In this document: one piece after another, positions 1 to 64,000 of the stretch
Layout of the letters: every line of letters begins with the position of its first letter
Numbering within the stretch: position 1 is the stretch's first letter
Source: Tichowtungia aerotolerans
GTDB lineage: Bacteria; Verrucomicrobiota; Kiritimatiellia; Kiritimatiellales; Tichowtungiaceae
NCBI RefSeq assembly: GCF_009905215.1
Contig: NZ_CP047593.1
Coordinates: 3,414,900 to 3,478,899 of the forward strand
Length of the DNA stretch: 64,000 nucleotides
Reading direction: 5' to 3'
Notes under the pieces: generated by a model
What the model saw: the letters and a program-made list of their open reading frames with translations, nothing else
The model's database searches: none
What the model was told of the DNA's origin: nothing
Translations under genes and position numbers: made by a program

Positions 1-39
1 TTGTCAAGAATCTGCATCTCATCCCTAACTGGCGCGACT

Positions 40-54
40 TTCCAATGATTGGAA
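40..54. repeat. Dispersed palindrome, exact copy
   Basis: TTCCAATGATTGGAA, an exact match to TTCCA-N5-TGGAA, within the longer symmetric TTTCCAATGATTGGAAA. It lies left of the first recognisable gene, in sequence I assign to the integrated element. Confidence 0.85.
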
Positions 55-120
55 ACTTTGTACACTTTTTTTACCAAGCGTGGAAGCGAAGGCTGAAACA
101 ATCTGAAAAAGTACCGCGTT

Positions 121-1062
121 TTACTCAGATTTTAATTTCAGCCGGTTGAGAGCGGCGTAGTCTTCGAGCAGCAGCTCTTGCAGGCGGGTTCGTCCGCCGT
201 CCTGTACGCATTGGTCATCGATGCGGAGATAGAGCGGCACCAAGGCCGACTCTTCCGCTTGTTCCCGATGGGCCGTTGCGACGGCGAGCAGTAGAATCCG
301 CACCCGGTCGGCTGCGGTTTCGGCGTCGATGGCGTCCAGCATTTGATCGAGCGGCGGATTGAGCGGGTTTCCGCGTCCGCCAGCCGTGATGATGTTTTCC
401 AGCGCCATCTCAAGCTCGGGCAGTGTCATTCCGCTGATTTTCGGATCGCCGGCCAGCGTTTCGGCGACGGGCATGAGTTTGGCGCGTTTGTGGCCGTGGA
501 CAGCGGCAACGCTTCCTTCGCCGAGGCTTACGCATCCATCCCAAAGGATCGGTAACAGCCAGCAAAGGAAAAGAGTCAGGGCCTGAATCGCAACCCAAAG
601 CATCTGCGCCAGAAAGACGATGATGACCACTGCGGCCTGCACGGCGAAGGCAGCCAGGGCAAAGACGGCATAGACCATCTGGATGGTGGCGGCGTTCTTG
701 CCGCGTATCTGTACGCCCCCGATTTTGACCGATGAGCGGTTGGGCTTCATCCAGTTGAAGGTACCGATAGCCGTTTTGGTGGATGCACTGATTCCGCTTT
801 TGGAAAGGTTGAGTTTGGTCGGGCCTTTGCCGTACCGGCCCCGCAGCCGGAAATTGCCGTTCTGGAATCCGGCATTGGTTCCTTTGGCAATGCGGGTGGT
901 TGCCCGCACACCATGTTTGGAATTGGCGGTTAGATTGAGCCCGGCGACTTTGATCTGCTCCCGAACGGCGACCCCGCCGGTGCGGCTGATCCGCAAATGA
1001 CGTCCACGGTGCTCAATCCGCTTCTGCCTGCCGTCGCTGTCTTTCTCTCCGATGTTGAACAT
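121..1062 (-). CDS. Hypothetical membrane protein with a DUF4236-like segment
   Basis: A 313-residue protein with no firm family assignment. Residues 1-60 are basic. Residues 70-116 include LNLSKSGISAS (84-94), which resembles the SKSG-rich N-terminal segment of DUF4236 proteins; this is recalled by eye, not searched. A very hydrophobic stretch at about 127-174 should form two transmembrane helices. The C-terminal 130 residues are soluble, acidic and helical-looking. It starts 9 bp after the stop of the zinc-ribbon gene, so the two probably share a transcript. Both lie on the element side of the tRNA-Val scar, so they may be accessory genes. Function unknown. Confidence 0.6.
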   Translation of the reverse strand: MFNIGEKDSDGRQKRIEHRGRHLRISRTGGVAVREQIKVAGLNLTANSKHGVRATTRIAKGTNAGFQNGNFRLRGRYGKGPTKLNLSKSGISASTKTAIGTFNWMKPNRSSVKIGGVQIRGKNAATIQMVYAVFALAAFAVQAAVVIIVFLAQMLWVAIQALTLFLCWLLPILWDGCVSLGEGSVAAVHGHKRAKLMPVAETLAGDPKISGMTLPELEMALENIITAGGRGNPLNPPLDQMLDAIDAETAADRVRILLLAVATAHREQAEESALVPLYLRIDDQCVQDGGRTRLQELLLEDYAALNRLKLKSE

Positions 1063-1071
1063 AACAGTTTC

Positions 1072-1302
1072 CTAAAAGCGCGGCTCGGTTCCGTAAATAT
1101 CCAACTCGCAATCGGTGCATTTCCAGCGGGGGTCGTCATCTGCAACACAACAGCCGCCGAGAACAATGCGGCCTGCCTCAAGATCACGATCTAGCTTTTC
1201 GTCAAACATGGGCATGCCGAACAGATAGGACGCAATGCGATCCGATCCGCATTTAGGGCATTTGCGCGGCTTGCGGGTTCTTCTGATTTTGTCCTCTTCC
1301 AT
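1072..1302 (-). CDS. Small zinc-ribbon hypothetical protein
   Basis: A 76-residue cytoplasmic protein. It has two CxxC knuckles, CPKC (residues 15-18) and CTDC near residue 61, typical of a structural zinc ribbon. Between them lies a GGCC stretch, and PRWKCTDC leads into the second knuckle. This layout is common in small uncharacterised bacterial proteins. No catalytic residues are apparent, so a protein- or nucleic-acid-binding role is only a guess. It is the first gene of the leftward pair with the membrane protein at 121-1062. Confidence 0.65.
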   Translation of the reverse strand: MEEDKIRRTRKPRKCPKCGSDRIASYLFGMPMFDEKLDRDLEAGRIVLGGCCVADDDPRWKCTDCELDIYGTEPRF

Positions 1303-1689
1303 GAAGGACTTATACAGTCCGCAACCTCAAACCTCCAGATTTCAATCCAACGATGAGAGATTGACTTTCGGCATCTTCGGGTGTGTCATTATTGAAATTT
1401 CAGAGTGCCGTATCTGGCCGTTTCGGACGTGTGCGCGACGCCTCTAAACGAGTAGCACGTTGCCCCGGATGGGTGCTCTGACCTCTTGCGAAACATGCAA
1501 GAAACAGCCCAGAAATCGGGGCTGAAACGGTCTGAAAAGTGTGGCAAAAGTGTGGCTTTTACCCGTCAAAAACCGCCGTTTTTCATGCTTTGTCAACGGG
1601 CTTGACACACGCCCGAAAATATCGCAAGGTGCGCATAGTCAGAGACTTACTGAAACAGTTTGACTCATGGCTGAATGGCCAATGATGGG
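1303..1689. other. 387-bp stretch without a clear gene, next to the attachment scar
   Basis: No convincing complete gene is seen. A short open frame on the plus strand at about 1455-1605 has no start or recognisable family and could be the eroded 3' end of an integrase, which usually sits beside the attachment site; this is weak. GGCTGAAACGGTCTGAAAA at 1520-1538 nearly repeats GGCTGAAACAATCTGAAAA at 91-109 (17 of 19 identical). Confidence 0.4.
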
Positions 1690-1734
1690 TTGACATGCAA
1701 GAGGTCACAGATTCGAATTCTGTATCGCCCACCA
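1690..1734 (+). other. 3' half of tRNA-Val(GAC): probable attachment-site scar
   Basis: The sequence reads as a tRNA from the anticodon loop to the end: loop TTGACAT with anticodon GAC (1690-1696), anticodon 3' strand GCAAG, variable loop AGGTC, T arm ACAGA-TTCGAAT-TCTGT, acceptor 3' strand ATCGCCC, discriminator A and encoded CCA (1732-1734). Upstream of the loop nothing pairs with GCAAG or with ATCGCCC, so the 5' half is absent. A tRNA 3' half starting at the anticodon loop is a classic product of tyrosine-integrase integration. Since the chromosome normally continues beyond the tRNA 3' end, the element should lie to the left and the restored tRNA outside the window. Confidence 0.7.
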
Positions 1735-1744
1735 CTTCAAATCA

Positions 1745-1771
1745 CTCCCAATCCAATGATTGGGAGTTTTT
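1745..1771 (+). terminator. Intrinsic terminator of the original tRNA-Val
   Basis: An 8-bp perfect stem CTCCCAAT/ATTGGGAG around loop CCAATG is followed by five T. It lies 10 bp after the tRNA 3' end, as expected for the terminator of the ancestral tRNA gene. The core CCAATGATTGG resembles the dispersed palindrome. Confidence 0.6.
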
Positions 1772-2261
1772 AGTTCCAAACCTGCACGCGCAGACGCTTT
1801 CGGCCCCATTTCAGCGCGTCAGCGTGCGAGTTGAAAAACAGATCGATCCGAGCCGGACCCTTGATGTCTCCGCCGCGATCTTCCACTTTTCCTGTTCCGT
1901 AGCCGGGAATATACATGACGGTTCTGAACGGATAATAATGCGTGTCAGCGGCAATCGTTCCTTTTTTTGCCTTCGTGCCTGACGCGGTGATCCCGACTTT
2001 TTTGGGTTTTCCTTTAAGAGGGCCGGACGAATAAACGGGCCGAAACGGCGGAATCCAGCTGCGATGCCATCCACAGCATTTTCCGCAGGGACAGTAGCCT
2101 GTCGTCTCAATCCAGATCGACTGAGGCGTTCCATTTGGAACCGTCGAGCAGCCCGCAAACAGCATCAAACAAAATAAACAACCACTGAATACACAGAAGC
2201 AGGTTTTCCAATGTTTGGAACGTTCCGCGTAACCTGTGTATTTCGTGGTTGTTTTCCTCAT
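1770..2261 (-). CDS. 3D-domain (MltA C-terminal-like) lipoprotein
   Basis: A 163-residue predicted lipoprotein: hydrophobic segment then lipobox LFAGC with Cys38. The C-terminal half holds a 3D domain: THYYPFRTVMYIPGYG, then DRGGDIKG and RIDLFF, giving the three conserved aspartates of the double-psi-beta-barrel found in MltA and related wall-active proteins. GYCPCGKCCGW near residue 57 is a Cys-rich motif often seen ahead of such domains. Likely anchored in the outer or inner membrane and acting on peptidoglycan; substrate unknown. The ATG at 2261 overlaps the ileS stop (ATGA). The n-region is unusually long and contains a copy of the dispersed palindrome (SKHWK), so the true start is uncertain. 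Confidence 0.75.
   Translation of the reverse strand: MRKTTTKYTGYAERSKHWKTCFCVFSGCLFCLMLFAGCSTVPNGTPQSIWIETTGYCPCGKCCGWHRSWIPPFRPVYSSGPLKGKPKKVGITASGTKAKKGTIAADTHYYPFRTVMYIPGYGTGKVEDRGGDIKGPARIDLFFNSHADALKWGRKRLRVQVWN
2188..2242. repeat. Composite palindrome with exact core
   Basis: The exact core TTCCAATGTTTGGAA (2206-2220) is flanked by AATACACAG (2188-2196) and its complement CTGTGTATT (2234-2242), and by CAGGTT/AACCTG. The whole could fold as a long hairpin. TGGAACGTTCCGCGTAA (2216-2232) recurs, with one substitution and one inserted T, at 5541-5558. Confidence 0.75.
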
Positions 2262-5200
2262 GCCTTTTGCAGAGCAATTACACACTGATGTCCATTGAGA
2301 TCAGCTTGCTCTCCGTCGACCTGAGCAGTTTCGATGGTGAGCGCGAGGACTTCGTTTTTAATGTACTCGTCGTAGGCAGCAATCGCTTCGCTGACAGCCT
2401 CGTCGGACGAAACGGTCAGGTTGATTCGATCGGTCACTTCGAGACCGGAGGTTTTGCGCAGGTTCTGCACTTCCTTAACCAGCTCGCGGGCGAGGCCTTC
2501 GCGAATCAAATCGTCATCTAGCTCGAGGTCGAGCGCCACAACCAGTGCGCCCTGCGTCTGTACGGCAAGCCCCTCTTTCGGTTCGTGCGCAACCAGAACA
2601 TCATTGGCGGTCAGCTCGAAGGTTTCGCCTTCCAGAACGATATCCGTGCTGCCACCGGCGGCGACCGCTTTCAGCGCGGCGTCGTCCAGATTGGCGATTG
2701 CGGAGGCAACCGCTTTCATCTGTTTTCCAAACCTTGGACCGAGCGCCTTGAAGTTGGCTTTTGCCGTGAGCGTTGCGAAACCGGACTCGTCATCCCCGAA
2801 GACCACGCTGCGAACGTTGAGCTCTTCTTCGATGATTTCTTTGAGTTCATCGACCTGATTGAGCAGTTCGCTGTCGCGGCTGACAACATCGAGGCGACGC
2901 AGCGGTTGGCGGACTTTGGCATCGTTGTCCTTGCGGAGCTGACGCCCCATCACGACGACATCCATAACAATGCGCATCTGTTTTTCGAGATCCTCGTCGC
3001 GCTTAGCGCCGGCGGCCGTCGGGAAGTCACACAGGTGTACCGACTCCGGCATATCGTCAGTGCGCAGGTTGCGGTAGATCTCGTCGGCAATGAACGGCGT
3101 GAACGGCGCGGCGATTTTGCAGAGCTCAATTAAAGTATGATAGAGCGTAACGTAGGCCTGCTGCTTGTCGCCGTCGTCGTCGGATTTCCAGAAACGGCGG
3201 CGCGAGCGGCGGATGTACCAGTTGGTCAGGTCTTCGATGAAGGCGACAAACGGACGGACCGCGCGCTGCAGGTCGTAGCTGTCCATTGCCGCGGTCACTT
3301 CCTGGCAAAGGTTTGCCAGCGAGCTTTCGATCCAGCGATCGAGCAGGTTTTCGCTCTGGCCCGGCCGGGTTCCATCCGGCGTCCAGCCGTCAACATTGGC
3401 GTAGGTGACGAAGAAGCTGTAGGAGTTCCAAAGCGGAATGAGCAGATGGCGCAGCGCGTGTTTCACTCCCTCTTCGGAGAAGCGAAGAGACTCACCTTTG
3501 ACGATTGGCGAGTTGATCATATAAAGACGAAGTGCATCGGCACCGTACTCGTGCACCACGTGCAGCGGGTCGGGATAGTTTTTCTTACTTTTCGACATTT
3601 TGTGACCGTCTTCGGCCAGCACGAGACCATTGACGACCACGTTCTTGAAAGCGGGCTTTTTGAAGAGCGCGGTGGAGAGCACCATGAGAGTGTAGAACCA
3701 GCCGCGAGTCTGGTCGAGCCCTTCGGCAATAAACTGCGCCGGGAAGTTTCCTTCAAAGTGCTCACGGTTTTCAAAGGGATAGTGCTGCTGGGCGTACGGC
3801 ATGGAACCGGACTCAAACCAGCAGTCGAGCACTTCGGGGGTGCGCTTGTAGGTTTTACCGTCCTTCTCGATAAGGATTTCATCCACAAAATGTTTATGCA
3901 GGTCGGTGACCTTTTTGCCGGAAAGCTCTTCAAGCTCGGCGGCGGAGCCGACACAGATCGTGTCATCGGGATCGTCGACGTTCACCCAGACCGGGATGCA
4001 GGAACCCCAGAAGCGGTTGCGGCTGATGTTCCAGTCCTTGGCATCGGCCAGCCAGTTGGCGAAACGCCTGGTGCCGACATGCTCTGGAGTCCAGTGGATC
4101 TGCTCGTTGTTAGCGAGCATTTCGTCGCGCAGGTCTTCGACACGAACGTACCACGCGTCGATGGCGCGGTAGATCAGCGGCGTATCGGTGCGTTCGCAGA
4201 AAGGATAGCTATGCTGGATGGTGGACTGATGGATCAGTTTACCTTCGTCTTTGAGGCGCTTGATGATCGCTTTGTCGGCATCTTTGCAAAACTGCCCTTC
4301 GTATTCCGGAACCTGCGATGTGAATTTACAGTCGACGTCGAGCGGCTCGACGAGCGGAATATTTCCAGCGGAGCAGATGCGGTAGTCGTCTTCCCCGTAA
4401 GCCGGAGCCATATGCACGATCCCCGATCCGTCTTCGGTCGAAACAAAGTCGTCATTGAGAACGACGAAGGAGTTTTCGTTGTCCTTAAAATAGTCGAACA
4501 GCGGCTCGTAGGTCAGTCCCTTGAGATCCGATCCCTTCATTTTTTTGAGGACGTCGTACTGCTCTTCTTTTTTGTAGTAGGCGCTGAGGCGGGCTTCCGC
4601 CAGCACGAAGACATCGCCGGATTCCTCATCACGAACAGCGACGTAGTCGATATCCGGCCCGGCGCAGATGGCGAGGTTGGAGGGAAGCGTCCACGGGGTG
4701 GTCGTCCAGACCAGCGCACAGGCGTTTTCGATGTCAAAGCCTTTGAGCTTAACGCGCACGGTGACGGACGGATCCTGCACGTCCTGGTAGTTGCGACCAG
4801 CCTCGAAGTTGGAGAGCGGCGTGTTAAGCTTCCAGCTGTAGGGCATGATACGGTGGGCGCGGTAGATGCGGCCCTGTTTCCAAAGTTCGGAAAAGACCCA
4901 CCAGATGGTTTCCATGAAATCCTTGTCCATGGTTTTGTAGTCGTTCTGGAAGTCGACCCAGCGGCCCATACGGGTGACGGTTTTTTCCCACTCTTCGACA
5001 TACGTGGAAACCATGGAGCGGCATTTTTCGTTAAACACGTCGATTCCGGCGTCAACAATGGCCGGTGCGCCGGCCAGCCCGAGCGCATCCTGCGCGAGGG
5101 CTTCGATCGGCAGGCCGTGGCAATCCCAGCCAAAACGGCGCTCGACGCGGTGGCCGCGCATGGTCTGGTAGCGGGGAACAATGTCCTTAATGGTTCCGGC

Positions 5201-5395
5201 GAGCAAATGGCCGTAATGCGGCAGACCGGTGGCGAACGGTGGTCCGTCGTAAAAGACATATTCGTTGTCCGCCGACCGATTTTCGATCGATTTTTTAAAT
5301 GTTTCGTTTTCAGCCCAGAAAGCGAGGATCCCCTCTTCCATGGCGGCGAAGTCCACTTTGCTCGAAACCGGTTTAAACATCATTTTCTCTTTCAT
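2258..5395 (-). CDS. ileS: Isoleucyl-tRNA synthetase, long eukaryote-like type
   Basis: Charges tRNA-Ile with isoleucine in the cytoplasm. The 1045-residue protein is a class I synthetase with HIGH-type motif HYGH (60-63, in GLPHYGHLLAG) and KMSKS around residue 600 (HKMSKSKKNYPDP). An editing (CP1) domain lies between them and an anticodon-binding and extended C-terminal domain follows. FATGLPHYGH and a length above 1000 residues fit the eukaryote-like IleS class, often insensitive to mupirocin, rather than the roughly 940-residue E. coli type. No C-terminal zinc-finger Cys cluster was noticed. It lies 10 bp downstream of tRNA-Gly and may be read from the same promoter. GPRFGK near the C-terminus is encoded by a degenerate dispersed palindrome at 2725-2739. 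Confidence 0.97.
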   Translation of the reverse strand: MKEKMMFKPVSSKVDFAAMEEGILAFWAENETFKKSIENRSADNEYVFYDGPPFATGLPHYGHLLAGTIKDIVPRYQTMRGHRVERRFGWDCHGLPIEALAQDALGLAGAPAIVDAGIDVFNEKCRSMVSTYVEEWEKTVTRMGRWVDFQNDYKTMDKDFMETIWWVFSELWKQGRIYRAHRIMPYSWKLNTPLSNFEAGRNYQDVQDPSVTVRVKLKGFDIENACALVWTTTPWTLPSNLAICAGPDIDYVAVRDEESGDVFVLAEARLSAYYKKEEQYDVLKKMKGSDLKGLTYEPLFDYFKDNENSFVVLNDDFVSTEDGSGIVHMAPAYGEDDYRICSAGNIPLVEPLDVDCKFTSQVPEYEGQFCKDADKAIIKRLKDEGKLIHQSTIQHSYPFCERTDTPLIYRAIDAWYVRVEDLRDEMLANNEQIHWTPEHVGTRRFANWLADAKDWNISRNRFWGSCIPVWVNVDDPDDTICVGSAAELEELSGKKVTDLHKHFVDEILIEKDGKTYKRTPEVLDCWFESGSMPYAQQHYPFENREHFEGNFPAQFIAEGLDQTRGWFYTLMVLSTALFKKPAFKNVVVNGLVLAEDGHKMSKSKKNYPDPLHVVHEYGADALRLYMINSPIVKGESLRFSEEGVKHALRHLLIPLWNSYSFFVTYANVDGWTPDGTRPGQSENLLDRWIESSLANLCQEVTAAMDSYDLQRAVRPFVAFIEDLTNWYIRRSRRRFWKSDDDGDKQQAYVTLYHTLIELCKIAAPFTPFIADEIYRNLRTDDMPESVHLCDFPTAAGAKRDEDLEKQMRIVMDVVVMGRQLRKDNDAKVRQPLRRLDVVSRDSELLNQVDELKEIIEEELNVRSVVFGDDESGFATLTAKANFKALGPRFGKQMKAVASAIANLDDAALKAVAAGGSTDIVLEGETFELTANDVLVAHEPKEGLAVQTQGALVVALDLELDDDLIREGLARELVKEVQNLRKTSGLEVTDRINLTVSSDEAVSEAIAAYDEYIKNEVLALTIETAQVDGEQADLNGHQCVIALQKA

Positions 5396-5404
5396 TCAAA
5401 AAAC

Positions 5405-5479
5405 TGGAGCGGGAGACCGGACTCGAACCGGCGACGAACAGCTTGGGAAGCTGCCATTCTACCACTGAATTACTCCCGC
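5405..5479 (-). tRNA. tRNA-Gly(CCC)
   Basis: Acceptor strands GCGGGAG and CTCCCGC pair over 7 bp, with discriminator T and encoded CCA (5405-5407). The D arm contains TTCAGTGGTAGAA, the anticodon stem is GCAGC/GCTGT around loop TTCCCAA (anticodon CCC), and the T arm is CCGG-TTCGAGT-CCGG. It lies immediately upstream of ileS. Confidence 0.95.
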
Positions 5480-5493
5480 AAATAGAAAGAGGG

Positions 5494-5522
5494 ATTTTCG
5501 GCTTAGAGCCCGCAAGTTTCAA
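5494..5522 (-). promoter_or_regulatory. Candidate promoter for tRNA-Gly/ileS
   Basis: On the minus strand, TTGAAA (5522-5517), a 17-bp spacer and GAAAAT (5499-5494) lie about 15 bp before the tRNA 5' end. The -10 is a weak match. Confidence 0.35.
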
Positions 5523-5530
5523 GGGAGTTT

Positions 5531-5579
5531 TTTCAATGAATGGAACTTTTCCGCGTAAAGTTTCCAAAACATGGGGAAA
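5531..5579. repeat. Pair of degenerate palindromes 31 bp apart
   Basis: TTTCAATGAATGGAA (5531-5545, one mismatch) and TTTCCAAAACATGGGGAAA (5561-5579, degenerate) sit between divergent tRNA-Gly and the kinase gene. The linker matches the flank of the copy at 2206. Confidence 0.55.
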
Positions 5580-5651
5580 CCCGGCATCACCAGAAAGTGT
5601 TTTTCTTTAAATCATTGAAAAAAACTGATTCAAAGTGCTTCTTTTGCGGTC

Positions 5652-5679
5652 TTGACTGGCTCTGGAGTGACGCTAGACT
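5652..5679 (+). promoter_or_regulatory. Candidate promoter for the kinase/regulator pair
   Basis: TTGACT (5652-5657), a 16-bp spacer and TAGACT (5674-5679) lie about 40 bp upstream of the kinase ATG at 5720. It is a fair sigma-70-type match and was not tested. Confidence 0.45.
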
Positions 5680-5719
5680 ATTACCAGCAATAAAATTGCA
5701 CACAGGACTACAAGATCAT

Positions 5720-6412
5720 ATGAATATGGATCGCGAAGATTTTTTTCCGCGCCTGAGAGGCAGTGCCAATGACATGGAACGGCAAATGCTGAGGCTGTGC
5801 GATATGGAAAAACACCGAATCGGTCGGGATCTGCATGATTCGATCGGTCAGCAGTTGACCGGCATCAGTCTGCTCAGCAAAGCGGTTGAACATCGGCTGC
5901 GCAAGTCCGGGCACCAGGAAGCAGAGTCACTGATGAAGATTTCTGAACTGGTGGACGATGCGATTGATCAGGTGCGGGCTGTTGTGTCCGGAATGGCCCC
6001 TTCTGAGCTTCACAATCGTGACGCGGCAGCGGCAATACGTATTCTCTGCCGACGGATCCAGCAGATCCATGATATCAGCTGCTCTTTTTCCAACGAACTG
6101 CCTGTTCCTCTGGCCGATCCGGATATCGCAAAAAATCTTTATTTTATTGCGGCGGAAGCAATCAACAACGCCATTCGGCACAGTCGGGCGGATCAGATTG
6201 ATGTGCGTTTGCGCCCGGGGACTTCTTCAAAAAACGGCGAACTCATTATTCGCAACAACAGCAATAAGTGTAACCTGAATTCCTTTTCCGAACTGACCGG
6301 CATTGGGCTGACCGGCATGCATTTCCGGGCAGAAGTCATGAACGGACAATTGGATATTCTTCGTTATCCCGATGATTACATCGGCATTGTCTGTTCGTTC
6401 CAACTGCCTTAA
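5720..6412 (+). CDS. NarL-type sensor histidine kinase without membrane segment
   Basis: A 230-residue HisKA_3-family kinase that should autophosphorylate and pass phosphate to the adjacent regulator. The phospho-acceptor is His39 in RDLHDSIGQQLTGI. The ATP-binding domain follows, with N box EAINNAIRHS and G-rich LTGIGLTGM. Only about 30 residues precede the dimerisation helix, and no transmembrane or recognisable sensor domain is visible, so it is probably cytosolic and may take its input from a partner. I chose the ATG at 5720: an in-frame start at 5540 would place non-conserved sequence over the repeat region and promoter. It is followed 26 bp later by the response regulator. Confidence 0.88.
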   Translation: MNMDREDFFPRLRGSANDMERQMLRLCDMEKHRIGRDLHDSIGQQLTGISLLSKAVEHRLRKSGHQEAESLMKISELVDDAIDQVRAVVSGMAPSELHNRDAAAAIRILCRRIQQIHDISCSFSNELPVPLADPDIAKNLYFIAAEAINNAIRHSRADQIDVRLRPGTSSKNGELIIRNNSNKCNLNSFSELTGIGLTGMHFRAEVMNGQLDILRYPDDYIGIVCSFQLP

Positions 6413-6438
6413 TCATATCTCTACCTGAAAGATATCCT

Positions 6439-7116
6439 ATGAGTTCAAACAAGCGATTCCAGGTTCTGATTGTCGATGACCATCCTGTTGTTCGGCAGGG
6501 ACTGCATCAGCTGCTCAACGATGACGACCATCTGTTTATCTGTGGAGAAGCCACCAGCGCCGCAGAATGCATCTCAAAAATGAATAAACTGGCCCCGGAT
6601 ATGATTCTTTCTGACATATCCCTGCCCGGCACAGACGGGATTGAGCTGACCAAGGAAATTCGACAACTCAATCCGAACATTCCGGTTCTCATTTTTTCCA
6701 TTCACGGTGAAGATATCTATGCAGAACGGGCGCTCAGTGCCGGCGCCAACGGCTACGTGATGAAACAGGAGAATCCGGACGTTCTTCTGAAAGCTATTCA
6801 CAAAGTTTTGGAGGGTGAAATTTTTCTCAGTCCGAAAATGACGACCCGCATGCTGAAACAGATGAGTCAGAACCGCTCATCCGTTCAGCAGGAAGCAACG
6901 ACCGGTGTTCAGAAGCTGAGCGACCGTGAGCTGGAAGTTTTTGAGCTGATCGGAAACGGATATTCCACTCGCCGGATTGCAGATCGCCTCCATCTAAGCA
7001 TCAAAACGATCGAAACCTATCGATTGCACATCAAAGACAAGTTAAACCTGAAAGATGCCCCGGAACTGACGTATCGGGCCGTCCATTGGGTCGAAACCGA
7101 GTCTAAGGCGTCATAA
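6439..7116 (+). CDS. NarL/FixJ-family response regulator
   Basis: A 225-residue transcription factor. The receiver domain (1-125) has acidic residues in IVDDH, phospho-acceptor Asp59 (LSDISLPG) and conserved Lys109 (GYVMKQ). A LuxR-type helix-turn-helix occupies about 155-200 (LSDRELEVFELIGNGYS, IKTIETYRLHIKDKL). Together with the upstream kinase it forms a two-component system. The next gene, pilT, starts 124 bp downstream on the same strand, so regulation of the pilus operon is an attractive but unproven guess. Confidence 0.92.
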   Translation: MSSNKRFQVLIVDDHPVVRQGLHQLLNDDDHLFICGEATSAAECISKMNKLAPDMILSDISLPGTDGIELTKEIRQLNPNIPVLIFSIHGEDIYAERALSAGANGYVMKQENPDVLLKAIHKVLEGEIFLSPKMTTRMLKQMSQNRSSVQQEATTGVQKLSDRELEVFELIGNGYSTRRIADRLHLSIKTIETYRLHIKDKLNLKDAPELTYRAVHWVETESKAS

Positions 7117-7240
7117 AACTCCATATTCCTATAAGGGTTTCCCTGATAAGGCTCTAAGCTTTTCGCCCTGAGAAGGTTCAGCTTAGCCCCAATTGCATTT
7201 TTCCTTCCGAATAGATAATTGTTCTTTCGCGGAGGGAACA

Positions 7241-8314
7241 ATGAGTAAAAAACAAATAGAACCATTACTAAAAGCTGTAAGAGAAAAAAAGGCATCGGAT
7301 CTCTTGCTGACGGTTGGCGCCGCCCCCCAGCTTCGTATCAATGGACTGCTTGAGCCGGAAGATGATGCGCCGCTTTCTGCAAAGCAGCTTGAGAGCATGG
7401 TTCTGGAAATTCTCAGCGAGCATCAAAAGCTGGTTTTTGAAACATATAAGTCCGTCGATTTTTCCATCGATTTCCCCAGCATTTCAAAATTCAGAATGAA
7501 TGCTTATTACCAGCGGGGAAACGTTGCGCTGGCGGCACGCATTATTCCAGACGAAATCCCATCGGCTCAGGAGCTGGGACTGCCCAAGATTATAGAAGAA
7601 TTCAGCGGGCGATCCTCGGGGCTGTTTCTGGTGACGGGGCCGGCCGGCAGTGGAAAGTCCACAACACTCGCCTCGATGGTCGACCGCATCAACCGCCATC
7701 GTTCGGCTCATATCATCACCATTGAAGATCCGATTGAGTACGAACATCATCATATTCGCTCCATTGTTGACCAAAGAGAAATCGGCAGCGATGCGGAATC
7801 TTTCAGCAGCGCACTGCACAGCATTTTCCGCCAGTCCCCGGACGTGATTATGGTCGGAGAGCTTCGCGATCTTGAAACCATCCACCTTGCGCTGACATTA
7901 GCAGAGACAGGCCACTTGATCCTCGGGACCCTTCATACCCAGGACACGACGCATGCCATCAGCCGGATTGTGGATGTATTTCCATCCGATCAACAGCAGC
8001 AGATTTATTTCCAGGTTTCTCAGGTGCTGATCGGCGTTGTCGCACAGCAGCTGATGCTGACTCAGGATAATTCCAAACGGGTTTTGGCCTGCGAAGTGAT
8101 GCGGGTTAATTCCGGAATCCAGAACCTGATCCGCGAAATGAAGATCGAACAGATTTACAGCATGATTCAGGCCGGGCGAAAAGAAGGCATGGTTACGATG
8201 AATGAGTCGTTGCGTGAGCTTCTTGAGCTCGATCTTGTCCATGCACATGCCGCCCTTAACCGGACGGTGAAACCCAGGGAGCTGCTTCGACTCATCGAAG
8301 CTCACAAACAATAA
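7241..8314 (+). CDS. pilT: Type IV pilus retraction ATPase PilT
   Basis: A 357-residue hexameric ATPase expected to depolymerise pili at the inner membrane. Visible: Walker A GPAGSGKST (133-141), Asp box IEDPIEYEH, Walker B region DVIMVGELRD (201-210), His box ETGHLILGTLHT, and a PilT-type retraction motif near NLIREMKIEQI. The start at 7241 follows GGAGGGAAC; an ATG 48 bp upstream lacks such a site. It heads the pilus operon, 11 bp before the secretin gene. It differs from PilB in lacking the long N-terminal domain and Cys4 zinc motif. Confidence 0.93.
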   Translation: MSKKQIEPLLKAVREKKASDLLLTVGAAPQLRINGLLEPEDDAPLSAKQLESMVLEILSEHQKLVFETYKSVDFSIDFPSISKFRMNAYYQRGNVALAARIIPDEIPSAQELGLPKIIEEFSGRSSGLFLVTGPAGSGKSTTLASMVDRINRHRSAHIITIEDPIEYEHHHIRSIVDQREIGSDAESFSSALHSIFRQSPDVIMVGELRDLETIHLALTLAETGHLILGTLHTQDTTHAISRIVDVFPSDQQQQIYFQVSQVLIGVVAQQLMLTQDNSKRVLACEVMRVNSGIQNLIREMKIEQIYSMIQAGRKEGMVTMNESLRELLELDLVHAHAALNRTVKPRELLRLIEAHKQ

Positions 8315-8325
8315 GGAGACTGGTT

Positions 8326-10071
8326 ATGAGGAACAAGACCCATCGGAAGCCACCCTTTGGTGTGCAAACCAGCATACTGCTGAGCATGCTGCTGTGCTTA
8401 TCGGCATCTGCGCAGATGACGGGAGAGGAGCTGTCCGCGACGAACGAGACAGACACAATAAGCGCAACAGGAACATCCGACTATGTATCCATACAGGTGG
8501 ATGGCGGAACGATCCGTCAGGTGTTGAATGCCTTTGCGATGCAGACTCAGCGCAACGTGGTGATTGGGCCGGAAGTGGTCAGCGAAGACGTCAACATTCA
8601 TTTAAATCAGGTTCGCTGGGATGAAGCCCTTGAAGTGATCCTCAAACCCTACGGATATGGCTACCGAATGGTTGGAAACACGATTGTTATCAGCGAACTG
8701 GAAAACTTGGCGTCTTTAGCCGCTGTTGAGCCGCTCGAAACCAGAGTGTTCGATCTTCGCTTCCTGGATGCAGGCGATGTGAAGGAAATGCTGGAAGGAC
8801 AGCTTTCCAGCAGAGGAAGCATGAGTATTATGCAGACCAGCGGACAAAAAGGATGGGAATTCGCCGCACAAAGCCGGATGTATTCCAGGAGCGGAGCCAC
8901 ATTGACTAAACGTCAACGTTTGGTAGATGAAGAAAACTCAGCTCAGGCCAAGAGTAAAACCATCATTGTCACTGATATCCCCAGCATTCTGGACAGCATT
9001 GAGTCCGTCCTCGAAACCATAGATCAGATTCCGAAGCAGATTCTCGTTGAGGCAAAATTTATTGAAGTCAACGATAATTTCCTGAGAGACATCGGTGTGG
9101 AGCTCGGGGGAACAGTTAAGCTTGGCGGGAACCCGATCAGTTTTCAGGACAAATTCTTTGACGCCAGTCCCAGTGCATTTGATCCGGTCAGCACGGATAT
9201 TTCCGGAAAACGTACGCTCAATACGTTCGGCCAGCTTAGCTTTGAAAGCGGTGGTGCGGAATTTCTGTTGAACATGCTTCAGGAAGATGATGACAGCAAT
9301 GTCCTCTCATCCCCACGGGTCCTGACCCTGAACAACCAGGAGGCAACCATTATTGTCGGACAGAAATATCCGATCATTGAATCGGATGTATCGGGCAGCG
9401 GCGGCGACGCCATTACCTCCACCACACTGGATTATTATGAAAACATAGGGATTCAGCTGAATGTGGTTCCGCAGATCAGCGACGAAGGATTCATCAACAT
9501 GATTGTTCACCCTTCTGTCAGTTCGATCGTCGGCTTTGAAAGCGGTGCTGTTTCCACTGGCGGCAGCACGGACAACCAGGCCTTGACCCAGTATCCCATC
9601 ATCAATGTTCGCGAAGCTGAAACCCAGATTCTTCTGAAGGACCAGGAAACAACGGTCATCGGCGGATTGCTCGAAGAACGTGACGGGATGACCGAATTCA
9701 AAGTTCCTCTGCTGGGAGATATTCCGTTTCTGGGCGCTCTGTTCCGCAGACAGACGAGTGATCAGCGCACAGTCGACCTTCTGATATTCCTCTCTGCCAC
9801 GATTGTAGATGCTGACTCCGACTACATGAACAGCAGCAGAGTCGAGGACGCAGAAGAGGTTTTTGCAGAAGAACCTGCCATCGAGATTGTGGTCGTCGCA
9901 TCCGAAGTCGAGACCAATGCACCGGTGGTCGAAATAGATGTTTCGGAGGCGGAGATAAACGCGCCTGTAGTTGAAACAGAAGCCCCTGCAGCCTCTAAAG
10001 AGGAAGACGCGGTTGAGCCGGAAGACAATGCGCAGCAGGTCCAGTCTGTAATGAACGACCTGAGCAGCTGA
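8326..10071 (+). CDS. pilQ: Secretin (PilQ/GspD family)
   Basis: An outer-membrane multimeric channel through which pilus or substrate passes. The 581-residue protein has a signal peptide ending around ASAQ. A short N-terminal N-domain (VSIQVDGGTIRQVLNAFAMQ, about 50-115) precedes an N1-type domain. The secretin core follows, with VLSSPRVLTLNNQEATIIVG and VPLLGDIPFLGALFRR, the conserved C-terminal secretin signature. The last 75 residues form an unusual acidic tail with loose repeats (TNAPVVEI, INAPVVET). No AMIN domain is seen, so it is closer to GspD/short PilQ. The RBS AAGGAG lies upstream. GspA/GspB at 56.8-58.2 kb could help assemble it. Confidence 0.92.
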   Translation: MRNKTHRKPPFGVQTSILLSMLLCLSASAQMTGEELSATNETDTISATGTSDYVSIQVDGGTIRQVLNAFAMQTQRNVVIGPEVVSEDVNIHLNQVRWDEALEVILKPYGYGYRMVGNTIVISELENLASLAAVEPLETRVFDLRFLDAGDVKEMLEGQLSSRGSMSIMQTSGQKGWEFAAQSRMYSRSGATLTKRQRLVDEENSAQAKSKTIIVTDIPSILDSIESVLETIDQIPKQILVEAKFIEVNDNFLRDIGVELGGTVKLGGNPISFQDKFFDASPSAFDPVSTDISGKRTLNTFGQLSFESGGAEFLLNMLQEDDDSNVLSSPRVLTLNNQEATIIVGQKYPIIESDVSGSGGDAITSTTLDYYENIGIQLNVVPQISDEGFINMIVHPSVSSIVGFESGAVSTGGSTDNQALTQYPIINVREAETQILLKDQETTVIGGLLEERDGMTEFKVPLLGDIPFLGALFRRQTSDQRTVDLLIFLSATIVDADSDYMNSSRVEDAEEVFAEEPAIEIVVVASEVETNAPVVEIDVSEAEINAPVVETEAPAASKEEDAVEPEDNAQQVQSVMNDLSS

Positions 10072-10090
10072 GAATACAGGAAAAACTATA

Positions 10091-11776
10091 ATGAACACTC
10101 GGAAAACAATGACGCAGCAGCAATTGCAGGAACTTTTTCTCGAGCATGAGGATGAAGAAGTCTCTCTGCATCATATTGCAGAGCACTGCGGATTGGCGTC
10201 TGCCAAAGAACTGGCAGAGGCCTTTTCCGAGCTGTTGAATATTCCGTTTATGGATATTCCAGAGGAATGCCATATCGAGCGGTCAGTGATTGAGCTGGTC
10301 CCCGAACCCGTTGCCAAGCGTTACACACTGATTCCGTTTGAGCAGAACAACGAACACTCACTGACCGTCGTTATGGCAAACCCCCTCGATCTGGACGCGA
10401 TCGATACTGTGCGCTCCCAGACGAAACTGGAAGTGCACCGTGTTGTTGGCGTCGAAGACGATATTCTCAGGCTGATTAACAAATCCTATCAGGCAGAGTC
10501 CTACATTGAAGAAGGTCTGCAGGATATTATCTCCCTGGAAAACATTGACCTGGACCTGGATCCGGGTGACACCATGCATGTGGAACTGGATCATCTCAAG
10601 GATCAGGCCAATGATGTCCCTGTTATCCGTTTCGTCAATCTTCTGCTGATGGGAGCCATTCGCGACCGGGCCAGTGACATCCATTTTGAACCGGGGGAAC
10701 GCAGTGTTTCCGTACGGTTCAGGGTCGATGGGGTTTTAAGAGAAGTTACCCCTCCTCCCCGCGCCTTGTATGCTGCAATTGCTACACGGATTAAGATTCT
10801 GTCAGAACTGGATATTGCCGAACACCGTCTGCCTCAGGACGGAAGATTTAAGTTCAAAGTTCATGGACGAGTGATTGATGTGCGCGTATCTGTCCTTCCG
10901 GTTGCTCACGGAGAAAAAGTTGTTCTTCGCATTCTTGACCGGGAAGCGCTGCTGGTTGACATGGTCGATGTCGGTTTTGATCCGGTGATGCTGCAGCAGT
11001 TCAAAACCATACTCAATCACCCAAACGGAATCATTCTGTTGACCGGACCAACCGGCAGCGGCAAAACCACGACACTTTACAGTGCATTAAATTACCTCAA
11101 AAATCCGGAACGAAACATACAGACCGTAGAAGACCCGATTGAGTACCTGATCGACGGCATAAACCAGACCGCGATTCGTCCTCAGATCAATCTTGATTTT
11201 GCAAACTGCCTGCGTTCCATCCTGCGCCAAGACCCTGACATTATTATGATTGGGGAAATTCGCGACATGGAAACCGCCCAGATTGCAACCCGATCTTCTT
11301 TAACCGGTCATTTGGTTCTAAGCACATTGCACACGAATGATGCTCCCTCGTCTTTCAGCCGGCTGCGTGACATCGGCGTGCCCTCTTATCTGATTTCAGC
11401 AACCGTTCGTCTGGTTATCGCTCAAAGGCTGGTTCGCAAAATCTGCTCGCGGTGCAAAGAAGAAACAACCGCCAACCCAGAGCAGGTTGAATTAATCTCG
11501 AGAATCTGCCCGGACGCACCTTCCTGGAAATTCTATCACGGCAAGGGATGTCCGGATTGCCAGCACACCGGTTTCCATGGACGCACCGGAATTTTTGAGT
11601 TTCTCAAAGTGTCCGATGAATTCAGACGACTGGTAGCTGAAGATGCGAATGACAATGTTCTGCGTGATACCGCAATTCGAGGCGGGATGGAAACGCTTGC
11701 CAGCAATGGTTTTATAAAGGTGAAGTCAGGAGTCACAACCGTGGACGAGGTGCTCCATGTAACTCAACAAATCTAA
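10091..11776 (+). CDS. pilB: Pilus/secretion assembly ATPase (PilB/GspE)
   Basis: Drives polymerisation of pilin or pseudopilin at the inner membrane. The 561-residue protein has an N-terminal MshEN-type domain (about 1-140), then GspE_N2-like sequence and the ATPase core: Walker A GPTGSGKTTT (about 318-327), Asp box VEDPIEY, Walker B DIIMIGEIRD and His box LTGHLVLSTLHT. A Cys4 zinc motif (CSRC near 452, CPDC near 490) marks it as the assembly ATPase, in contrast to PilT. It lies between the secretin and pilC, 12 bp before the latter. Confidence 0.95.
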   Translation: MNTRKTMTQQQLQELFLEHEDEEVSLHHIAEHCGLASAKELAEAFSELLNIPFMDIPEECHIERSVIELVPEPVAKRYTLIPFEQNNEHSLTVVMANPLDLDAIDTVRSQTKLEVHRVVGVEDDILRLINKSYQAESYIEEGLQDIISLENIDLDLDPGDTMHVELDHLKDQANDVPVIRFVNLLLMGAIRDRASDIHFEPGERSVSVRFRVDGVLREVTPPPRALYAAIATRIKILSELDIAEHRLPQDGRFKFKVHGRVIDVRVSVLPVAHGEKVVLRILDREALLVDMVDVGFDPVMLQQFKTILNHPNGIILLTGPTGSGKTTTLYSALNYLKNPERNIQTVEDPIEYLIDGINQTAIRPQINLDFANCLRSILRQDPDIIMIGEIRDMETAQIATRSSLTGHLVLSTLHTNDAPSSFSRLRDIGVPSYLISATVRLVIAQRLVRKICSRCKEETTANPEQVELISRICPDAPSWKFYHGKGCPDCQHTGFHGRTGIFEFLKVSDEFRRLVAEDANDNVLRDTAIRGGMETLASNGFIKVKSGVTTVDEVLHVTQQI

Positions 11777-11788
11777 CGGAGAAATGCT

Positions 11789-13075
11789 ATGAAACAATTC
11801 AACTACACAGCAAAAGACGCCTCCGGAAAACTGATTCGCAATATGATCGAAGCAGAAACCCGACAGAGCGCCTTGTCTGAACTCCGGCGAAAGGGTCTGA
11901 CCGTTGTCAGCCTTATGGAACAGGATGGGCATCATTCACCAATCACTGAACGCATTCGGGAAACAGCCCAAAACTACCGTCAGTCGGCAAAAGAAAAGGA
12001 AGACCTGACTCTCGCCTCCAAAAAGAAAATCATCTCTGCCCGTATCCGCCTTAGTGATATGGCTATTTTCTGCCGGCAGCTGGCGATTTCGGTCAATTCG
12101 GGATTATCGTTGAGGGAAGCATTGGAAGGAATTCATGAAGATATGGATGTCCCTGCCCTGAAAAGAGTCCTGGATGACATTATTCGGAAACTACACGACG
12201 GCATACCTTTTTCAAAAGCCGTGGCAAACCATCCAAGAGTATTTTCGCCGGTATTCATCGGCATGATACGGGCCGCAGAAGAAGCCGGCTCCCTGCCGGA
12301 AACCCTGGACCGTCTCGCCGCATATATGGAGTCAAGCGATAAGCTGCGCCGAAAAATCAAAAGCCTGATGGCCTATCCCGCGTTTGTCGCTGGCTTCTTT
12401 ATCTTAATCTGTCTCGTTATGGTTCTAGCAATCATTCCGCGTTTTCAGAGAATCTTCGGAGACCTGAATGCCGATCTCCCCAAATTCACACAGGCAGTAT
12501 TCGCCATCAATCAATATATTGTTACGCATTTTCTCTTTATTGTGGGGATTGCTGCTCTACTGAGCATTGGTTACATCCTGTACGGAAGAACAAAAACCGG
12601 CGGACTGCAGATTGCTAAAATCAAGCTCGACATGCCGTTGTCCGGAACGTGCCTGAAACGCTACATCATCGCCCGAATCTGCCGGTGTCTGTCCATTATG
12701 CTGAAGAGCGGCGTGCCGGTTTCAACCGCACTGAGAATTGTTGCAAAGATCGGTGATAACCTGGCGATTGAACGCGCTATCGACGAAGCACACGCAAAGA
12801 TTATCTCAGGGTCCACCATTGCTGCTGGACTGAATCAGACCGATGTGTTTCCTGCCCTTTTGATTCGGATGCTGGGTGTTGGTGAAAGTGCAGGACGTTT
12901 GCCGGATGTACTGGATCGGGTCAGCGATGCCTATGAAGACCAGGTTGAGGCTGCAATTACAACCAGCACCGCGCTGCTGGAGCCCGTGATTATTACAGTG
13001 TTTGGAATGATGGTGCTTCTGTTGATCATCAGCATTTATCTGCCGGTGTTCTCTGTAGCAGCACATATTAGATAG
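11789..13075 (+). CDS. pilC: Inner-membrane platform protein (PilC/GspF)
   Basis: The polytopic platform that couples the assembly ATPase to pilin. It is 428 residues long, with an N-terminal MKQFNYTAKDASGK segment typical of GspF, and two GspF domains (about 85-210 and 285-410) each followed by hydrophobic helices (around 195-220, 240-265 and 395-425). GMIRAAEEAGSLPETLDRLA and its second-domain counterpart MLGVGESAGRLPDVLDRVS show the internal duplication. The order B-C-pilin is standard. Confidence 0.95.
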   Translation: MKQFNYTAKDASGKLIRNMIEAETRQSALSELRRKGLTVVSLMEQDGHHSPITERIRETAQNYRQSAKEKEDLTLASKKKIISARIRLSDMAIFCRQLAISVNSGLSLREALEGIHEDMDVPALKRVLDDIIRKLHDGIPFSKAVANHPRVFSPVFIGMIRAAEEAGSLPETLDRLAAYMESSDKLRRKIKSLMAYPAFVAGFFILICLVMVLAIIPRFQRIFGDLNADLPKFTQAVFAINQYIVTHFLFIVGIAALLSIGYILYGRTKTGGLQIAKIKLDMPLSGTCLKRYIIARICRCLSIMLKSGVPVSTALRIVAKIGDNLAIERAIDEAHAKIISGSTIAAGLNQTDVFPALLIRMLGVGESAGRLPDVLDRVSDAYEDQVEAAITTSTALLEPVIITVFGMMVLLLIISIYLPVFSVAAHIR

Positions 13076-13134
13076 GCATCTTCGGAATAAATCCGGAAAG
13101 GTGCGGGAACAAGGGAACAAAAAGGAGGAGTCCC

Positions 13135-13560
13135 ATGAAGAGAAAACAGAAAGCAGGGTTCACCCTGGTCGAACTGATGATCGTGGCTGCGATTATCGCA
13201 ATTCTGGCTGCGATTATCATTCCGCTTCTGTCGTCAAATCGTGATACCGCGATTGCCGCAGAGGCTCACAACCTGTGTGGAACGGTTGCTACAGCCTGTA
13301 AGGTTTATTATGCAAAAAACGGTGCAGGTCCTACCAGCACTGCTGATTTGCCGGCAACCACTCAAACCGAACTGGAAAATGCAAAATATTACGATGAGTC
13401 AGATATTGAGATTGACTGGACCAGCCCCGCGGCATGGACAATCACAGTAACCAGTGGAGCTAACGTTTACTCAACTGGAACCGCCGAGGATCTTACGCTG
13501 AATCAAGCAGGCACATGGGGAGGCTCGTTGGTTACCAAAGGAATTGCAGCAGCCAACTAA
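13135..13560 (+). CDS. Major pilin / GspG-like prepilin
   Basis: A 141-residue prepilin. The type III signal KAGFTLVELMIVAAI has the prepilin peptidase site G/F and Glu5; a hydrophobic helix follows and then a small globular domain of about 105 residues. The strong RBS AAGGAGG and a GC-rich hairpin just after the stop suggest higher expression than neighbours, so this is probably the main subunit. No prepilin peptidase gene is in the window. The globular domain lacks an obvious disulfide pair (Cys60 and Cys66 are close together), so it is not a classical PilA D-loop pilin. Confidence 0.88.
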   Translation: MKRKQKAGFTLVELMIVAAIIAILAAIIIPLLSSNRDTAIAAEAHNLCGTVATACKVYYAKNGAGPTSTADLPATTQTELENAKYYDESDIEIDWTSPAAWTITVTSGANVYSTGTAEDLTLNQAGTWGGSLVTKGIAAAN

Positions 13561-13569
13561 ACTATACTG

Positions 13570-13595
13570 CCCGCCCCGGTCAAGTCCGGGGCGGG
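13570..13595 (+). promoter_or_regulatory. GC-rich hairpin after the pilin gene
   Basis: A 10-bp perfect stem CCCGCCCCGG/CCGGGGCGGG with loop TCAAGT starts 9 bp after the pilin stop. There is no T-run, so it is not a canonical terminator. It may stabilise pilin mRNA or partly terminate ahead of pilM. Confidence 0.7.
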
Positions 13596-13619
13596 AGGTG
13601 CCCAGACGGAGATATTAGA

Positions 13620-14552
13620 ATGAGCAGTTTGAAAAGCATGCTGACCCGGGAACAGGTGGTTGGACTTGATATTAACGACGGTCAAATTACTGCCGCCTGG
13701 TTTCAGGCAGGAAATCTTCATGCCGGACTCAAAAATATAGTTTGCGGCGAATATTCTCCTGGAGTGGATGACCGTCATGTTGCCAAGGCAATCAGGGAAA
13801 TATGGCGCAAAGAAAAGATACCAACACGTACGGTTCAATCCTGCCTGCACAGCCGCAGTTTACTAATCCGTTATTTTAAATATGAAAATATCAGCCGGGA
13901 AGAACTGCCTAGAGTTCTTTCCCTGGAAGCAGAAGAAGCTTTGCAGTGCCCTATCGATGAAATTTCTCTGGACTGGCAATTAAATACGGAGCTGCCCTCG
14001 AATTCAAATGCTCAAAAACTATCAGGAACTCTGGTTGCCGCTCCTCGTCATAAAGTATTGCGTCACCTGAAATTAATAAAAATGGCCGGGCTTTATTCAG
14101 TGAATGTCCATGTAAGTTATTCGGCGCTGAACAACTTATACTCATGGTTAATGAAGGAACAGGATACCGAACCCGTTTGTCTGATCAACCTAACTCAAAG
14201 CTCGGTCGATATTGTCATGCATTCTGACAACAGCAATTATCCGCGCACTCTTTTTTCTGCAGAAACCGGATGGGAACACAACGGTTCTTATTTGCTGGAA
14301 AACATTCAAAACGCCCTGCTCTACTATCATCTCAAACTCAAACATGCTCCGATCAAACGGATTTTTTTGGCAGGACGTCTCTCTGGCCTTGATGAGTTCA
14401 AAAAAAATCTTTCTGAAGAAACATCTCTGCCTGTCAGCGAATTGGACATGTCTTCCATCCTGAAAATCAACAATAAGTTTCTCGCGGGGGACCGAGCCCG
14501 TAATCAGGCCACGGCAATTGGTTTGGGACTCAAAAGAGAGGTCGTACAATGA
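13620..14552 (+). CDS. pilM: PilM-like actin-fold pilus assembly protein
   Basis: A 310-residue cytoplasmic protein with an ASKHA-type layout: VVGLDINDGQITAAWF near the N-terminus and a C-terminal IKRIFLAGRLSG segment, as in PilM/GspL cytoplasmic domains. PilM normally binds the PilN N-terminus at the inner face of the membrane, linking the motor to PilNOP. Sequence similarity by eye is modest, and the call leans on position between the pilin and pilN-like genes. The ATG at 13620 begins after the hairpin; an in-frame upstream start at 13515 would overlap the pilin gene and is rejected. Confidence 0.75.
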   Translation: MSSLKSMLTREQVVGLDINDGQITAAWFQAGNLHAGLKNIVCGEYSPGVDDRHVAKAIREIWRKEKIPTRTVQSCLHSRSLLIRYFKYENISREELPRVLSLEAEEALQCPIDEISLDWQLNTELPSNSNAQKLSGTLVAAPRHKVLRHLKLIKMAGLYSVNVHVSYSALNNLYSWLMKEQDTEPVCLINLTQSSVDIVMHSDNSNYPRTLFSAETGWEHNGSYLLENIQNALLYYHLKLKHAPIKRIFLAGRLSGLDEFKKNLSEETSLPVSELDMSSILKINNKFLAGDRARNQATAIGLGLKREVVQ

Positions 14553-15145
14553 ACTGGTGTGAAATCAATCTAGCGCGAGACCTGATTTATTCCTCCAGAA
14601 AAAGACAGCGCGTGTACTGGATGATGATCCTCTATTTATGTGCTGCCGGCTGTCTGTTGGCAATTACCGCGGGGATTGCCACGCGACGTGTCCTAGAAGG
14701 ATTCGACTTCCACAGACAGGCTTTAAGAATCGAACAGCGATTCAGCAACACCCACCCGTCGGCATCGTCCATGCCTTCCTACGCTGAAGATTTAAATCAG
14801 ATTTTATTATCCGACCAGAACGCCGTTGAAGCTCTGGGGCAGGCACTGCCGGAGCAATTGCATACGACGCTTCCATTGATTGTTGCGATTTTAAGCCGCC
14901 CTGATAACGGCACCCTTCATAAACTCAGTTTTTCTCAGGAAACCAGCCAGGGCGACTCGGAACTTGTCTTCAGTATTCGAGTGCCGCTTGCTCAACGATC
15001 TCCACCCAGTTTTATTCAGCAATGGAACAAAGACAAGGCACTGAATCGCCAGTTTTCATCAATCACGCCTGTGACAACCCACAGAGAAAAAATTGGTGGA
15101 GAAGATGTTCTGATTATGAGTTATAAAGCGGTTTTCAGGGAGTAA
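14549..15145 (+). CDS. pilN: PilN-like inner-membrane assembly protein
   Basis: A 198-residue bitopic protein. Its N-terminus MNWCEINLARDLIYSS resembles the PilN motif INLLP that contacts PilM; one transmembrane helix follows (about 24-44) and then a periplasmic ferredoxin-like domain. The start overlaps the pilM stop by 4 bp (ATGA), as expected for tight coupling. The partner is the PilO-like protein encoded 3 bp downstream. Confidence 0.75.
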   Translation: MNWCEINLARDLIYSSRKRQRVYWMMILYLCAAGCLLAITAGIATRRVLEGFDFHRQALRIEQRFSNTHPSASSMPSYAEDLNQILLSDQNAVEALGQALPEQLHTTLPLIVAILSRPDNGTLHKLSFSQETSQGDSELVFSIRVPLAQRSPPSFIQQWNKDKALNRQFSSITPVTTHREKIGGEDVLIMSYKAVFRE

Positions 15146-15148
15146 CCA

Positions 15149-15688
15149 ATGGACAGCGCAAGGTTTATTAGAAATAAAACAATTATGAGCGCGTGGTTAG
15201 TAACTCCGTTGCTATTGACTGCTATTCTGGATCGCGCTGCATTCAGCTATCTGGAGCGTCAAAAAGTATCCTTTATTCGCAACCAGGCCCTCAAGAAAAT
15301 CATTCCTGAAATGACGGAGGCGGCAGAGAATTTCAATTCTTTCATCTTGCCGTACCAATCTGACGACAGCCAAACAACATCCGTTCAGGACAATATTATA
15401 CGACAAATCAATAATGCTGCTGGACGAGTCCCTCTCACTGTAACCGCAATTAAACTGAACCAGGATCTCATCGCCAAAGACCCCAGAACTGTCCGAATTG
15501 ACATGCTGGTAAAAGGAGAAGGTACCCCCCGCGAAATCACCGCATTCTTAAATCATATCAAAACGACCGATCCTCAGATCTTTGAAACCCGCATTTCAAT
15601 CATTCATACCGGCTGGGAAACATCGCTTTTTCAACTGGAAGCAGATCTCAGTCGCATTTATATCCAGCCTCATCGAGATAAAAAATGA
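15149..15688 (+). CDS. pilO: PilO-like inner-membrane assembly protein
   Basis: A 179-residue protein with one N-terminal hydrophobic segment (about 12-30), a helical region (35-75) and a C-terminal alpha/beta domain ending in a strand (WETSLFQLEADLSRIYI). This is the PilO/GspM layout. The match is by architecture and gene order rather than a strong motif. Together with PilN and PilP it would form the periplasmic alignment complex between platform and secretin. Confidence 0.65.
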   Translation: MDSARFIRNKTIMSAWLVTPLLLTAILDRAAFSYLERQKVSFIRNQALKKIIPEMTEAAENFNSFILPYQSDDSQTTSVQDNIIRQINNAAGRVPLTVTAIKLNQDLIAKDPRTVRIDMLVKGEGTPREITAFLNHIKTTDPQIFETRISIIHTGWETSLFQLEADLSRIYIQPHRDKK

Positions 15689-16170
15689 AACTGCCTTCGA
15701 AAACAATCTATTTGATCGTACTTGGCTTTATTGCCGCAGCATTGGTCTGCGTTATATTTGTTCAGAAAAGAAACCGGCTTCTTCAAAGCTCCCTGGCAAG
15801 CGGGCAGTACGAAGCCCAATATCTTTCTGTAGCAAACAGACTTAAAGAACAAATCGCCGATATGCAGATAAAACTACAGGGAAACCTGAGCGATGACCTT
15901 CAGATTCCTAAAGAAAAACACAACAAAAAACCTATGGAGGTTGCCGCAGATATAACCATTGTTGAACCGCCGATTAATATCTGTCTTTCAGGGATCTATC
16001 TCAGCCATATAATGCCATTGGCAGAGATCAATGGACGTCTGTGTAAGATTGGAGACCGCATCGGCAGTTTAACTCTGGAAGCAATTGATCATTATAAGAT
16101 CCGACTTAGTGACAACAACGGAGATATTCAGATTGTTCAATTAAACACCGTTGATGAGGCAGCCCAATGA
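15685..16170 (+). CDS. pilP: PilP/GspC-like periplasmic coupler
   Basis: A 161-residue protein with an N-terminal transmembrane anchor (about 7-25), a charged linker and a C-terminal small beta domain. ICLSGIYLSHIMPLAEINGR followed by CKIGDRIGSLTLEAID matches the homology-region style of GspC and PilP (a beta sandwich that binds the secretin N-domain). The start overlaps the pilO-like stop by 4 bp. It is most likely the link between inner-membrane PilNO and the secretin. Confidence 0.7.
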   Translation: MKLPSKTIYLIVLGFIAAALVCVIFVQKRNRLLQSSLASGQYEAQYLSVANRLKEQIADMQIKLQGNLSDDLQIPKEKHNKKPMEVAADITIVEPPINICLSGIYLSHIMPLAEINGRLCKIGDRIGSLTLEAIDHYKIRLSDNNGDIQIVQLNTVDEAAQ

Positions 16171-16577
16171 AACCGACTGTTAACAATACCGGAATTACAT
16201 TGATAGAAGTAATGTTGAGTATTGTCATTCTGGCAATCCTAGCGGTTGTTGCCGTAACGGCCCTGTTTTACCCAACCTATCTGGTTGTAATGAGCAGTAT
16301 TGAACAGTCCGCCATCAATGCCGGAAACACTGAAATTGAGGCACATTTGAATAATTATAAAAAACCAATTACTCAGGGAAGTTTTTATACCGATGGATGG
16401 ACCGTCAGCACAACAAATGACGTGGTCGATTACAACGACCTCCCTTCTGATTACGCCCCTGGAACTGGCGACAAAGTTAAGTATGTTCTAATCAAAACTA
16501 CCGTCGGATATCGAGACGGTCATTCTGTAGAACTGGTGACGTACCGATCTCTTGAAATATCATCATCTGAAAGATAG
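16167..16577 (+). CDS. Minor prepilin (PilV/GspI-like)
   Basis: A 136-residue prepilin with processing site and helix NTGITLIEVMLSIVILAILA (cleavage after G, Glu5 present), followed by a short globular domain. It overlaps the upstream gene by 4 bp. Minor prepilins of this size prime the fibre and sit at its tip. The class (V or I) cannot be fixed by eye. Confidence 0.8.
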   Translation: MKPTVNNTGITLIEVMLSIVILAILAVVAVTALFYPTYLVVMSSIEQSAINAGNTEIEAHLNNYKKPITQGSFYTDGWTVSTTNDVVDYNDLPSDYAPGTGDKVKYVLIKTTVGYRDGHSVELVTYRSLEISSSER

Positions 16578-16580
16578 CTC

Positions 16581-17045
16581 ATGAAAGCACAAACCAAATC
16601 ATCTCAAAAAGGGTTCAGCATTATTGAAGTAATGATCACGATCATTGTTGCTTCTGTGTTGGTTCTGATCGTCAGCATGATTCTGGTAATGACATTTACT
16701 TCCTGGAGAAACAATAATGCGTATACCGATATTCGCAGGGATCTCTCAATGGCATCCCTGATAATGATGCAAGAAATCCGAGAGTCTTCCTATGGCGGAT
16801 TAACCGTTGGCGAGGATTATTTGAACGTGGAAAGCGCAGCCACAAACAAGACGAGCGTTTTTTCACAAGTTGATGACTCTTTAGTTTATACATCAGAATG
16901 GGACACATTTATCCTGATTCCCCGCAACCTGCAGTCATTCAATGCTGTAAAACAAAATGACGGTGTCGAATTGACCCTCGTCGTTGCAAACACCGACTTT
17001 GCCATTTCTGTAACCAATCAACTTTTCGTAAATACCAGGAACTGA
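16581..17045 (+). CDS. Minor prepilin (PilW/GspJ-like)
   Basis: A 154-residue prepilin: QKGFSIIEVMITIIVASVLV gives the G/F cleavage site and Glu5, and RRDLSMASLIMMQEIRES resembles the region after the helix in PilW/GspJ proteins. It lies 3 bp after the previous prepilin and 2 bp before the PilX-like gene, consistent with the usual V-W-X order of minor pilin operons. Confidence 0.8.
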   Translation: MKAQTKSSQKGFSIIEVMITIIVASVLVLIVSMILVMTFTSWRNNNAYTDIRRDLSMASLIMMQEIRESSYGGLTVGEDYLNVESAATNKTSVFSQVDDSLVYTSEWDTFILIPRNLQSFNAVKQNDGVELTLVVANTDFAISVTNQLFVNTRN

Positions 17046-17047
17046 TT

Positions 17048-18331
17048 ATGCAAGTTAACCCCTCCCAAACAAAAAAAGGATCCACTCTCGTAATCGTTAT
17101 GATTATGGTCATTGCCTTTTCTCTGATGATCACTGCTCTTTTACAACTCGGGGCGTTGGGAGAGCAGGAAACCGTTAAGCAGCTTCGTATCAGCCAGGCG
17201 CACTGGCTGGCTGAAGCAGGATTGGAACGAGTCTTGAGCTGGGTGGCTGCCAGCAAAGACTTTCGGGAAGGTCTGAGTGGAAGCCCGCAAACATTCGGCC
17301 CCTACACCGAGCTGGCACCTGGCAAATATTCAGTTGAAGTATGGGAGTCTAACATCAGTAACATTACGATCCGCTCCACCGGAAGCACTGAGGTTGGAAC
17401 ACTTGATGATTCTGCAACCGTTCAATTAAGCTTTCGATATGCGTCCGGAATTCCAGGTGCCATTATTGGGTTAAACAATCCGGGGCATACCCATCTTGAT
17501 AAAGATGTGCTTATTATTGACGGAGATGTTTACAGAGATGGAACTCTTGATATTGAAGGAGATATTGTTTCGAACCAATCTGCATATGCGACATCGCCGC
17601 CAATCACCGGAGATGGATCTTTTACGGAAAACTATATCCCGGATCCTGACTCGCCTATTATTGATGCAGATGGACGATTCGCAGGGCTGATTAATTCCGC
17701 ATCAACACAAACGAATACGATATTCGAGGGGGCATTGTCCGGAACGATTTATGTTAATGGCGACCTTACATTAACGGAAGGAATCAGTGGAGCAGGAACG
17801 CTGGTTGTCTACGGGGATCTTATTTTTAATGGAAATGACCAGTCAGTCAGTGATGATGTTGAAATTGTCGTCGATGGAAATATCAGTTTCTCTCAACATA
17901 CGAGCTTGGGTGACAACGTCGAAGTCTTCTCTCAAAATGGAAACATCTGCCTACAGCACGATATCGACGGCGGTGCTGTGGCGCTAATTGCCAAAAACGG
18001 GAGTTTAGGCCATATTGATCCAGAATATGATAATACATTGGGAACGATTGACAAAGACCATATCCTAACAGCCGGGCATTCCATCGGGGATCAAAACCCG
18101 TCGAAACCTTCATTTGAAGGAGTTTTTTACGCCGAATATGACATTATTTTTCGCCATAAGGCCGATATTTACGGAAGCGTCATCGCTGGAAGGCATATGG
18201 AGATCGGACACTGCGCGTCACCGGGATCGATTAGCATCACCTATGATCCGAGTGTTTTCGATGAAGAGTGGCAGCTCGATTTTGGAAACAACATTGTGAT
18301 CATCAACAGCAATTGGAAGAGACTTTTATAA
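17048..18331 (+). CDS. PilX-like minor pilin with a long beta-rich tail
   Basis: A 427-residue protein. The N-terminus KKGSTLVIVMIMVIAFSL is a PilX-type prepilin signal without Glu5, and AHWLAEAGLERVLSW is the characteristic PilX/GspK segment that follows. The remaining 300 residues form many short G-D/N-G-rich strands (IIDGDVYRDGTLDIEGDIVS, GTIYVNGDLTLTEGISGAG, VVDGNISFSQHTSLGDN), looking like a right-handed beta-helix as in DUF7305-type PilX proteins. It would sit at the pilus tip and could be an adhesin. It is the last gene of the operon and overlaps the convergent SHD1-like gene by 6 bp. Confidence 0.75.
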   Translation: MQVNPSQTKKGSTLVIVMIMVIAFSLMITALLQLGALGEQETVKQLRISQAHWLAEAGLERVLSWVAASKDFREGLSGSPQTFGPYTELAPGKYSVEVWESNISNITIRSTGSTEVGTLDDSATVQLSFRYASGIPGAIIGLNNPGHTHLDKDVLIIDGDVYRDGTLDIEGDIVSNQSAYATSPPITGDGSFTENYIPDPDSPIIDADGRFAGLINSASTQTNTIFEGALSGTIYVNGDLTLTEGISGAGTLVVYGDLIFNGNDQSVSDDVEIVVDGNISFSQHTSLGDNVEVFSQNGNICLQHDIDGGAVALIAKNGSLGHIDPEYDNTLGTIDKDHILTAGHSIGDQNPSKPSFEGVFYAEYDIIFRHKADIYGSVIAGRHMEIGHCASPGSISITYDPSVFDEEWQLDFGNNIVIINSNWKRLL

Positions 18332-19111
18332 GAAATTGCTCCTGTAGTGCCATTCAATGCGAGGCAGCTTCGCCTTTTCAATGTTTTTCGTGAAATGGCG
18401 ACTGTATACCGATCCTCGTCCTTCGTATGCCAGTTTGCGGAGTTTTCTAACAGTAGTCGGCACATCTGACATCCAATCTTCGTTGCCGAGATCAGTCTTA
18501 TAGTCGACAATTTCCCCCTGAGGGTCCAATACGGTCACAATATAGCCCAGATATGTCCCTCCCCTCCATTTGGCGGCAGCAACAGCCCATCCAGCAAAAT
18601 ATCTGCGAATCGGGATGTCATTAACGACCCACTCTATCTGACTGTTTTTTCCTTCGGGAAAAACAAATTGCTTAGTAGCGTGTTCAATTAATATGTAATT
18701 GTCACCGTCTTCCTCGTCAGCAATGAAATAAAGCTCGGCAGTCAACTTGGCCTTGCTGTCCATATCACTCTTTTTTTCGAGCGTTATTTGACAGGTATAA
18801 AGCGTGGTTTTATCACCACTGATCGTCCATTCCATTTCAGGTTTCTGGCGGGATTTTTTTCTAACCGTAATATCTACTTCGGGTACAATTTTATGCTGGA
18901 GGTAATTCAGGTCGGCATTTGATAGTTTTTCAACAGGAATCATGCGGAGCTTATCCTCGGTATCCCGGACCTGAATTCGACCAAGAAGTTCTCTCACGAA
19001 CGTTCCTTCAAAGCGGGTGCCGTCCACATCCGTCCACATCCGAGCCCCTTCTGCAAGAGACACTACAGCAAAAACAGACGCAAAAATTATAGAATGTAAC
19101 GTTTTCATCAT
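18326..19111 (-). CDS. Exported SHD1-like domain protein
   Basis: A 261-residue protein with a signal peptide (about 1-23). The first domain (RMWTDVDGTRFEGTFVRELL, then IPVEKLSNADLNYL, about 24-72) matches the SHD1-like module frequent in secreted proteins of the PVC superphylum. The second half (75-261) is beta-rich and unassigned. It is the last gene of the leftward ExbB/ExbD cluster, 23 bp after the TonB-like gene, so it may be a periplasmic partner. Its 3' end overlaps the PilX-like gene by 6 bp. Function unknown. Confidence 0.65.
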   Translation of the reverse strand: MMKTLHSIIFASVFAVVSLAEGARMWTDVDGTRFEGTFVRELLGRIQVRDTEDKLRMIPVEKLSNADLNYLQHKIVPEVDITVRKKSRQKPEMEWTISGDKTTLYTCQITLEKKSDMDSKAKLTAELYFIADEEDGDNYILIEHATKQFVFPEGKNSQIEWVVNDIPIRRYFAGWAVAAAKWRGGTYLGYIVTVLDPQGEIVDYKTDLGNEDWMSDVPTTVRKLRKLAYEGRGSVYSRHFTKNIEKAKLPRIEWHYRSNFL

Positions 19112-19134
19112 AATCTTTTGGTAGGCAAAAGCGG

Positions 19135-20247
19135 TTAATATACATTGAAGAGTTGTCCACCAGTCAGGTCGGCCTCCCCTTCAATCATTGAATATGTAAT
19201 TTCATCAATCAGATGCTGAGGAATCTCTGCGGTTCTGAATACCGGGAGAATCGGAGCCCCGTCACGGTTTTTTGGATAGATTTCACCTTTTTTCTGAATG
19301 GTTACAGTACATTGAGTCCATGCACCGCCCGTATCACCAAAAACAATTTCAAAGTCAGCGGGTACGCCGGCTTCCAGCTCAAACCAATCCCCAACACCCA
19401 TCGGTCCGTGTCCTCGCCAGTACTTACGGTGCTCTTCTGCCGAGCCTCGCCAGTCAGACATCAGTGCGGCTGCTAATACATGACCGCCAGTCAACACAAC
19501 TTCCCCATTGACTCGAATAACACAGACATTTTCACCACGTCCCCAAAACCGGTACGTTCCGCTTTCTTTGGCAGCAAACTTACCCTTGTAATGAGCCATC
19601 CAGTTCAGAGTGTAGACTTCATCCGGAATCCCAAAACTTCGCGGAACAAATTCCGAAGCGGTCATCGGAATATAGAAAAAGGTTGTATAAAGCTTCTGCG
19701 GCGCCCGATAATACATCGAAAAAGAACGCGGATTCCACCCTGAGTCAAGAAAACGCCCGATTTCGCGATAATACTCATCTCCAACGGACTGACTGTTACG
19801 TTTGCCGCTGCGATCCAGGGTCAAAGCATAGAATGTCCCCTCAAAATCATTTCCAATGGATAATGAACTTTTTCCGCCGAAAAGACTCATATCCGCCGGA
19901 TCCGGCATCATTTCGAATCCTCCGACACCTCCTCCAAGGCCTTCGCTGATGCGGGATGTTTCGGGCAGCTGAATATTGGACATTCCCTGTATATTCCTAG
20001 ACGAGATCCGCTGGCTGGCCTTCGGCCTGGCCCGCTTTTTCACCTTAACCTTCGGCTTTTTGAGCTCGACCGTTTTTCTCTCAACCGGCGGCGGAGGCTC
20101 AAATTTCTGTTCCATTTTTTTGACGACAGTAAACACAACCATACCACCGGCTAACAACAGAATCGCTGCATGAATTCCTATGCTGACGAGAACCGCCGTA
20201 GGCGCCCCTTTAATCAAGCCTTTTGTTCGTTTGACCAATCGTTTCAT
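19135..20247 (-). CDS. TonB-like protein with a PA14-like C-terminal region
   Basis: A 370-residue inner-membrane protein. It has a basic N-terminus, one transmembrane helix (about 18-42) and then a Pro/Lys-rich stretch (EPPPPVERKTVELKKPKVKV), the TonB layout. The C-terminus is not a TonB domain: about 130-320 resembles a PA14-type beta module, with FYIPMTASEFVPRSFGIPDE, YKGKFAAKESGTYRFWGRG and VCVIRVNGEVVLTGG echoing the PA14 pattern of a strand with aromatic GxYxF followed by vNGk. It lies 2 bp after exbD2. I infer that it transmits the ExbBD proton force to a glycan or envelope ligand; this is not established. Confidence 0.7.
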   Translation of the reverse strand: MKRLVKRTKGLIKGAPTAVLVSIGIHAAILLLAGGMVVFTVVKKMEQKFEPPPPVERKTVELKKPKVKVKKRARPKASQRISSRNIQGMSNIQLPETSRISEGLGGGVGGFEMMPDPADMSLFGGKSSLSIGNDFEGTFYALTLDRSGKRNSQSVGDEYYREIGRFLDSGWNPRSFSMYYRAPQKLYTTFFYIPMTASEFVPRSFGIPDEVYTLNWMAHYKGKFAAKESGTYRFWGRGENVCVIRVNGEVVLTGGHVLAAALMSDWRGSAEEHRKYWRGHGPMGVGDWFELEAGVPADFEIVFGDTGGAWTQCTVTIQKKGEIYPKNRDGAPILPVFRTAEIPQHLIDEITYSMIEGEADLTGGQLFNVY

Positions 20248-20249
20248 GA

Positions 20250-20693
20250 CTACAAACTTTTACTAAATGTTAAACTGTCAACTTTTGCAGCAGCGCAGGC
20301 ATCCATAACCTCAATAATCCGACGATGCACCGTATCGTGATGAGGCAGAAGGTTCACAAAAAAAGGAGACTTCTGGGATTCGGCAACCTGTTTTAAGCCT
20401 TTGATGTGATTTACAAGATCGTCCAGTCGCGTATCTTCTGCCGCAAAACGCATACCTTCCAGGACCACTGTTGCATCCTCGTTGATCTCAATAACCGCCT
20501 CAACCGGAATCTCAATCTTCAAATTCGGATCAGAAACCGTAGCCGGCAGTACGAAGGAGATATCTCCTTCTTTTTTGATCAGCGAGGCGGTGACCATAAA
20601 ATAGATGAGCAGCAGGAACACCACGTCAATCAACGGCGCGATCTGAAGCTCCATCTTCGCTTCTCCTGCATTGTTTCGCTTGCTTAAATTCAC
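20250..20693 (-). CDS. exbD: ExbD/TolR-family protein (second copy)
   Basis: A 147-residue protein with one N-terminal transmembrane helix (about 18-42). The segment ELQIAPLIDVVFLLLIYFMV contains the proton-pathway Asp (LIDVVF), and a periplasmic domain follows. It works with ExbB as the stator-like proton channel. It is longer and sequence-divergent from the upstream copy, so the pair may form a heteromeric complex. Spacing is 20 bp to the upstream exbD and 2 bp to the TonB-like gene. Confidence 0.9.
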   Translation of the reverse strand: MNLSKRNNAGEAKMELQIAPLIDVVFLLLIYFMVTASLIKKEGDISFVLPATVSDPNLKIEIPVEAVIEINEDATVVLEGMRFAAEDTRLDDLVNHIKGLKQVAESQKSPFFVNLLPHHDTVHRRIIEVMDACAAAKVDSLTFSKSL

Positions 20694-20713
20694 GTCTCTC
20701 TCCTGCTAAACAT

Positions 20714-21127
20714 CTATTCCTCAAAGGCCGCAAAGATCAGGTCGTTCGCCCCCGCTTCCGCACAGGCCTCCATGATCTTCTCATTCGCGCCGTATTTCAC
20801 CTGCTTGTCCGCCCGGATGACGATCCGCAGCTCCGGGTCCGCCTCGATCTCCGACCTCAACCGGTCGGTGAGCTCTTCCAGTGCAACCAGATCCGAGGCC
20901 GGTCCAATGAACATCTCATCGTCTGCATTCACCGTGATCGCAAAACGACCCGTTTCGTCTTCCGGAACCTTCGCGTAAACCGCCGAAGGCACTTCAATCG
21001 GAACCTTGTCGATCTTGATCACCGCTGAAGCCACCAGAAAAAAGATCAGCAGAAGAAACACCAGATCGATCATGGGCGACATGTCGACGGCAACTTCATC
21101 GTCATTTCTTTTGGCATGAATTTTCAT
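20714..21127 (-). CDS. exbD: ExbD/TolR-family protein (first copy)
   Basis: A 137-residue protein: cytoplasmic N-terminus, transmembrane helix with AVDMSPMIDLVFLLLIFFLV (proton-pathway Asp in MIDLVF), then a periplasmic domain ending IMEACAEAGANDLIFAAFEE. It lies 28 bp after exbB. Two ExbD genes after one ExbB are common in PVC and Bacteroidota energy-transducing clusters. Confidence 0.93.
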   Translation of the reverse strand: MKIHAKRNDDEVAVDMSPMIDLVFLLLIFFLVASAVIKIDKVPIEVPSAVYAKVPEDETGRFAITVNADDEMFIGPASDLVALEELTDRLRSEIEADPELRIVIRADKQVKYGANEKIMEACAEAGANDLIFAAFEE

Positions 21128-21155
21128 GGTTCTTTCCCGTCAGAAGGCTCAGACA

Positions 21156-21929
21156 CTATTCATCACCCATTTGTTCAAGCGCTTCCACATCCATAAACGT
21201 CAGCGGTTTCTCTCCGGTTTCGAGAGCATCGAACAGGTAGCTGAGGTTACGGCCGAGGGTGGCCAGGGTTTTGTCGAAACGCTTTTTGAAGTAGAAGAAG
21301 AAGGCCATCGCCGGAATCGCGATGATCAGTCCGGTCGCGGTGGTGATCAGAGCCTCACCGATGTTCCCGGCGAGCACTTCCGGTTTACCCATTCCCTGTG
21401 TTCCCATGGTCTGGAAGGCCTTGATCATACCCATAACGGTACCGAGCAGCCCGAGCATCGGGGATGTTGCACCGATGATGGAGAGATAGTCGATCGGTTT
21501 CATCAGCTGGGTCATCTGTTCAACCGAGGCTTCTTCAACCGCTTCATGTACTTTATCAAAGCTGACTTCACCTTTCATGCAGCGCTCAAGTCCGGCGGCA
21601 AAGGTGTTGGTGAACATGGAGGGATGCTTGCGGCAGTAGATCAGCGCATGACGAACCTTCTTGGAGAGCATCATCTCGAGAAGCTCCGGAAGCATTTCAG
21701 TGTGCAGCAGGGTCTTTTCACGCAGGGAGAAAAAGTTCTGCACGATGAAGGTCACCATCGCAAAGGAGAGGATCCCCAGAGGAATCATGGTGATACCACC
21801 GGTTTTGATCAACTGCCACAGCGTGGCGTTCTCGGTCGTCAGCGCCGCAGCTTCCGGAGCCGCCTCCTGCCCAAAGACCACCCCTGCCGCTCCAAGCAGC
21901 ACCATGATTGCAATTCCTGTCTTCTTCAT
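21156..21929 (-). CDS. exbB: ExbB/TolQ/MotA-family proton channel
   Basis: A 257-residue protein that starts with a cleavable-looking signal peptide (MKKTGIAIMVLLGAAGVVFG), then has three transmembrane helices: about 45-65, then the MotA/TolQ/ExbB core with TSPMLGLLGTVMGMIKAF and ITTATGLIIAIPAMAFFFYF. Thr and Gly residues in these helices form the proton pathway with ExbD. The ATG at 21929 follows GGAGGAAAC; the in-frame ATGs up to 21947 would include that RBS as coding sequence and are rejected. It follows the small repeat protein gene by 14 bp. Confidence 0.93.
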   Translation of the reverse strand: MKKTGIAIMVLLGAAGVVFGQEAAPEAAALTTENATLWQLIKTGGITMIPLGILSFAMVTFIVQNFFSLREKTLLHTEMLPELLEMMLSKKVRHALIYCRKHPSMFTNTFAAGLERCMKGEVSFDKVHEAVEEASVEQMTQLMKPIDYLSIIGATSPMLGLLGTVMGMIKAFQTMGTQGMGKPEVLAGNIGEALITTATGLIIAIPAMAFFFYFKKRFDKTLATLGRNLSYLFDALETGEKPLTFMDVEALEQMGDE

Positions 21930-21943
21930 CGTTTCCTCCATTC

Positions 21944-22309
21944 TCATTCCGCCTGTACGGACTCTTCTTCGGTTAACCGGTTGATCTCTTCCAGAAGCTT
22001 CTGCGCTTCTGTTGCAAATTCAGTTTCTGGGTAAAGCAATGTAATCTGACGAGCCGTAACTTCTGCGGACGTCAACGCCCCCTGCTTCAGATACAGCTCA
22101 GCACTCAGCACCTCACTTTTTGCAAGCCACTCTTCTTCCTGAGGATTCAGCGCAATACCTTTGCCCACTTCTTCGATTGCGGCAGCCACATCGTTTTGAT
22201 CTCTCAAAAGAACGGCTTTTTTATAGTGCGCTGCAACGGCAGGCTCTTCATCTGCTGCCCAAGTCAATGCAAACGCTGTCAGCACAATGCAGAAAAGTAT
22301 ATGTTTCAT
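21944..22309 (-). CDS. Small exported TPR-like protein
   Basis: A 121-residue protein with a signal peptide (MKHILFCIVLTAFALTWA) followed by about two and a half helical repeats (YKKAVLLRDQNDVAAAIEEV, then AELYLKQGALTSAEVTARQI) of TPR character. It lies 2 bp after the giant TPR gene and 14 bp before exbB. It is probably a periplasmic scaffold partner of the Exb complex; no enzymatic motif is seen. Confidence 0.75.
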   Translation of the reverse strand: MKHILFCIVLTAFALTWAADEEPAVAAHYKKAVLLRDQNDVAAAIEEVGKGIALNPQEEEWLAKSEVLSAELYLKQGALTSAEVTARQITLLYPETEFATEAQKLLEEINRLTEEESVQAE

Positions 22310-22311
22310 GA

Positions 22312-25300
22312 TTAGAGTTCCTCCGATTCGACAGTAACCGTCAGGTTGGTTTGAATTCCGGCAGCCATTTTTTCATTAATCTCACGGACTTCAGCCGGTC
22401 CGAGAGCCTGACGAGCCACGTCGGCCTGAGGCAGCTCATTCACATATTTGTCGTAAAGCATTGCACGATATGTATTTCTCATATCGACATCTCGTCCCAG
22501 TTTCTGCAGGCAGCGTGCACTTGCCAGATATCCTTCGGCAGCCCAGTACCCGCCTGCATGACCTTTATACATGAAATAGGTTCTCTGGTACCACGCAAAG
22601 GCTTTTTTAAGATTACCGGCTTTTTCTTCCGTTTCTCCCAGGTAATAACAAGCCTCGGCATACGGTTCACCCCTCCACGCACGAATTGTCAGAATCATTT
22701 TAAAGGACTCACGAGCTGTGTCCGTATTGCCCTGCTCGAGCTCAATGCGACCTTTCATTACCTGAGCCCATGCTGTATCTACATCAACTCCGTAAAGTCC
22801 CTGTGCGTCCGAGACAATCTTCAGGGCCTCGTCATAGCTTCCTTTTTCAAACAGATCGTACGCGCGCAGTTTGTAGGCGGCCCGCATATATTCAGATTCT
22901 TCAAACTGATCCATGAATATTTTCAGAATTTCTTCGGCTCGGGAATAGTCTTCGTTAGCAAATGAAGCATCACAAATAACGGCCAGAACCGGTGGCGGAG
23001 CCCCGTTTAAAGTTTCCAGCTCATTGATCAGAGTGTCGCCAAGCTCGATTTTTTTATCATCCATTTCTGCCAGCATGACTCGGAGTCGTAATTGCAGTGT
23101 GGGATTTTCAGACGATGCCAGTGCTGATTCCAGACGTTTTCTCAACTGATCCTGATCGTCCTGCTCCAGTCGGCGAGCCGTGTTCATCAGTTCAGAAATA
23201 ATCAAGTCCACGCCATCCTGCCGAACATCATCACCATATTTTAAAATAGTATCCAGATAGGCATCAATAGCTTCACCGACCAACCCCTGCTCCAGCTTTA
23301 TTTTTCCAAGCCAGTATGCGGCTTTGGCCACATCGGCTTCTTCGCCGTACGTATCCAGATAATTATTGACCAGCTCAATAATCTCATCATTTTTACTGTC
23401 CAGCTCATATACGGCGGCCATCTGGAACGTTGCATACGTTGCCTGGGCAACTTTTTTGGCAGTTCTGATTGCTTCACGGTAATCGCTCACCGCATCTTTC
23501 AAATTGCCTTCATAATCCTGAGACGCCCGAATATCTCCGCGCATGCTGCAGGCATCGGGATAAACTGCTGAGGCAGGATACGTATCAATTACATAGGTGA
23601 AACGTTCGTTTGCCTCTTCATATTTTTCCTGCCCAAAGAGGCAGATTCCGCCCTGGAACCATGCTGAAGAAACCCAGTTCCCCTTAGGGAAATGCCCCAG
23701 ATAGTACTCAAATTCATCATACGCGAGTGAATAATTCTGAAGGAACATCTGCGTCATAGCGTGCCAGTACCGCACGTTGTCTTCCTGATGAGATTTTGGG
23801 AATTTATCAAGAACCAGATCAAAGCCCTGCAGAGCATCTTTATAATTCAGGAGCATCAGGTCTGCAATTGCCTGCATATAGTATAGCTCGCACCCGTATT
23901 GTTCCGCCATCAGCTTATCCGCTGCAGGCAGGCTGTCTGCGGAGGTAAATCCTTCCAGATAAGGACGTAGCTCCTTGATCTTTTTGAATTTTTCCTGTTT
24001 CTGATACGCAGCGGTTAAATAGTACGCCACCTGACGGGGCATCGTGCCATCCTTGTGCTCATCCAGAAAAGCAAAACACCGTTTTTCCATACGATCATAC
24101 AGCTCCAGCTTGGAGAGAACCTGGATTGCATCACAGAATGCTCTTGAACCTCGCTCTCCGTCTGGATCGCGAGATGTCGTGAGATCAAATGCCCCCAGAG
24201 CTTCCCATGGACGACCGCATTCATAATAGAGTTGGCCTACGCGATAGACCACATCATCCTCATACGGAGGCAGAGAAAGCAGTGTTCCAATGGACTCTTC
24301 GAGTTCGGCAAGCCCCGGCGGCATCTCAATTCCCAAAGCTTGCGGCGCGCCCTCTCCTTCAAAAGAGGCTTCCGCATATTTGTATCCAAGGAGACTTTCC
24401 ACCTTACCATTATCATTGGTGGATAAAGCGATCTGCATTTCGCGCATGCCGGAATTTCGGCGTAATTCGTTTGCTTTCTCTAAATGGAAGTCCGCCAGCG
24501 CACGACGAGGAAGAATCATGCGATAAAGCATTAAGGCGCTGTCGTATTCGGCCACATTGAACAGAGCAGAAGCGGCATTCATCATGGCCATATTTACACG
24601 AATATCATACCGCACATCTGTGTTTGCCAGATCTACAATCTGCTTCCGAACCTGATCATATTCACCCAGATTACTGAGCGCAGTGACCAGTTTCATAATC
24701 GCATACCCGCGCCGTGGCATTTTGTCTGCGTTTTCAATCACATACTCATAAGGATCAACGCACAACTTCCATTTTTTCAACCCGGCATAAGATTCAGCCA
24801 GCGTTAAATTAAGCAAGACTTTATCCGGAACTGTATACTCAGGTTCCTCTTGCGGTTTATCAGCAGAAATTTCAGTAAAAAACTCATCTTTGTATTCTTC
24901 CGCTTCTTCCTGATAGCGCTTGAGCTGACGTTTTGTCAGCCCCCCCCGATCCTCTTTGTCCAGATCATCAATTTTGACTTCTTCCACCTCTTCTTCTTCT
25001 TCAACTTCCGGTGGTGGCGCAAAAGCATTGGTCACTGCAGCAATGCTTTTTTCATAATTCTTAGATTCAAAATAGCTGACCGCCAGCGATTTGAGTACTT
25101 CGCGACGGCGATAAATCGGCTTGGAATTCATGTACTGTTCAAAATAGGTCTGGGCCTGTTCTGAATCGCCAATTAAAATTCCGGTTTTTCCAAGCTTGAA
25201 ACGCACATCCTGCATCAAAGCGAGAACCCGTTTGTCATCGGATTCTTTCATGCGCTCCAGATAATCTTTCAGATAGGGTACTGCAGCAGTGTAGTTCTGT

Positions 25301-25482
25301 TGCTTCATGAGCAGACCGGCTTCGGACAGCAGACCGCTGGCACTCATTTCAGAGCGAATCTCTTCGGGAGACTTTTGCTCAACAATTTCTCTGGCCATTG
25401 CAGATGTGCTCAGCAACAGAATTGCCCCTGCCCGAATCAGGATTCGATGTTGGAAGACGTGACATCTCATTGCTTTTATCAT
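22312..25482 (-). CDS. Giant exported TPR protein
   Basis: A 1056-residue protein with an N-terminal signal peptide (ends about LSTSAMA, residue 30). An acidic coiled stretch lies at about 160-200 (EVEEEEEVEEVKIDDL, then KEDRGGLTKRQLKRYQEEAE). Many TPR units run through to the C-terminus (for example VVYRVGQLYYECGRPWEALG, YFLGHFPKG-type, ACYYLGETEEKAGNLKKAFA). This is a long periplasmic superhelical scaffold. It is the first gene of the leftward operon (AAGGA before the ATG), upstream of exbB-exbD-exbD. In PVC and Bacteroidota genomes such proteins accompany ExbBD systems, but the ligand is unknown. Confidence 0.88.
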   Translation of the reverse strand: MIKAMRCHVFQHRILIRAGAILLLSTSAMAREIVEQKSPEEIRSEMSASGLLSEAGLLMKQQNYTAAVPYLKDYLERMKESDDKRVLALMQDVRFKLGKTGILIGDSEQAQTYFEQYMNSKPIYRRREVLKSLAVSYFESKNYEKSIAAVTNAFAPPPEVEEEEEVEEVKIDDLDKEDRGGLTKRQLKRYQEEAEEYKDEFFTEISADKPQEEPEYTVPDKVLLNLTLAESYAGLKKWKLCVDPYEYVIENADKMPRRGYAIMKLVTALSNLGEYDQVRKQIVDLANTDVRYDIRVNMAMMNAASALFNVAEYDSALMLYRMILPRRALADFHLEKANELRRNSGMREMQIALSTNDNGKVESLLGYKYAEASFEGEGAPQALGIEMPPGLAELEESIGTLLSLPPYEDDVVYRVGQLYYECGRPWEALGAFDLTTSRDPDGERGSRAFCDAIQVLSKLELYDRMEKRCFAFLDEHKDGTMPRQVAYYLTAAYQKQEKFKKIKELRPYLEGFTSADSLPAADKLMAEQYGCELYYMQAIADLMLLNYKDALQGFDLVLDKFPKSHQEDNVRYWHAMTQMFLQNYSLAYDEFEYYLGHFPKGNWVSSAWFQGGICLFGQEKYEEANERFTYVIDTYPASAVYPDACSMRGDIRASQDYEGNLKDAVSDYREAIRTAKKVAQATYATFQMAAVYELDSKNDEIIELVNNYLDTYGEEADVAKAAYWLGKIKLEQGLVGEAIDAYLDTILKYGDDVRQDGVDLIISELMNTARRLEQDDQDQLRKRLESALASSENPTLQLRLRVMLAEMDDKKIELGDTLINELETLNGAPPPVLAVICDASFANEDYSRAEEILKIFMDQFEESEYMRAAYKLRAYDLFEKGSYDEALKIVSDAQGLYGVDVDTAWAQVMKGRIELEQGNTDTARESFKMILTIRAWRGEPYAEACYYLGETEEKAGNLKKAFAWYQRTYFMYKGHAGGYWAAEGYLASARCLQKLGRDVDMRNTYRAMLYDKYVNELPQADVARQALGPAEVREINEKMAAGIQTNLTVTVESEEL

Positions 25483-25641
25483 CTCAGTCCTTCTCTATTA
25501 GCTACCCCAGACACTAGAAACTCCTATTCGCAAACTTAGCAAATAATGCTAAACAACAGTAAAGCAAACTTCAACCCATATATCCAAAATGTTTGTTCTG
25601 GAACTCTTCCGCGACAGCCCCGAAGCATGGGACCCTCCACA

Positions 25642-26580
25642 CTAACCCAAGCCCCACGTCTTTGAAAGAAAACTCGCCTGATCGACCAGAATATCGATGT
25701 AAACAACCTCCATCTCTACGGACTCTTCGTCCTGTCTGCGAATCCATTCAGACATCCATCCAAAACGAATCGTTGCCATCAATCCGGTCAGTTCGTTCCA
25801 TGATTGATGATCGCCAAATCCGGACTCTTTCAACCGACCAACCAACCGAACCGCAGGCTCTCTGATCAGGTTGTCCGGATCATCAAAACCGATGCACCCG
25901 AGCAGCAGCGCCACATCGTACAGTTCCGGTTTGATCCCGCAAAACTCCCAGTCGATCACTGACCGAATATGACCTTCCCCCCACACGATGTTCAACGGGT
26001 GAAAATCCCCGTGACAAAAAGCCGTCGGCAACGAATCATGCACAGAAAAGAATCCATTCCGAAGCCTGCCGAATACTGGAGACAGAGCTTCCGCAAGCTT
26101 AGGGTACCTGCTGCCCCATGCTTTCATTCTCTTTGCCGTATAATCAGGCATGGAAAAGAACGACGCCGACTGCAATCCGGAACATTTCTGAAGCCGGATT
26201 AGAAATTCAGCCATTGCCTCAAGCCGCCACGGTTCATTAAGCCAGGTTTCGCGATCCAGCGGCATTCCCTCAACATAGGGCCGAACCATCCAGTTATGAT
26301 TTCCAAATGTTTGGAAAAACTGTTTTTCGACCGACCTGCACCAGGGATGAACAGAATGAATATGCTTCGACAGACAAGTGATATTTTCAGCAACCTGTTG
26401 TTTGCGGTCCAGGTTATCCGGCTCAATCTGCTCCAGAATCCAAAACTTTCCCTTTTCATCTCGAACCACGGTTCGCATTGCAGTCCGTTCCGGGCTTCCA
26501 GCAATTGCTAAATCCTGTTTCCTTTCAGCAAATCCAATCCCCCAGGCCTTCAGCAGTTCGGTATATGCCGAATCTGTCAT
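25642..26580 (-). CDS. APH/choline-kinase-family phosphotransferase
   Basis: A 312-residue protein kinase-like fold enzyme. Catalytic loop FCHGDFHPLNIVWG (Asp near 189) and metal-binding VIDWEFCGIKPE (Asp near 209) are intact, as in aminoglycoside phosphotransferases and the CotS/choline kinase group. Substrate is unknown; an antibiotic-resistance role should not be assumed. The start overlaps the patatin stop by 4 bp (ATGA), so the two are translated together. KQFFQTFGNHNW is encoded by a dispersed palindrome with a 6-nt centre at 26301-26316. Confidence 0.8.
   Translation of the reverse strand: MTDSAYTELLKAWGIGFAERKQDLAIAGSPERTAMRTVVRDEKGKFWILEQIEPDNLDRKQQVAENITCLSKHIHSVHPWCRSVEKQFFQTFGNHNWMVRPYVEGMPLDRETWLNEPWRLEAMAEFLIRLQKCSGLQSASFFSMPDYTAKRMKAWGSRYPKLAEALSPVFGRLRNGFFSVHDSLPTAFCHGDFHPLNIVWGEGHIRSVIDWEFCGIKPELYDVALLLGCIGFDDPDNLIREPAVRLVGRLKESGFGDHQSWNELTGLMATIRFGWMSEWIRRQDEESVEMEVVYIDILVDQASFLSKTWGLG
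26301..26316. repeat. Dispersed palindrome with a 6-nt centre, inside a gene
   Basis: TTCCAAATGTTTGGAA, a fully symmetric variant of the motif with one extra central base. On the coding (minus) strand it reads FFQTFGN in the phosphotransferase gene. Confidence 0.7.
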
Positions 26581-27416
26581 AGAAGCCTTCCTGCTTTGTC
26601 CTTTAATAGACCACGGATGGGCTCGGACTGTTCAAACACCAAGCCGGCTTTGTTGAATTCCAGAATGCGAATTCCGTGCAGGTCTGGTTTCAAATAGACG
26701 GCTGGAGGATCACGCCGAAGCTGTTCGGAAATCAACGCAGACTGCACAATATCGAAACTGCCGAGCATCGCATCAAAAAAATCCGGTCGTTTATTCGGCA
26801 TCTCCAAAGATCCGCTCACATCAACAGCAATAACTGCATCGCATTCCTGTTTTAGCAGATTATACGGCAGCGGATTTACCAGCCCGCCATCTACCAGCAC
26901 CTTTCCTTCGCGTTCCACAGGAGCAAAAAAGCCGGGAATCGCCATGCTGGCGCGCACTGCAGAAAGAAGATCTCCGGAAGAAAAAACCACTTCTTGTCCG
27001 GAGGTGTAATCGGTCGTCGAGACATGAAGTGGAATCTGCAATTCCTCAAAAGCGCTGCAGTCCATTGATTCTGACAGAAATCGGACAAACTTTTCTCCTT
27101 TAACCAGCGAACCGCGCTGAAAAGACGGATCAATCAGTCCAATCCATCTCAAGATGTCTTTTCGGGTAAACACATCTGAAACCTTTTCAACATTTCGCAG
27201 CAGCAACCGATCAACCAGATCACGGATTTCCAATCCCGTCAGGCCGGAAGCATACAGCGCCCCCATAATTGATCCGATGCTTGTCCCGGCAATTGCATGA
27301 GGGCGAATCCCAAGTTCATCGAGGGTTTCCAGCACATGGATATGCGCCAACCCGCGCGCGCCACCCCCGCCCAGCGCAAGCCCGATCTTTTTAGGTTTTC
27401 TGCGAAACAATCTCAT
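26577..27416 (-). CDS. Patatin-like phospholipase (RssA/YchK type)
   Basis: A 279-residue Ser/Asp-dyad lipid hydrolase. Visible: oxyanion loop GGGGARG (17-23), nucleophile elbow GTSIG (Ser46) and dyad Asp in VLVDGGLVNPLP (about 174). No signal peptide is seen, so it is cytoplasmic or membrane-associated. It belongs to the small single-domain bacterial patatins. It precedes and overlaps the phosphotransferase gene and follows the membrane protein gene by 5 bp, giving a four-gene leftward run with the KamA-like gene. Confidence 0.92.
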   Translation of the reverse strand: MRLFRRKPKKIGLALGGGGARGLAHIHVLETLDELGIRPHAIAGTSIGSIMGALYASGLTGLEIRDLVDRLLLRNVEKVSDVFTRKDILRWIGLIDPSFQRGSLVKGEKFVRFLSESMDCSAFEELQIPLHVSTTDYTSGQEVVFSSGDLLSAVRASMAIPGFFAPVEREGKVLVDGGLVNPLPYNLLKQECDAVIAVDVSGSLEMPNKRPDFFDAMLGSFDIVQSALISEQLRRDPPAVYLKPDLHGIRILEFNKAGLVFEQSEPIRGLLKDKAGRLL

Positions 27417-27421
27417 AAGGG

Positions 27422-28204
27422 TCAGGCCTTGGGTTCATCAATGAGTTTCTGCGGAGCAACAGAATCCAGGTTTAAGAAGAAAAGCGTTATTAAAACAGTT
27501 GAATATCCGCCAAGAATCGTTTTGACGAGTTCTGCCACGTTAAACACCCCCATATAACCCAACTCTCCGACATGCCACCAAGGCAACTGTTCAGCCATGG
27601 TAAATATAAAAATCGGTAAATTCAGCAAAAACACTGTCATGAAAACATACCACCATCTGTGCCGCACAAGCCTCCAACTATGGAAAAGTGCATCAATTCC
27701 CGATTTTTCTCTTAGAATCACAGCATACACTGAAAATAAAAGGGACACGCTGATCCATAAAAACGGCAGCATTAATGCAATTTCCAAAATGGTAAATAAT
27801 TTCACAGGAACGTCCAAAGCATCTTTGTTAAGCACAAGTAAAATAGCCGGCAGACCGACCAAACTCTGAATAATCGAAACAATCATTTTAACCCATGCCG
27901 CTTTAAGAAAGAACCGTCGGATTTTTCTAAAGCATTCAGTCCATTTTACATGATGTCCGGACACGCTCTCTATGGTAATGACCAGAACGGAGAGCATTCC
28001 AGCCAAAGACGCAAAAGAGCCCAGGAATTCCGCGAGCTTGAAGGGGGCGTCAAACGCTTTTATTAAAAGCACCTTCAGTGCCTGATCCAAACCGTTGCAT
28101 AAAAGAAGAATAACAGCCAAAGGAACAAAACAGTGGCAATAGATCCCCCATCCGTCTAAAAACAGGTCTCGAAGACGGTGCTTTTGATTACACAACGCTT
28201 GCAT
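27422..28204 (-). CDS. Polytopic membrane protein of unknown function
   Basis: A 260-residue protein with about six hydrophobic segments (for example CFVPLAVILLLCNGL, LAGMLSVLVITI, LMLPFLWISVSLLFSVYAVI, FMTVFLLNLPIFIF). The LFHSWRLVRHRWWYVFMTVF region resembles the second half of YciC/DUF975-type proteins, by general look only. The ATG at 28204 follows CAGGGGA; an upstream in-frame start at 28369 would overlap the KamA-like gene by 150 bp and is rejected. Genes on both sides are on the same strand with short gaps. Confidence 0.65.
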   Translation of the reverse strand: MQALCNQKHRLRDLFLDGWGIYCHCFVPLAVILLLCNGLDQALKVLLIKAFDAPFKLAEFLGSFASLAGMLSVLVITIESVSGHHVKWTECFRKIRRFFLKAAWVKMIVSIIQSLVGLPAILLVLNKDALDVPVKLFTILEIALMLPFLWISVSLLFSVYAVILREKSGIDALFHSWRLVRHRWWYVFMTVFLLNLPIFIFTMAEQLPWWHVGELGYMGVFNVAELVKTILGGYSTVLITLFFLNLDSVAPQKLIDEPKA

Positions 28205-28217
28205 CATTCCCCTGCTG

Positions 28218-29219
28218 TCATAAATTATCCGGATAAAGATATTCTTTTCCTTGATAATTTGTAAGGACGATCGAATCTTTTTTTCGCTGCAAAACAGTGC
28301 CTGGATGAAGAACAATTTTTCCACCGCCGCCGGGCGCATCAATACAGAAATTCGGCAGCGCGAGGCCACTCCCCCTTCCTTGCAGTTCCTGCATCAGATC
28401 GAGCCCCTTTTGAACCGGTGTGCGGAACGACGACGACCCAAGCACCGGATCGCACTGAAACAGATAGTACGGCTTCACCCGGTTTTCCAACAGTCCGTAA
28501 AACAGTTCTGTCAGCGTATCGGCGTCATCATTGATTCCTTTTAAAAGAACTGTCTGCGCGACCATAGGAACGCCTGCTTCTGCCAGCGTGTCAAGCGCCA
28601 GGCCAACCTCCTCCGTCAGCTCTGCCGGATGAATAAAATGCAGTTGAAGCCAAATCCGATGTTCCGTCAGGAGACCGGCCAGTTTCGGAGTAATGCGTTC
28701 CGGCATCACCGCCGGGACCTTGGATCCAAGCCGAACAGTCCGAATATGGCTGATTTTCCGAACCTTGGAAAAAACAGCGTCGAGTTCGGCATCAGGAAGC
28801 GTCAGCGGATCGCCGCCGGAAATCAGCACATCGCGCACGCCTTTCAGGTTTTCCAAGGTTTGGAAAACGTTATCTGAGAGTTTCCACTCATTGGATAAAA
28901 CATCGTCATGATCCTCTGAATTCTCAAAGGTCTGGAACCCCGGACCAACCAATCGACCGCGCGTGCAATACTGGCAATAGACCGCACATTTGAGCGTTGC
29001 AAGCAGAAGAACTTTATCCGGATATGTATGTATGAGCCCGGGGCACACTCTATGCTTTTCTTCTCCTAAAGGATCTGCCAGCTCGCCGGACAAAGGGGCT
29101 CGGTCGTTGATCGGCAGCACTGTTCGACAAAGCGGATGGTCGTTTCCAAGGGTTTCCAGAAGGTGTTTATAGTACGAAGTCAGCTTACAATTTTGAAACA
29201 GATGAGACATAAAGGACAC
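28218..29219 (-). CDS. KamA-family radical SAM aminomutase (EpmB-like)
   Basis: A 333-residue radical SAM, PLP-dependent enzyme. The CxxxCxxC motif is C78, C82, C85 (CAVYCQYC), followed by SGGDPLTLPD. The PLP lysine is Lys301 (APGGGGKIVL). Length and lack of the C-terminal extension fit EpmB, which makes beta-lysine for EF-P, better than the roughly 415-residue clostridial lysine 2,3-aminomutase; neither efp nor epmA is in the window. Three palindrome-like sequences lie inside the gene, encoding GFQTFE (95-99), FQTLE (119-123) and FSKVRK (150-155). Confidence 0.85.
   Translation of the reverse strand: MSFMSHLFQNCKLTSYYKHLLETLGNDHPLCRTVLPINDRAPLSGELADPLGEEKHRVCPGLIHTYPDKVLLLATLKCAVYCQYCTRGRLVGPGFQTFENSEDHDDVLSNEWKLSDNVFQTLENLKGVRDVLISGGDPLTLPDAELDAVFSKVRKISHIRTVRLGSKVPAVMPERITPKLAGLLTEHRIWLQLHFIHPAELTEEVGLALDTLAEAGVPMVAQTVLLKGINDDADTLTELFYGLLENRVKPYYLFQCDPVLGSSSFRTPVQKGLDLMQELQGRGSGLALPNFCIDAPGGGGKIVLHPGTVLQRKKDSIVLTNYQGKEYLYPDNL
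28756..28770. repeat. Dispersed palindrome, one mismatch, inside a gene
   Basis: TTCCGAACCTTGGAA within the KamA-like gene (encodes FSKVRK). A further degenerate copy lies at 28922-28936, where the coding strand reads FQTFE. Confidence 0.6.
28851..28865. repeat. Dispersed palindrome, exact, inside a gene
   Basis: TTCCAAGGTTTGGAA; the coding strand TTCCAAACCTTGGAA reads FQTLE in the KamA-like gene. Confidence 0.85.
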
Positions 29220-29229
29220 AATATTTAAT

Positions 29230-29259
29230 TTGCAGGGTCACTTCCATTCAAATTATGAT
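29230..29259 (+). promoter_or_regulatory. Candidate promoter for glgP
   Basis: TTGCAG (29230-29235), an 18-bp spacer and TATGAT (29254-29259) lie 35 bp before the ATG at 29295, followed by RBS AAAGGAGAG. Confidence 0.45.
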
Positions 29260-29294
29260 CTCAGTCATCCTCAACAGGGCAAAGGAGAGTTGAA

Positions 29295-31760
29295 ATGTAT
29301 TTTAGCAAAGATAATGCCGTTACCGCCGAGATGATTGCAGAGCGCGCGCTCTTCCACCTGAAATACAGCCGCGGAAAGACACTGCAGGTGGCGACCGATT
29401 TTGACAAATTCTGGAGCTTTGCGCATGTGGTGCGTGACCTGGTGATCGATGGGTTTACTGCGACTCAGGAAGAATATCTGCAGAAGGATGTGAAGCGGGT
29501 TTATTACCTGTCAATGGAATTTCTGATTGGCAAGCTGCTGGAACGAAACGTTCTGGCTCTGGATATTCTAAAACCCTCCATAGAGGCGCTGAAGAAGCTT
29601 GATATTGATCTGAGCACGGTCATTCAGATGGATATCGAAGCCGGACTCGGGAACGGAGGTCTGGGCCGACTTGCCGCCTGCTTCCTCGACTCAATGGCAT
29701 CAATGGAACTTCCTGCCTATGGATACGGTCTGCGGTATGAGCACGGAATTTTTCGGCAGGAGTTCGAAGACGGCTGGCAGCAGGAACGTCCGGATAACTG
29801 GCTGGAACTCGGCTATCCCTGGGAAATGGTTCGCCCGGAGTATACGATGCCCGTTTTTGTTTACGGACGAGTCGAAAACATTTCTGATACCCGTCGCGGC
29901 AAGCAGCCGGTCTGGACAGACTGGCAGATGTTCAAAGCGGTCCCTTACGATATTCCAATGATTGGATTCCAGACCAACACCGTCAATATGCTTCGCCTGT
30001 GGAGCGCCCGGGCGGATGAAGGGTTCCGTCTCGATGTGTTTAATCAGGGAGATTACGTCCGCGCGGTTGAAGAAAAAAACTGGGCGGAAAATGTGACGAA
30101 AGTCCTCTACCCATCCGACAACACACACGCCGGACAGGAACTGCGTCTGATCCAGGAATACTTCCTTGTCAGCTGTTCTGTTCGCGACATTGTTCGTCGC
30201 CATGAAAAGAAACATTCAGATCTCCGCGATTTTGCAGAAAAAAATGCGGTACAGATGAATGATACCCACCCGGCACTCGCAGTGGCTGAGTTGATGAGGA
30301 TTTTCTGTGACGAGTACGAAATGCCTTGGGATAATGCATGGGAAATCACAACAAAGACCTGTGCTTACACCAACCATACCCTGCTCCCGGAAGCCCTGGA
30401 AACCTGGCCAGTGGAACTGATCAATCGTGTGCTGCCGCGCCACCTGCAGATTATTTACGAAATCAATCATCGCTTTCTGCAACGGGTGGAAATGGCCCAT
30501 CCCGGAAACAGCGAACTGATCCAGAAAGTTTCTTTGATTGAAGAAAACGGTCACCGTTCCGTACGAATGGCGAATCTGGCGGTCGTTGGAAGTCATGCGG
30601 TTAACGGAGTGGCCGGGCTTCATTCCAAGCTCCTGCGCGAACGCGTAATGCCGGAGATGAGCGAACTGTATCCGAACAAATTCATCAATGTCACCAACGG
30701 GATTACCCATCGCCGCTGGCTGCTCAAATGCAATCCGGAACTGTCTGCACTGATCACGGACAAGATCGGCAGCGGCTGGATTCACAACCTGAAAGAGCTG
30801 ACCAAGCTCGAACCTCTTGCCACAGACAAAGCGTTCCAGAAAGAATTCATGGCCATCAAACGGCGCAACAAAGAAGCGCTTGGAAAGATGATCGAAAACG
30901 ATCTGCACATTCCGATCCATCCGGATTCTCTGTTCGATGTTCAGGTCAAGCGGCTGCACATGTATAAACGCCAGCTGCTCAGCACGATGTATCTGATTAC
31001 GCTTTACCAGCGTATCAAGGCTAATCCGAAAATGGACATTCTTCCGCGCACGTTTGTCTTTGCCGCCAAGGCTGCGCCGGGCTATCACCTTGCAAAACGC
31101 CTGATTAAACTGATCAACAGCGTTGCTGTTGTAGTCAATCATGATCCGGACGTTGCAGGGCGCCTCAAGGTGGTGTTCCTGCCGGACTACAACGTATCAC
31201 TTGCTGAAAAAATTATTCCTGCAGCCGATCTGTCCGAACAGATTTCGACCGCAGGAAAAGAAGCATCCGGTACCGGCAATATGAAGCTCTCTCTGAATGG
31301 CGCTTTGACCATCGGAACCTGGGACGGTGCCAACATTGAAATCGCCCAGCATGTCGGAGAAGAAAACATCTTCATCTTCGGTCATCGCGAAGAGGAACTG
31401 CATGCTCTGGCTCAGAACAGCTACAATCCTTGGACCTACTACGACAACGATCAGGAACTGCAGCATGTCCTCGAAGCGATTCGCGTCAACTCATTTGATC
31501 CCAGCCAGCCAGCGCTGTTTATGGATCTGTTCGACGATTTGACCCGGCACGGCGATCCGTTCTTCTATATGGCGGACTACCGCCTTTATCTCGACGCGCA
31601 GGAAAAAGTGGAAGCCCTCTTCCGACAGCCGGAAGCCTGGGCGGAAAAATCGATTCTTAACGTCGCACGTATGGGCTGGTTCTCATCCGACCGCACCATC
31701 AACGAATACGCCGAAAAAATCTGGGGCATCAAACCAATCAGCATTCCCGACACAGAATGA
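29295..31760 (+). CDS. glgP: Glycogen/maltodextrin phosphorylase
   Basis: Cleaves alpha-1,4-glucan with phosphate to glucose 1-phosphate in the cytoplasm. The 821-residue protein has the usual family length. The PLP-lysine motif KEASGTGNMKLSLNGALTIG is intact near residue 660, and GLGNGGLGRLAACFLDSMA is present in the N-terminal half. YFSK at the N-terminus and WTYYDNDQ near the C-terminus are ordinary for GT35. It is transcribed alone, with divergent kamA-like upstream and a palindrome pair downstream. In this fermentative setting it would mobilise stored glycogen. Confidence 0.97.
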   Translation: MYFSKDNAVTAEMIAERALFHLKYSRGKTLQVATDFDKFWSFAHVVRDLVIDGFTATQEEYLQKDVKRVYYLSMEFLIGKLLERNVLALDILKPSIEALKKLDIDLSTVIQMDIEAGLGNGGLGRLAACFLDSMASMELPAYGYGLRYEHGIFRQEFEDGWQQERPDNWLELGYPWEMVRPEYTMPVFVYGRVENISDTRRGKQPVWTDWQMFKAVPYDIPMIGFQTNTVNMLRLWSARADEGFRLDVFNQGDYVRAVEEKNWAENVTKVLYPSDNTHAGQELRLIQEYFLVSCSVRDIVRRHEKKHSDLRDFAEKNAVQMNDTHPALAVAELMRIFCDEYEMPWDNAWEITTKTCAYTNHTLLPEALETWPVELINRVLPRHLQIIYEINHRFLQRVEMAHPGNSELIQKVSLIEENGHRSVRMANLAVVGSHAVNGVAGLHSKLLRERVMPEMSELYPNKFINVTNGITHRRWLLKCNPELSALITDKIGSGWIHNLKELTKLEPLATDKAFQKEFMAIKRRNKEALGKMIENDLHIPIHPDSLFDVQVKRLHMYKRQLLSTMYLITLYQRIKANPKMDILPRTFVFAAKAAPGYHLAKRLIKLINSVAVVVNHDPDVAGRLKVVFLPDYNVSLAEKIIPAADLSEQISTAGKEASGTGNMKLSLNGALTIGTWDGANIEIAQHVGEENIFIFGHREEELHALAQNSYNPWTYYDNDQELQHVLEAIRVNSFDPSQPALFMDLFDDLTRHGDPFFYMADYRLYLDAQEKVEALFRQPEAWAEKSILNVARMGWFSSDRTINEYAEKIWGIKPISIPDTE

Positions 31761-32093
31761 TCCCAACATTCCAGACATTGGAAAATGAGGCTGTGTGCCG
31801 CTTCCTTTTTCCAATGTCTGGAAAACAATAAAGGTTTCGCTTCCTTTCTTCATCGATGCGGTTGCTGTCCGCTCGTCATTCAATTACCGGATATTTTTAC
31901 GTGTTTTAAAATTCAAAAACGACGTTGTTTCCCTTTAAAAACAGCTTTTCATACGCGCCCGGACCTCTGCACAGCAAACGATTCATCTTTTTGCAAAAAA
32001 AACCACTTTACAGCTCATAAAAAGCGAGTAAGGTTCGCCGCCCTTCCACAGAAACAGATCTCGGGGGAGATCATCGCTCAACGGGGGCAAGAA
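31761..32093. other. 333-bp intergenic stretch with a palindrome pair
   Basis: After glgP comes the palindrome pair (31769-31823). The remaining 270 bp contain an open frame continuous with the hydrolase gene (from 31785), but its residues look random and the hydrolase has a good start with RBS at 32094. I see no small RNA or other gene. Confidence 0.5.
31769..31823. repeat. Pair of exact palindromes 40 bp apart
   Basis: TTCCAGACATTGGAA (31769-31783) and its reverse complement TTCCAATGTCTGGAA (31809-31823). With flanking bases, 31769-31785 and 31807-31823 form a perfect 17-bp stem with a 21-nt loop 8 bp after the glgP stop. There is no T-run after it. Confidence 0.9.
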
Positions 32094-32591
32094 ATGAAAT
32101 ATGTCATGATTAGCGCAATGACTTTATGCTGCACATTTCATCCTGTGCAGTCTGCCGGACTAAGCAGCTATGATCGCCAGATTGTTGCGTCCTGCATGGT
32201 GCTCGAAGCAGGATGCGACGGTGCTGAAGGAATGCAGGCTGTACTCAACGTTATTATAAACCGCGCAGAGGGCTACCTGCATCGCATGGTTCCGGAAACG
32301 GTAAAACGCGGATCTTTTTCCTGCATGTCTTCCATCTGGAACTCTCCTTTTCCCAACTATTCCTCATTGCTGTGCCAAGCACAAAATCAACCTGCGGCCT
32401 ACTCGATTGCACTGCGTCTGATTGAGACCATGGAGAACGGTCAGCTCTGGGACAACACCTACGGAGCCACCCATTACCACACGACGGATATCCGCCCTTA
32501 CTGGGTTTCGGACATGCACTATCTGACCACTGTCGGCAGTCATTATTTTTACACACACAACATCCCCCGACAAGTCAGTCAAAATTTTTAG
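32094..32591 (+). CDS. Exported SleB-like cell wall hydrolase
   Basis: A 165-residue protein with an N-terminal signal (MKYVMISAMTLCCTFHPVQS). The Hydrolase_2/SleB fold is suggested by CMVLEAGCDGAEGMQAVLNV with a candidate catalytic Glu38, IINRAEGYL, and C-terminal GATHYHTTDIRPYW. SleB-type enzymes are lytic transglycosylases that act on peptidoglycan; outside spore formers they serve wall remodelling. Start 32094 follows GGGGGCAAG. It lies 74 bp before rnfA and is probably a separate unit. Confidence 0.75.
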   Translation: MKYVMISAMTLCCTFHPVQSAGLSSYDRQIVASCMVLEAGCDGAEGMQAVLNVIINRAEGYLHRMVPETVKRGSFSCMSSIWNSPFPNYSSLLCQAQNQPAAYSIALRLIETMENGQLWDNTYGATHYHTTDIRPYWVSDMHYLTTVGSHYFYTHNIPRQVSQNF

Positions 32592-32601
32592 ACCAGAAGA
32601 G

Positions 32602-32630
32602 TTGAGCCGAACAGAAGCTTTCTGTAAAGT
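32602..32630 (+). promoter_or_regulatory. Candidate promoter for the rnf operon
   Basis: TTGAGC (32602-32607), a 17-bp spacer and TAAAGT (32625-32630) lie 36 bp before the rnfA start. Moderate match, untested. Confidence 0.35.
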
Positions 32631-32665
32631 ATTCCGTCTTTTTTGGCAAAGAAGGGAAATGCTTT

Positions 32666-33268
32666 ATGGCAGACAACATTCTGGCAATCACGATCGGAGC
32701 AATTCTGGTCAACAACTTTGTACTCTCCAAATTCCTTGGAATCTGTCCCTTTTTAGGGGTTTCTAAAAAACTTGAAACAGCTCTCGGAATGTCCGGTGCG
32801 GTCATTTTTGTGATGACGCTGGCCTCACTGGTTACCTCAACGATCTATAAATATGTTTTATCCCGGGATCTGGTGATCGGCGACACGACCATCAACCTCA
32901 GCTTCCTCAAAATCCTTGTTTTCATCGTGGTGATCGCCTCGCTTGTACAGCTGGTGGAAATTATTCTCCAGAAAATCAGTCCACCGCTCTATCAGGCACT
33001 CGGTATTTTCCTGCCGCTGATCACAACCAACTGCGCTGTACTGGGAGCAGCAGAACTGAATGTGCAGGCAGGCCGCGGAGTGATTGAATCCACCGTGTTC
33101 GGCTTCTGCTCTGCGCTTGGGTTTTCACTGGCACTGGTTCTGTTTGCCAGTCTCCGTGAAAAACTCGACCTCGCCAAGGTTCCGGTTCCTCTGCAGGGAA
33201 CGGCCATCGGCCTGATTACTGCCGGAATTCTTGCCATGGTTTTCATGGGTTTTTCCGGCCTCGTTTAA
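32666..33268 (+). CDS. rnfA: Rnf complex subunit RnfA
   Basis: A 200-residue integral membrane protein with six helices. The conserved N-terminal segment [20 protein letters not shown] contains the Cys that co-binds a membrane [2Fe-2S] centre with RnfE. It is part of the ion-pumping ferredoxin:NAD+ oxidoreductase. [20 protein letters not shown] is the RnfA/E family signature. It begins the rnfABCDGE operon, with RnfB 18 bp downstream. Confidence 0.97.
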
Positions 33269-33286
33269 TTTCAACCAGAGACTGCT

Positions 33287-34120
33287 ATGACTATTATTTT
33301 TGCTGCATTAATCTTTGCTGTCGTGCTCGGAGCGCTGCTTGCCGTCATCATCGGCATTGCCGCTAAAGTGTTTGCTGTTGAGACTGATCCACGCATCGAA
33401 ACCGTCACGGACATGCTGCCTGGCGCCAACTGCGGCGGATGCGGATTCGCCGGCTGCGCCGATTTCGCCAAAGCCATTGTCGAAAACGGGAACTCTCCGA
33501 CGCAGTGCCCGGTGGCATCTGCGGAAGACGCAACACGAATCGCTGAATACCTCGGCATCAAAGCCGAAGAAAAAGAAAAAGTGGTTGCCGTGGTCAAGTG
33601 CAGCGGAAGCATCGGCGTCACAGTCCGCTCTCCTTATAACGGAGTCGGCGACTGCCGTTCGGCGGTAGTGGTTGCCGGTGGAGCCAAAGGTTGCGATTAC
33701 GGATGTATCGGCTTTGCCAGCTGCGCCCGAGCCTGTCCGTTTGACGCCATTGAAATGCGTGACGGCCTCGCCGTGGTTCATCCTGACCTCTGCGTCGGCT
33801 GCGGCAAATGCGTCGACACCTGCCCGAAAAACCTGATTGAGCTCGTTCCCGCTTCGGTTGATGTGCATATCTACTGCAACTCGCCCGAAAAAGGCGCACT
33901 CAAGCGCAAGGTCTGCCAGACCGCCTGCATCGGTTGCCGCAAATGCGCAAAAGCCGCCGACAGCGAAGATCAGATCAACATCAAAGGCTTCCTGCTCGAA
34001 GTCAACTACGACAACCCGCCGCTGCCCGATCTCGTCGAAAAAACCGGCTGTCCCACCACGGCGCTTCGCCTCGCCTCCAAACACGCCGCCGGCGGCTACG
34101 AAAAAGGAGTTTCCAAATGA
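33287..34120 (+). CDS. rnfB: Rnf complex subunit RnfB (Fe-S protein)
   Basis: A 277-residue protein that accepts electrons from ferredoxin. It has an N-terminal transmembrane helix (1-25), then the four-Cys motif LPGANCGGCGFAGCADFA with a fourth Cys downstream for a [4Fe-4S] cluster, then two ferredoxin-type motifs, CIGFASCARACPFDAIEM (with an upstream CDYGC) and CVGCGKCVDTCPKNLIEL. A further C-rich region (CQTACIGCRKCAKAA) implies additional [4Fe-4S] clusters, as in anaerobe-type RnfB. Its stop overlaps the rnfC start (ATGA). Confidence 0.97.
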   Translation: MTIIFAALIFAVVLGALLAVIIGIAAKVFAVETDPRIETVTDMLPGANCGGCGFAGCADFAKAIVENGNSPTQCPVASAEDATRIAEYLGIKAEEKEKVVAVVKCSGSIGVTVRSPYNGVGDCRSAVVVAGGAKGCDYGCIGFASCARACPFDAIEMRDGLAVVHPDLCVGCGKCVDTCPKNLIELVPASVDVHIYCNSPEKGALKRKVCQTACIGCRKCAKAADSEDQINIKGFLLEVNYDNPPLPDLVEKTGCPTTALRLASKHAAGGYEKGVSK

Positions 34121-35445
34121 GTGATAAACCGCGCAAGTTCAAAGGCGGCGTTCACCCGAACGACAGCAAGGCGCTTTCTGCGGCCAAAGCCGTTCAGGAC
34201 GCACCACTGCTCGATAGTTATAATGTAATTGTTCACCAGAACATCGGCGCGCCACCGGAAGTGATCGTCAAAAAAGGTGACACGGTCAAAAAAGGAGATC
34301 TGCTCGCCAAAGCCTCCGGTTTCGTTTCTGTGCCTCTGCACGCTCCGACCAGCGGAACAGTCAGCGCCCTGGAAAAATGCCCCGGCCCGACCTGCATCAG
34401 TGTCCCGTCCATCACTATCACCGCCGACGGCGAAGACGCCTGGGGCGACTGCATGGAGCCGATCAGCGACTGGCAGAACGCCGACCCGGCTGCGCTCAAA
34501 CAACGCGTCGCGGATGCCGGCATCGTGGGTATGGGCGGAGCGGGCTTTCCATCACACGTCAAACTTTCGCCCAACAAGCCGATCGATACACTGATCCTCA
34601 ATGGTGCGGAATGTGAACCCTATCTAACGGCGGACCATCGCCTGATGCTCGAAGAAGCCGAAAAGGTGGTTCTTGGCGCAGCGATTCTCGCCCGTATTCT
34701 CGGACTCAACGGCGCAACCATCGGCGTTGAAAACAACAAGCCCGATGCCATCGAAGAACTCAATAAGATTGCTGGCAAATATAACGTCAAGGTACAGGGA
34801 CTGCGCGTCAATTATCCGCAGGGAGCCGAAAAACAGCTCATCTATGCACTCACCGGACGGGAAGTGCCGATTGGCGGTCTGCCGATGGATGCCGGTTGCG
34901 TCGTCCAGAACGTCGCTTCCGCCGCAGCTGTGACCGACGCGGTCATTAACGGACGTCCGCTGATCGAACGAATAACAACCGTTACCGGCGAGCCGCTCGT
35001 CAACCCCGGCAACTGGCGCTTCCGGCTTGGCACGCCGATTTCCAAAGCACTGGAGCTTGCAGGTGGTATTAAAACGCAGCCCGCGAAACTGCTGCTCGGC
35101 GGACCGATGATGGGGTTTGCCCAGAATTCACTCGACGTCACCGTCATGAAAAACACGTCCGGCATTCTTCTGATTCCGGTTGAGACCGCCTCGCAGTATA
35201 CCTCCGAACCATGCATTCGCTGCGGCCGTTGCGTCGAGGTCTGTCCGATGGATATTCTGCCTGCCACGATCAGTCAGGCAGTGGAAAACGAACGTTTTGA
35301 CTGGTCGGCACAGCTCAATGTGATGGCCTGTATTGAATGTGGATCGTGCAGTTATGTCTGCCCGTCGCACCGCCCCCTGAACCAGCACTTCAAACGGGCC
35401 AAGGCCGAAATCGCCGCAGCCCGCCGCAAGGAACAAAAGAAGTAA
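34117..35445 (+). CDS. rnfC: Rnf complex subunit RnfC (NADH-binding)
   Basis: A 442-residue peripheral subunit where NAD+ is reduced or NADH oxidised, with FMN. The N-terminal region (about 5-105) is the RnfC barrel-sandwich domain, GMGGAGFPSHVK (about 130-141) is the nucleotide/FMN loop shared with NuoF, and an SLBB-like segment follows. Near the C-terminus are two [4Fe-4S] motifs, CIRCGRCVEVCPM and CIECGSCSYVCPSH. Start 34117 follows AAAAAGGAG; an in-frame upstream start at 33934 lies wholly inside rnfB and is rejected. Confidence 0.97.
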   Translation: MSDKPRKFKGGVHPNDSKALSAAKAVQDAPLLDSYNVIVHQNIGAPPEVIVKKGDTVKKGDLLAKASGFVSVPLHAPTSGTVSALEKCPGPTCISVPSITITADGEDAWGDCMEPISDWQNADPAALKQRVADAGIVGMGGAGFPSHVKLSPNKPIDTLILNGAECEPYLTADHRLMLEEAEKVVLGAAILARILGLNGATIGVENNKPDAIEELNKIAGKYNVKVQGLRVNYPQGAEKQLIYALTGREVPIGGLPMDAGCVVQNVASAAAVTDAVINGRPLIERITTVTGEPLVNPGNWRFRLGTPISKALELAGGIKTQPAKLLLGGPMMGFAQNSLDVTVMKNTSGILLIPVETASQYTSEPCIRCGRCVEVCPMDILPATISQAVENERFDWSAQLNVMACIECGSCSYVCPSHRPLNQHFKRAKAEIAAARRKEQKK

Positions 35446-35449
35446 GATT

Positions 35450-36457
35450 ATGGCTGAAGAAACAACAACTCCCGCTATTCAACTGCCCGACGCCACCAAA
35501 CTGGTCGTCAGCAACTCGCCGCACATCCGCGGAAACGAAACCATCTCCAAGGTGATGGTTCAGGTGCTGCTTGCCCTGCTCCCGGCTGCGATTGCCGCCG
35601 TCTGGTTTTTCGGACTGGCCGCGCTCAAAGTGATGGTGCTCTGCACCGTCGGCTGCATCGCCGTTGAAGAAATTTGGAATAAATGCACCAAACGCGCAAC
35701 GACCTGGAAAGACGGCAGCGCGGCCATCACCGGCCTGCTGCTTGCCATGAACCTCTCCTCCGGCACACCGTGGTGGATCTGCATCCTCGGCTGCCTGCTG
35801 GCCATCATCCTCGGAAAACAGCTTTTCGGCGGACTCGGCTTCAACCCCTTTAACCCGGCGCTCGTCGCCCGCGTCGCCCTTCTGATCGGCTTTCCGTCAC
35901 TGATGACTTCATGGGTGGCTCCAACCCCTGGAAATCTGACCGTCTGCGATGCCATGACCGGCGCCACGCCGCTCGGCGCACAGGGTGAAGCGGTTGCTTC
36001 ACTTGCCGATCTATTCAGCGGCAATGTCGGCGGCTGCCTCGGCGAAACCTCAGCACTGGCCCTGCTGCTCGGCGGCGCGTTCCTGATTGTCCGCAAGCTG
36101 ATCAAATGGCAGGTCCCCGCCGCTTTCATCGGAACCGTCGTTGTCATCAGCGGTCTGGTGCACGCCATCAATCCGGAAATCACCCAGACGCCGATTTATC
36201 ACGTTCTCGCCGGCGGCCTTCTGATCGGTGCTTTCTTTATGGCCACAGACATGGTCACGTCTCCAATGACGGCCAAAGGCGCTCTGATTTTCGGCTGTGG
36301 TTGCGGACTGATCACCAGCGTCATCCGTATCTGGGGCGGCTATCCGGAAGGCGTCAGTTTTTCCATTCTCTTTATGAATGCCCTTACCCCGCTGATCGAC
36401 CGCTACACCATTGGCAAACCGTTCGGCTACATTCGTGTTAAGAAGGAGGCTGCGTAA
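35450..36457 (+). CDS. rnfD: Rnf complex subunit RnfD
   Basis: A 335-residue membrane subunit with about nine helices. DAMTGATPLGA contains the Thr to which FMN is attached by ApbE-type flavin transfer. GLGFNPFNPALVARVALLIG and the C-terminal FSILFMNALTPLIDR segment are conserved in RnfD/NqrB. It lies 4 bp after rnfC. No apbE gene is in the window. Confidence 0.97.
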   Translation: MAEETTTPAIQLPDATKLVVSNSPHIRGNETISKVMVQVLLALLPAAIAAVWFFGLAALKVMVLCTVGCIAVEEIWNKCTKRATTWKDGSAAITGLLLAMNLSSGTPWWICILGCLLAIILGKQLFGGLGFNPFNPALVARVALLIGFPSLMTSWVAPTPGNLTVCDAMTGATPLGAQGEAVASLADLFSGNVGGCLGETSALALLLGGAFLIVRKLIKWQVPAAFIGTVVVISGLVHAINPEITQTPIYHVLAGGLLIGAFFMATDMVTSPMTAKGALIFGCGCGLITSVIRIWGGYPEGVSFSILFMNALTPLIDRYTIGKPFGYIRVKKEAA

Positions 36458-36458
36458 C

Positions 36459-37100
36459 ATGAACGGCAACAAAGTCAATATTCCCGTTCTCGCGACTGCT
36501 CTGGCACTGATTGCCGGCGTTGCCGCTGCATTGCTCGGCTGGGTTTACCTGCTTACGCAGGAACCGATCGCTGCTGCACTGCAGGCAAAAACCAACACCG
36601 CGCTTGGTGAAGTGCTTCCGGAGTTCGATAACCAGCCGGCCGAGGAAACGATTATAAAAGACGGCGTCACGTTTTATGTCGGCAGAAAAGATGGTCAAGT
36701 TGTCGGTTTCGCCGGTGAAACCATTACACCCAAAGGTTACAATGGAAACGTTACCGTGCTGGCCGGACTGAAACCGGACGGAACAATCACCACCGTACTC
36801 GTTACAAAACAGTCGGAAACTCCCGGACTGGGAACCGTTGTCTGTGAACGCAAACGGGAAAAAACCATCAGCAAAATCATCAAGGGTGTCAAAGAAACCG
36901 GCCTGCCTCCGAACGCCATTCTTGATCAGTACAGCGGCATGCAAGCCGCCGCCGGCTCCACGGAATGGACGGTGGAAAAAGACGGGGGGAACTGTGATGC
37001 TATCACCGGAGCCACCATTACCAGCCGCGCGGTCTGCGGTGCCGTCTACACGATTGCTGAAACATTTGCAGCCAACCGATCCGAACTGATAACCCAATAA
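36459..37100 (+). CDS. rnfG: Rnf complex subunit RnfG
   Basis: A 213-residue membrane-anchored subunit on the outer face carrying covalent FMN. The N-terminal helix is at about 7-29; the flavinylation motif is ITGATITSRAV near the C-terminus (Thr of TGAT). The start at 36459 follows AAGGAGGCTGCG; an in-frame start at 36411 lies inside rnfD. RnfE follows after 18 bp. Confidence 0.96.
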   Translation: MNGNKVNIPVLATALALIAGVAAALLGWVYLLTQEPIAAALQAKTNTALGEVLPEFDNQPAEETIIKDGVTFYVGRKDGQVVGFAGETITPKGYNGNVTVLAGLKPDGTITTVLVTKQSETPGLGTVVCERKREKTISKIIKGVKETGLPPNAILDQYSGMQAAAGSTEWTVEKDGGNCDAITGATITSRAVCGAVYTIAETFAANRSELITQ

Positions 37101-37118
37101 CCGATACGGATAACAGAT

Positions 37119-37790
37119 ATGAGCCTGTTCAAAGAATTTTCCAAAGGTCTCTTTAAAGAGAATCCCGTCTTCGTCCTGCTGCTCGGCATGTGCCCAACGC
37201 TGGCTGTAACGAACAACGCAGTCAACGGACTCGGCATGGGCGTGGCCACGCTGTGCGTGCTGCTCGGAAGCAACATTGTGATTTCTTTGATTCGCAACAT
37301 TGTTCCCAAAAAGGTGCGCATCCCCTGCTATATCGTCGTGATTGCATCTTTCGTGACGATCGTAGACCTGCTGATGCAGGCTTATGCCCCGCGCTCACTC
37401 TACGAAGCGCTTGGAATCTTCATTCCCTTGATCGTGGTGAACTGCATCGTGCTCGGCCGCGCGGAAGCCTTTGCGTCCAAGAATGGAGTTGTTGCTTCGA
37501 TTTTTGATGCACTCGGCATGGGGCTCGGATTCACAATGGCGCTGTGCATTCTCGGCGGATCACGAGAATTTCTCGCCAGTGGATCTCTGTTTCAGGTCAA
37601 ACTGATCGAGGGCTGGACCAATGACTTCATGCTGATGGGCCAAGCCCCCGGCGCCTTTATTCTGCTCGGAGTTTTCCTCGGGGTCATCAACTGGAATGCA
37701 CGCCGCAAAGCGAAAAAAGCCGGCAATGACTGGACTCCGCCCGGACTCGACTGCCGCCAATGCAATCTCTGCGATCTCAACGAAAAATAG
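37119..37790 (+). CDS. rnfE: Rnf complex subunit RnfE
   Basis: A 223-residue homologue of RnfA with six helices; NPVFVLLLGMCPTLAVTNNA contains the Cys of the shared membrane Fe-S centre. The extra C-terminal tail ends GLDCRQCNLCDLNEK, with three Cys in a CxxCxxC pattern, which could bind an extra metal or cluster. It closes the A-B-C-D-G-E operon, the same order as in E. coli rather than the C-D-G-E-A-B of clostridia. Confidence 0.96.
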   Translation: MSLFKEFSKGLFKENPVFVLLLGMCPTLAVTNNAVNGLGMGVATLCVLLGSNIVISLIRNIVPKKVRIPCYIVVIASFVTIVDLLMQAYAPRSLYEALGIFIPLIVVNCIVLGRAEAFASKNGVVASIFDALGMGLGFTMALCILGGSREFLASGSLFQVKLIEGWTNDFMLMGQAPGAFILLGVFLGVINWNARRKAKKAGNDWTPPGLDCRQCNLCDLNEK

Positions 37791-37812
37791 GTTTTAGCCT
37801 TAGATTTGAGTT

Positions 37813-37827
37813 CTCCAAACATTGGAA
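37813..37827. repeat. Dispersed palindrome, one mismatch, between convergent genes
   Basis: CTCCAAACATTGGAA between the rnfE stop and the xerD stop. Only the first base departs from the consensus. Confidence 0.7.
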
Positions 37828-37828
37828 A

Positions 37829-38716
37829 TCAGGCCCGCGGATGAAACTGACGGTGGACGCCTTTGAGGCGGTCCGGATCAACATGGGTGTAGATCTGGGT
37901 GGTGGCGATATCGGCGTGACCGAGCATTTCCTGAATGATTCGTAATTCAGCGCCGTTGACCAGCAGGTGGCTGGCAAATGAGTGACGCAGCGAGTGTGGA
38001 TACACCGTTTTGGTGATCCCTGCATCGCGTGCGCATTGTTTGATCATGACCCAAATGGTTTTACGCGACATCGGCTGTTTCTGCCGACTCAGAAAAACGG
38101 TCTGCTCCTGAACGCCCGGAGAAAGTTGGGGACGTACTTCTTCGATATAACGTCTTACCCACTTAATGGCGGTTTTTGCAACCGGAACAACGCGTTCTTT
38201 GCGCCCTTTCCCGATACAACGCAAAAAATTTTCATCGAAATGCAGGTCGGTCAATTGCAGATCAGCCATCTCTGAAACCCGCAGACCAGATGCATAAAAC
38301 AGTTCCAAGATAGCCCGGTTGCGGATTCCCAGCGGAGTTTTGAGATCCGGGGCCTCAAACAGTCGGTCAATTTCTTTCGGCGTCAATACGCCTGGAAGCA
38401 TTTTCCAGACTTTGGGCGAGTCCATCGTTTCGGCGACATTGACGTCCAGCATTCCCTCCTGTGCCATCCATCGAAAAAACACCTTAAGCGACACTAAATG
38501 CCGAGACAGTGAGTTGGCGGATAACCCGCGCGCTTTCTCGTCCATCAAATGGTCGAGAATGTGCTTTCGGTTTACATCATTAAAAGTGCTGACGCCCCGT
38601 TTAGCCAGAAAGTCAATAAACCGGACAATATCATCCGCATATGCCATGCGCGTGTTTTGGCTCAAACCTCTTTCGAGGCTGACATAATCCAGGAAACTGT
38701 CCAGCAGTGCACGCAT
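37829..38716 (-). CDS. xerD: Tyrosine recombinase XerD
   Basis: A 295-residue site-specific recombinase, probably resolving chromosome dimers at dif with XerC. A SAM-like N-terminal domain (about 1-85) is followed by the catalytic domain: Arg in ASGLRVSEM, Lys in GKGRKERVVP, HSLRHSFASHLL, GHADIATTQIYTHV with nucleophile Tyr. Length is the usual 295-300. Start 38716 is preferred over an in-frame one at 38752. It is flanked by convergent rnfE and upstream purC. No partner xerC or dif site is seen. Confidence 0.92.
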   Translation of the reverse strand: MRALLDSFLDYVSLERGLSQNTRMAYADDIVRFIDFLAKRGVSTFNDVNRKHILDHLMDEKARGLSANSLSRHLVSLKVFFRWMAQEGMLDVNVAETMDSPKVWKMLPGVLTPKEIDRLFEAPDLKTPLGIRNRAILELFYASGLRVSEMADLQLTDLHFDENFLRCIGKGRKERVVPVAKTAIKWVRRYIEEVRPQLSPGVQEQTVFLSRQKQPMSRKTIWVMIKQCARDAGITKTVYPHSLRHSFASHLLVNGAELRIIQEMLGHADIATTQIYTHVDPDRLKGVHRQFHPRA

Positions 38717-38752
38717 CGTCAATAAATAGCCACAAAAAACACGACAAAGCAC

Positions 38753-38782
38753 GAAAAAAGCCTGCCGCTTATGCGACAGGCT
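38753..38782 (-). terminator. Intrinsic terminator of purC
   Basis: On the minus strand, AGCCTGTCGC-ATAA-GCGGCAGGCT (10-bp stem, one mismatch) is followed by TTTTTT, 22 bp after the purC stop. Confidence 0.85.
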
Positions 38783-38803
38783 CCGAATTCAAAATTTAGA
38801 CTT

Positions 38804-39697
38804 TCAGATTTCCAGTTTTGTGCCTGTAAGGCGCTCATAAGCTTCGAGATATTTGGCGCGGGATTTTTCGATGATTTCTTCGGGCAGCGCCGGAGCCGGC
38901 GGGGTTTTATCCCACTCAAGCGTTTCGAGATAATCGCGCACAAACTGCTTGTCGTATGACATTGGGGAACTTCCAACTTCGTAGGAGTCGGCTGGCCAGA
39001 ATCGGGAGCTGTCCGGAGTCAGCGCTTCGTCGATCAGAATGATTTCCCCATCCAGTTCGCCAAATTCAAATTTTGTGTCGGCAATAATGATGCCCTTGGT
39101 CAGCGCGTAATCAGCAGCCTCCTTGTAAAGCTTCAGACTGATTTCTTTGAGCTTCTCCGCTTTTTCTTCTCCGACGATCTCTTTCATTTTATCGAAGGAA
39201 ATATTTTCGTCGTGCAGTCCCTGCTCCGCTTTAGTGGACGGCGTGAAAATCGGCTCATCCAGCTTATCGGCCATTTTGTAGCCGGAACGAAGCGGCATTC
39301 CACCAATGGTTTCGCTCTTCTGATATTCTTTCCATCCGGAACCGATCAGATATCCGCGCACAATACACTCGACCGGCAGGACCTCAGTCTTTTTCACCAG
39401 CATGGAACGACCTTTGAGCTGATCCGCATACTGGCTGAACGGGGCAGGATATTCGCTGACATCCGTGCTGAGCATGTGGTTTTTGACCACATCGCCGGTG
39501 CGCTCAAACCAGAACTTTGAGATCATGTTCAGTACGGCACCTTTCTCGGGAATGCCGTTGGGCATCACGCAGTCAAAGGCGGAGATTCGGTCACTGGCAA
39601 CAAAAAGAAGCTTGTCGCCGGCGTCAAAGATTTCGCGGACCTTTCCGCTGCGTGATTCTGTGTTGGGAATTTCAATTCTTGTTAATGCTTCACTCAT
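38804..39697 (-). CDS. purC: SAICAR synthetase
   Basis: Purine biosynthesis: joins aspartate to CAIR using ATP. The 297-residue protein shows the family signatures SGKVREIFDAGDKLLFVASD, LPVECIVRGYLIGSGWKEYQ and LIDEALTPDSSRFWPADSY. This is the longer form of about 300 residues found in yeast and many environmental bacteria, compared with about 237 in E. coli. It lies 19 bp downstream of nifS on the same strand, so may be cotranscribed with the nif-type genes. Confidence 0.97.
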   Translation of the reverse strand: MSEALTRIEIPNTESRSGKVREIFDAGDKLLFVASDRISAFDCVMPNGIPEKGAVLNMISKFWFERTGDVVKNHMLSTDVSEYPAPFSQYADQLKGRSMLVKKTEVLPVECIVRGYLIGSGWKEYQKSETIGGMPLRSGYKMADKLDEPIFTPSTKAEQGLHDENISFDKMKEIVGEEKAEKLKEISLKLYKEAADYALTKGIIIADTKFEFGELDGEIILIDEALTPDSSRFWPADSYEVGSSPMSYDKQFVRDYLETLEWDKTPPAPALPEEIIEKSRAKYLEAYERLTGTKLEI

Positions 39698-39716
39698 TAA
39701 ATGACTCCGGAATTAA

Positions 39717-40871
39717 TTAAACAAACGGTGAAAGTTCGCGAAGACGTTGCACGATTTTAGGCAGTTCGGTCAATACCGCATCGATATCCTCGTCAGTGTT
39801 GTACGTGCTGAGGCTGAAACGAATGGAACCGTGAACCGCCGTTCCCGGGACATTCATGGCGCGCAGAACATGCGAAGGTTCCAGAGAACCGGAGGCGCAG
39901 GCGGAACCCGTGGAGGCACAGATACCGCGATCATCCAGCATCAGCAGAATGGCTTCTCCTTCAATGAAGTCGAAGCTGATGTTGGTTGTGTTCGGAAGAC
40001 GATGCATGGAATCGCCATTCACACGGGAACCGGGACAGCAGGCCAGAATGCCCTGCTCCAGACGATCGCGCATGGCTTTAACGCGGTCGTTTTCCTCGGA
40101 CAGTTTTTTGCCGGCCAGATCACAGGCGACACCGAGACCGACAATATACGGCACGTTTTCAGTTCCTGCGCGTCGACCGCGCTCCTGATGTCCGCCAAGC
40201 ACCAGCGGTTTCACTTTTGTTCCGCGGCGGATATAAAGTGCACCGACTCCTTTAGGGGCGTGCAGCTTGTGCCCGGAAAGAGAGAGCATATCAATCGGGA
40301 GTTCGCTCACATTCATCGGAATCTTGCCGACCGCCTGAACGGCATCGGTATGAAAAATCCCGCCGAATTCATGGACGAGTTCCCCGATCTGGGACACCGG
40401 GAAAATAACCCCGGTTTCGTTGTTGGCCCACATGATCGAGGTCAGACTTTTTCCGCTTTTCACCTCGTGTACCAATGCTCCGGTATCCAGATCTCCCTGG
40501 GAATCGACATCCAGCTTGGTCAGGCGAAATCCGCGATCCTCTAAATAGTGACAAGGTCCGGAAACAGCAGCGTGCTCCACTTTAGAGGTAATCACATGCA
40601 GAGGCTTATCCATGGCCTCTGCACCGCCGCGAATGGCAAGGTTGTTGCTTTCAGAACCGCAGCTGGTGAATGTGACTTCCTGGGGGTCGGCAGCGCCAAT
40701 CAGGGCAGCAACCTTTTCGCGGGCAGCTTCGACATGTTTTTTAACCTGTCCGCCAAATGTATGCATGCTGGAAGGATTGCCCCAAAGATCGGTCAGAAAC
40801 GGAAGCATTGCCTCCCGGACTTCATCTGCGATTTGCGTAGTAGCATTGTTATCTACATATACTGTCTTCAT
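39717..40871 (-). CDS. nifS: Cysteine desulfurase (NifS/IscS)
   Basis: A PLP enzyme that moves sulfur from cysteine to NifU for Fe-S assembly. It is 384 residues long, with PLP lysine Lys202 (SLSGHKLHAPKG), PLP-stacking His100 (SKVEHAAV), Asp176 (HTDAVQA) and catalytic Cys325 (STGSACASGSLEPSH). It lies 72 bp downstream of nifU, its usual partner. Given the many Fe-S proteins here (Rnf, hydrogenases, NadA, KamA), it is likely the housekeeping supplier. Confidence 0.95.
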   Translation of the reverse strand: MKTVYVDNNATTQIADEVREAMLPFLTDLWGNPSSMHTFGGQVKKHVEAAREKVAALIGAADPQEVTFTSCGSESNNLAIRGGAEAMDKPLHVITSKVEHAAVSGPCHYLEDRGFRLTKLDVDSQGDLDTGALVHEVKSGKSLTSIMWANNETGVIFPVSQIGELVHEFGGIFHTDAVQAVGKIPMNVSELPIDMLSLSGHKLHAPKGVGALYIRRGTKVKPLVLGGHQERGRRAGTENVPYIVGLGVACDLAGKKLSEENDRVKAMRDRLEQGILACCPGSRVNGDSMHRLPNTTNISFDFIEGEAILLMLDDRGICASTGSACASGSLEPSHVLRAMNVPGTAVHGSIRFSLSTYNTDEDIDAVLTELPKIVQRLRELSPFV

Positions 40872-40943
40872 AATGTTCTTTCTAAATCATGGAACACAAA
40901 GAAACACTTCGGCACCGTCCGGCACAGCTCCTTGCGTAAACAA

Positions 40944-41783
40944 TTATTTGATTTCTTCGACGGTGATGTCCTCAGAAACATTTTCTTTCAGACGGGCTTC
41001 CACCACATCCTTCAGTGTAATTGCGGAAACGACACAGCCCGAGCAGGCCCCGCGAAAGCGAACCGTCACGATATCGCCTGCGACATCGATCAGCTCAAGA
41101 TCCCCGCCGTCCTGACGAAGAGCCGGACGGACCTCACGATCGATTACATCCTCAATCAAGTGTATTTTCTGCAGATTGGTCATCGGCATCTGAACCGGCT
41201 TGTTCTTTTCCGCCTCCATTTCTGCGGTAACCCGTTTTAAAATCGCTTCCAGTTCCGGAATGCAGTTGCCGCATCCTCCACCGGCTTTACAGGTATCCGT
41301 GAGATCCTCGACGGTTTGGGCATCGTTGTTGCGAATAGCTTCTTCAATTTCTTTATCGGTTACTCCGAAACAGTGGCAAACCACTTCGCCTTCAATCTCT
41401 TTACTCCATGTTTTGCCCGTGCGGTAATTGTAAATTGCGGCTTCGAGCGCTTCCCGCCCCATAACCGAACAGTGAACCTTCTGCTTGGGAAGCCCCCCGA
41501 GGTAGTCGGCAATATCCTTGTTGGTAATCTTCTCCGCTTCTTCGAGCGTTTTCCCAATGATCATATCGGTCAGAGCCGAAGACGACGCAATGGCACTGGC
41601 ACATCCGAACGTCTGAAATTTGGCTTCAGAAATCCGGCCTTCATCATCGAGTTTGAACATCAGCTTTAATGCATCACCGCATGCCAGCGATCCGACCTGC
41701 CCCTCGCCGTCCGGATTTTCAACTTTCCCCACATTATGAGGATTGCGAAAATGTTCATTTACTTTATCTGTATAGTCCCACAT
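40944..41783 (-). CDS. nifU: Three-domain Fe-S scaffold NifU
   Basis: A 279-residue modular scaffold. The IscU-like N-terminal domain has assembly cysteines Cys35 (SLACGDAL), Cys61 (FQTFGCASA) and one in KVHCSV; the central Bfd-like [2Fe-2S] domain has CHCFGVTDKEI and CKAGGGCGNC; the C-terminal Nfu domain has RGACSGCVVS. Full NifU is typical of nitrogen fixers and of many epsilon-proteobacteria and anaerobes where it serves general Fe-S assembly; no nitrogenase gene is visible. Start 41783 follows GGAGAGGAA; a start at 41828 would read through that RBS. Confidence 0.95.
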   Translation of the reverse strand: MWDYTDKVNEHFRNPHNVGKVENPDGEGQVGSLACGDALKLMFKLDDEGRISEAKFQTFGCASAIASSSALTDMIIGKTLEEAEKITNKDIADYLGGLPKQKVHCSVMGREALEAAIYNYRTGKTWSKEIEGEVVCHCFGVTDKEIEEAIRNNDAQTVEDLTDTCKAGGGCGNCIPELEAILKRVTAEMEAEKNKPVQMPMTNLQKIHLIEDVIDREVRPALRQDGGDLELIDVAGDIVTVRFRGACSGCVVSAITLKDVVEARLKENVSEDITVEEIK

Positions 41784-41852
41784 GGGAATTTCCTCTCCAT
41801 CAATTTCTGAATTATTGTCGCCCCGCATTGCTGAGTCAACAACTCACGTTTG

Positions 41853-42755
41853 TTAAATTTCAAGCATGCGCTGAATACAGCCCACCGCCCGCTCGGCAAT
41901 ATCCGGCGGAACAGTCACCCGTTCCTTCATTCCCTGAAGCGACCATAGAACCTTCTCCAGCGTTATCTTTTTCATGTTTGGGCACACCGCGCGGTCCGGA
42001 TTTGCCGGATAGAACTTTTTGCCCGGATTTTCATTCCGCAGCCGATAGTTGATCCCCAGTTCCGTCGCCACAATAAACTCCGTTTTTTCTGAAGCCTGAG
42101 CGTAGTGACACATCTGGCCGGTCGACAGCAACTCATCGGCCAGATCCCTCACCGGCTTACTGCATTCCGGATGTGCCATAACCACGGCACCCGGGTATTT
42201 TTGCTTCATAGCAATAACATCCACATCGCGAATCCGTTCATGAGTCGGGCAGAATCCATTGTACAGGACAATCTTCCTGTTCAGCTTCTCCGCCACAAAC
42301 GAACCGAGGTTGCGATCCGGCACAAAAATGATCTGTTCGTTGCCCAGCGATTCGCACACCTTGACAGCGTTCGACGACGTACAGCAGATATCGCTCTCTG
42401 CCTTCACTTCAGCCGAACTGTTGACGTAACAAACCACTTTTGCGCCGGGATGCTCGGCTTTCACTGCGCGCAGCTGTTCTGCTGTCACCATATCGGCCAT
42501 CGGACAGCCAGCATTCGGGTCGGGAATTAAAATGGTTTTGTCCGGCGAAAGAATCGCCGCGGTTTCCGCCATAAAATGCACCCCGCAAAACACCACCACA
42601 TCCTCGGAAAGGTTTGCTGCCTTTCGGCTGAGCTCCAGTGAATCGCCGGTAAAATCTGCAATCGCCTGCACTTCGTCGAGCTGATAGTTATGGGCCAGAA
42701 TAACGGCACCATGCTGTTTTTTCAGCTCAAGAATCTGTTCTTCAATTGTTTTCAT
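41853..42755 (-). CDS. nadA: Quinolinate synthase
   Basis: A [4Fe-4S] enzyme that condenses iminoaspartate with dihydroxyacetone phosphate for NAD synthesis. The 300-residue length is usual for the short NadA form. AHNYQLDEVQAIADFTGDSL, VVFCGVHFMAETAAIL, CCTSSNAVKV and the C-terminal NPDRAVCPNMKK match the family, including the cluster cysteines. nadB and nadC are not in the window. It is followed by nifU on the same strand after 69 bp. Confidence 0.96.
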   Translation of the reverse strand: MKTIEEQILELKKQHGAVILAHNYQLDEVQAIADFTGDSLELSRKAANLSEDVVVFCGVHFMAETAAILSPDKTILIPDPNAGCPMADMVTAEQLRAVKAEHPGAKVVCYVNSSAEVKAESDICCTSSNAVKVCESLGNEQIIFVPDRNLGSFVAEKLNRKIVLYNGFCPTHERIRDVDVIAMKQKYPGAVVMAHPECSKPVRDLADELLSTGQMCHYAQASEKTEFIVATELGINYRLRNENPGKKFYPANPDRAVCPNMKKITLEKVLWSLQGMKERVTVPPDIAERAVGCIQRMLEI

Positions 42756-42775
42756 TCACGCAATATAGCCCCATC

Positions 42776-42833
42776 TTCCAGACATTGGAAAAAAAATATG
42801 AGCTCTCATGCAATGAGTTTCCAACCCTTGGAA
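42776..42833. repeat. Pair of exact palindromes 43 bp apart
   Basis: TTCCAGACATTGGAA (42776-42790) and TTCCAACCCTTGGAA (42819-42833), in the divergent region between nadA and the methyltransferase gene. The first is identical to copies at 31769 and 58177. Confidence 0.9.
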
Positions 42834-42894
42834 AATTTTCGGGCTCCGCCAGCAAAGGCTTTCCTGATATTGGCAAAATCGTTAAGATGCCTGC

Positions 42895-43530
42895 ATGAGC
42901 AAGAGATCCGATCGTGAGGAATACTGGAAAATCAGCAATCAGGACACCGCTGCCGGGTATTTTAAAAACATACTTCGCTGGCTCGATCGGGAACTGCCGC
43001 TGGAGCAGTCAATGGAAAACATTCTGGAAGCCGGCTGCGGCTCCGCCGCCTTCACCCCGCACCTCGCGCGTCGCGCCGGTCACATGCGCGCCTGCGACAT
43101 TTCCCGCACGCAAATCGCTGCCAACTGCAACGCCTGGCCCGACATCAGCTTTTTTGTGCAGGACCTGGCCGAACCGATTGCCGCCGAGTCGAGAACCGTT
43201 AACGTCCTCTGGTGTTCAGAAGTGCTCGAACGTCTTGTTGATCCCGCTTTTGCGCTCAACGAATTCTACCGGGTGCTCAAATCCGGTGGGAAGCTGTTTG
43301 TCACGGTTCCCTATCACGGATTGTTAAAAAACGTGCTGATTGCGCTGTTTGGATGGAACCGGCATTTTGCCCCGAACAATCCCAACATCCGTTTTTTTAC
43401 GGTTAAAACGCTCACACAGCTGGTGAAAAAAGCCGGCTTTCGGAATATAAAGGTCGAAACCTGCGGAGCAAACAAACCGCTGCGCGACCTGCTGATTCCG
43501 ACCCATATTCTGCTCTCTGCCAAGAAATAG
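42895..43530 (+). CDS. SAM-dependent methyltransferase (class I)
   Basis: A 211-residue methyltransferase of the UbiE/Methyltransf_11 type. Motif I is NILEAGCGSAAF (43-54), then CDISRTQI, VLWCSEVLERLVDP (motif II-like) and YRVLKSGGKLFVTVPY. Substrate unknown. GFRNIKVETCG near the end is ordinary for the fold. No clear Shine-Dalgarno precedes the ATG. Confidence 0.85.
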   Translation: MSKRSDREEYWKISNQDTAAGYFKNILRWLDRELPLEQSMENILEAGCGSAAFTPHLARRAGHMRACDISRTQIAANCNAWPDISFFVQDLAEPIAAESRTVNVLWCSEVLERLVDPAFALNEFYRVLKSGGKLFVTVPYHGLLKNVLIALFGWNRHFAPNNPNIRFFTVKTLTQLVKKAGFRNIKVETCGANKPLRDLLIPTHILLSAKK

Positions 43531-43546
43531 ACGGCGAGCGACCGGC

Positions 43547-44275
43547 TTATTTTCTCAACGCTGCGTGAAATTCGCCAATGGCAACCCAAGCGTCATCGGC
43601 CGTATCACAGAATGTGATCAGATCCAGATCCTTGGGCGCAATCAACCCCATCTCGGCGAGATATTCCCAGTCCACCACCCGTTTCCAATGTTCGGAACCG
43701 AACAGGATCACCGGCATAGGATCAATAATTCCGGTCTGAATCAGTGTGAGTGCTTCAAACAGTTCGTCAAAAGTGCCAAACCCTCCGGGGAAAATGCAGA
43801 CGGCTTTGGCGCGCTGCATAAAATGCATTTTGCGCATACTGAAATAGTGAAACTGAAAACACAGCTCCGGCGTCACATAAGGATTCGGCCTCTGCTCGTG
43901 CGGCAACGTGATGTTCAGGGAAATGGATTTGCAACCTGCTTCGGTCGCGCCGCGGTTGCCGGCCTCCATAATGCCGCCTCCCCCGCCGGTGATGACAACG
44001 TACTCGCACTCATGATTGGTCTGGCAGGTCGTGCTGACCATTCGCGACAGTTTTCGGGCCTCCTCGTAAAACGGCGTCAATTCATCGATTTTCTGACCAC
44101 TCTTCTTTTCAGGCGATGGAATACGTGCACTTCCAAAGAGAACAATCGTCGACTTAATCCCCTGCTCGCGCATCACGACTTCCGGGTGAAGATGCTCCAG
44201 CTGAAGTCTGATTTCACGACAGTGGTTGCTCTTCAAAAACTCGAGATTTTCATATGCCTTAAGCGGATTGTCCAT
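43547..44275 (-). CDS. LOG-family nucleoside monophosphate phosphoribohydrolase
   Basis: A 242-residue protein with the LOG (lonely guy) lysine-decarboxylase-like fold: ITGGGGGIMEAGNRGA (105-120 region) and the signature PGGFGTFDE (163-171). The family releases bases from nucleoside 5'-monophosphates (cytokinin activation in plants; purine-nucleotide housekeeping in bacteria). It runs opposite to the flanking genes, 44 bp from the divergent glycosyltransferase. GSEHWKR (encoded at 43683-43697) is produced by a degenerate palindrome. Confidence 0.9.
   Translation of the reverse strand: MDNPLKAYENLEFLKSNHCREIRLQLEHLHPEVVMREQGIKSTIVLFGSARIPSPEKKSGQKIDELTPFYEEARKLSRMVSTTCQTNHECEYVVITGGGGGIMEAGNRGATEAGCKSISLNITLPHEQRPNPYVTPELCFQFHYFSMRKMHFMQRAKAVCIFPGGFGTFDELFEALTLIQTGIIDPMPVILFGSEHWKRVVDWEYLAEMGLIAPKDLDLITFCDTADDAWVAIGEFHAALRK
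43683..43697. repeat. Dispersed palindrome, one mismatch, inside a gene
   Basis: TTCCAATGTTCGGAA; the coding strand reads SEHWK in the LOG-family gene, the same frame as the copies at 2206 (SKHWK) and 52197 (SNHWK). Confidence 0.65.
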
Positions 44276-44319
44276 TTTCAGTTCTCCTGTCTTACCGTTT
44301 CAGTGTAAGACTAACAGGA

Positions 44320-45411
44320 ATGAAACCGATTGCCTACTACATTACAGCTCATGGCTACGGACACGGAACCCGTTCCTGCGATGTGCTCCACGCCCTTCAC
44401 CGCATTGCGCCAACACAATCCGTGATCGTCACCACGGACCTGCCTCGCGATTTTCTCGAGAGCCGACTGAAGGATTGCACCAACATTACGTTCCGCTCTG
44501 GAGGCTTCGACGTTGGACTCGTCCAACAGGACTCTGTTCGAGCCGATCTCTTCCAAACATTGGAAAAACTCGAAGAACTCAATGAGAAATGGGATCAACT
44601 GATTTCTCAGGAGCGACTCTTTCTTCAGCATGAAAACGTCGGACTGGTCGTTGCCGACATTCCGGCTATTCCTCTCGCCGCCGCACAGCGCTCCGGGATT
44701 CCGAACATCGCCATCGGCAACTTTTCGTGGGACTGGATTTATGCCGATTACGCCCAAACCGATCTGCATTGGGAATACTTTGTCGAAAAATTCCGGACTG
44801 TTTACGAACAGACCGACCTTCTCCTGCGCCTGCCCTTTGCTCCGCCCATGGAACAGTTCCCTAAGCGCAAAGATATTCCGCTCCTCGCTGCGGCGGGGCA
44901 GCCCCGACGAAAAGACATCGCCAACATATCAAACAGCAACATGTCTAAAACATGGATTCTGCTGTCGTTCACGTCATTGGATCTGGAGTCCCATGCATTG
45001 GAAAACATTCGATCCCTGAATAACGACTATGAGTTCTTCTGCGTCCAGCCCCTGGAATTCCCCGGTTCGTGCATTCATGCACTCGATCGGCACAACGTTC
45101 CATTTGCTGATGTAATTGCATCCTGCGACATCGTCATCAGTAAACCGGGGTTCGGGCTGGTGTCGGAATGTATCGTCAACAGCAAACCGCTGATCTATTC
45201 AGACCGCGGCGACTTTGCTGAATATCCCTATCTCGTTGAAGGCATCGAAAAATACCTCCAAAACACCCACATCCCCTCTGCCGATCTGTACACCGGAGAT
45301 TTTGTCCAATCCTTGGAAAAAATTAAAAGCGCACCGACGCCCGACGGCTTCATTCGCCGCACCGGAGCTGAAATGATTGCCGAAGAGCTGTTGGGGGCAT
45401 TACGTATGTGA
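44320..45411 (+). CDS. GT-B glycosyltransferase-like protein
   Basis: A 363-residue protein of the MurG/UGT type. The N-terminus AYYITAHGYGHGTRSCDVLH is the G-rich acceptor-side loop, and the C-terminal donor site is ADVIASCDIVISKPGFGLVS with a downstream conserved Glu. It resembles the glycosyltransferase-like N-half of L-arabinokinase proteins and other family 28-like enzymes. Substrate unknown. Three palindrome-related sequences encode LFQTLEKL, SHALENI and VQSLEKI. Confidence 0.75.
   Translation: MKPIAYYITAHGYGHGTRSCDVLHALHRIAPTQSVIVTTDLPRDFLESRLKDCTNITFRSGGFDVGLVQQDSVRADLFQTLEKLEELNEKWDQLISQERLFLQHENVGLVVADIPAIPLAAAQRSGIPNIAIGNFSWDWIYADYAQTDLHWEYFVEKFRTVYEQTDLLLRLPFAPPMEQFPKRKDIPLLAAAGQPRRKDIANISNSNMSKTWILLSFTSLDLESHALENIRSLNNDYEFFCVQPLEFPGSCIHALDRHNVPFADVIASCDIVISKPGFGLVSECIVNSKPLIYSDRGDFAEYPYLVEGIEKYLQNTHIPSADLYTGDFVQSLEKIKSAPTPDGFIRRTGAEMIAEELLGALRM
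44551..44565. repeat. Dispersed palindrome, exact, inside a gene
   Basis: TTCCAAACATTGGAA reads FQTLE in the glycosyltransferase-like gene. Two one-mismatch relatives lie in the same gene: 44989-45003 (SHALEN frame) and 45304-45318 (VQSLEK). Confidence 0.85.
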
Positions 45412-45432
45412 ATCCGCCTCTTCGAGACCCGA

Positions 45433-45867
45433 TTACTGATATATCTGCGATCCTTTTTTGAGCCAACCATTTATATGGTTTCCCTCAGGATCATGATGAG
45501 TCCAGTGAACCGTCCCACCTTTTGAACTCCACTCATAAATGCCACAAAACAAAATGACATCTCCTGTTTTTAACGATTTGATTTTCGGAGCCAAATCGAT
45601 GTTGTGAGCAATCAGTATGGTCTGGCCAGACGCCAGTTTAAGAATAAATCTCTGATGTCTTCGTCCTTCGGTGTCATCGGGAAGAATCCGTATGACCGTT
45701 CCAGCGCCTGCAACCTGAATGCCGCTCTGTTTATCATGAAAGGCATTGGATATTGCATCATCATTTTGTCCTGTATGGGCTGACCGAACGGAACCAGACT
45801 GCCAATGAGTGGTCCCGAAATAAATCAGACCACTGATCAGGATTAATGCTGCGACAATGCGTTTCAT
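45433..45867 (-). CDS. DUF3465-family exported protein
   Basis: A 144-residue protein with an N-terminal hydrophobic signal or anchor (MKRIVAALILISGLIYF). The family core is clear: GTVIRILPDDTEGRRHQRFI, TILIAHNIDLAPKI, then YEWSSKGGTVHWTHHDP and a GWL near the end. The function of DUF3465 is unknown; the His-rich WTHHDP motif suggests metal or ligand binding. Start 45867 lies 5 nt after AGGAG; an ATG directly before it is also possible. A monocistronic gene. Confidence 0.85.
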   Translation of the reverse strand: MKRIVAALILISGLIYFGTTHWQSGSVRSAHTGQNDDAISNAFHDKQSGIQVAGAGTVIRILPDDTEGRRHQRFILKLASGQTILIAHNIDLAPKIKSLKTGDVILFCGIYEWSSKGGTVHWTHHDPEGNHINGWLKKGSQIYQ

Positions 45868-45983
45868 CATTTCTCCTAAAGACCTGTCTAGATATGACCG
45901 ATCTTTACTTAGCATCATTTAAGTCTTGTTAGAATAATTTTGATTCGTTCAGCTTACAGCGGACTTCCAAGGCAGGGAAAACA

Positions 45984-46011
45984 AAAAGCCGCCCGGAATG
46001 GGGCGGCTTTT
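45984..46011 (-). terminator. Intrinsic terminator of htpG
   Basis: Perfect stem AAAAGCCGCCC/GGGCGGCTTTT around a 6-nt loop, with T-rich 3' side, starts 25 bp after the htpG stop. Sequence symmetry would allow function in either direction. Confidence 0.9.
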
Positions 46012-46035
46012 ATCGTGCCTTAGCGGTTAGCCAAC

Positions 46036-47928
46036 CTACCCTTTTAGGTCGCGGGCCATGAGGTCTGCGATGCGGGACGCAAAGGCGGCGGGGTTGTCGA
46101 CTTTTGAGCCTTCGGCGACGTGTGCGAGATCGCGAAGGAGCTCAACACTTTCACCCAGCTTGGCGTCGTCTTTGTCCGCCTCATACATAGCCTGCACGGC
46201 CTGTACCGCGGGATGGGTTGGGTTCAGTTCGAGTACGCGCTCGGTTTCCGGAACCGGCTGGCCCATGCGGCGCATCATGGCTTCGATGTGCGGACTCATG
46301 GAGTATTCGTCGCCAACGAGGCAGGCCGGGCTTTCTTTAAGGCGGGTGGATAGGCGAACTTCCTTAACGCCGGAGAGTTTGTCCTTAACGAAGCCGAGGA
46401 AGCCTTCGAATTTTTTCTTTTCTTCCTTCAGCTCCTTGTCGTCGCCGGCGTCACCTTTGTTGGCGGCTTTGAATTTTTTGCCTTTATATTCGTGGAGCTG
46501 CGGCATGACGAACTCATCGATGGGATCGAGGAAGAAGACGACCTCTTTGTCATCTGCTTTAAAGCCTTCAAGGAACGGCGAGTTTTCAGCAAGGCCACGG
46601 TGCTCTGCGGAGAGGTAAATGATTTCCTCCTGCTTTTCATCCATCGCTTCGACTACTGCGGAAAGCGGGCGCAATTTGCCTGCTTCTGTTTTTGTGGTTT
46701 CGAACAGAAGCAGGTCAGCGATTTTCTCACGGTTTTCAAAGTCGGACTGGAGTCCTTCTTTCAAAATCGGGCCGAACTCGCTGTAAAAAGTGAGGTATTT
46801 ATCGAACTCCTTGTCCTTCATGGTCGCCAGCGTTTTGAGAATGCGGGACACAAGGTTTTTGCGAATGCGGTCGAGCTGCGGGTTTTCCTGCAGGATTTCG
46901 CGCGAAACGTTGAGCGGCAGGTCGGCAGCGTCCACAACACCTTTCACAAACCGGAGGTACGGCGGCAGGAGATTTTCAAAGTCGCTGGAAATGAACACAC
47001 GCTGAATATAGAGATGGATGTGGGCTTTCTGGTCGCCGCCGCCCATCAGCATATCGAATGGACGTTTTTCCGGAACAAACAGCAGTGCCTTGAACTCCAT
47101 GGCCCCTTCGGCACTGTAATGAATGACTTCGGCCGGATCGTTGAAATCGTGGGAAATGTGTTTATAGAACTCGTTGTAGTCCTCGTTGGAGATCTCGGTT
47201 TTGGCACGCAGCCAGATGGCTTTCTGCGTGTTGAGAATTTCGTCCTCAGTAACTTCGATTTCCTTCTTATCGTCGCCCTCGCCTTCCGTTTTCGTGCGGG
47301 TTACTTTCATGACAACCGGATGTTCGATGAAGTCAGAGAATTTTTTAACCAGTGAACGCAGACGATATTCTTCGAGATATTCGGCAGCATCTTCCTTCAG
47401 GTAAAGTGTCACGGATGTTCCGCGGGTTTCTCGCTCGCCTTCGCCCAGAGTGAACGACCCGGTCCCTTCGGATTCCCATTTTACGGCGTCCTTGCCGTGC
47501 ATGCGGGTGTCGACGACGACGCGGTCAGCGACCATAAATGAAGAATAAAATCCGACCCCGAACTGCCCAATCAGGTCCGGATTATCTTTAACACCTTCTT
47601 CCTGCAGGCGGGCCAGGAACGCTTTCGTACCGGAATGAGCAATGGTTCCCAGATTTTCCACCAGGGCCTCTTCATCCATTCCCACGCCGTTATCGGAAAT
47701 CGTCAGCGTTTTTGCTTCCTTATCTTCAGACAGGCGAATCTTCCAGTCGCTGTCGCCGTCCAGAAGATCGGTTTCGGTCAGCGCGGCAAAACGGATTTTA
47801 TCGATCGCGTCGCAGGCGTTGCTGATGAGCTCGCGCAGGAAGATCTCGCGATGTGAATAGAGCGAGTGGGTAATCAGGTGCAACAGCTGTGAAAGTTCGG
47901 TCTTAAACTCCATGGTTTTTTCGGCCAT
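46036..47928 (-). CDS. htpG: Hsp90-family chaperone HtpG
   Basis: An ATP-dependent homodimeric chaperone. The 630 residues match usual length. The GHKL ATPase N-domain shows ELISNACDAIDKIRF (Glu and Asn of the N box), ISDNGVGMDEEALVENLGTI, and GQFGVGFYSSFMVAD; the middle domain has the catalytic-loop Arg in DLPLNVSREILQEN; a C-terminal dimerisation domain follows. It is preceded by RBS AAGGAGAG and an 8-bp inverted repeat at 47962-47993, and ends with a strong terminator, so it is a single-gene unit. Confidence 0.97.
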   Translation of the reverse strand: MAEKTMEFKTELSQLLHLITHSLYSHREIFLRELISNACDAIDKIRFAALTETDLLDGDSDWKIRLSEDKEAKTLTISDNGVGMDEEALVENLGTIAHSGTKAFLARLQEEGVKDNPDLIGQFGVGFYSSFMVADRVVVDTRMHGKDAVKWESEGTGSFTLGEGERETRGTSVTLYLKEDAAEYLEEYRLRSLVKKFSDFIEHPVVMKVTRTKTEGEGDDKKEIEVTEDEILNTQKAIWLRAKTEISNEDYNEFYKHISHDFNDPAEVIHYSAEGAMEFKALLFVPEKRPFDMLMGGGDQKAHIHLYIQRVFISSDFENLLPPYLRFVKGVVDAADLPLNVSREILQENPQLDRIRKNLVSRILKTLATMKDKEFDKYLTFYSEFGPILKEGLQSDFENREKIADLLLFETTKTEAGKLRPLSAVVEAMDEKQEEIIYLSAEHRGLAENSPFLEGFKADDKEVVFFLDPIDEFVMPQLHEYKGKKFKAANKGDAGDDKELKEEKKKFEGFLGFVKDKLSGVKEVRLSTRLKESPACLVGDEYSMSPHIEAMMRRMGQPVPETERVLELNPTHPAVQAVQAMYEADKDDAKLGESVELLRDLAHVAEGSKVDNPAAFASRIADLMARDLKG

Positions 47929-47961
47929 TGTGTTCTCTCCTTCTTAAACGTTTTGAAAATT

Positions 47962-47993
47962 GACAGTCGCACAGGATAGTCAAACCGACTGTC
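47962..47993. promoter_or_regulatory. Inverted repeat upstream of htpG
   Basis: GACAGTCG (47962-47969) and CGACTGTC (47986-47993), perfect 8-bp arms 16 bp apart, lie 34 bp before the htpG start. TTGACT lies between the arms on the coding strand. It does not match CIRCE (TTAGCACTC-N9-GAGTGCTAA). It may be an operator for a local heat-shock regulator. Confidence 0.55.
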
Positions 47994-48055
47994 CTGAAAA
48001 GTGAAAAATCAGGGTTTCAGCACGGAAAAAGGATCCTGCCTCATCCAGCGGCTCT

Positions 48056-48574
48056 TTAGCGCTCTGAATCGCTTCGCCGAATGGTTACGAACTCCAGCTC
48101 GTCGGTAGACAGGTTCAAAACAGCGCAGGATGGATGCATGCCGCGACCGGCAGACCCGGGGTTGATCAGGCGGGTCTTGCGTTTACGGCGGTCGTGACGA
48201 ACGTGGGAATGCCCGGAAAACAGGTAATCGTATTTTTCCGAAGCAACCACCCGGTCAAAAGCCTCTTCATCATCACTGTGAAGCACTGCAATTCTCTTTC
48301 CGGCCAGTTCTAAATCTCCAAAGCGGCCGAGAATCTTGACGCCGATATCTTCCGGATAGAAATCCCATTCGGACGGAACGTCGCAATTGCCAAGAACCGC
48401 ATAGACCGGAATTTCCAGGGTTTGGAAAAGCGTGGACATTTCGGTGAGCACCATATCGGAGCCAATGTCGCCGCAATGCAATACGGCATCAATCCCCCTG
48501 AATAAAAACTCACGGGCTGCTCCGAGCGCCAGGTCCACCTGACCATGCGTATCTGACAAGATGCCGACTTTCAT
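48056..48574 (-). CDS. YfcE/MJ0936-type metallophosphodiesterase
   Basis: A 172-residue calcineurin-like enzyme. Metal ligands are visible: GILSDTHG (Asp8, His10), HCGDIGSD, LGNCD (Asn/Asp), VLHSDD and the GHSHVRHD motif. Such small YfcE-like proteins hydrolyse phosphodiesters in vitro; the physiological substrate is unknown. FQTLE at 49-53 is encoded by an exact dispersed palindrome, in a loop between GDIGSD and the YAVLGNCD strand, so it probably replaces less conserved sequence without harming the active site. Confidence 0.88.
   Translation of the reverse strand: MKVGILSDTHGQVDLALGAAREFLFRGIDAVLHCGDIGSDMVLTEMSTLFQTLEIPVYAVLGNCDVPSEWDFYPEDIGVKILGRFGDLELAGKRIAVLHSDDEEAFDRVVASEKYDYLFSGHSHVRHDRRKRKTRLINPGSAGRGMHPSCAVLNLSTDELEFVTIRRSDSER
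48413..48427. repeat. Dispersed palindrome, exact, inside a gene
   Basis: TTCCAGGGTTTGGAA; the coding strand TTCCAAACCCTGGAA reads FQTLE in the phosphodiesterase gene. Confidence 0.85.
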
Positions 48575-48642
48575 ACTTCCAACTCTCCAGTAAACAGTTA
48601 GGATATCATCCCTTTAACAAATTTCCAGTGGAGAATATAAAA

Positions 48643-49695
48643 ATGCAGAAAGTCAAAGTAATTGGAGCCGGAGGATACGGCGGTGTTGGGATTGTCGAAT
48701 TACTGTTAAATCACCCGGAATTTGAAATCAGCTGTCTGGTGGCAAAAACAGAGACCGGCATGCTGATCAGCGAGCTCTATCCGCACCTGAAGGGCTTTTG
48801 CGACCTGCCGATCCTGACCCCGGACGCCCCGGAAGCACAGGAAGCGTTCGACGCTGTTTTCTGCTCCACCCCCGACCGGGTCGGAATGAACATCGCGGAA
48901 AATGAACTGGCGAAGGGAGCGCATGTGGTTGACTACAGCGGTGACTTCCGGTTCACCACAGAAGACAAATACAGCGCTTACGCCAACTTCATCGGGCTTA
49001 ACCCGGAGCATGCCGCTCCCAGCCTGCTGCCGCAGACGATTTACGGATTGTCCGAACTGCATGAGATCACACCGGACCAGAAACTGGCCGGGAACCCGGG
49101 ATGTTTTGCAGTCAGCTGTATTCTAGGGCTTGCTCCCGCCGCAGCCAGCAACCTGGTCGCGCCGAAAAGCGTCATCTGCGACTGCAAAACCGGCGTATCC
49201 GGCGCAGGAAAAAAACCGTCACCAACCTTTCATTACCCTGCGCGTTACGAACAGGTGAATGCCTACAAACTGGCCGGACACCAGCATATGGTGGAAATCG
49301 AGCAGGAACTGAGCGCGTTGGCCGGAGAAACCATTCAGATCACAATGACCACCCAGGTGGTGCCGACCTGCCGGGGAATTCTTTCCTGCCTGTACGGAGA
49401 TCTGAACAGCACAATGACCGCCTCAGAAGTGCTCGATCTGTATCAGGCGTTTTATGCAGACAAACCGTTCGTACGTGTTCTCGACAACAAAACGGTAATC
49501 GGTACCGCTCAGGTCAGCGGAACCAATTTCTGCAATCTGATCGTTGATGTAGACGAACGCAACAACCGTCTTCGGATTATCTCGCACATCGACAACCTCA
49601 TGAAAGGTCAGGCCGGAAATGCGCTGCAGAATATGAATCTCATGTTCGGCCTCGACCCAATGACCGGCCTGAACTTCCCGGGCAGATGTCCGTAA
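48643..49695 (+). CDS. argC: N-acetyl-gamma-glutamyl-phosphate reductase
   Basis: Third step of arginine synthesis, NADPH-dependent reduction of N-acetylglutamyl phosphate. The 350-residue protein has a Rossmann motif GAGGYGGVGIVELL (8-21), VDYSGDFRF, catalytic Cys154 in AGNPGCFAVSCIL, and the His-containing KLAGHQHMVEIEQEL. Start 48643 follows GGAG by 9 nt; the in-frame GTG at 48628 is part of the RBS region. No other arg genes are adjacent. Confidence 0.95.
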   Translation: MQKVKVIGAGGYGGVGIVELLLNHPEFEISCLVAKTETGMLISELYPHLKGFCDLPILTPDAPEAQEAFDAVFCSTPDRVGMNIAENELAKGAHVVDYSGDFRFTTEDKYSAYANFIGLNPEHAAPSLLPQTIYGLSELHEITPDQKLAGNPGCFAVSCILGLAPAAASNLVAPKSVICDCKTGVSGAGKKPSPTFHYPARYEQVNAYKLAGHQHMVEIEQELSALAGETIQITMTTQVVPTCRGILSCLYGDLNSTMTASEVLDLYQAFYADKPFVRVLDNKTVIGTAQVSGTNFCNLIVDVDERNNRLRIISHIDNLMKGQAGNALQNMNLMFGLDPMTGLNFPGRCP

Positions 49696-49733
49696 GGAAA
49701 CAGATGCCGGAGCGCAACCGTTACGACGTTCGT

Positions 49734-49779
49734 TTCCAGGGCTTGGAAAACCGGATTCAATGTTTTCCAAATCCTGGAA
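49734..49779. repeat. Pair of exact palindromes 31 bp apart
   Basis: TTCCAGGGCTTGGAA (49734-49748) and TTCCAAATCCTGGAA (49765-49779), between argC and the DUF454 gene, both on the plus strand. Confidence 0.9.
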
Positions 49780-49815
49780 GACGGGTACACTTCCCTTGGA
49801 TTCGGGGATGATGCG

Positions 49816-50037
49816 ATGATTATAAGAACGCTCCATAAAACGGCATGGTTGACTGCAGGATCCATCTTTCTGGTGCTGACGGTGATGGGGTTGCTGCTGC
49901 CGGTGGTACCGCAACTGCCTTTTTTTCTGGCGACCATCTTCTGCTTCATGCGCAGCTCAACCCGCTTTCATGCGTGGATGCACCGTCAGTCATGGTTTAT
50001 TCGGCTTAAAAGCCACCTTCCGCACCGGAGAAAGTGA
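49816..50037 (+). CDS. DUF454 (YbaN-like) small membrane protein
   Basis: A 73-residue inner-membrane protein with two hydrophobic helices. GLLLPVVPQLPFFLATIFCF followed by RSSTRFHAWMHRQSWF is the DUF454 signature. Full members are about 120 residues, so this is a short version that ends soon after the second helix (LPHRRK). Function unknown. It precedes the O-antigen-ligase-like gene by 49 bp. Confidence 0.75.
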   Translation: MIIRTLHKTAWLTAGSIFLVLTVMGLLLPVVPQLPFFLATIFCFMRSSTRFHAWMHRQSWFIRLKSHLPHRRK

Positions 50038-50086
50038 ATATGCCGTTGTCGCCCTGTTGAACTTCAGGTAGAGTCCGCGGTAATTT

Positions 50087-51496
50087 ATGGATCCGAAAAT
50101 CCTCATATTTTCTGCTGCTTTTCTATTTGGCATTCCGCTGTCGATTATTGCGGGTCTCGTTTGGCGTCCATTCCGGAAGTTCCTGATGGCAGTCATGTGT
50201 TTTGCGCTCTGTTATCCGGGAACCTTTGACGTCAACTTTTTATCCCGTGAAGTTTATCGAACGTCTTCGCGCGGCATCGAGCTGGGATTGTTCGATATTT
50301 GTTCTATATCACTGCTGATCATTTTAATCTTCCAACCGAACGGAAAGCGTTTCATCTGGTTCCCTCCTCTCACAATTGTATACGGGTTTTATATCCTGAT
50401 GACTCTGTTTTCCTGGGCTCTTACCTCAGGAGACATTCCGGTTCCCGGCGCGGCGATAGATATGTATGCCAACAGAGGGGTGGTCTTTTACAGCCTCTTT
50501 GAAACCAGCCTGTATCCACTCTTCGAGCTGGTCAAACTGCTTAGAGGCGGCATTGTATTCCTAATGGTTGTAAATTACGTGCAGACAGAAGAGCATTTAA
50601 AGACACTCATTGCATGCCTAATGATGGGTGCAATCCTAATTACGATCGATGCTCTGGGAGACCGCTATATTGACGGGCATCACCGAATTTCCGGGACAAT
50701 GGGACATCCAAACAGCCTAGGAACATTCATGGCCATGCTGGGCACCTTGATGTTCGGGTTTGCACTGTTTCGGGAAACCTTTTTTTCAAGCGGAACGTTC
50801 GGAATTACAACAGCGGCCTGTCTTGCCAGTGTGTTTCTGACGATTTCACGAGGAGCTCTGTCTGCCTTTATTATGGGAATCTGGATCGATGTCTCGGCCC
50901 TTTTCCACCGCTATCTGAATGCAAAGAATTTTACGATTCTGTTTTGTGGATCCGTAATGGCCCTGGGACTTTTTTATGCAGCTGCAGACACAATTACGGC
51001 ACGTTTTCTGGGACAGCAGGATGCAGTCAGCGATATTCAATATCGCGGTTTGTACAACGATGAAGCCCGGCTAATGGCGGCGGATCATCCTTTCGGTGTC
51101 GGGCTCGGAAACTTTTCTGCCTACTCCTGGATTAAATATGGTCAAAAAGTTGGGCTTCACGTCTACGGAACCCAGGCTCACAACGTTTGGTTCCTGACGC
51201 TGGGAGAACTTGGCTACCCCGGACTGATCGCCTTTATTGCCTACTGGCTCCGGTTTTTATCGATCGGTCTCCCCTTTCTTTTCTGTCGCCGCAAAAGCAT
51301 GTTTTATGCTGCTGCAGCGGCAGCGACTGCGGCGATCATGATCGGTCATATCCAGTTTATGCTGCAGCTCAGTTATCGCCAGACTCCCATCTACATGCTT
51401 TCAAAAATACTGATGGGGATCGTTGTCGCAGCATGGTATATTGATCGTGATATCCGCAGGGAAGAAAAACAACTGCGTGCTGCACAACGCAAATAA
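50087..51496 (+). CDS. O-antigen ligase/polymerase-like membrane protein (Wzy_C family)
   Basis: A 469-residue protein with about 11 hydrophobic segments. The large periplasmic loop has the typical family pattern, GHPNSLGTFMAMLGTLMFGF and then HPFGVGLGNFSAYSW with HVYGTQAHNVWFLTLGELGY, where the conserved His lies. This is the WaaL/Wzy C-terminal signature. It would polymerise or ligate surface glycans in the inner membrane. It lies 11 bp ahead of a GT4 gene. Confidence 0.85.
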   Translation: MDPKILIFSAAFLFGIPLSIIAGLVWRPFRKFLMAVMCFALCYPGTFDVNFLSREVYRTSSRGIELGLFDICSISLLIILIFQPNGKRFIWFPPLTIVYGFYILMTLFSWALTSGDIPVPGAAIDMYANRGVVFYSLFETSLYPLFELVKLLRGGIVFLMVVNYVQTEEHLKTLIACLMMGAILITIDALGDRYIDGHHRISGTMGHPNSLGTFMAMLGTLMFGFALFRETFFSSGTFGITTAACLASVFLTISRGALSAFIMGIWIDVSALFHRYLNAKNFTILFCGSVMALGLFYAAADTITARFLGQQDAVSDIQYRGLYNDEARLMAADHPFGVGLGNFSAYSWIKYGQKVGLHVYGTQAHNVWFLTLGELGYPGLIAFIAYWLRFLSIGLPFLFCRRKSMFYAAAAAATAAIMIGHIQFMLQLSYRQTPIYMLSKILMGIVVAAWYIDRDIRREEKQLRAAQRK

Positions 51497-51507
51497 GCAT
51501 ACCTTTT

Positions 51508-52647
51508 ATGAAAACCATTGTTTGCTATGATGACAATCCGGACTATGGAGGCCATCAGGTAATGGCCTGCCTCGCCATTGAAGCCATGGCGCGTCAAAAG
51601 AACATTCGGCTGGTATTTTTCAGCAATCCGGAAAACTCCCGTTTAAACCAGCGGCTTTCCAAGATTCAATCCGGCACAAAGCTGGAACTGCGCAGCACCC
51701 CCTTTCATACGCAAAAACTGCAGGGACTGAAAAACCGCTTTTCTCAAAAAAACATCCACGCTCTCCGCACACTGCTGGAAGCTGAACATCCGGACCTGGT
51801 GCTGTGCATTCAGGGCGAAATCGAAGATGCGTCTCTTGCTCTGTGCGCAGGACGGCGCATGAAAGCTCCATGCATCAGTTATATTCCGATTCCACACCGC
51901 ATGACACTGATGGGGGCTAAGCTCGGAACGCTGCGTGACCAGATCAACAGCTATCTTTTCCGCCGTCCCGATGGATGGATCACCATCAGTAAATCCATGA
52001 AAAGCCTGCTTGAGGAACGGGGAACCAAACGGCCGGTAAAAGTCGTCCACAACGGCATCGACACCTCCCATTTCCGCCCGCTCTCCAAACAGGCGGCACG
52101 GACAGCTCTTGGACTGCCGGAAAACAAAACTCTGATCGGCACAATCGGCCGCATTGAATTCAAACAAAAACAACAGGATTTTCTGTCACGCACTTTTTCC
52201 AACCATTGGAAAAACAGAGAAGACATGCATCTGGTTTTTACCGGGGACGGACCTGATGAGATGCGTCTGAAAGCACTGGTCAAAGAACTTGGCATTCAAA
52301 AGAAAACGTCCTTTCTTCCGTGGCAGGAAGAAAGCGCCCTGGTATATGCCGCACTTGATTTCCTGATTATCCCGTCCCGCTTTGAGGGAGTGCCTTTGGT
52401 CATGCTGGAAGCGCTCGCATGCGGCACTCCCGTTCTGGCCAGTGCCCGGGACGGAATGAAAGATCTTCTGCCGAGCTCATGGACCTTCGAAACAGAAAAT
52501 GGTGACGCGCTTGCATCAACTTTTGAATATGCTTGCAGGGCTTGGAAAAACGATATTGATGTTCTTCAGAAAAAAATCAAATCGGAATACACCATCGGTG
52601 CTTTCCAGGAAAATTTTCGAAATGTGCTGCTGTCGTTTTTGCGCTGA
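51508..52647 (+). CDS. GT4-family glycosyltransferase
   Basis: A 379-residue GT-B enzyme. The N-domain opens VCYDDNPDYGGHQVMACLAI (acceptor-side loop). The linker has VVHNGIDTSHFRP, and the donor domain has LIGTIGRIEFKQKQQDFL (Arg/Lys phosphate contacts) and IIPSRFEGVPLVMLEALACG (E-x7-E). Sugar donor and acceptor unknown. SNHWKN at about 230 is encoded by an exact palindrome and lies in a variable surface loop. It is convergent with the flippase gene, 13 bp apart. Confidence 0.92.
   Translation: MKTIVCYDDNPDYGGHQVMACLAIEAMARQKNIRLVFFSNPENSRLNQRLSKIQSGTKLELRSTPFHTQKLQGLKNRFSQKNIHALRTLLEAEHPDLVLCIQGEIEDASLALCAGRRMKAPCISYIPIPHRMTLMGAKLGTLRDQINSYLFRRPDGWITISKSMKSLLEERGTKRPVKVVHNGIDTSHFRPLSKQAARTALGLPENKTLIGTIGRIEFKQKQQDFLSRTFSNHWKNREDMHLVFTGDGPDEMRLKALVKELGIQKKTSFLPWQEESALVYAALDFLIIPSRFEGVPLVMLEALACGTPVLASARDGMKDLLPSSWTFETENGDALASTFEYACRAWKNDIDVLQKKIKSEYTIGAFQENFRNVLLSFLR
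52197..52211. repeat. Dispersed palindrome, exact, inside a gene
   Basis: TTCCAACCATTGGAA within the longer symmetric TTTTTCCAACCATTGGAAAAA (52194-52214, 21 bp). It reads SNHWK in the GT4 gene. Confidence 0.85.
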
Positions 52648-52660
52648 AAAGAAATAAGCT

Positions 52661-54250
52661 CTATTTCCTACCGGGCACCAGCAGCTGAAACACGACATTG
52701 AGCTGTTTGATATCAAGCGCACGAAAATCGGCAACATCCTCTTCCCGAACCAGCCGAAGCCGGCGAATAAGAAGAATCCCGCTTGCGGCATAAACCAAAC
52801 CCAGTGCACCCAAAAGCATCAGGTTAATCACCTTTCCTTCAAACAAATGGAACAAACCAAACTGCTGCGACAGAAAATAAACAGACATAGCCAGCAGGAA
52901 CAACGGCAGCGCAATACGCATCAGATAGCCGATTGGGAACCAGATTCCGCCGATAATTTTCCGAGCAGCATTCAGGCGGAATGGAATTGTAGACACGAAC
53001 GTTCCAAAAACCGCAAATACACCGCCCCACAATCCCAGTTTGAAATGGAGGATAAACAACCAGTCCAGAAACAGATTTACGCCGATCTGAAGGAACATGA
53101 ATGGAAGCATCCGATACACTTTTTCCTTGGCCTTGATTGCCATGGAAAGCGGTGTCGAAATGATCGGAAACAAATGAATAATACAGAACGCAGAAGCAAT
53201 TCCGCCAGCCTGCATCATTTCATCACCAAAAACGATCGGCACAGCGACCGGTGCAAAAAACACACCGAAAACAGCGATGGGAACAGTAAGCAATATCTGC
53301 ATTTTGTAGAAAGCAGAAATGAGACGGTTCAGGCACTCCGGATCCCGACTGTATGCTTCGGAGAAACCGGCTGTAAAAAGCATATGCAGCGCCATCGGAA
53401 CAAAAAAGATCACCTGAGGCGGAATGGAATACCCCAATGTATACGCCCCCACCTCTCCGGCAGAACACACTCGCCCAAGAAATATCACTTCGGTGTACTG
53501 AAGCATCAACAGGCGAATAATATTGTTCAGGTAGATGGTTCCTGAATATTTAATCACCCGTCGTTTGCCAATTCCATATGGGGGCGACCGCCAGTCCAGC
53601 CTGTAAATATGGCGCAGCAACAAAGCCGCACCAACCATATAGACGATTCCATACGCAAGGGTTTGCGCATTAATCGCGGTGCCGGCTTCTGGATAAAGCC
53701 ATAAGCCTACGCCCAGCAGGACAAGCCACAAGATTCCCTGAACAAACGAAAGAACCGCGAGTCTGCGGGCTCGAAACAAGGAAGTTTCAATCGAGTTCAC
53801 CGACTCTTTCAACAGCGAAACCCCGACCAGCAGCACGGTGAAAATCAGAAAACAGCCAAACTGGATATCAAACCATTGTTCGAACCATGATTTCCCGACA
53901 ATGACAAACACCATGGCTGCGCACAGCGCGCAAAACTGAGCCAGACTAATTCGAACGATGAGCCGTTTCAGGCCCGCTTTGTTTTTGCTCACAACCAGCT
54001 CGGGAATAAAGCGAAAATAGGCAGCTCCCAGCCCCAACGAACAGAAAACCCCGATCAAACCCGCAATATTTGTGCAAATGCTGAAGATTCCGAACTGCTC
54101 TTTGCCCAGCAATCGAACCGTCAGCACAGAAATGGAAAAATAAACAAAAAACAGGATGATTTTAGTCACAACCATCCAGGGAATGCCCGTAATGGCATCT
54201 CTTGAAAAAAATGCCCCGGACTCTTCGTTTCCGTTTTTAATGCTCATCAA
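52661..54250 (-). CDS. Oligosaccharide flippase (Wzx/MATE-like)
   Basis: A 529-residue polytopic protein with about 14 helices, the polysaccharide biosynthesis transporter layout. FVYFSISVLTVRLLGKEQFG and IFSICTNIAGLIGVFCSLGL near the N-terminus are typical of Wzx-type flippases (first helices with a conserved Gly-rich turn). It would flip lipid-linked sugars to the periplasm for the O-antigen-ligase-like protein. It is encoded opposite to that gene and divergent from the pyruvyltransferase gene. Confidence 0.88.
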   Translation of the reverse strand: MMSIKNGNEESGAFFSRDAITGIPWMVVTKIILFFVYFSISVLTVRLLGKEQFGIFSICTNIAGLIGVFCSLGLGAAYFRFIPELVVSKNKAGLKRLIVRISLAQFCALCAAMVFVIVGKSWFEQWFDIQFGCFLIFTVLLVGVSLLKESVNSIETSLFRARRLAVLSFVQGILWLVLLGVGLWLYPEAGTAINAQTLAYGIVYMVGAALLLRHIYRLDWRSPPYGIGKRRVIKYSGTIYLNNIIRLLMLQYTEVIFLGRVCSAGEVGAYTLGYSIPPQVIFFVPMALHMLFTAGFSEAYSRDPECLNRLISAFYKMQILLTVPIAVFGVFFAPVAVPIVFGDEMMQAGGIASAFCIIHLFPIISTPLSMAIKAKEKVYRMLPFMFLQIGVNLFLDWLFILHFKLGLWGGVFAVFGTFVSTIPFRLNAARKIIGGIWFPIGYLMRIALPLFLLAMSVYFLSQQFGLFHLFEGKVINLMLLGALGLVYAASGILLIRRLRLVREEDVADFRALDIKQLNVVFQLLVPGRK

Positions 54251-54362
54251 CTCGCCTGTCTGATAAATATAAAGTTTGAGTATTAAACAGAACCAAATTT
54301 TTGTCTACTTCTAGATTATTGCGTTGTATTCGAACGTTAAAACAGATTATGAACTTCGAGAT

Positions 54363-55583
54363 ATGAAGGTACCGAAAATACTTCTGGGCGGCGTTCCTTT
54401 TGGACGCAACAACGTCGGTGATGAAGCCATCCTTGAATGTATCGTCCAGATTGTCCGCAGTATTTGTCCCGAAGCGGATATTACCGTTAGTACCGATGAT
54501 GGCGACGCCACTTCAAAAAAACTGAACGTGAAAACGGTCCAGCTTTTTGGGTTCTCTCCTCCGTTCAGCCGGAAGCTTCTAAAAAAAACTCTTAAAGAAA
54601 ATGATCTGTTTATCTGGTCCGGAGCCACCGGACTTTCTGATTATCCAGAGAGCACCACCGCCATGCTTGAAATTGCACAGGCAGCTGGAACAAAAACCGT
54701 GCTCTTTGGTGTCGGCATGAACGAAAGGCTCAACCCTGCACTTTTCACACTGTTCCCCGGGCCGCGCCGGACTGCGTACCAAACAATCAAATGCTGCACA
54801 ATGGGGTTGATCGATCTCGTTCAGCGTACACAGGCCGCCAAAGAAATGCGGGCCCGAGAACGGATCAGAGAAACCCTGAACCGCGCCGATCTGGTGGCAC
54901 TCCGCGATCCAGAAAGCCTAACAGCCCTGTCCCGATGCGGCTATATCCCCGGTGTCTTCGTCGGGGCCGACTCCGCGCTGACTCTGGAGCCAGCAGATCT
55001 TGATAGAGTTGAACTCCCGGAAAAAACCCGCCAATTGCTCCACTCAGATATTCCAAAGATTGGAATCTGCATCTCTGCCCAACGCGAAATCCAAAATGCA
55101 GATAAGCTGATTCATTGTTTCGACCAATGGGTTGAAAACAACACGCGCCGGATTATCTTCGTTCCTATGAATCCGCTGACGGATTCCGCCCTGATGGAAA
55201 CCCTGCGGAAACAAATGAAGTATCCCGACCGGGCTGTTCTCATTGACGGTCGCCGGGAACCCTCCGAAATCCTTGCCATTGCATCTCAAATGGATGTCAT
55301 TGCAAGCAGCCGGCTTCATCTGCTGATTCTCGCCTCTATTGTGCATGTTCCAATCATTGGAATCAGCCGTGGAAGCAAGGTCGATAATTTCCTCAAGCCG
55401 TTCGGACTCCAATCCGTCGGCAGTGTGGAAGAGTGCGATTTTGACCGTCTTGACAGCGAAGTCCAACGCCTGCTTGACGAAAGAGCCGCATTCGAAATGA
55501 CCAGCAAAACGGTTCGCAAGGAGCTCCTGGAGCGGCTAAACGGAGCAACAGAACAGCTCCGGCAGGTTATCTCACAGCTTTAG
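54363..55583 (+). CDS. Polysaccharide pyruvyl transferase-family protein
   Basis: A 406-residue protein of the CsaB/PS_pyruv_trans family. The N-terminus ILLGGVPFGRNNVGDEAILE is the family opening, and the C-terminal region has VIASSRLHLLILASIVHVPI and GISRGSKVDNFLKPFG. Known members attach ketal pyruvate to sugars of surface polymers; the substrate here is unknown. Start 54363 is chosen over an upstream TTG at 54324. Two exact matches to the palindrome consensus at 55051 and 55348 fall on conserved family sequence (PKIGI, PIIGIS), so may be chance. Confidence 0.85.
   Translation: MKVPKILLGGVPFGRNNVGDEAILECIVQIVRSICPEADITVSTDDGDATSKKLNVKTVQLFGFSPPFSRKLLKKTLKENDLFIWSGATGLSDYPESTTAMLEIAQAAGTKTVLFGVGMNERLNPALFTLFPGPRRTAYQTIKCCTMGLIDLVQRTQAAKEMRARERIRETLNRADLVALRDPESLTALSRCGYIPGVFVGADSALTLEPADLDRVELPEKTRQLLHSDIPKIGICISAQREIQNADKLIHCFDQWVENNTRRIIFVPMNPLTDSALMETLRKQMKYPDRAVLIDGRREPSEILAIASQMDVIASSRLHLLILASIVHVPIIGISRGSKVDNFLKPFGLQSVGSVEECDFDRLDSEVQRLLDERAAFEMTSKTVRKELLERLNGATEQLRQVISQL
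55051..55065. repeat. Palindrome match, possibly fortuitous
   Basis: TTCCAAAGATTGGAA, exact match to the consensus, but it encodes IPKIGI, a common strand in this family. Unlike other coding copies it does not look inserted. Confidence 0.45.
55348..55362. repeat. Palindrome match, possibly fortuitous
   Basis: TTCCAATCATTGGAA, exact match, encoding VPIIGI in the conserved C-terminal region of the pyruvyl transferase. May be coincidence of codon use. Confidence 0.45.
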
Positions 55584-55596
55584 TACCCCCCACCAG

Positions 55597-56547
55597 CTAT
55601 CGGCAAAGCAGTTTTCGTGCTGTATCTCGAAGTCTGTGCACTGCGAGCCGTTTTCTTTCAAACAACCAGGCATCCATTCTGCAGATTGTTTTGTACTTTC
55701 TTTTGAGAAACCACGGACGGCCCGGATATGTCCATCCCTGCTGTTCTGCCCAGTCGAGATTATCCATGATTTCATCAAACCAGACCAGATTGCGCTGCAG
55801 CCAGCGCTGCCACGGTTTAGGACTGCCGCCGAAATGAATCACGCTGTGCGCCGGATCGCGATCAAACTGAAATTCCGTGATTGCAGGAGCTTCTTCGCAG
55901 AACGCAAGCATGGAGCTGATGACCGATTCATCAATAAAAGGATAGGCCGGACTGCGTTCATTGACGATAATATGGCTTGTTTCCTGAGGAATCACTTTCA
56001 GCATCTGATTTTTCCAGCGTTCGAGGAACCCAACCCATGAGCGATTAATCACAAAACAGTGAGCATTGCAGGACGTACTAATACGTTCGGTTTCACGTTC
56101 GCCGATATCTTTCTTCCAGATTTCGAGTACGGACCGCGGCATTTTTCCTTTTTGGTCATCGACGCAGTAACGCTGGCGAAACAGGTAGGCAATTTCATTT
56201 TCCGGGCGCATTCTTATCTGAAGGCCAGCGCCGGTTGCGTCGATTTGCGGAGTAATGTCTCCAGTGACGATGCAGTCGGAATCCATCCAGATAATCAAAT
56301 CGGATGCTGCAGTCCGCACCGCCTCATACTTTTCATACACCATGTGCTGCAACATCGCATTCTCCGACGCAGGAAACAATGTAACGCCATCCACCTGCTC
56401 AAGAAGCTTTCTGTCGGCATCCGGAAGATCGCGTTCCAGTATATGAACCGGAATATTCACTCCATGCCTGCGCAGGGATGACAGCATCAAAAAGGCTCCG
56501 GCGGCAAAATTTCGGTCACAGGCGGTTACTATCGTCTTACTTCTCAT
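55597..56547 (-). CDS. Glycosyltransferase-like protein (GT-A, DxD)
   Basis: A 316-residue protein with GT-A features: TIVTACDRNFAAGAFLMLSS at the N-terminus and a DxD metal motif in LIIWMDSDCIVTGD (about 86-98). The later VIHFGGSPKPWQR is like the HFxGxxKPW motif of GT8 enzymes, and NRSWVGFLERW recalls the same family. Donor and acceptor unknown. It is convergent with the pyruvyl transferase (13 bp apart). Confidence 0.75.
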   Translation of the reverse strand: MRSKTIVTACDRNFAAGAFLMLSSLRRHGVNIPVHILERDLPDADRKLLEQVDGVTLFPASENAMLQHMVYEKYEAVRTAASDLIIWMDSDCIVTGDITPQIDATGAGLQIRMRPENEIAYLFRQRYCVDDQKGKMPRSVLEIWKKDIGERETERISTSCNAHCFVINRSWVGFLERWKNQMLKVIPQETSHIIVNERSPAYPFIDESVISSMLAFCEEAPAITEFQFDRDPAHSVIHFGGSPKPWQRWLQRNLVWFDEIMDNLDWAEQQGWTYPGRPWFLKRKYKTICRMDAWLFERKRLAVHRLRDTARKLLCR

Positions 56548-56782
56548 TTACACACTCTCCTCCGCTCAAGCCGAAACGTTACCGCAAAATCAAGCTTGCG
56601 CATTCATGCCACATCCAACAGCGCGACTGCATTCAAATGGAATGCGATCACTACCAGAAAAATCCTACAAAAGCAGATAATGTTTTTCAAACTTTATAAC
56701 CCGGACAGGAACAACTGTTAACAGACGGTTTGATCTGCAGGAACAAACAGCGTATAAACACCGGATTAATAAATAAGCGGTT

Positions 56783-57607
56783 ATGTACTTAGATTATTTT
56801 CAACTGAATGAGTTTCCGTTCAATGTGACGCCTGATCCGCGGTTCCTCTACTTTTCGGATCGCCATCAGGAAGCGTATGACTCCCTGCTTTACGGCATTG
56901 AGCACCGCAAAGGTTTTATTGTGCTCACCGGCGAAGTCGGCTGTGGAAAAACCACGATATGCCGGTCCGTCCTCAACCAGCTGCCGACCAATACTCATTC
57001 CGCGCTGATTCTCAACCCGTCCCTGACTCCCTCCCAGTTGATCCGCTCCATCCTGATCGATCTTGGGCTTGATGCCAAAGGCCAGGATAAACTGGTCCAT
57101 ATTGCTCTCCTCAACGAGTTCCTTCTGGACTGCCTGAACAAAAATGAAAACGTCTGCATCATCATCGACGAATCTCAGAATCTGGATGCAGATCTGATGG
57201 AACAGATCCGGATGCTGTCCAATCTGGAAACCGACCAGCACAAACTGATGCAGATCATCCTTTCGGGACAGCCTGAACTGAAAGAACGCCTTGCCATGCC
57301 GGAACTGAGGCAGTTGCGGCAGCGTGTCATGGTGCATTGCGACCTCTCCTCGTTATCCACCGTGGAAACAGCACTCTACATACAGCATCGGCTGAATGTC
57401 GCCGGAGCCAACGGCCGCATCCGTTTCAGGCCCATGGCGGTCGAACGTGTACACGAGCACGGCGCCGGGATTCCCCGGCAGATCAATACCATCTGCGACC
57501 GGGCTCTCCTCTCCGCCTACGTCCGCAAAGATTTTGAAGTGACCGACACCGACGTTCAAAACGCCCTTAAAGAACTGGCCTCAGTGATTCACGGGAGTTC
57601 CATATGA
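56783..57607 (+). CDS. gspA: GspA/ExeA-like AAA ATPase
   Basis: A 274-residue ATPase. The N-terminal YLDYFQLNEFPFNVTPDPRF and YSLLYGIEHRKGF-type stretch is the ExeA/MshM opening. Walker A is GEVGCGKTT (around 50-58), Walker B CIIIDESQNL, and ALIQHR-like sensor sequence RQLRQRVMVHCDLS follows. The ExeA C-terminal peptidoglycan-binding domain is absent (ExeA is about 550 residues), so this is the short MshM-like form. With GspB it helps place or assemble the secretin. GspB overlaps by 4 bp. Confidence 0.85.
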   Translation: MYLDYFQLNEFPFNVTPDPRFLYFSDRHQEAYDSLLYGIEHRKGFIVLTGEVGCGKTTICRSVLNQLPTNTHSALILNPSLTPSQLIRSILIDLGLDAKGQDKLVHIALLNEFLLDCLNKNENVCIIIDESQNLDADLMEQIRMLSNLETDQHKLMQIILSGQPELKERLAMPELRQLRQRVMVHCDLSSLSTVETALYIQHRLNVAGANGRIRFRPMAVERVHEHGAGIPRQINTICDRALLSAYVRKDFEVTDTDVQNALKELASVIHGSSI

Positions 57608-58173
57608 GCTTGATACAGGAAGCCCTCAAAAGGAAATCAGAAGAAGAACGCGAGAAATCAGAGCTTTCGAAGTCAGCGCCGCTACCGACTCCGCCCAAGC
57701 CGGAACCGCCGCCTGTTCCGGAGCAGCCGGCACAACCGGTCGCTCCCAGGCGCGCGCCGGTCCTGCCCGTTGTCATTATTCTCATTCTGCTGATCGCCGG
57801 CGGACTCTATTTTTATCTGAACCGCCCGACACCGTTTACACCGACGGAAACTCCGGCAGTACCGAAAGCAGAAATTGTTTTGGAGACCGAACCGGCAGCT
57901 GAGCCGGAGCCTGTTATCGAAGAAGAACCTGCGCCGCCGGCCGTCCAGGAATTGCCCAACCCCGCCGTCCAGGAAACACCGGAAACTGAATGGCCGGAAC
58001 TGACCTTCTCCGGTTCCGCCGCAGGCGGCAGCCAGGTGCTCGCCATCATCAATGGACGCATGCTGTCAATCGGCGATAAAATTCTCGGCGCGGAAGTGCT
58101 TCAGATCGGAAAAACGGAAGTGCTGGTTGAATACCAAGACGAAAAGCGAGTGCTGGAAGTCGACAACCAGTAG
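57604..58173 (+). CDS. gspB: GspB/ExeB-like secretin assembly protein
   Basis: A 189-residue bitopic inner-membrane protein. A short basic N-terminus (MSLIQEALKRKSEEERE), Pro-rich cytoplasmic region, transmembrane helix (about 57-75), long Pro/Glu-rich periplasmic linker (80-135) and a C-terminal GspB domain (QVLAIINGRMLSIGDKILGA, then LQIGKTEVLVEYQDEKRVLE). The domain binds the secretin or peptidoglycan. It overlaps gspA by 4 bp. The pair is 39 kb from the secretin operon. Confidence 0.82.
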   Translation: MSLIQEALKRKSEEEREKSELSKSAPLPTPPKPEPPPVPEQPAQPVAPRRAPVLPVVIILILLIAGGLYFYLNRPTPFTPTETPAVPKAEIVLETEPAAEPEPVIEEEPAPPAVQELPNPAVQETPETEWPELTFSGSAAGGSQVLAIINGRMLSIGDKILGAEVLQIGKTEVLVEYQDEKRVLEVDNQ

Positions 58174-58176
58174 ATT

Positions 58177-58255
58177 TTCCAGACATTGGAAAATAAAAAG
58201 CGGAAACTTCCAAACCTCGGAAAAATCCGCCCGTCCCTGTTCCAATGCATGGGAA
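58177..58255. repeat. Triplet of palindromes at 31- and 32-bp spacing
   Basis: TTCCAGACATTGGAA (58177-58191, exact), TTCCAAACCTCGGAA (58208-58222, one mismatch) and TTCCAATGCATGGGAA (58240-58255, degenerate) fill the gap between the convergent gspB and hydrogenase regulator genes. Confidence 0.85.
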
Positions 58256-58516
58256 TCAGGGATGATCAAAAATCATCGTCTGCACTTCTACACCACTGAT
58301 CGCAGTCAGAGCCGCCTGAAGCTCTTTCAGCTTCGCTTCGTCGTCAACAAGCTCCAGAAGAATCAGTCCATTGGATGAGCAAACACCTTTATCCGCTTCG
58401 TGCAGGCCCAGTCGTGTGCGTATCTGACAGCCGAAACGGGTCAGAACCTCCTGAACCTGTGATGCATGCTTCACGCGTTCGGTAATATGAACCCCGACAA
58501 GAATATGCTTATCCAT
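58256..58516 (-). CDS. Iron-only hydrogenase system regulator (TM1266 family)
   Basis: An 86-residue ACT-like (NikR C-terminal-like) protein. The pattern VHITERVKHASQVQEVLTRF, then FGCQIRTRLGLHE and GVEVQTMIFDH is that of the iron-only hydrogenase system regulator family, usually found beside [FeFe]-hydrogenase or maturase genes. Function is inferred only from context; no DNA-binding domain is visible. The ATG at 58516 has AAGGAG 5 nt upstream. Its gene is divergent from hydC, sharing a 244-bp regulatory region. Confidence 0.82.
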   Translation of the reverse strand: MDKHILVGVHITERVKHASQVQEVLTRFGCQIRTRLGLHEADKGVCSSNGLILLELVDDEAKLKELQAALTAISGVEVQTMIFDHP

Positions 58517-58586
58517 AGCCACTCCTTTGTTGTGTTATGCGCGACGATGCTACTGACTTCTGTCGATTCCTCCAACCTCTTGTGAA

Positions 58587-58615
58587 AAGATATTGCATAT
58601 TTAGATTTCATTCAA
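58587..58615 (-). promoter_or_regulatory. Candidate promoter for the regulator gene
   Basis: On the minus strand TTGAAT (58615-58610), a 17-bp spacer and TATCTT (58592-58587), about 70 bp upstream of the regulator ATG. Untested. Confidence 0.4.
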
Positions 58616-58760
58616 AGAAAGGAAGGTTCTGATTTTTTCGGGCCAGCACCGTTGAATCGTCCTAGAATAACCTCGTTGACCGCGAGTGAATATTGAAACA
58701 AACAGTGAACACTCATTTGAACGGGTTCGCGACCCGACCTAAACGAAAGGGAGGTTCGAG

Positions 58761-59300
58761 ATGCTGGTATCAGAACGCGAGCAATTGCGAGCGAACATCG
58801 AACGGCAAATCCAGGATTACGGCAACAATCGCAGTGCCTTGATTCCGGTTCTTCAGGAAGTGCAGTTGAAATACGGGCATGTTTCAGAATATGTCATGCA
58901 GGTCGTGGCCGACATCCTGAACATCCACCCGGTTGAAATCTACGGCGTTGCATCGTTCTACAGTTTTATCGGGCACAAGCAGAAAGGACGCTTCATTATC
59001 CGCCTCTGCCGAACGATATCCTGCGACATGCAGGGCAAAGACCGCGTTGCCCGCCAATTGGAAAACGATCTCGGTATCCGCTTCGGTGAAACAACGCCGG
59101 ATGGCAATTTCACCCTCGAATGGGCCAACTGCCTCGGCATGTGCGATCAGGGCCCTGCCATGCTCGTCAACGAGCGGATCTACACACAGGTCACCCCGGA
59201 TAGCGTGCACGACATTCTCGAGGAATGCCGCAAGGTATTCGGCGTCCACACTCTTCAGGAAAAGGAGATGCTATGCGAACTGCCGACACAAGCAAAATGA
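58761..59300 (+). CDS. hydC: NuoE-like [2Fe-2S] subunit of NAD-linked hydrogenase (HydC)
   Basis: A 179-residue thioredoxin-like ferredoxin subunit. Cluster ligands are Cys83, Cys88, Cys124 and Cys128 (LCRTISCDM and WANCLGMCDQ). It carries electrons between HydB and HydA in multi-subunit [FeFe]-hydrogenases. RBS AAAGGGAGG lies upstream; CGGGT/ACCCG forms a small hairpin in the leader (58722-58736). The 3' end overlaps hydB by 28 bp. Confidence 0.93.
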   Translation: MLVSEREQLRANIERQIQDYGNNRSALIPVLQEVQLKYGHVSEYVMQVVADILNIHPVEIYGVASFYSFIGHKQKGRFIIRLCRTISCDMQGKDRVARQLENDLGIRFGETTPDGNFTLEWANCLGMCDQGPAMLVNERIYTQVTPDSVHDILEECRKVFGVHTLQEKEMLCELPTQAK

Positions 59301-60460
59301 CCTTCTCCAAAATCGACCCCGGCGTCGGACTCAAGAAAGCGCTGGGAATGACTCCGGATAAAATCATTGGTCTTGTCAGCGATTCCGGACTCAAAGGGCG
59401 CGGAGGCGCGGGTTTCCCCACCGACCTGAAATGGAAACTGGCCGCCAACGTGGAAGACGACCTGAAATATGTCGTTTGCAACGCCGACGAAGGCGAACCC
59501 GGCACCTTTAAGGATCGCGTCATTCTCACCAGCTTTTCCGACCTGATGTTTGACGGCATGACCATTGGAGCCCGTGCAATCGGCGCGGCAAAAGGTATTG
59601 TCTATCTGCGCGGCGAATACACCTATCTGCGCAGCTTCCTGGAAAACAAACTCTCCAAACGCCGCAGGGACGGACTGCTGGGAAGAAACATTATGGATAC
59701 GGAAGGGTTTGATTTTGACATCACCATCCGCATGGGAGCCGGAGCCTATATCTGCGGCGAAGAAACCGCTCTGATCGAATCGCTCGAGGGCCAGCGCGGC
59801 GAACCGCGTAACCGCCCGCCCTTCCCCGTCAACACCGGCTTCATGGGCCACCCGACCATCGTCAATAATGTGGAAACCTTTACGTGGATTTCCTGCATCG
59901 CCACCAAGGGCGCGAAATGGTTCAACGACATCGGAACTGAAAAGTCGACCGGCCTAAAGCTCTTCAGCGTTTCCGGGGACTGCAAAAAACACGGGGTCTT
60001 TGAGTTTCCGATGGGGATTACGCTCAAAGAGCTGCTCGAAAAAGTCGAGGGAACCGATGCAAAAGCCGTCCAGGTTGGCGGTGCTTCCGGACGATGCGTG
60101 CCGGCCCGGGACTTTGACCGGACCCTTGCCTACGAAGATATCCCGACCGGCGGCTCGATTATCGTGATCGGACAAAACCGGGATATGCTTCTGGTCGCGA
60201 AAAACTTCATGGAATTTTTTGTCGATGAATCCTGCGGACAGTGCACGCCCTGCCGCGAGGGAAACGTTAAGCTGCTCGAAGGCATCGACCTGCTTTTGCA
60301 GGGACAATGTTCCATGCATTATCTGCGAGAGCTCTGTTCTCTTGGCGAAAGTATGCAGATGGCCTCCAAGTGCGGCCTTGGACAGACCAGCCCCAATGCA
60401 TTTTTGTCCATTGTCGAAAACTTCAAAGACGAAATTATGGGAAGAACGGAAAGCGTATAA
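59273..60460 (+). CDS. hydB: NuoF-like flavin subunit of NAD-linked hydrogenase (HydB, short form)
   Basis: A 395-residue FMN/NAD(H)-binding subunit. GRGGAGFPTDLKW (about 42-54) is the FMN/NADH glycine loop, the SLBB region follows, and one [4Fe-4S] site is given by ESCGQCTPCREG (about 320-330) and a further Cys near 367. It lacks both the N-terminal thioredoxin-like [2Fe-2S] domain and the C-terminal two-[4Fe-4S] ferredoxin domain of the roughly 600-residue HydB of electron-bifurcating enzymes. Start 59273 follows AAAGGAG; an upstream ATG at 59225 lies deeper in hydC without RBS. Confidence 0.93.
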   Translation: MRTADTSKMTFSKIDPGVGLKKALGMTPDKIIGLVSDSGLKGRGGAGFPTDLKWKLAANVEDDLKYVVCNADEGEPGTFKDRVILTSFSDLMFDGMTIGARAIGAAKGIVYLRGEYTYLRSFLENKLSKRRRDGLLGRNIMDTEGFDFDITIRMGAGAYICGEETALIESLEGQRGEPRNRPPFPVNTGFMGHPTIVNNVETFTWISCIATKGAKWFNDIGTEKSTGLKLFSVSGDCKKHGVFEFPMGITLKELLEKVEGTDAKAVQVGGASGRCVPARDFDRTLAYEDIPTGGSIIVIGQNRDMLLVAKNFMEFFVDESCGQCTPCREGNVKLLEGIDLLLQGQCSMHYLRELCSLGESMQMASKCGLGQTSPNAFLSIVENFKDEIMGRTESV

Positions 60461-60521
60461 GTGAAATGAAATACGTAACCGGAAAACTTCGGCGACTTGC
60501 ACAGTACGGAAAGGATTCATC

Positions 60522-62441
60522 ATGTCCGATGCACTGAATCAGAACACATCGCGCTCGCCGCTGAGCCAGAGGGCCCAGCCGCTCGGTATCCCGGGAATGG
60601 AAATCACCGACCAGACAGTTGACATAACAATTGACGGGAAAAGCATCACCGTTCAGGCAGGAACGACCATTCTTGAAGCCGCAAAACAAATCGGAATTCG
60701 CATTCCCACCCTTTGCTATCATGAAGATCTTTGCGTCGCCGGTGTCTGCCGCATTTGTGTCGTCGAAGTGGAAGGACAGCGCACTCTGCAGACCGCCTGC
60801 AGTTATCCGGTCACCGAACCGATCACCGTCCGGACGCACACGGCCAAAGTGCGCAAAGCACGGCGGCACATTCTCGACCTGATGCTATCTAAACACCACG
60901 GTGAATGTTACGCCTGTTTCCGGAACAACAACTGCGAGCTGCAGTCGCTCGCCAAGGAATACGGCGTCGACTTTTTCCGTTTCGGTCATCCGGACAAACC
61001 GCGCTTCGAGGTTGACCGATCCAGCTACAGCGTTGTTCGAGATATGGACAAGTGCATTCTTTGCCGCCGCTGCGTACGCACCTGCATTGACCTGCAGGAA
61101 GTCGGCGTGCTTGAGGTAGACAAACGCAGCTGCAATTCCAAAATCATCACCTTCGGCGACAAACCGCTCGGCGAAGTCGTCTGCATCAACTGCGGGCAGT
61201 GCATCAACCGCTGCCCGACCGGTGCTCTGCGCGCCAACGATCCTACCTACGAAGTCTGGGCAGAAATTGATGATCCGTCCAAGCACGTCGTCATTCAGAC
61301 CGCACCCAGCCCGCGCGCCGGAATCGGCGAATGTTTCGGACTCGAACCGGGCCATCCACTCACATTCGAAATGAACACCGCTCTGCGCGAATGCGGCTTT
61401 GACAAGGTATTCGACACCAATTTCAGTGCAGATCTCACGATCATCGAAGAAGGCTCTGAACTGCTTCAGCGACTGCACAAAGCCCTTGTAACCAAAGAGC
61501 ACACAACCCTACCGCAATTCACCAGCTGTTCTCCCGGATGGGTCAAATATCTCGAGCACTTCTATCCCGAATACATCCCGAACATGTCGTCGGCAAAAAG
61601 CCCGCAGCAAATGTTCGGCGCCGTCATCAAAACCTACTACGCCCAACTCAATAACATTGATCCGAAAGACATTGTCACCGTCGCACTCATGCCCTGTTCT
61701 GCCAAAAAGTTTGAATGCAACCGACCGGAGATGTGCGACAGCGGATGGAAAGACGTCGACTACGGTCTCACCACCCGCGAACTCGCCCAGATGATCAGCG
61801 AGGCAGGCATCGATCTGCCCGCCATGCCGAAATCCGATTTTGATGATCCGTTCGGAACCGCCACCGGCTCCGGTGTCATCTTCGGCGCCACCGGCGGCGT
61901 CATGGAAGCGGCTCTTCGCAGTGTCATCGAACTCGTCTGCGGCATTAAAGTGGAAGACCTGTTTAAACATGCCGATATCATCCCCGTGCGCGGGTTTGAT
62001 GGTATCCGTTTTATGGAGCTGACCATTCCGCAGGTCGGGCCCGTCCCCGAGCTGCTGAAAAATCTGTTTGTTGACTGGAGCTGGCTCGAAGGCGTCACAC
62101 TCAAAGTCGCCGTTGCCCACGGTACCGCCAACGCCAAGCGGGTTATGGAAGATATCAAGGCCGGCGGACGCTGCAGCGAATGTCACTTCATCGAATTCAT
62201 GGCCTGTCCCGGCGGCTGTATCGGCGGAGGCGGACAGCCCATTCCAACCAGCCCGGCCATTCGGGCCGCGCGCGCCAAAGCCATTTACAGCGAAGACGCT
62301 TCTTATGAAATTCGCAAATCGCACGAAAACCCGGCAATCGCAAAGCTCTACAGCGAGTTTTTCACCGGCGGACCGTGCAGCCCTCTATCTCACAAACTCC
62401 TCCACACCGGCTACACTCCGCGGGGGAAATATATTGTTTAA
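60522..62441 (+). CDS. hydA: [FeFe]-hydrogenase catalytic subunit HydA
   Basis: A 639-residue H2-forming/oxidising subunit. Order: N-terminal [2Fe-2S] ferredoxin (Cys65, 76, 79, 93 region), His-Cys3 [4Fe-4S] domain (HGEC, YACF, NNCEL; about 125-138), two [4Fe-4S] clusters (CILCRRCVRTC at 178-188, CINCGQCINRC at 221-231), then the H-cluster domain: L1 TSCSPGW (334-340), L2 MPCSAKKFE (390-398), L3 EFMACPGGCIGGGG (558-571). L1 has Ser where the textbook motif has a second Cys. RBS AAAGGA. No hydE, F or G maturase genes are in the window. Confidence 0.96.
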   Translation: MSDALNQNTSRSPLSQRAQPLGIPGMEITDQTVDITIDGKSITVQAGTTILEAAKQIGIRIPTLCYHEDLCVAGVCRICVVEVEGQRTLQTACSYPVTEPITVRTHTAKVRKARRHILDLMLSKHHGECYACFRNNNCELQSLAKEYGVDFFRFGHPDKPRFEVDRSSYSVVRDMDKCILCRRCVRTCIDLQEVGVLEVDKRSCNSKIITFGDKPLGEVVCINCGQCINRCPTGALRANDPTYEVWAEIDDPSKHVVIQTAPSPRAGIGECFGLEPGHPLTFEMNTALRECGFDKVFDTNFSADLTIIEEGSELLQRLHKALVTKEHTTLPQFTSCSPGWVKYLEHFYPEYIPNMSSAKSPQQMFGAVIKTYYAQLNNIDPKDIVTVALMPCSAKKFECNRPEMCDSGWKDVDYGLTTRELAQMISEAGIDLPAMPKSDFDDPFGTATGSGVIFGATGGVMEAALRSVIELVCGIKVEDLFKHADIIPVRGFDGIRFMELTIPQVGPVPELLKNLFVDWSWLEGVTLKVAVAHGTANAKRVMEDIKAGGRCSECHFIEFMACPGGCIGGGGQPIPTSPAIRAARAKAIYSEDASYEIRKSHENPAIAKLYSEFFTGGPCSPLSHKLLHTGYTPRGKYIV

Positions 62442-62456
62442 TAAAAGGAGGCAGTC

Positions 62457-62723
62457 ATGAAGCTGAACATCAAAGCATTTGCGCTTGCATGCGGCATCCT
62501 GTGGGGCGTTGGTCTGTTCGCACTTACGTGGTGGATTATCGCCTTCGATGGCATCACCGGCGAAGTCACTCTGATCGGCCGACTCTATCGCGGTTACACC
62601 ATCAGTCCAATCGGAAGCCTGCTGGGCCTTGTTTATGGATTCTGCGACGCCTTTATTGGCGGAGCGATTCTGGCATGGGTTTACAATGTCCTCGCCACCC
62701 GCTTTGAGCGGAAAGCGCTCTAG
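62457..62723 (+). CDS. Small two-helix membrane protein (holin-annotated family)
   Basis: An 88-residue protein with two hydrophobic segments (about 9-30 and 52-80). LWGVGLFALTWWIIAFDG and ISPIGSLLGLVYGFCDAFIG recall a widely distributed two-transmembrane family often auto-annotated as bacteriophage holin without phage context. Strong RBS AAAAGGAGG, 15 bp after hydA, suggests co-transcription with the hydrogenase operon. A holin function is not supported by context. Confidence 0.7.
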   Translation: MKLNIKAFALACGILWGVGLFALTWWIIAFDGITGEVTLIGRLYRGYTISPIGSLLGLVYGFCDAFIGGAILAWVYNVLATRFERKAL

Positions 62724-62727
62724 ATTT

Positions 62728-62804
62728 TTTCAATGTTTGGAAACCCGTGTCGCGGGGCATGCTCAAAGCATGGCAGACTCAGGACGTTTTCCCGAACCTT
62801 GGAA
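62728..62804. repeat. Degenerate palindromes 62 bp apart
   Basis: TTTCAATGTTTGGAA (62728-62742, one mismatch) and TCCCGAACCTTGGAA (62790-62804, two mismatches) between the small membrane protein gene and the second hydA. A half-copy TTCCAATGCTGAA lies at 62840. Confidence 0.55.
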
Positions 62805-62864
62805 CCCCAGACAGCCCCTGCCATTTTATGGCAAGGGCTTTCCAATGCTGAATCATCGTTTCGG

Positions 62865-64000
62865 TTATACAACCGGCTTGTCTTCATAGTGCGTATGCAG
62901 AAGATGATGTGATTTTTCTCCAAGCGGCTCTTTGAGAAACTCTTTATAGAGCTGCTGAACCGCTTCGTTCTCATGCGACTTACGCAGAGCTTTCCCTTCA
63001 TCTTCTTTGTAAATGGCGGCAATCCGACGCTCACGAACCGAATCATCAGTCATACGCGGTTGTCCGCCGCCGCCGACACAGCCTCCCGGACAGGTCATAA
63101 CTTCCACAAAGTGATAGCTCTTCTCTCCATTCTTAATACTTTCAAGCAAACGGCGGGTGTTAGCCAATCCGTGCGTTACAGCCACATTAACTGTTACGCC
63201 TTCGAGAAATGACCAGTCGGATTTTGTGCCTTCAATCGTAAGCGACGCTTCCTTAATTGCCTCAAGGCCTTCGACCGGTTTCACATGAAGGCCCTCCATC
63301 GGCAATTGTCTGCCGGTGATAAGTTCATACGCCGTACGCAATGCGGCTTCCATGACTCCACCGGTGTTGGCAAAGATGTCTGCAGCACCGGAACCGATCC
63401 CGAGCGGATCATCCATCTTTTCGTCTTCCAATGCCATAAAGTCAACGCCGGCTTCTTTGATCATCCGTCCCAGCTCGCGCGTGGTCAGAACATAATCAAC
63501 ATCCTGCACGCCGCTGTCGAACATCTCCGAGCGTTGGCATTCGAACTTTTTCGCAGTACACGGCATCACGGAAACCACAACCATATCTTGCGGCTCCACA
63601 CCGATCTTCTGCGCGTAGTAGGTTTTCGCCACCGCACCGAACATCTGCTGTGGAGACTTGCAGGTCGAAAGATTGGGAAGGAACTGCGGGTAATAATATT
63701 CCGCAAAGTTGATCCACCCCGGCGAACAGCTGGTGAACATGGGAAGAGCAACCTCTTCTTTATCGACCCAAGCTTTTTTAAGACGGGTTAACAGCTCGGT
63801 TCCCTCTTCCATAATCGTAAGGTCTGCAGTGAAGTTGGTGTCAAAGACCCCGTCAAACCCGATATCACGAAGCGCAGCCGTCATCTTGCCGGTCACCAGC
63901 GTGCCCGGTTCGCAGTCAAAACATTCGCCGAGTGCGGCGCGAATAGCCGGAGCCGTCTGAACCACCACGGTTTTTGACGGATCTTCGAGCGCGTTCCAAA
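62865..64000 (-). CDS. hydA: Second [FeFe]-hydrogenase catalytic subunit, 5' end cut by window edge
   Basis: At least 377 codons of an H-cluster domain: VVVQTAPAIRAALGE opening, L1 TSCSPGW, L2 MPCTAKKFECQ and L3 EVMTCPGGCVGGGG, then the C-terminal HENEAVQQLYKEF and SHHLLHTHY tail. The frame stays open to position 64000, so N-terminal Fe-S domains may lie outside. It is close to but clearly different from the first HydA and is transcribed towards it. The partner subunits cannot be judged from this window. Confidence 0.93.
   Translation of the reverse strand, partial: WNALEDPSKTVVVQTAPAIRAALGECFDCEPGTLVTGKMTAALRDIGFDGVFDTNFTADLTIMEEGTELLTRLKKAWVDKEEVALPMFTSCSPGWINFAEYYYPQFLPNLSTCKSPQQMFGAVAKTYYAQKIGVEPQDMVVVSVMPCTAKKFECQRSEMFDSGVQDVDYVLTTRELGRMIKEAGVDFMALEDEKMDDPLGIGSGAADIFANTGGVMEAALRTAYELITGRQLPMEGLHVKPVEGLEAIKEASLTIEGTKSDWSFLEGVTVNVAVTHGLANTRRLLESIKNGEKSYHFVEVMTCPGGCVGGGGQPRMTDDSVRERRIAAIYKEDEGKALRKSHENEAVQQLYKEFLKEPLGEKSHHLLHTHYEDKPVV

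Follow-up and report, generated by a model that had tools for sequence, protein, structure and literature searches.

A half-tRNA scar in Tichowtungia aerotolerans borders a putative family of cargo-bearing, head-encoding integrated elements without recognised tails

The window, that is, the whole stretch of DNA analysed here, comprises 64,000 nucleotides of Tichowtungia aerotolerans (bases 3414900–3478899, forward strand, of the single 3.88-Mb contig NZ_CP047593.1). Its left end contains the last genes of an integrated element, designated E1, followed by half of a tRNA gene and the chromosomal flank, in the following order (window coordinates):

1–101, minus strand: 5′ end of an E1 cargo gene for a 1118-aa SNF2-type helicase (SNF2-rel_dom, Helicase_C)
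121–1062, minus strand: E1 cargo gene for a 313-aa putative membrane protein (weak, sub-threshold DUF4236 match)
1072–1302, minus strand: E1 cargo gene for a 76-aa, zinc-ribbon-like protein containing CxxC pairs (only sub-threshold zinc-binding matches)
1303–1689, no strand: gene-poor right end of integrated E1, stopping at the start of the 51-bp repeat
1690–1734, plus strand: 3′ half of tRNA-Val(GAC), the distal attachment copy (direct repeat with the intact tRNA)
1735–1740, plus strand: six extra direct-repeat bases past CCA (repeat alignment)
1744–1767, plus strand: terminator stem-loop, most likely the original one of the host tRNA-Val gene (unlike the proximal, apparently element-borne terminator)
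1770–2285, minus strand: gene for a 171-aa protein, chromosomal flank outside E1 (adjoins ileS in most of the genus)

The tRNA-Val(GAC) segment begins in the anticodon loop, includes the T arm, and ends with CCA, and its 5′ half is absent, as the earlier note had described; it is considered only a 3′ half because neither ARAGORN nor Rfam calls a tRNA at 1690–1734. The terminator that had been placed behind it is present as a ten-pair stem followed by a T run. Palindromes of the TTCCAATnnTTGGAA-like type recur intergenically (window approximately 44–58 and 2207–2221) and also within this tRNA terminator. The SNF2-type helicase gene spans genome positions 3411644–3415000 with an uncertain start codon, and its product is matched by 'HKD+Snf2' of PADLOC (E 5e-134). 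Outside E1, window positions 37874–38389 on the minus strand give the genome's best match to PF00589, in a 319-aa frame that is XerC/D-like by size.

The earlier note had predicted that an intact tRNA-Val(GAC) with the same 45 bp would lie to the left of the window on the same replicon, next to an integrase gene, and both were found: the tRNA is situated at genome 3382668–3382744 and the integrase gene at 3382909–3384219. The repeat copy at 3382700–3382750 is identical at 50 of 51 bases (E 2e-22 in the 45-kb stretch searched), by which a chance match was rejected, and a genome-wide search for the repeat returned E 5e-19 over 54 bases. The note had staked its reading on a copy of the 45 bp within approximately 200 kb to the left, and this copy, with the integrase beside it, lies 33.9 kb away. 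The integrase is of the tyrosine type (436 aa; PF00589, 1.2e-16) and starts approximately 165 bases past the tRNA. The 45 bp are one of the two direct-repeat ends of E1, a 33.9-kb integrated element (genome 3382700–3416589) that ends at approximately 1690 and continues leftward beyond the window, as had been anticipated. The feature in the window is thus an integration scar in a tRNA gene, of the ordinary kind, and the earlier note had read it correctly. Several tRNA-Val(GAC) genes of the genus (L133, L134, and others) are without such an integrase within the flank searched, and their surroundings differ from those of E1. An ancestral synteny between the 171-aa gene and tRNA-Val was also considered and rejected: the gene keeps with ileS in the genus and no tRNA-Val lies beside it there, so an empty site could not be demonstrated there.

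The head protein of E1 is present in exactly four copies in the genome, one in each of the following elements:

E1, 33.9 kb, tRNA-Val(GAC)
E2, 55.8 kb, tRNA-Val(CAC)
E3, 48.5 kb, tRNA-Ala
E4, 52.0 kb, tRNA-Pro

The same layout of tRNA, repeat, and integrase is found in E2, E3, E4, and the tRNA-Arg element of the congener G002, a 40.7-kb sister with a perfect repeat (48/48 bp). In all five elements, the anticodon loop marks the start of the repeat, which stops at CCA or shortly beyond it. Identity among E1–E4 amounts to 94–98% for the head proteins, 90–97% for the portals, and 53–78% for the integrases. Elsewhere in the genome, two integrases of equal score with equal 462-aa frames (G000:C1:536397–536996 and 2638967–2639566) probably represent a duplicated mobile element.

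The native copy of the attachment sequence was sought in the flanks and in the tRNA forms. On the integrase side, the flank past CCA in E1 (tRNA-Val) matches that in G002 (tRNA-Arg) with a Z of 15.7 against shuffles, whereas the distal flanks of the two elements do not match (Z −1.4); the proximal match fits a terminator brought by the element. In E2, the integrase-side tRNA has a mispaired acceptor stem, and the displaced copy ends in AACGCCC, the form in the tRNA-Val(CAC) genes of the genus listed. Because the E1 and G002 terminators match and the displaced copy of E2 keeps the genus form, the copy in the window and its terminator are most likely the displaced native tRNA end, and the intact tRNA-Val(GAC) gene most likely carries an element-borne 3′ half and terminator. 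The polarity of E1 itself is read solely from the terminator match, because a single base separates its two copies and the proximal form also occurs in two genomes of the genus, by which a polarity derived from the tRNA sequence alone was ruled out. The proximal flank of E2 resembles the distal flank of E3 (Z 15.4), a cross-match that this reading does not account for, and the distal flanks of E3 and E4 match each other (Z 15.7), most simply through a common insertion sequence with a 391-aa gene. This transposase-like gene, 98% identical between the two, lies directly after the tRNA scars of E3 (2956713–2957888) and E4 (2536579–2537754) and has GGCTCTTCCCCAAAGACGGGG-like flanking ends, which we take to be ISL3-like.

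By what is understood of tyrosine integrases, the integrase would have recombined circular E1 with the segment from the anticodon loop to CCA. The 3′ half and terminator of E1 would have joined the host 5′ half, such that the tRNA gene stays intact, and their native counterparts would have been displaced to the far end, where they would form the scar in the window.

Beside the integrase, on the opposite strand, E1 encodes first a 73-aa membrane-anchored protein and then a 174-aa protein with weak similarity to the papain-like YaeF. A DUF4376 protein (176 aa), which matches tail-fibre PHROGs at 4e-22, is next in order and is followed by two small proteins, a 134-aa protein, the major head protein, and a 140-aa protein. 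The major head protein corresponds to PHROG 1005 (6e-27) and matches no Pfam family at E 0.01. After the 140-aa gene come a Mu-type protease (PF10123), a Mu-type portal (PF06074), and a terminase (PF03237); beyond these are encoded sigma-region-4-like and primase/helicase-like proteins, a family A DNA polymerase, an exonuclease, an ERCC4 nuclease, and an excisionase-like protein (HTH). The cargo, running up to the scar, comprises a Type III restriction enzyme and methyltransferase, the SNF2 helicase, and genes of no assigned function, and the last two E1 genes together with the start of the SNF2 gene fall in the window at 1–1302. In E1–E4, approximately 2 kb before the terminase (in E1, G000:C1:3392094–3394133) are repeat-rich and apparently mostly noncoding, a possible packaging or replication site. 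This region ends in a short reading frame resembling a small terminase subunit, with an KPGQSGNPAGRP motif that is presumably a mark of this subunit.

The core common to E1–E4 (18–23 kb, the length for E3 excluding its separately placed integrase) includes the integrase, the excisionase-like HTH protein, replication genes, terminase, portal, protease, major head protein, and a protein with a neck fold; a primase is among the replication genes, as is, in E1, E2, and E4, the family A polymerase. The cargo (14–35 kb) varies, with Type III restriction and the SNF2 helicase in E1 and sulfatases and glycan enzymes in E2–E4. Among 50 scanned cargo and border proteins of E2–E4, a set that excludes four cargo genes that are short or cross piece borders, 12 match Sulfatase and others match polysaccharide lyase 8, GH95, GH38, sugar transporters, and regulators. 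The sulfatase family PF00884 has 138 matches in the genome (10 in E2, two each in E3 and E4, none in E1), so only E2 is clearly enriched. A sulfotransferase-like protein, just under the Pfam cut-off, is encoded in the post-head cluster of E2 (696074–696706), E3 (2952763–2953500), and E4 (2584438–2585151), not in that of E1, in a host that is rich in sulfatases.

The 134-aa protein is predicted by its fold to be a neck protein of the Mu type. Its predicted structure (pLDDT 86) has the fold of the Mu neck subunit and aligns with the Mu neck 5ydn at VIA Z 10.1 (rmsd 3.4, 108 residues), and the next neck matches are SaPI1 at 6.4 and Sf6 and P22 at 6.4 and below. Because the fold is helical and helical bundles can reach a high Z by chance, the filling of the top ranks by neck proteins is the stronger argument. 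A PDB profile search with this protein returned nothing convincing, and Foldseek alone gave E 0.9.

No tail tube, tape measure, sheath, or baseplate protein was recognised among the E1 proteins scanned against PHROGs and Pfam, the tail-fibre-like DUF4376 protein aside, and the tape measure family PF10145 has no match in the genome. The terminase family PF03237 has only four matches in the genome, those of E1–E4, so there is no resident helper of that terminase type. In the tail-less loci of relatives, 149 of 232 proteins downstream of the head gene were scanned, and no tail family occurs among the best 25 of 28 PHROG families, one protein showing a weak match to a head-tail connector family. 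In the control, 123 of 149 such proteins from tailed loci of distant cousins, the best 25 of 74 families include a baseplate wedge, tail proteins, and head-tail adaptors, so that tails of this group are within reach of the method; gene maps were sorted into the two classes by eye. Phages of this phylum are sparsely represented in PHROGs, so tails may have gone unrecognised. With an automatic label, noisy and imperfectly separated (24 short, 22 long, 28 unknown), post-head runs that are short and those that are long form clusters on the tree of head proteins, with nine changes versus 15.7 when shuffled and none of 500 shuffles as low; tail-lessness therefore looks old and kept.

Ordinary prophages that have lost their tail genes and are now decaying could present the same picture, which is considered unlikely here. 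A congener carries a decayed sister in tRNA-Val(CAC) (G012:C40:24.5–47.2 kb), truncated such that the terminase-to-head genes are gone and bearing restriction-like cargo, so decay also occurs; furthermore, in a related Verrucomicrobia genome, a 39-kb region with two Mu-like proteins and a terminase has been called a degraded prophage (PMC6920513). Decay is, however, difficult to reconcile with the same tail-less order being kept in the four copies, in G002, and in other genomes, and with the clustering of run lengths on the head tree. The head, portal, terminase, and protease genes are moreover open, with dN/dS between sisters of 0.03–0.12 (small genes up to 0.26) at a dS of mostly 0.4–1.4. 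These values indicate purifying selection on the shared genes, which argues against long decay, although it may have acted in earlier hosts.

Relatives of the head protein were found in 26 of 387 genomes of the phylum, at 44 loci in named genomes, mostly of PVC bacteria, and on 35 IMG/VR contigs, and the head protein has no match in 50,697 isolate phage records. In four further genomes, the head end adjoins a tRNA 3′ end (Glu, Gly, Leu, and Leu), with no second repeat within the stretch searched. Virus contigs that are circular or end-repeated were looked for without success: a terminal repeat is absent from 6 of the 16 records examined, three of the six being covered over 20,000/20,215, 20,000/20,023, and 40,000/40,153 bases. 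A different, 30-kb element at G234:C195:60897–91027 occupies tRNA-Phe, has an 88-bp repeat (88.6% identity), and carries an SNF2 helicase that shares 39% identity with the E1 helicase.

Of 14 homologues in relatives of a 103-aa protein of E1–E4, 13 have a signal-like N terminus, and in G002 two signal-like proteins follow the head consecutively. By a crude rule serving as predictor, signal-like N termini after the head are commoner in tail-less loci (71/191) than in tailed cousins (14/97; p 6e-5). Signal-like proteins, some of them lipoprotein-like, occur at the expected place of tail genes in L036, L040, L042, L045, L073, L078–L081, and G002:C3. A fold search with the 103-aa protein retrieved nucleoplasmin-like jelly rolls and, lower down, a phage cement protein; this match was set aside as functional evidence, the fold being common. 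The elements could accordingly be read as complete viruses in which the neck, the jelly-roll, and the following small proteins form an unusual short delivery device replacing the tail. The small post-head genes are conserved and under selection, the signal-like N termini accumulate as described, and E1 has its DUF4376 protein, all of which speak for such a device; nevertheless, the 103-aa protein of E1–E4 itself has no signal part, exported proteins fit poorly with heads built in the cytoplasm, and the signal rule is rough and the loci were classed by eye, so that this explanation appears rather improbable. Equally doubtful, and to be taken as speculation, is a phylum-wide head-only family in which exported proteins would replace the tail module and heads would leave or enter cells without any tail, owned or borrowed, shuttling glycan-degradation and defence cargo.

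The reading favoured here, with some confidence and by analogy, is that E1 and its sisters are cargo-carrying, capsid-forming satellites that would be mobile and borrow the tails of a helper. Upon induction, the element would excise and then replicate itself, its DNA would be packaged in its own heads, and these would be completed by the tails of a co-infecting tailed phage; the transfer would spread the cargo, i.e., the restriction system, sulfatases, and glycan enzymes. Counting against satellites are the DUF4376 tail-fibre match, the head-tail connector match of a relative, the decayed sister, and the 1.65-fold range of lengths (33.9–55.8 kb) despite nearly identical heads, which is odd for a head of fixed size. 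One fixed head would therefore not fit all elements, and the same lengths would suit domesticated heads of the gene-transfer-agent kind, packaging host or partial element DNA. This last explanation is highly improbable, as each element brings an integrase, direct repeats, and replication genes of its own and occupies a different tRNA. To our knowledge, gene transfer agents have neither an integrase nor attachment sites of their own, and E1 has both an integrase and direct repeats.

Known systems resemble the putative satellites in part. Tycheposons, described from Prochlorococcus, are integrative elements of marine bacteria that target tRNA genes by means of tyrosine recombinases, carry cargo that can be exchanged, and include satellite forms; in their tRNA target, type of recombinase, and swappable cargo they appear similar to the present elements. 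The portal, protease, and neck fold of E1 are those of Mu-like tailed phages, from which E1 differs by having no recognised tail module and a tyrosine integrase at a tRNA instead of transposition. Tycheposons are listed among proposed satellites in one source (PMC11389934). According to three sources, cf-PICIs encode capsid and packaging functions and rely on helper tails (PMC10690885, PMC13230959, PMC11389934), and the cf-PICI capsids placed in a tree in one of them belong to PF05065 (PMC13230959). The elements described here are similar to cf-PICIs in combining capsid, protease, portal, head-tail connector, and terminase without a recognised tail. By contrast, E1 has neither a PF05065 capsid nor an HNH nuclease (no HNH family among the E1 proteins scanned), its core is Mu-like in portal and protease, and the elements are 34–56 kb in length with a family A polymerase and 14–35 kb of cargo; the likeness may be regarded as an analogy. 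MulchRoom and MiniFlayer, satellites of Streptomyces phages, likewise supply capsid and packaging genes themselves and lack tail homologues (PMC10690885); they differ in their actinomycete hosts and in that no primase is reported for them, whereas E1 is integrated and has replication genes. Elements of the present kind were not found described in the literature on Kiritimatiell- or Verrucomicrobi- prophages or satellites, subscription papers being mostly outside the search.

Beyond the scar, the gene content delineates a family whose members bear cargo and encode heads but have no recognised tail, for which the mechanism set out above is proposed. If E1 and its sisters are indeed satellites, a sulfatase-rich lineage would swap polysaccharide-degrading and defence genes via large elements that make heads and borrow tails. 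Capsid-forming satellites would be extended to a phylum for which no described ones were found, with a much larger cargo, and such elements would account for the 'defective prophages' reported in Verrucomicrobia.

Follow-up and report, generated by a model that had tools for sequence, protein, structure and literature searches.

A PA14-headed TonB-like transducer with an ExbB-ExbD-ExbD motor in Tichowtungia aerotolerans: a candidate force-coupled arm for polysaccharide uptake

The window, i.e., the whole stretch of 64,000 nucleotides analysed here, corresponds to positions 3,414,900-3,478,899 of the 3.88-Mb single-contig genome of Tichowtungia aerotolerans. Seven genes, all on the minus strand, run in it from 25482 to 18326 in the order TPR, TPR, ExbB, ExbD, ExbD, TonB-like and SHD1 (Table 1), with intergenic spacings of 2, -4, 28, 20, 2 and 23 bp in operon order. 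The original prediction had described seven co-directional genes separated by gaps of 2-28 bp, and its coordinates, strand and order were confirmed, except that one of these gaps is a 4-bp overlap. The 1056-residue TPR protein was also correctly described, since the ORF and the Pfam TPR matches agree, as was the ExbB-ExbD-ExbD set, according to the Pfam matches of its three members. The TPR and SHD1 proteins are predicted to be exported, based on N-terminal signal-like sequences judged by eye. Homologues of the 1056-aa protein were found at the same position in L057, L059, L061, L062, L080, L090 and L141, with more distant ones in L176, L179 and L182, and the 121-aa TPR gene is kept as gene 2 in relatives. 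The neighbouring convergent pilus-like genes were considered as partners and dropped, since they are not kept beside the operon in relatives.

Table 1. Operon genes and the gene-conversion-like tract, in window coordinates
Feature	Position	Strand	Basis
TPR protein, 1056 aa, operon gene 1	22312..25482	-	ORF; TPR/YbgF-type repeats; predicted exported
Small TPR protein, 121 aa	21944..22309	-	ORF; TPR E 7e-5; predicted exported
ExbB/TolQ-type proton channel, 263 aa	21156..21947	-	PF01618 E 4e-30
ExbD/TolR no. 1, 137 aa	20714..21127	-	PF02472 E 1e-25; aligns with ExbD 6tyi
ExbD/TolR no. 2, 147 aa, GTG start	20250..20693	-	PF02472 E 1e-16
TonB-like transducer, 370 aa	19135..20247	-	TM helix 17-42; basic/Pro linker 43-127; PA14 fold 127-369
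SHD1 + Ig-like beta-sandwich protein, 261 aa	18326..19111	-	SHD1 matches, AF2; predicted exported
Gene-conversion-like tract	20542..22009	-	blastn, one mismatch in 1468 bp versus the genome's second PA14 operon

The window ExbB aligns with TolQ/ExbB structures across two conserved TM segments, GLxGTV and EALxxTAxGL, and a TM aspartate is present in both ExbD proteins (..PMIDLVFLLL.. in no. 1 and ..PLIDVVFLLL.. in no. 2); the features that mark the MotA_ExbB and ExbD families, namely the TM aspartate and the conserved TM2/TM3 segments, were found in the set. Additionally, it was verified by blastn that the window operon and the second PA14 operon of the genome are 99.93% identical over 1468 bp, a tract that spans the whole of exbB and exbD1 and runs into the beginning of exbD2, and that the genes flanking this tract are far more diverged between the same operons. 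The tract is best read as a probable gene conversion that would keep the motor core uniform.

The TonB-like protein was expected to carry a membrane anchor and a Pro/Lys linker, and both are borne out by a basic, proline-rich linker and by a near-invariant S-xxx-H in the TM helix, with S22 present in 55/56 and H26 in 56/56 aligned relatives. Such a Ser/His pair accounts for the docking of TonB and TolA onto their motors (PMC12204202). The SHLS pattern of Escherichia coli is incomplete here, position 33 being an invariant Ala and position 37 a Val instead of Leu and Ser. The linker contains a conserved alternating basic/hydrophobic segment, PKMKLKKPKVKVKK, with prolines on both sides; it appears reminiscent of the D-box, which follows the TM helix (PMC10907165), and the AF2 model shows no strand there. 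Conservation is unevenly distributed along the protein: mean entropy is 0.81 bits over residues 43-80 versus 1.73 bits over the PA14 domain, with peaks at residues 151-170 and 251-270, the latter directly following the hairpin where an Asp-Asp pair is expected. Since entropy differs in this way, the handle of the transducer would be constant and its head variable. Together with the conserved motor residues, the S-xxx-H anchor supports the assignment of a putative proton-driven transducer.

The identity of the head was established from an AlphaFold model built from the 56-relative alignment, with a mean pLDDT of 83.4 and values above 90 across most of residues 120-365. Foldseek against the PDB returned 6m8m as the top match (E 5e-8), and VIA-align of residues ~127-369 gave a PA14 sugar-binding domain as the best match (Z 12.6, rmsd 3.2, 162 residues); the next matches were sugar complexes of Marinomonas PA14, anti-sigma proteins that bear PA14, and yeast flocculins. 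Pfam PF07691 was sub-threshold in the window transducer (13.5 bits versus a cut-off of 24; E 0.06) and above that cut-off (24.6 bits) in the phylum relative L175; a sequence-only profile search of the PDB with the transducer found no true match. The structural analyses agree on a PA14-like domain in place of the TonB domain, as had been proposed, and the C-terminal region, for which a canonical TonB fold was the alternative considered, is predicted to be PA14 instead. No TonB C-terminal domain (PF03544) was found in the window transducer by Pfam or NCBIfam, nor does the protein appear in the PF03544 match list of this genome.

With the TonB-ExbB-ExbD system, the locus shares the ExbB and ExbD families, the proton-path aspartates, S-xxx-H and the Pro/basic linker, and it differs by its two unlike ExbDs, its TPR scaffolds and the lack of TonB_C and of an adjoining receptor. 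The predicted lack of a TonB-dependent receptor nearby was verified, with no plug in the window and the three of the genome all located elsewhere. This gene set, the anchor and the presence of those three receptors would be compatible with an unusual TonB serving a few TonB-dependent receptors, which is nevertheless very improbable considering the PA14 fold without a TonB C-terminal domain, the separate occurrence of genes with canonical TonB_C in the same genome, and the fact that, with genome size taken into account, genomes with more plugs do not have more transducers.

PA14-bearing anti-sigma factors sense polysaccharide, and clostridial anti-sigma PA14 domains are among the top structural matches of the transducer (Z 11.4). 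A function in sensing or regulation, in which glycans outside the cell or in the periplasm would be reported by the PA14 arm and the sensor would be gated or reset by the ExbBD motor, could therefore be conceived, and the many dispersed copies would suit it. However, only a short basic tail precedes the TM helix, with no cytoplasmic output domain, and no regulator is conserved beside most of the orphan copies, i.e., those without an adjoining motor, which makes sensing an unlikely explanation.

In the calcium-dependent PA14 lectins, a calcium-binding Asp-Asp pair is expected, whose position was assigned here by sequence only. The pair is present at the expected hairpin in 34/56 relatives, as in the PA14 domains of RTX adhesins (6m8m, 5j6y) and yeast flocculins, with which the fold is also shared. 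The window copy differs from these in having Glu-Asn instead, and its PA14 domain sits in the periplasm, at the tip of a linker anchored in the membrane. Of the six further copies in the genome, that of the second operon alone has Asp-Asp; one orphan has Asp-Asn, and the acidic pair is absent from 4/5 orphans. Because of the Glu-Asn of the window copy and the absence of the pair from those orphans, direct calcium-dependent sugar binding by these proteins is doubtful. Asn280 was also considered as a second calcium ligand coupled to Asp-Asp and was rejected, the association not being significant (23/34 versus 11/22, p 0.26). The loss of Asp-Asp in most copies of this genome was counted against a role in uptake. 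It had been proposed that proton-driven force is passed to a glycan- or wall-binding module rather than to a receptor; the motor residues, S-xxx-H and the PA14 fold are in favor of this proposal, while the Glu-Asn at the lectin site of the window copy weakens its glycan-binding part.

The last gene of the operon encodes an SHD1 protein whose AF2 model reached a pLDDT of 87.5, with the SHD1 part superposing on 2hbp at an rmsd of 1.9. The Pfam SHD1 match was sub-threshold in the window protein (E 0.0013) and was obtained in 39/52 relatives, with a best E of 8e-10. In 79 transducer copies, SHD1 was found fused to the transducer in 53 and encoded adjacent to it in 20 (73/79), and two of the other six stop at the edge of a contig. 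Such a near-obligate association points to a single periplasmic arm made up of PA14 and SHD1-Ig. Likeness of the beta-sandwich to Ig-like domains, including the MUL2A protein Amuc_1102, was not considered meaningful, as many matches were obtained with Z below 9.

Transducer copies were counted by searching genomes, and seven full ones were found in this genome, only two of which, the window copy and that at 3,243,696, are adjoined by an ExbB. Since the window copy groups with the five orphans in a single clade of the tree (100/99), these six are a lineage-specific expansion. Up to ~30 transducer matches per genome were observed in Pontiella relatives. Several same-genus genomes had no copy, and larger genomes carry more copies. 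The order has 0-5 TonB-receptor plugs per genome, and the excess of transducers over plugs was counted in favor of uptake. A link with sulfatases was also examined, using first-look candidates of which at most 32 per genome were scored: the partial rank correlation with transducer number, genome size accounted for, was -0.01 to 0.27. Sulfatases beside orphan copies amounted to 51/495 within six genes versus 7/107 beyond, with no clear enrichment. The link was dropped, the correlation having all but vanished after correction for genome size and the enrichment being unconvincing; both outcomes were counted against uptake.

The TPR-TPR-ExbB-ExbD-ExbD-transducer(-SHD1) order recurs across Kiritimatiellales, and the complete order without SHD1 was found in other Verrucomicrobiota families (L176 and L182). 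The gene order, whose lack of conservation would have contradicted a functional unit, is therefore kept in relatives. A profile search detected PA14 relatives in 75/388 genomes of the phylum, some of which are secreted PA14 proteins without an anchor and not transducers.

The closest known systems are the vWA-headed force transducers of the PVC group, described in 2025 starting from T. aerotolerans itself, whose genes follow TPR, TolQ-like and paired TolR-like genes and for which His35 was cited (Williams-Jones et al., PMC12204202). In this genome, a 474-aa protein with a His at position 35, encoded at another locus (L058), matches the vWA protein of that study, the main text of which makes no mention of PA14; hints of VWA were found in the 781-aa paralogue of this protein and in one relative. 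The anchor and linker of the PA14 transducer align with those of the vWA transducers with an hhalign probability of 99.1 (E 9e-19, 33% identity, 89 columns), and in the ExbB tree the window ExbB and the ExbB of this genome's vWA system are sisters (96/92), both apart from the TonB-linked ExbBs of that genome. Both types thus share a TM helix with the motor-binding His, a disordered linker, a non-TonB globular head and the TPR/TolQ-like/TolR-like x2 synteny, on top of the homologous anchor/linker and sister ExbB. The difference lies in the PA14 head, the near-obligate SHD1 partner or fusion, and the number of copies, 7-30 per genome, most of which have no motor nearby. Because the anchors are homologous and the ExbBs sister, the PA14 system is, as judged from sequence comparison, a second variant of the vWA-transducer class, with the same platform, another head, an SHD1 partner and a large expansion. 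The original prediction raised the possibility of a distinct envelope machine; the system has company in the vWA-headed sister class with the same synteny (PMC12204202), and the dispersed multicopy family tied to SHD1 lay outside the view of that prediction.

With Tol-Pal (TolQ-TolR-TolA), the operon shares the motor type and the CpoB/YbgF-like repeats matched by the 1056-aa TPR protein, and it differs by the absence of TolB, Pal and the TolA C-terminal domain. These repeats, the lack of a receptor nearby and the motility-like roles suggested for the vWA sister class (PMC12204202) make tethering a real rival to uptake: the arm would bind a glycan of the wall or surface of the same cell, or else a lipoprotein of the outer membrane, and the motor would pull the outer membrane in or drive constriction or motility. 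This reading is nonetheless rather unlikely, since 10-30 diverged paralogues with variable heads fit ligand diversity better than a single housekeeping tether, and several same-genus genomes lack any copy. The same TPR protein also gave a weak PorW/SprE match (E 1e-8), which, with the large size of the scaffold, could evoke a secretion or surface-display motor whose PA14-SHD1 arms would deliver cargo to the outer membrane, in distant resemblance to GldLM of type 9 secretion. Considering that the match is far below the cut-off of that model, that TPR likeness is generic and that the conserved operon contains no further secretion component, secretion has a small chance of being the function.

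A comparable operon occurs in Akkermansia, where a 1101-aa TPR gene comes after ExbB-ExbD-ExbD, i.e., the same gene types as in the window in another order. We take this operon to be mucin utilization locus 1 (MUL1) of Akkermansia muciniphila, in the Amuc_0543-0548 region. It differs by having no PA14 transducer in the operon, a PA14 homologue without S-xxx-H being encoded elsewhere. Amuc_0546 is listed as a biopolymer transporter (PMC11480725), and mucin transport was reported to need MUL pili and a periplasmic complex (PMC12928651; PMC12418764). In the tree, the MUL1 ExbB had a long branch and a weak placement and did not group with the window motor; the lack of a firm tie between the two motors was counted against uptake.

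The architecture of the PA14 system is strongly supported, from its gene set, predicted fold and motor and anchor residues to its homology with the vWA transducers, copy number, pairing with SHD1 and conserved order; force transduction, the sharing of motors, glycan binding and a role in uptake are inferred. An ExbB ring with two unlike ExbD-type subunits would form a proton-driven motor of the 5:2 type, accompanied by large periplasmic TPR scaffolds, on which the transducer helix may dock via S-xxx-H, with the linker spanning the periplasm and the PA14 head working jointly with the SHD1-Ig module. Proton flow through ExbB-ExbD would move the transducer, and many interchangeable PA14-SHD1 arms probably share the one or two motors of a genome by means of their conserved anchor. 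The ligands of the heads may be glycans or outer-membrane partners that handle glycans, and the motor would pull on the heads while large polysaccharides are captured or brought into the periplasm. Such a role is proposed because lectin-like PA14 features occur in most relatives, because heads are variable in organisms that have many polysaccharide-degrading enzymes and, by analogy, because of the Akkermansia operon taken as MUL1. As a whole, the proposal that the motor pulls PA14-SHD1 arms engaging glycans or outer-membrane partners in polysaccharide uptake is the reading that we favor, with slightly more confidence than doubt. A broader version, in which one or two shared ExbB-ExbD-ExbD-TPR motors drive many swappable lectin-like PA14-SHD1 arms, as well as vWA arms, by which polysaccharides are pulled through the envelope Verrucomicrobiota-wide, can be put forward only tentatively.

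Among the substrates broken down by Verrucomicrobiota and Kiritimatiellota are large sulfated polysaccharides and mucin, which some of these bacteria import whole. Given the few plugs in the genomes of the order examined, the expanded PA14-headed arms, present in tens of copies and with homologues elsewhere in the phylum, are a candidate for the missing force-coupled step, and offer a testable idea of how bacteria that live on polysaccharides manage large sugars although they have few uptake receptors of the classical type. If true, the shared-motor platform would do much of the work known from the SusCD/TonB-dependent transporters of Bacteroidota. The finding also adds to the recent view that heads beyond TonB and TolA are powered by 5:2 proton motors, with the head exchangeable on a conserved anchor.

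Some variation was observed around this platform. PA14 forms of the Akkermansia type in Akkermansiaceae retain the TM helix and lack the His. At L175, a second TonB-like gene is inserted between the motor and the PA14 transducer.

The PA14 operon of the window and the second PA14 operon of the same genome share a nearly identical tract, and the sequence flanking this tract is much more diverged than the tract itself, a pattern in the aligned sequences suggesting that the motor core (the ExbB/ExbD genes) of the two operons has undergone apparent gene conversion. Two additional loci of this genome, L058 and L006, also carry an ExbB gene and two ExbD genes. L058 harbors TPR proteins, ExbB, two ExbDs, two vWA transducers (474-476 aa) and one 781-aa protein, which seems to contain two domains of the vWA-transducer type.

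Features of the window and related loci of the same genome
Feature	Coordinates	Strand	Remarks
Near-identical tract	window 20542-22009		1 mismatch/1468 bp
Partner in second operon	genome 3,241,931-3,243,398
L058	genome 3,745,000-3,764,999		vWA-type sister system of the PA14 operon
L006	genome around 1,308,000		further ExbB gene, then two different ExbD genes
Open frame, 302 aa	window 21126-22034	+	antisense to exbB/exbD
PilM/PilN/PilO-like and pseudopilin-like genes	window 13515-18331	+	labels by eye

In other genomes, PA14 relatives were found without the motor-type anchor. At L168 and L172, in Akkermansia-type genomes, the transmembrane anchor lacks S-xxx-H, the motif by which the transducer would dock on the motor, and the genes are distant from motor genes; these proteins are perhaps uncoupled from it. 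At L156, L158, L160 and L161, secreted PA14 proteins, often in tandem, have neither anchor nor linker, and their sequences are close to those of the transducer heads.

A 2025 study named T. aerotolerans as a bacterium without discernible TonB and TolA (PMC12204202). In contrast, TonB_C matches exceeding Pfam's cut-off at genome positions 2811342 and 770683 indicate that this genome does have TonB candidates.

The pilus-like genes are convergent with the operon and overlap its last gene, encoding the SHD1 protein, by 6 bp, an adjacency that was looked for in relatives and found not to be conserved there. Antisense frames comparable to the 302-aa open frame occur opposite exbB in relatives, and they probably represent a codon-usage effect. 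Such a frame can mask exbB from simple gene callers.
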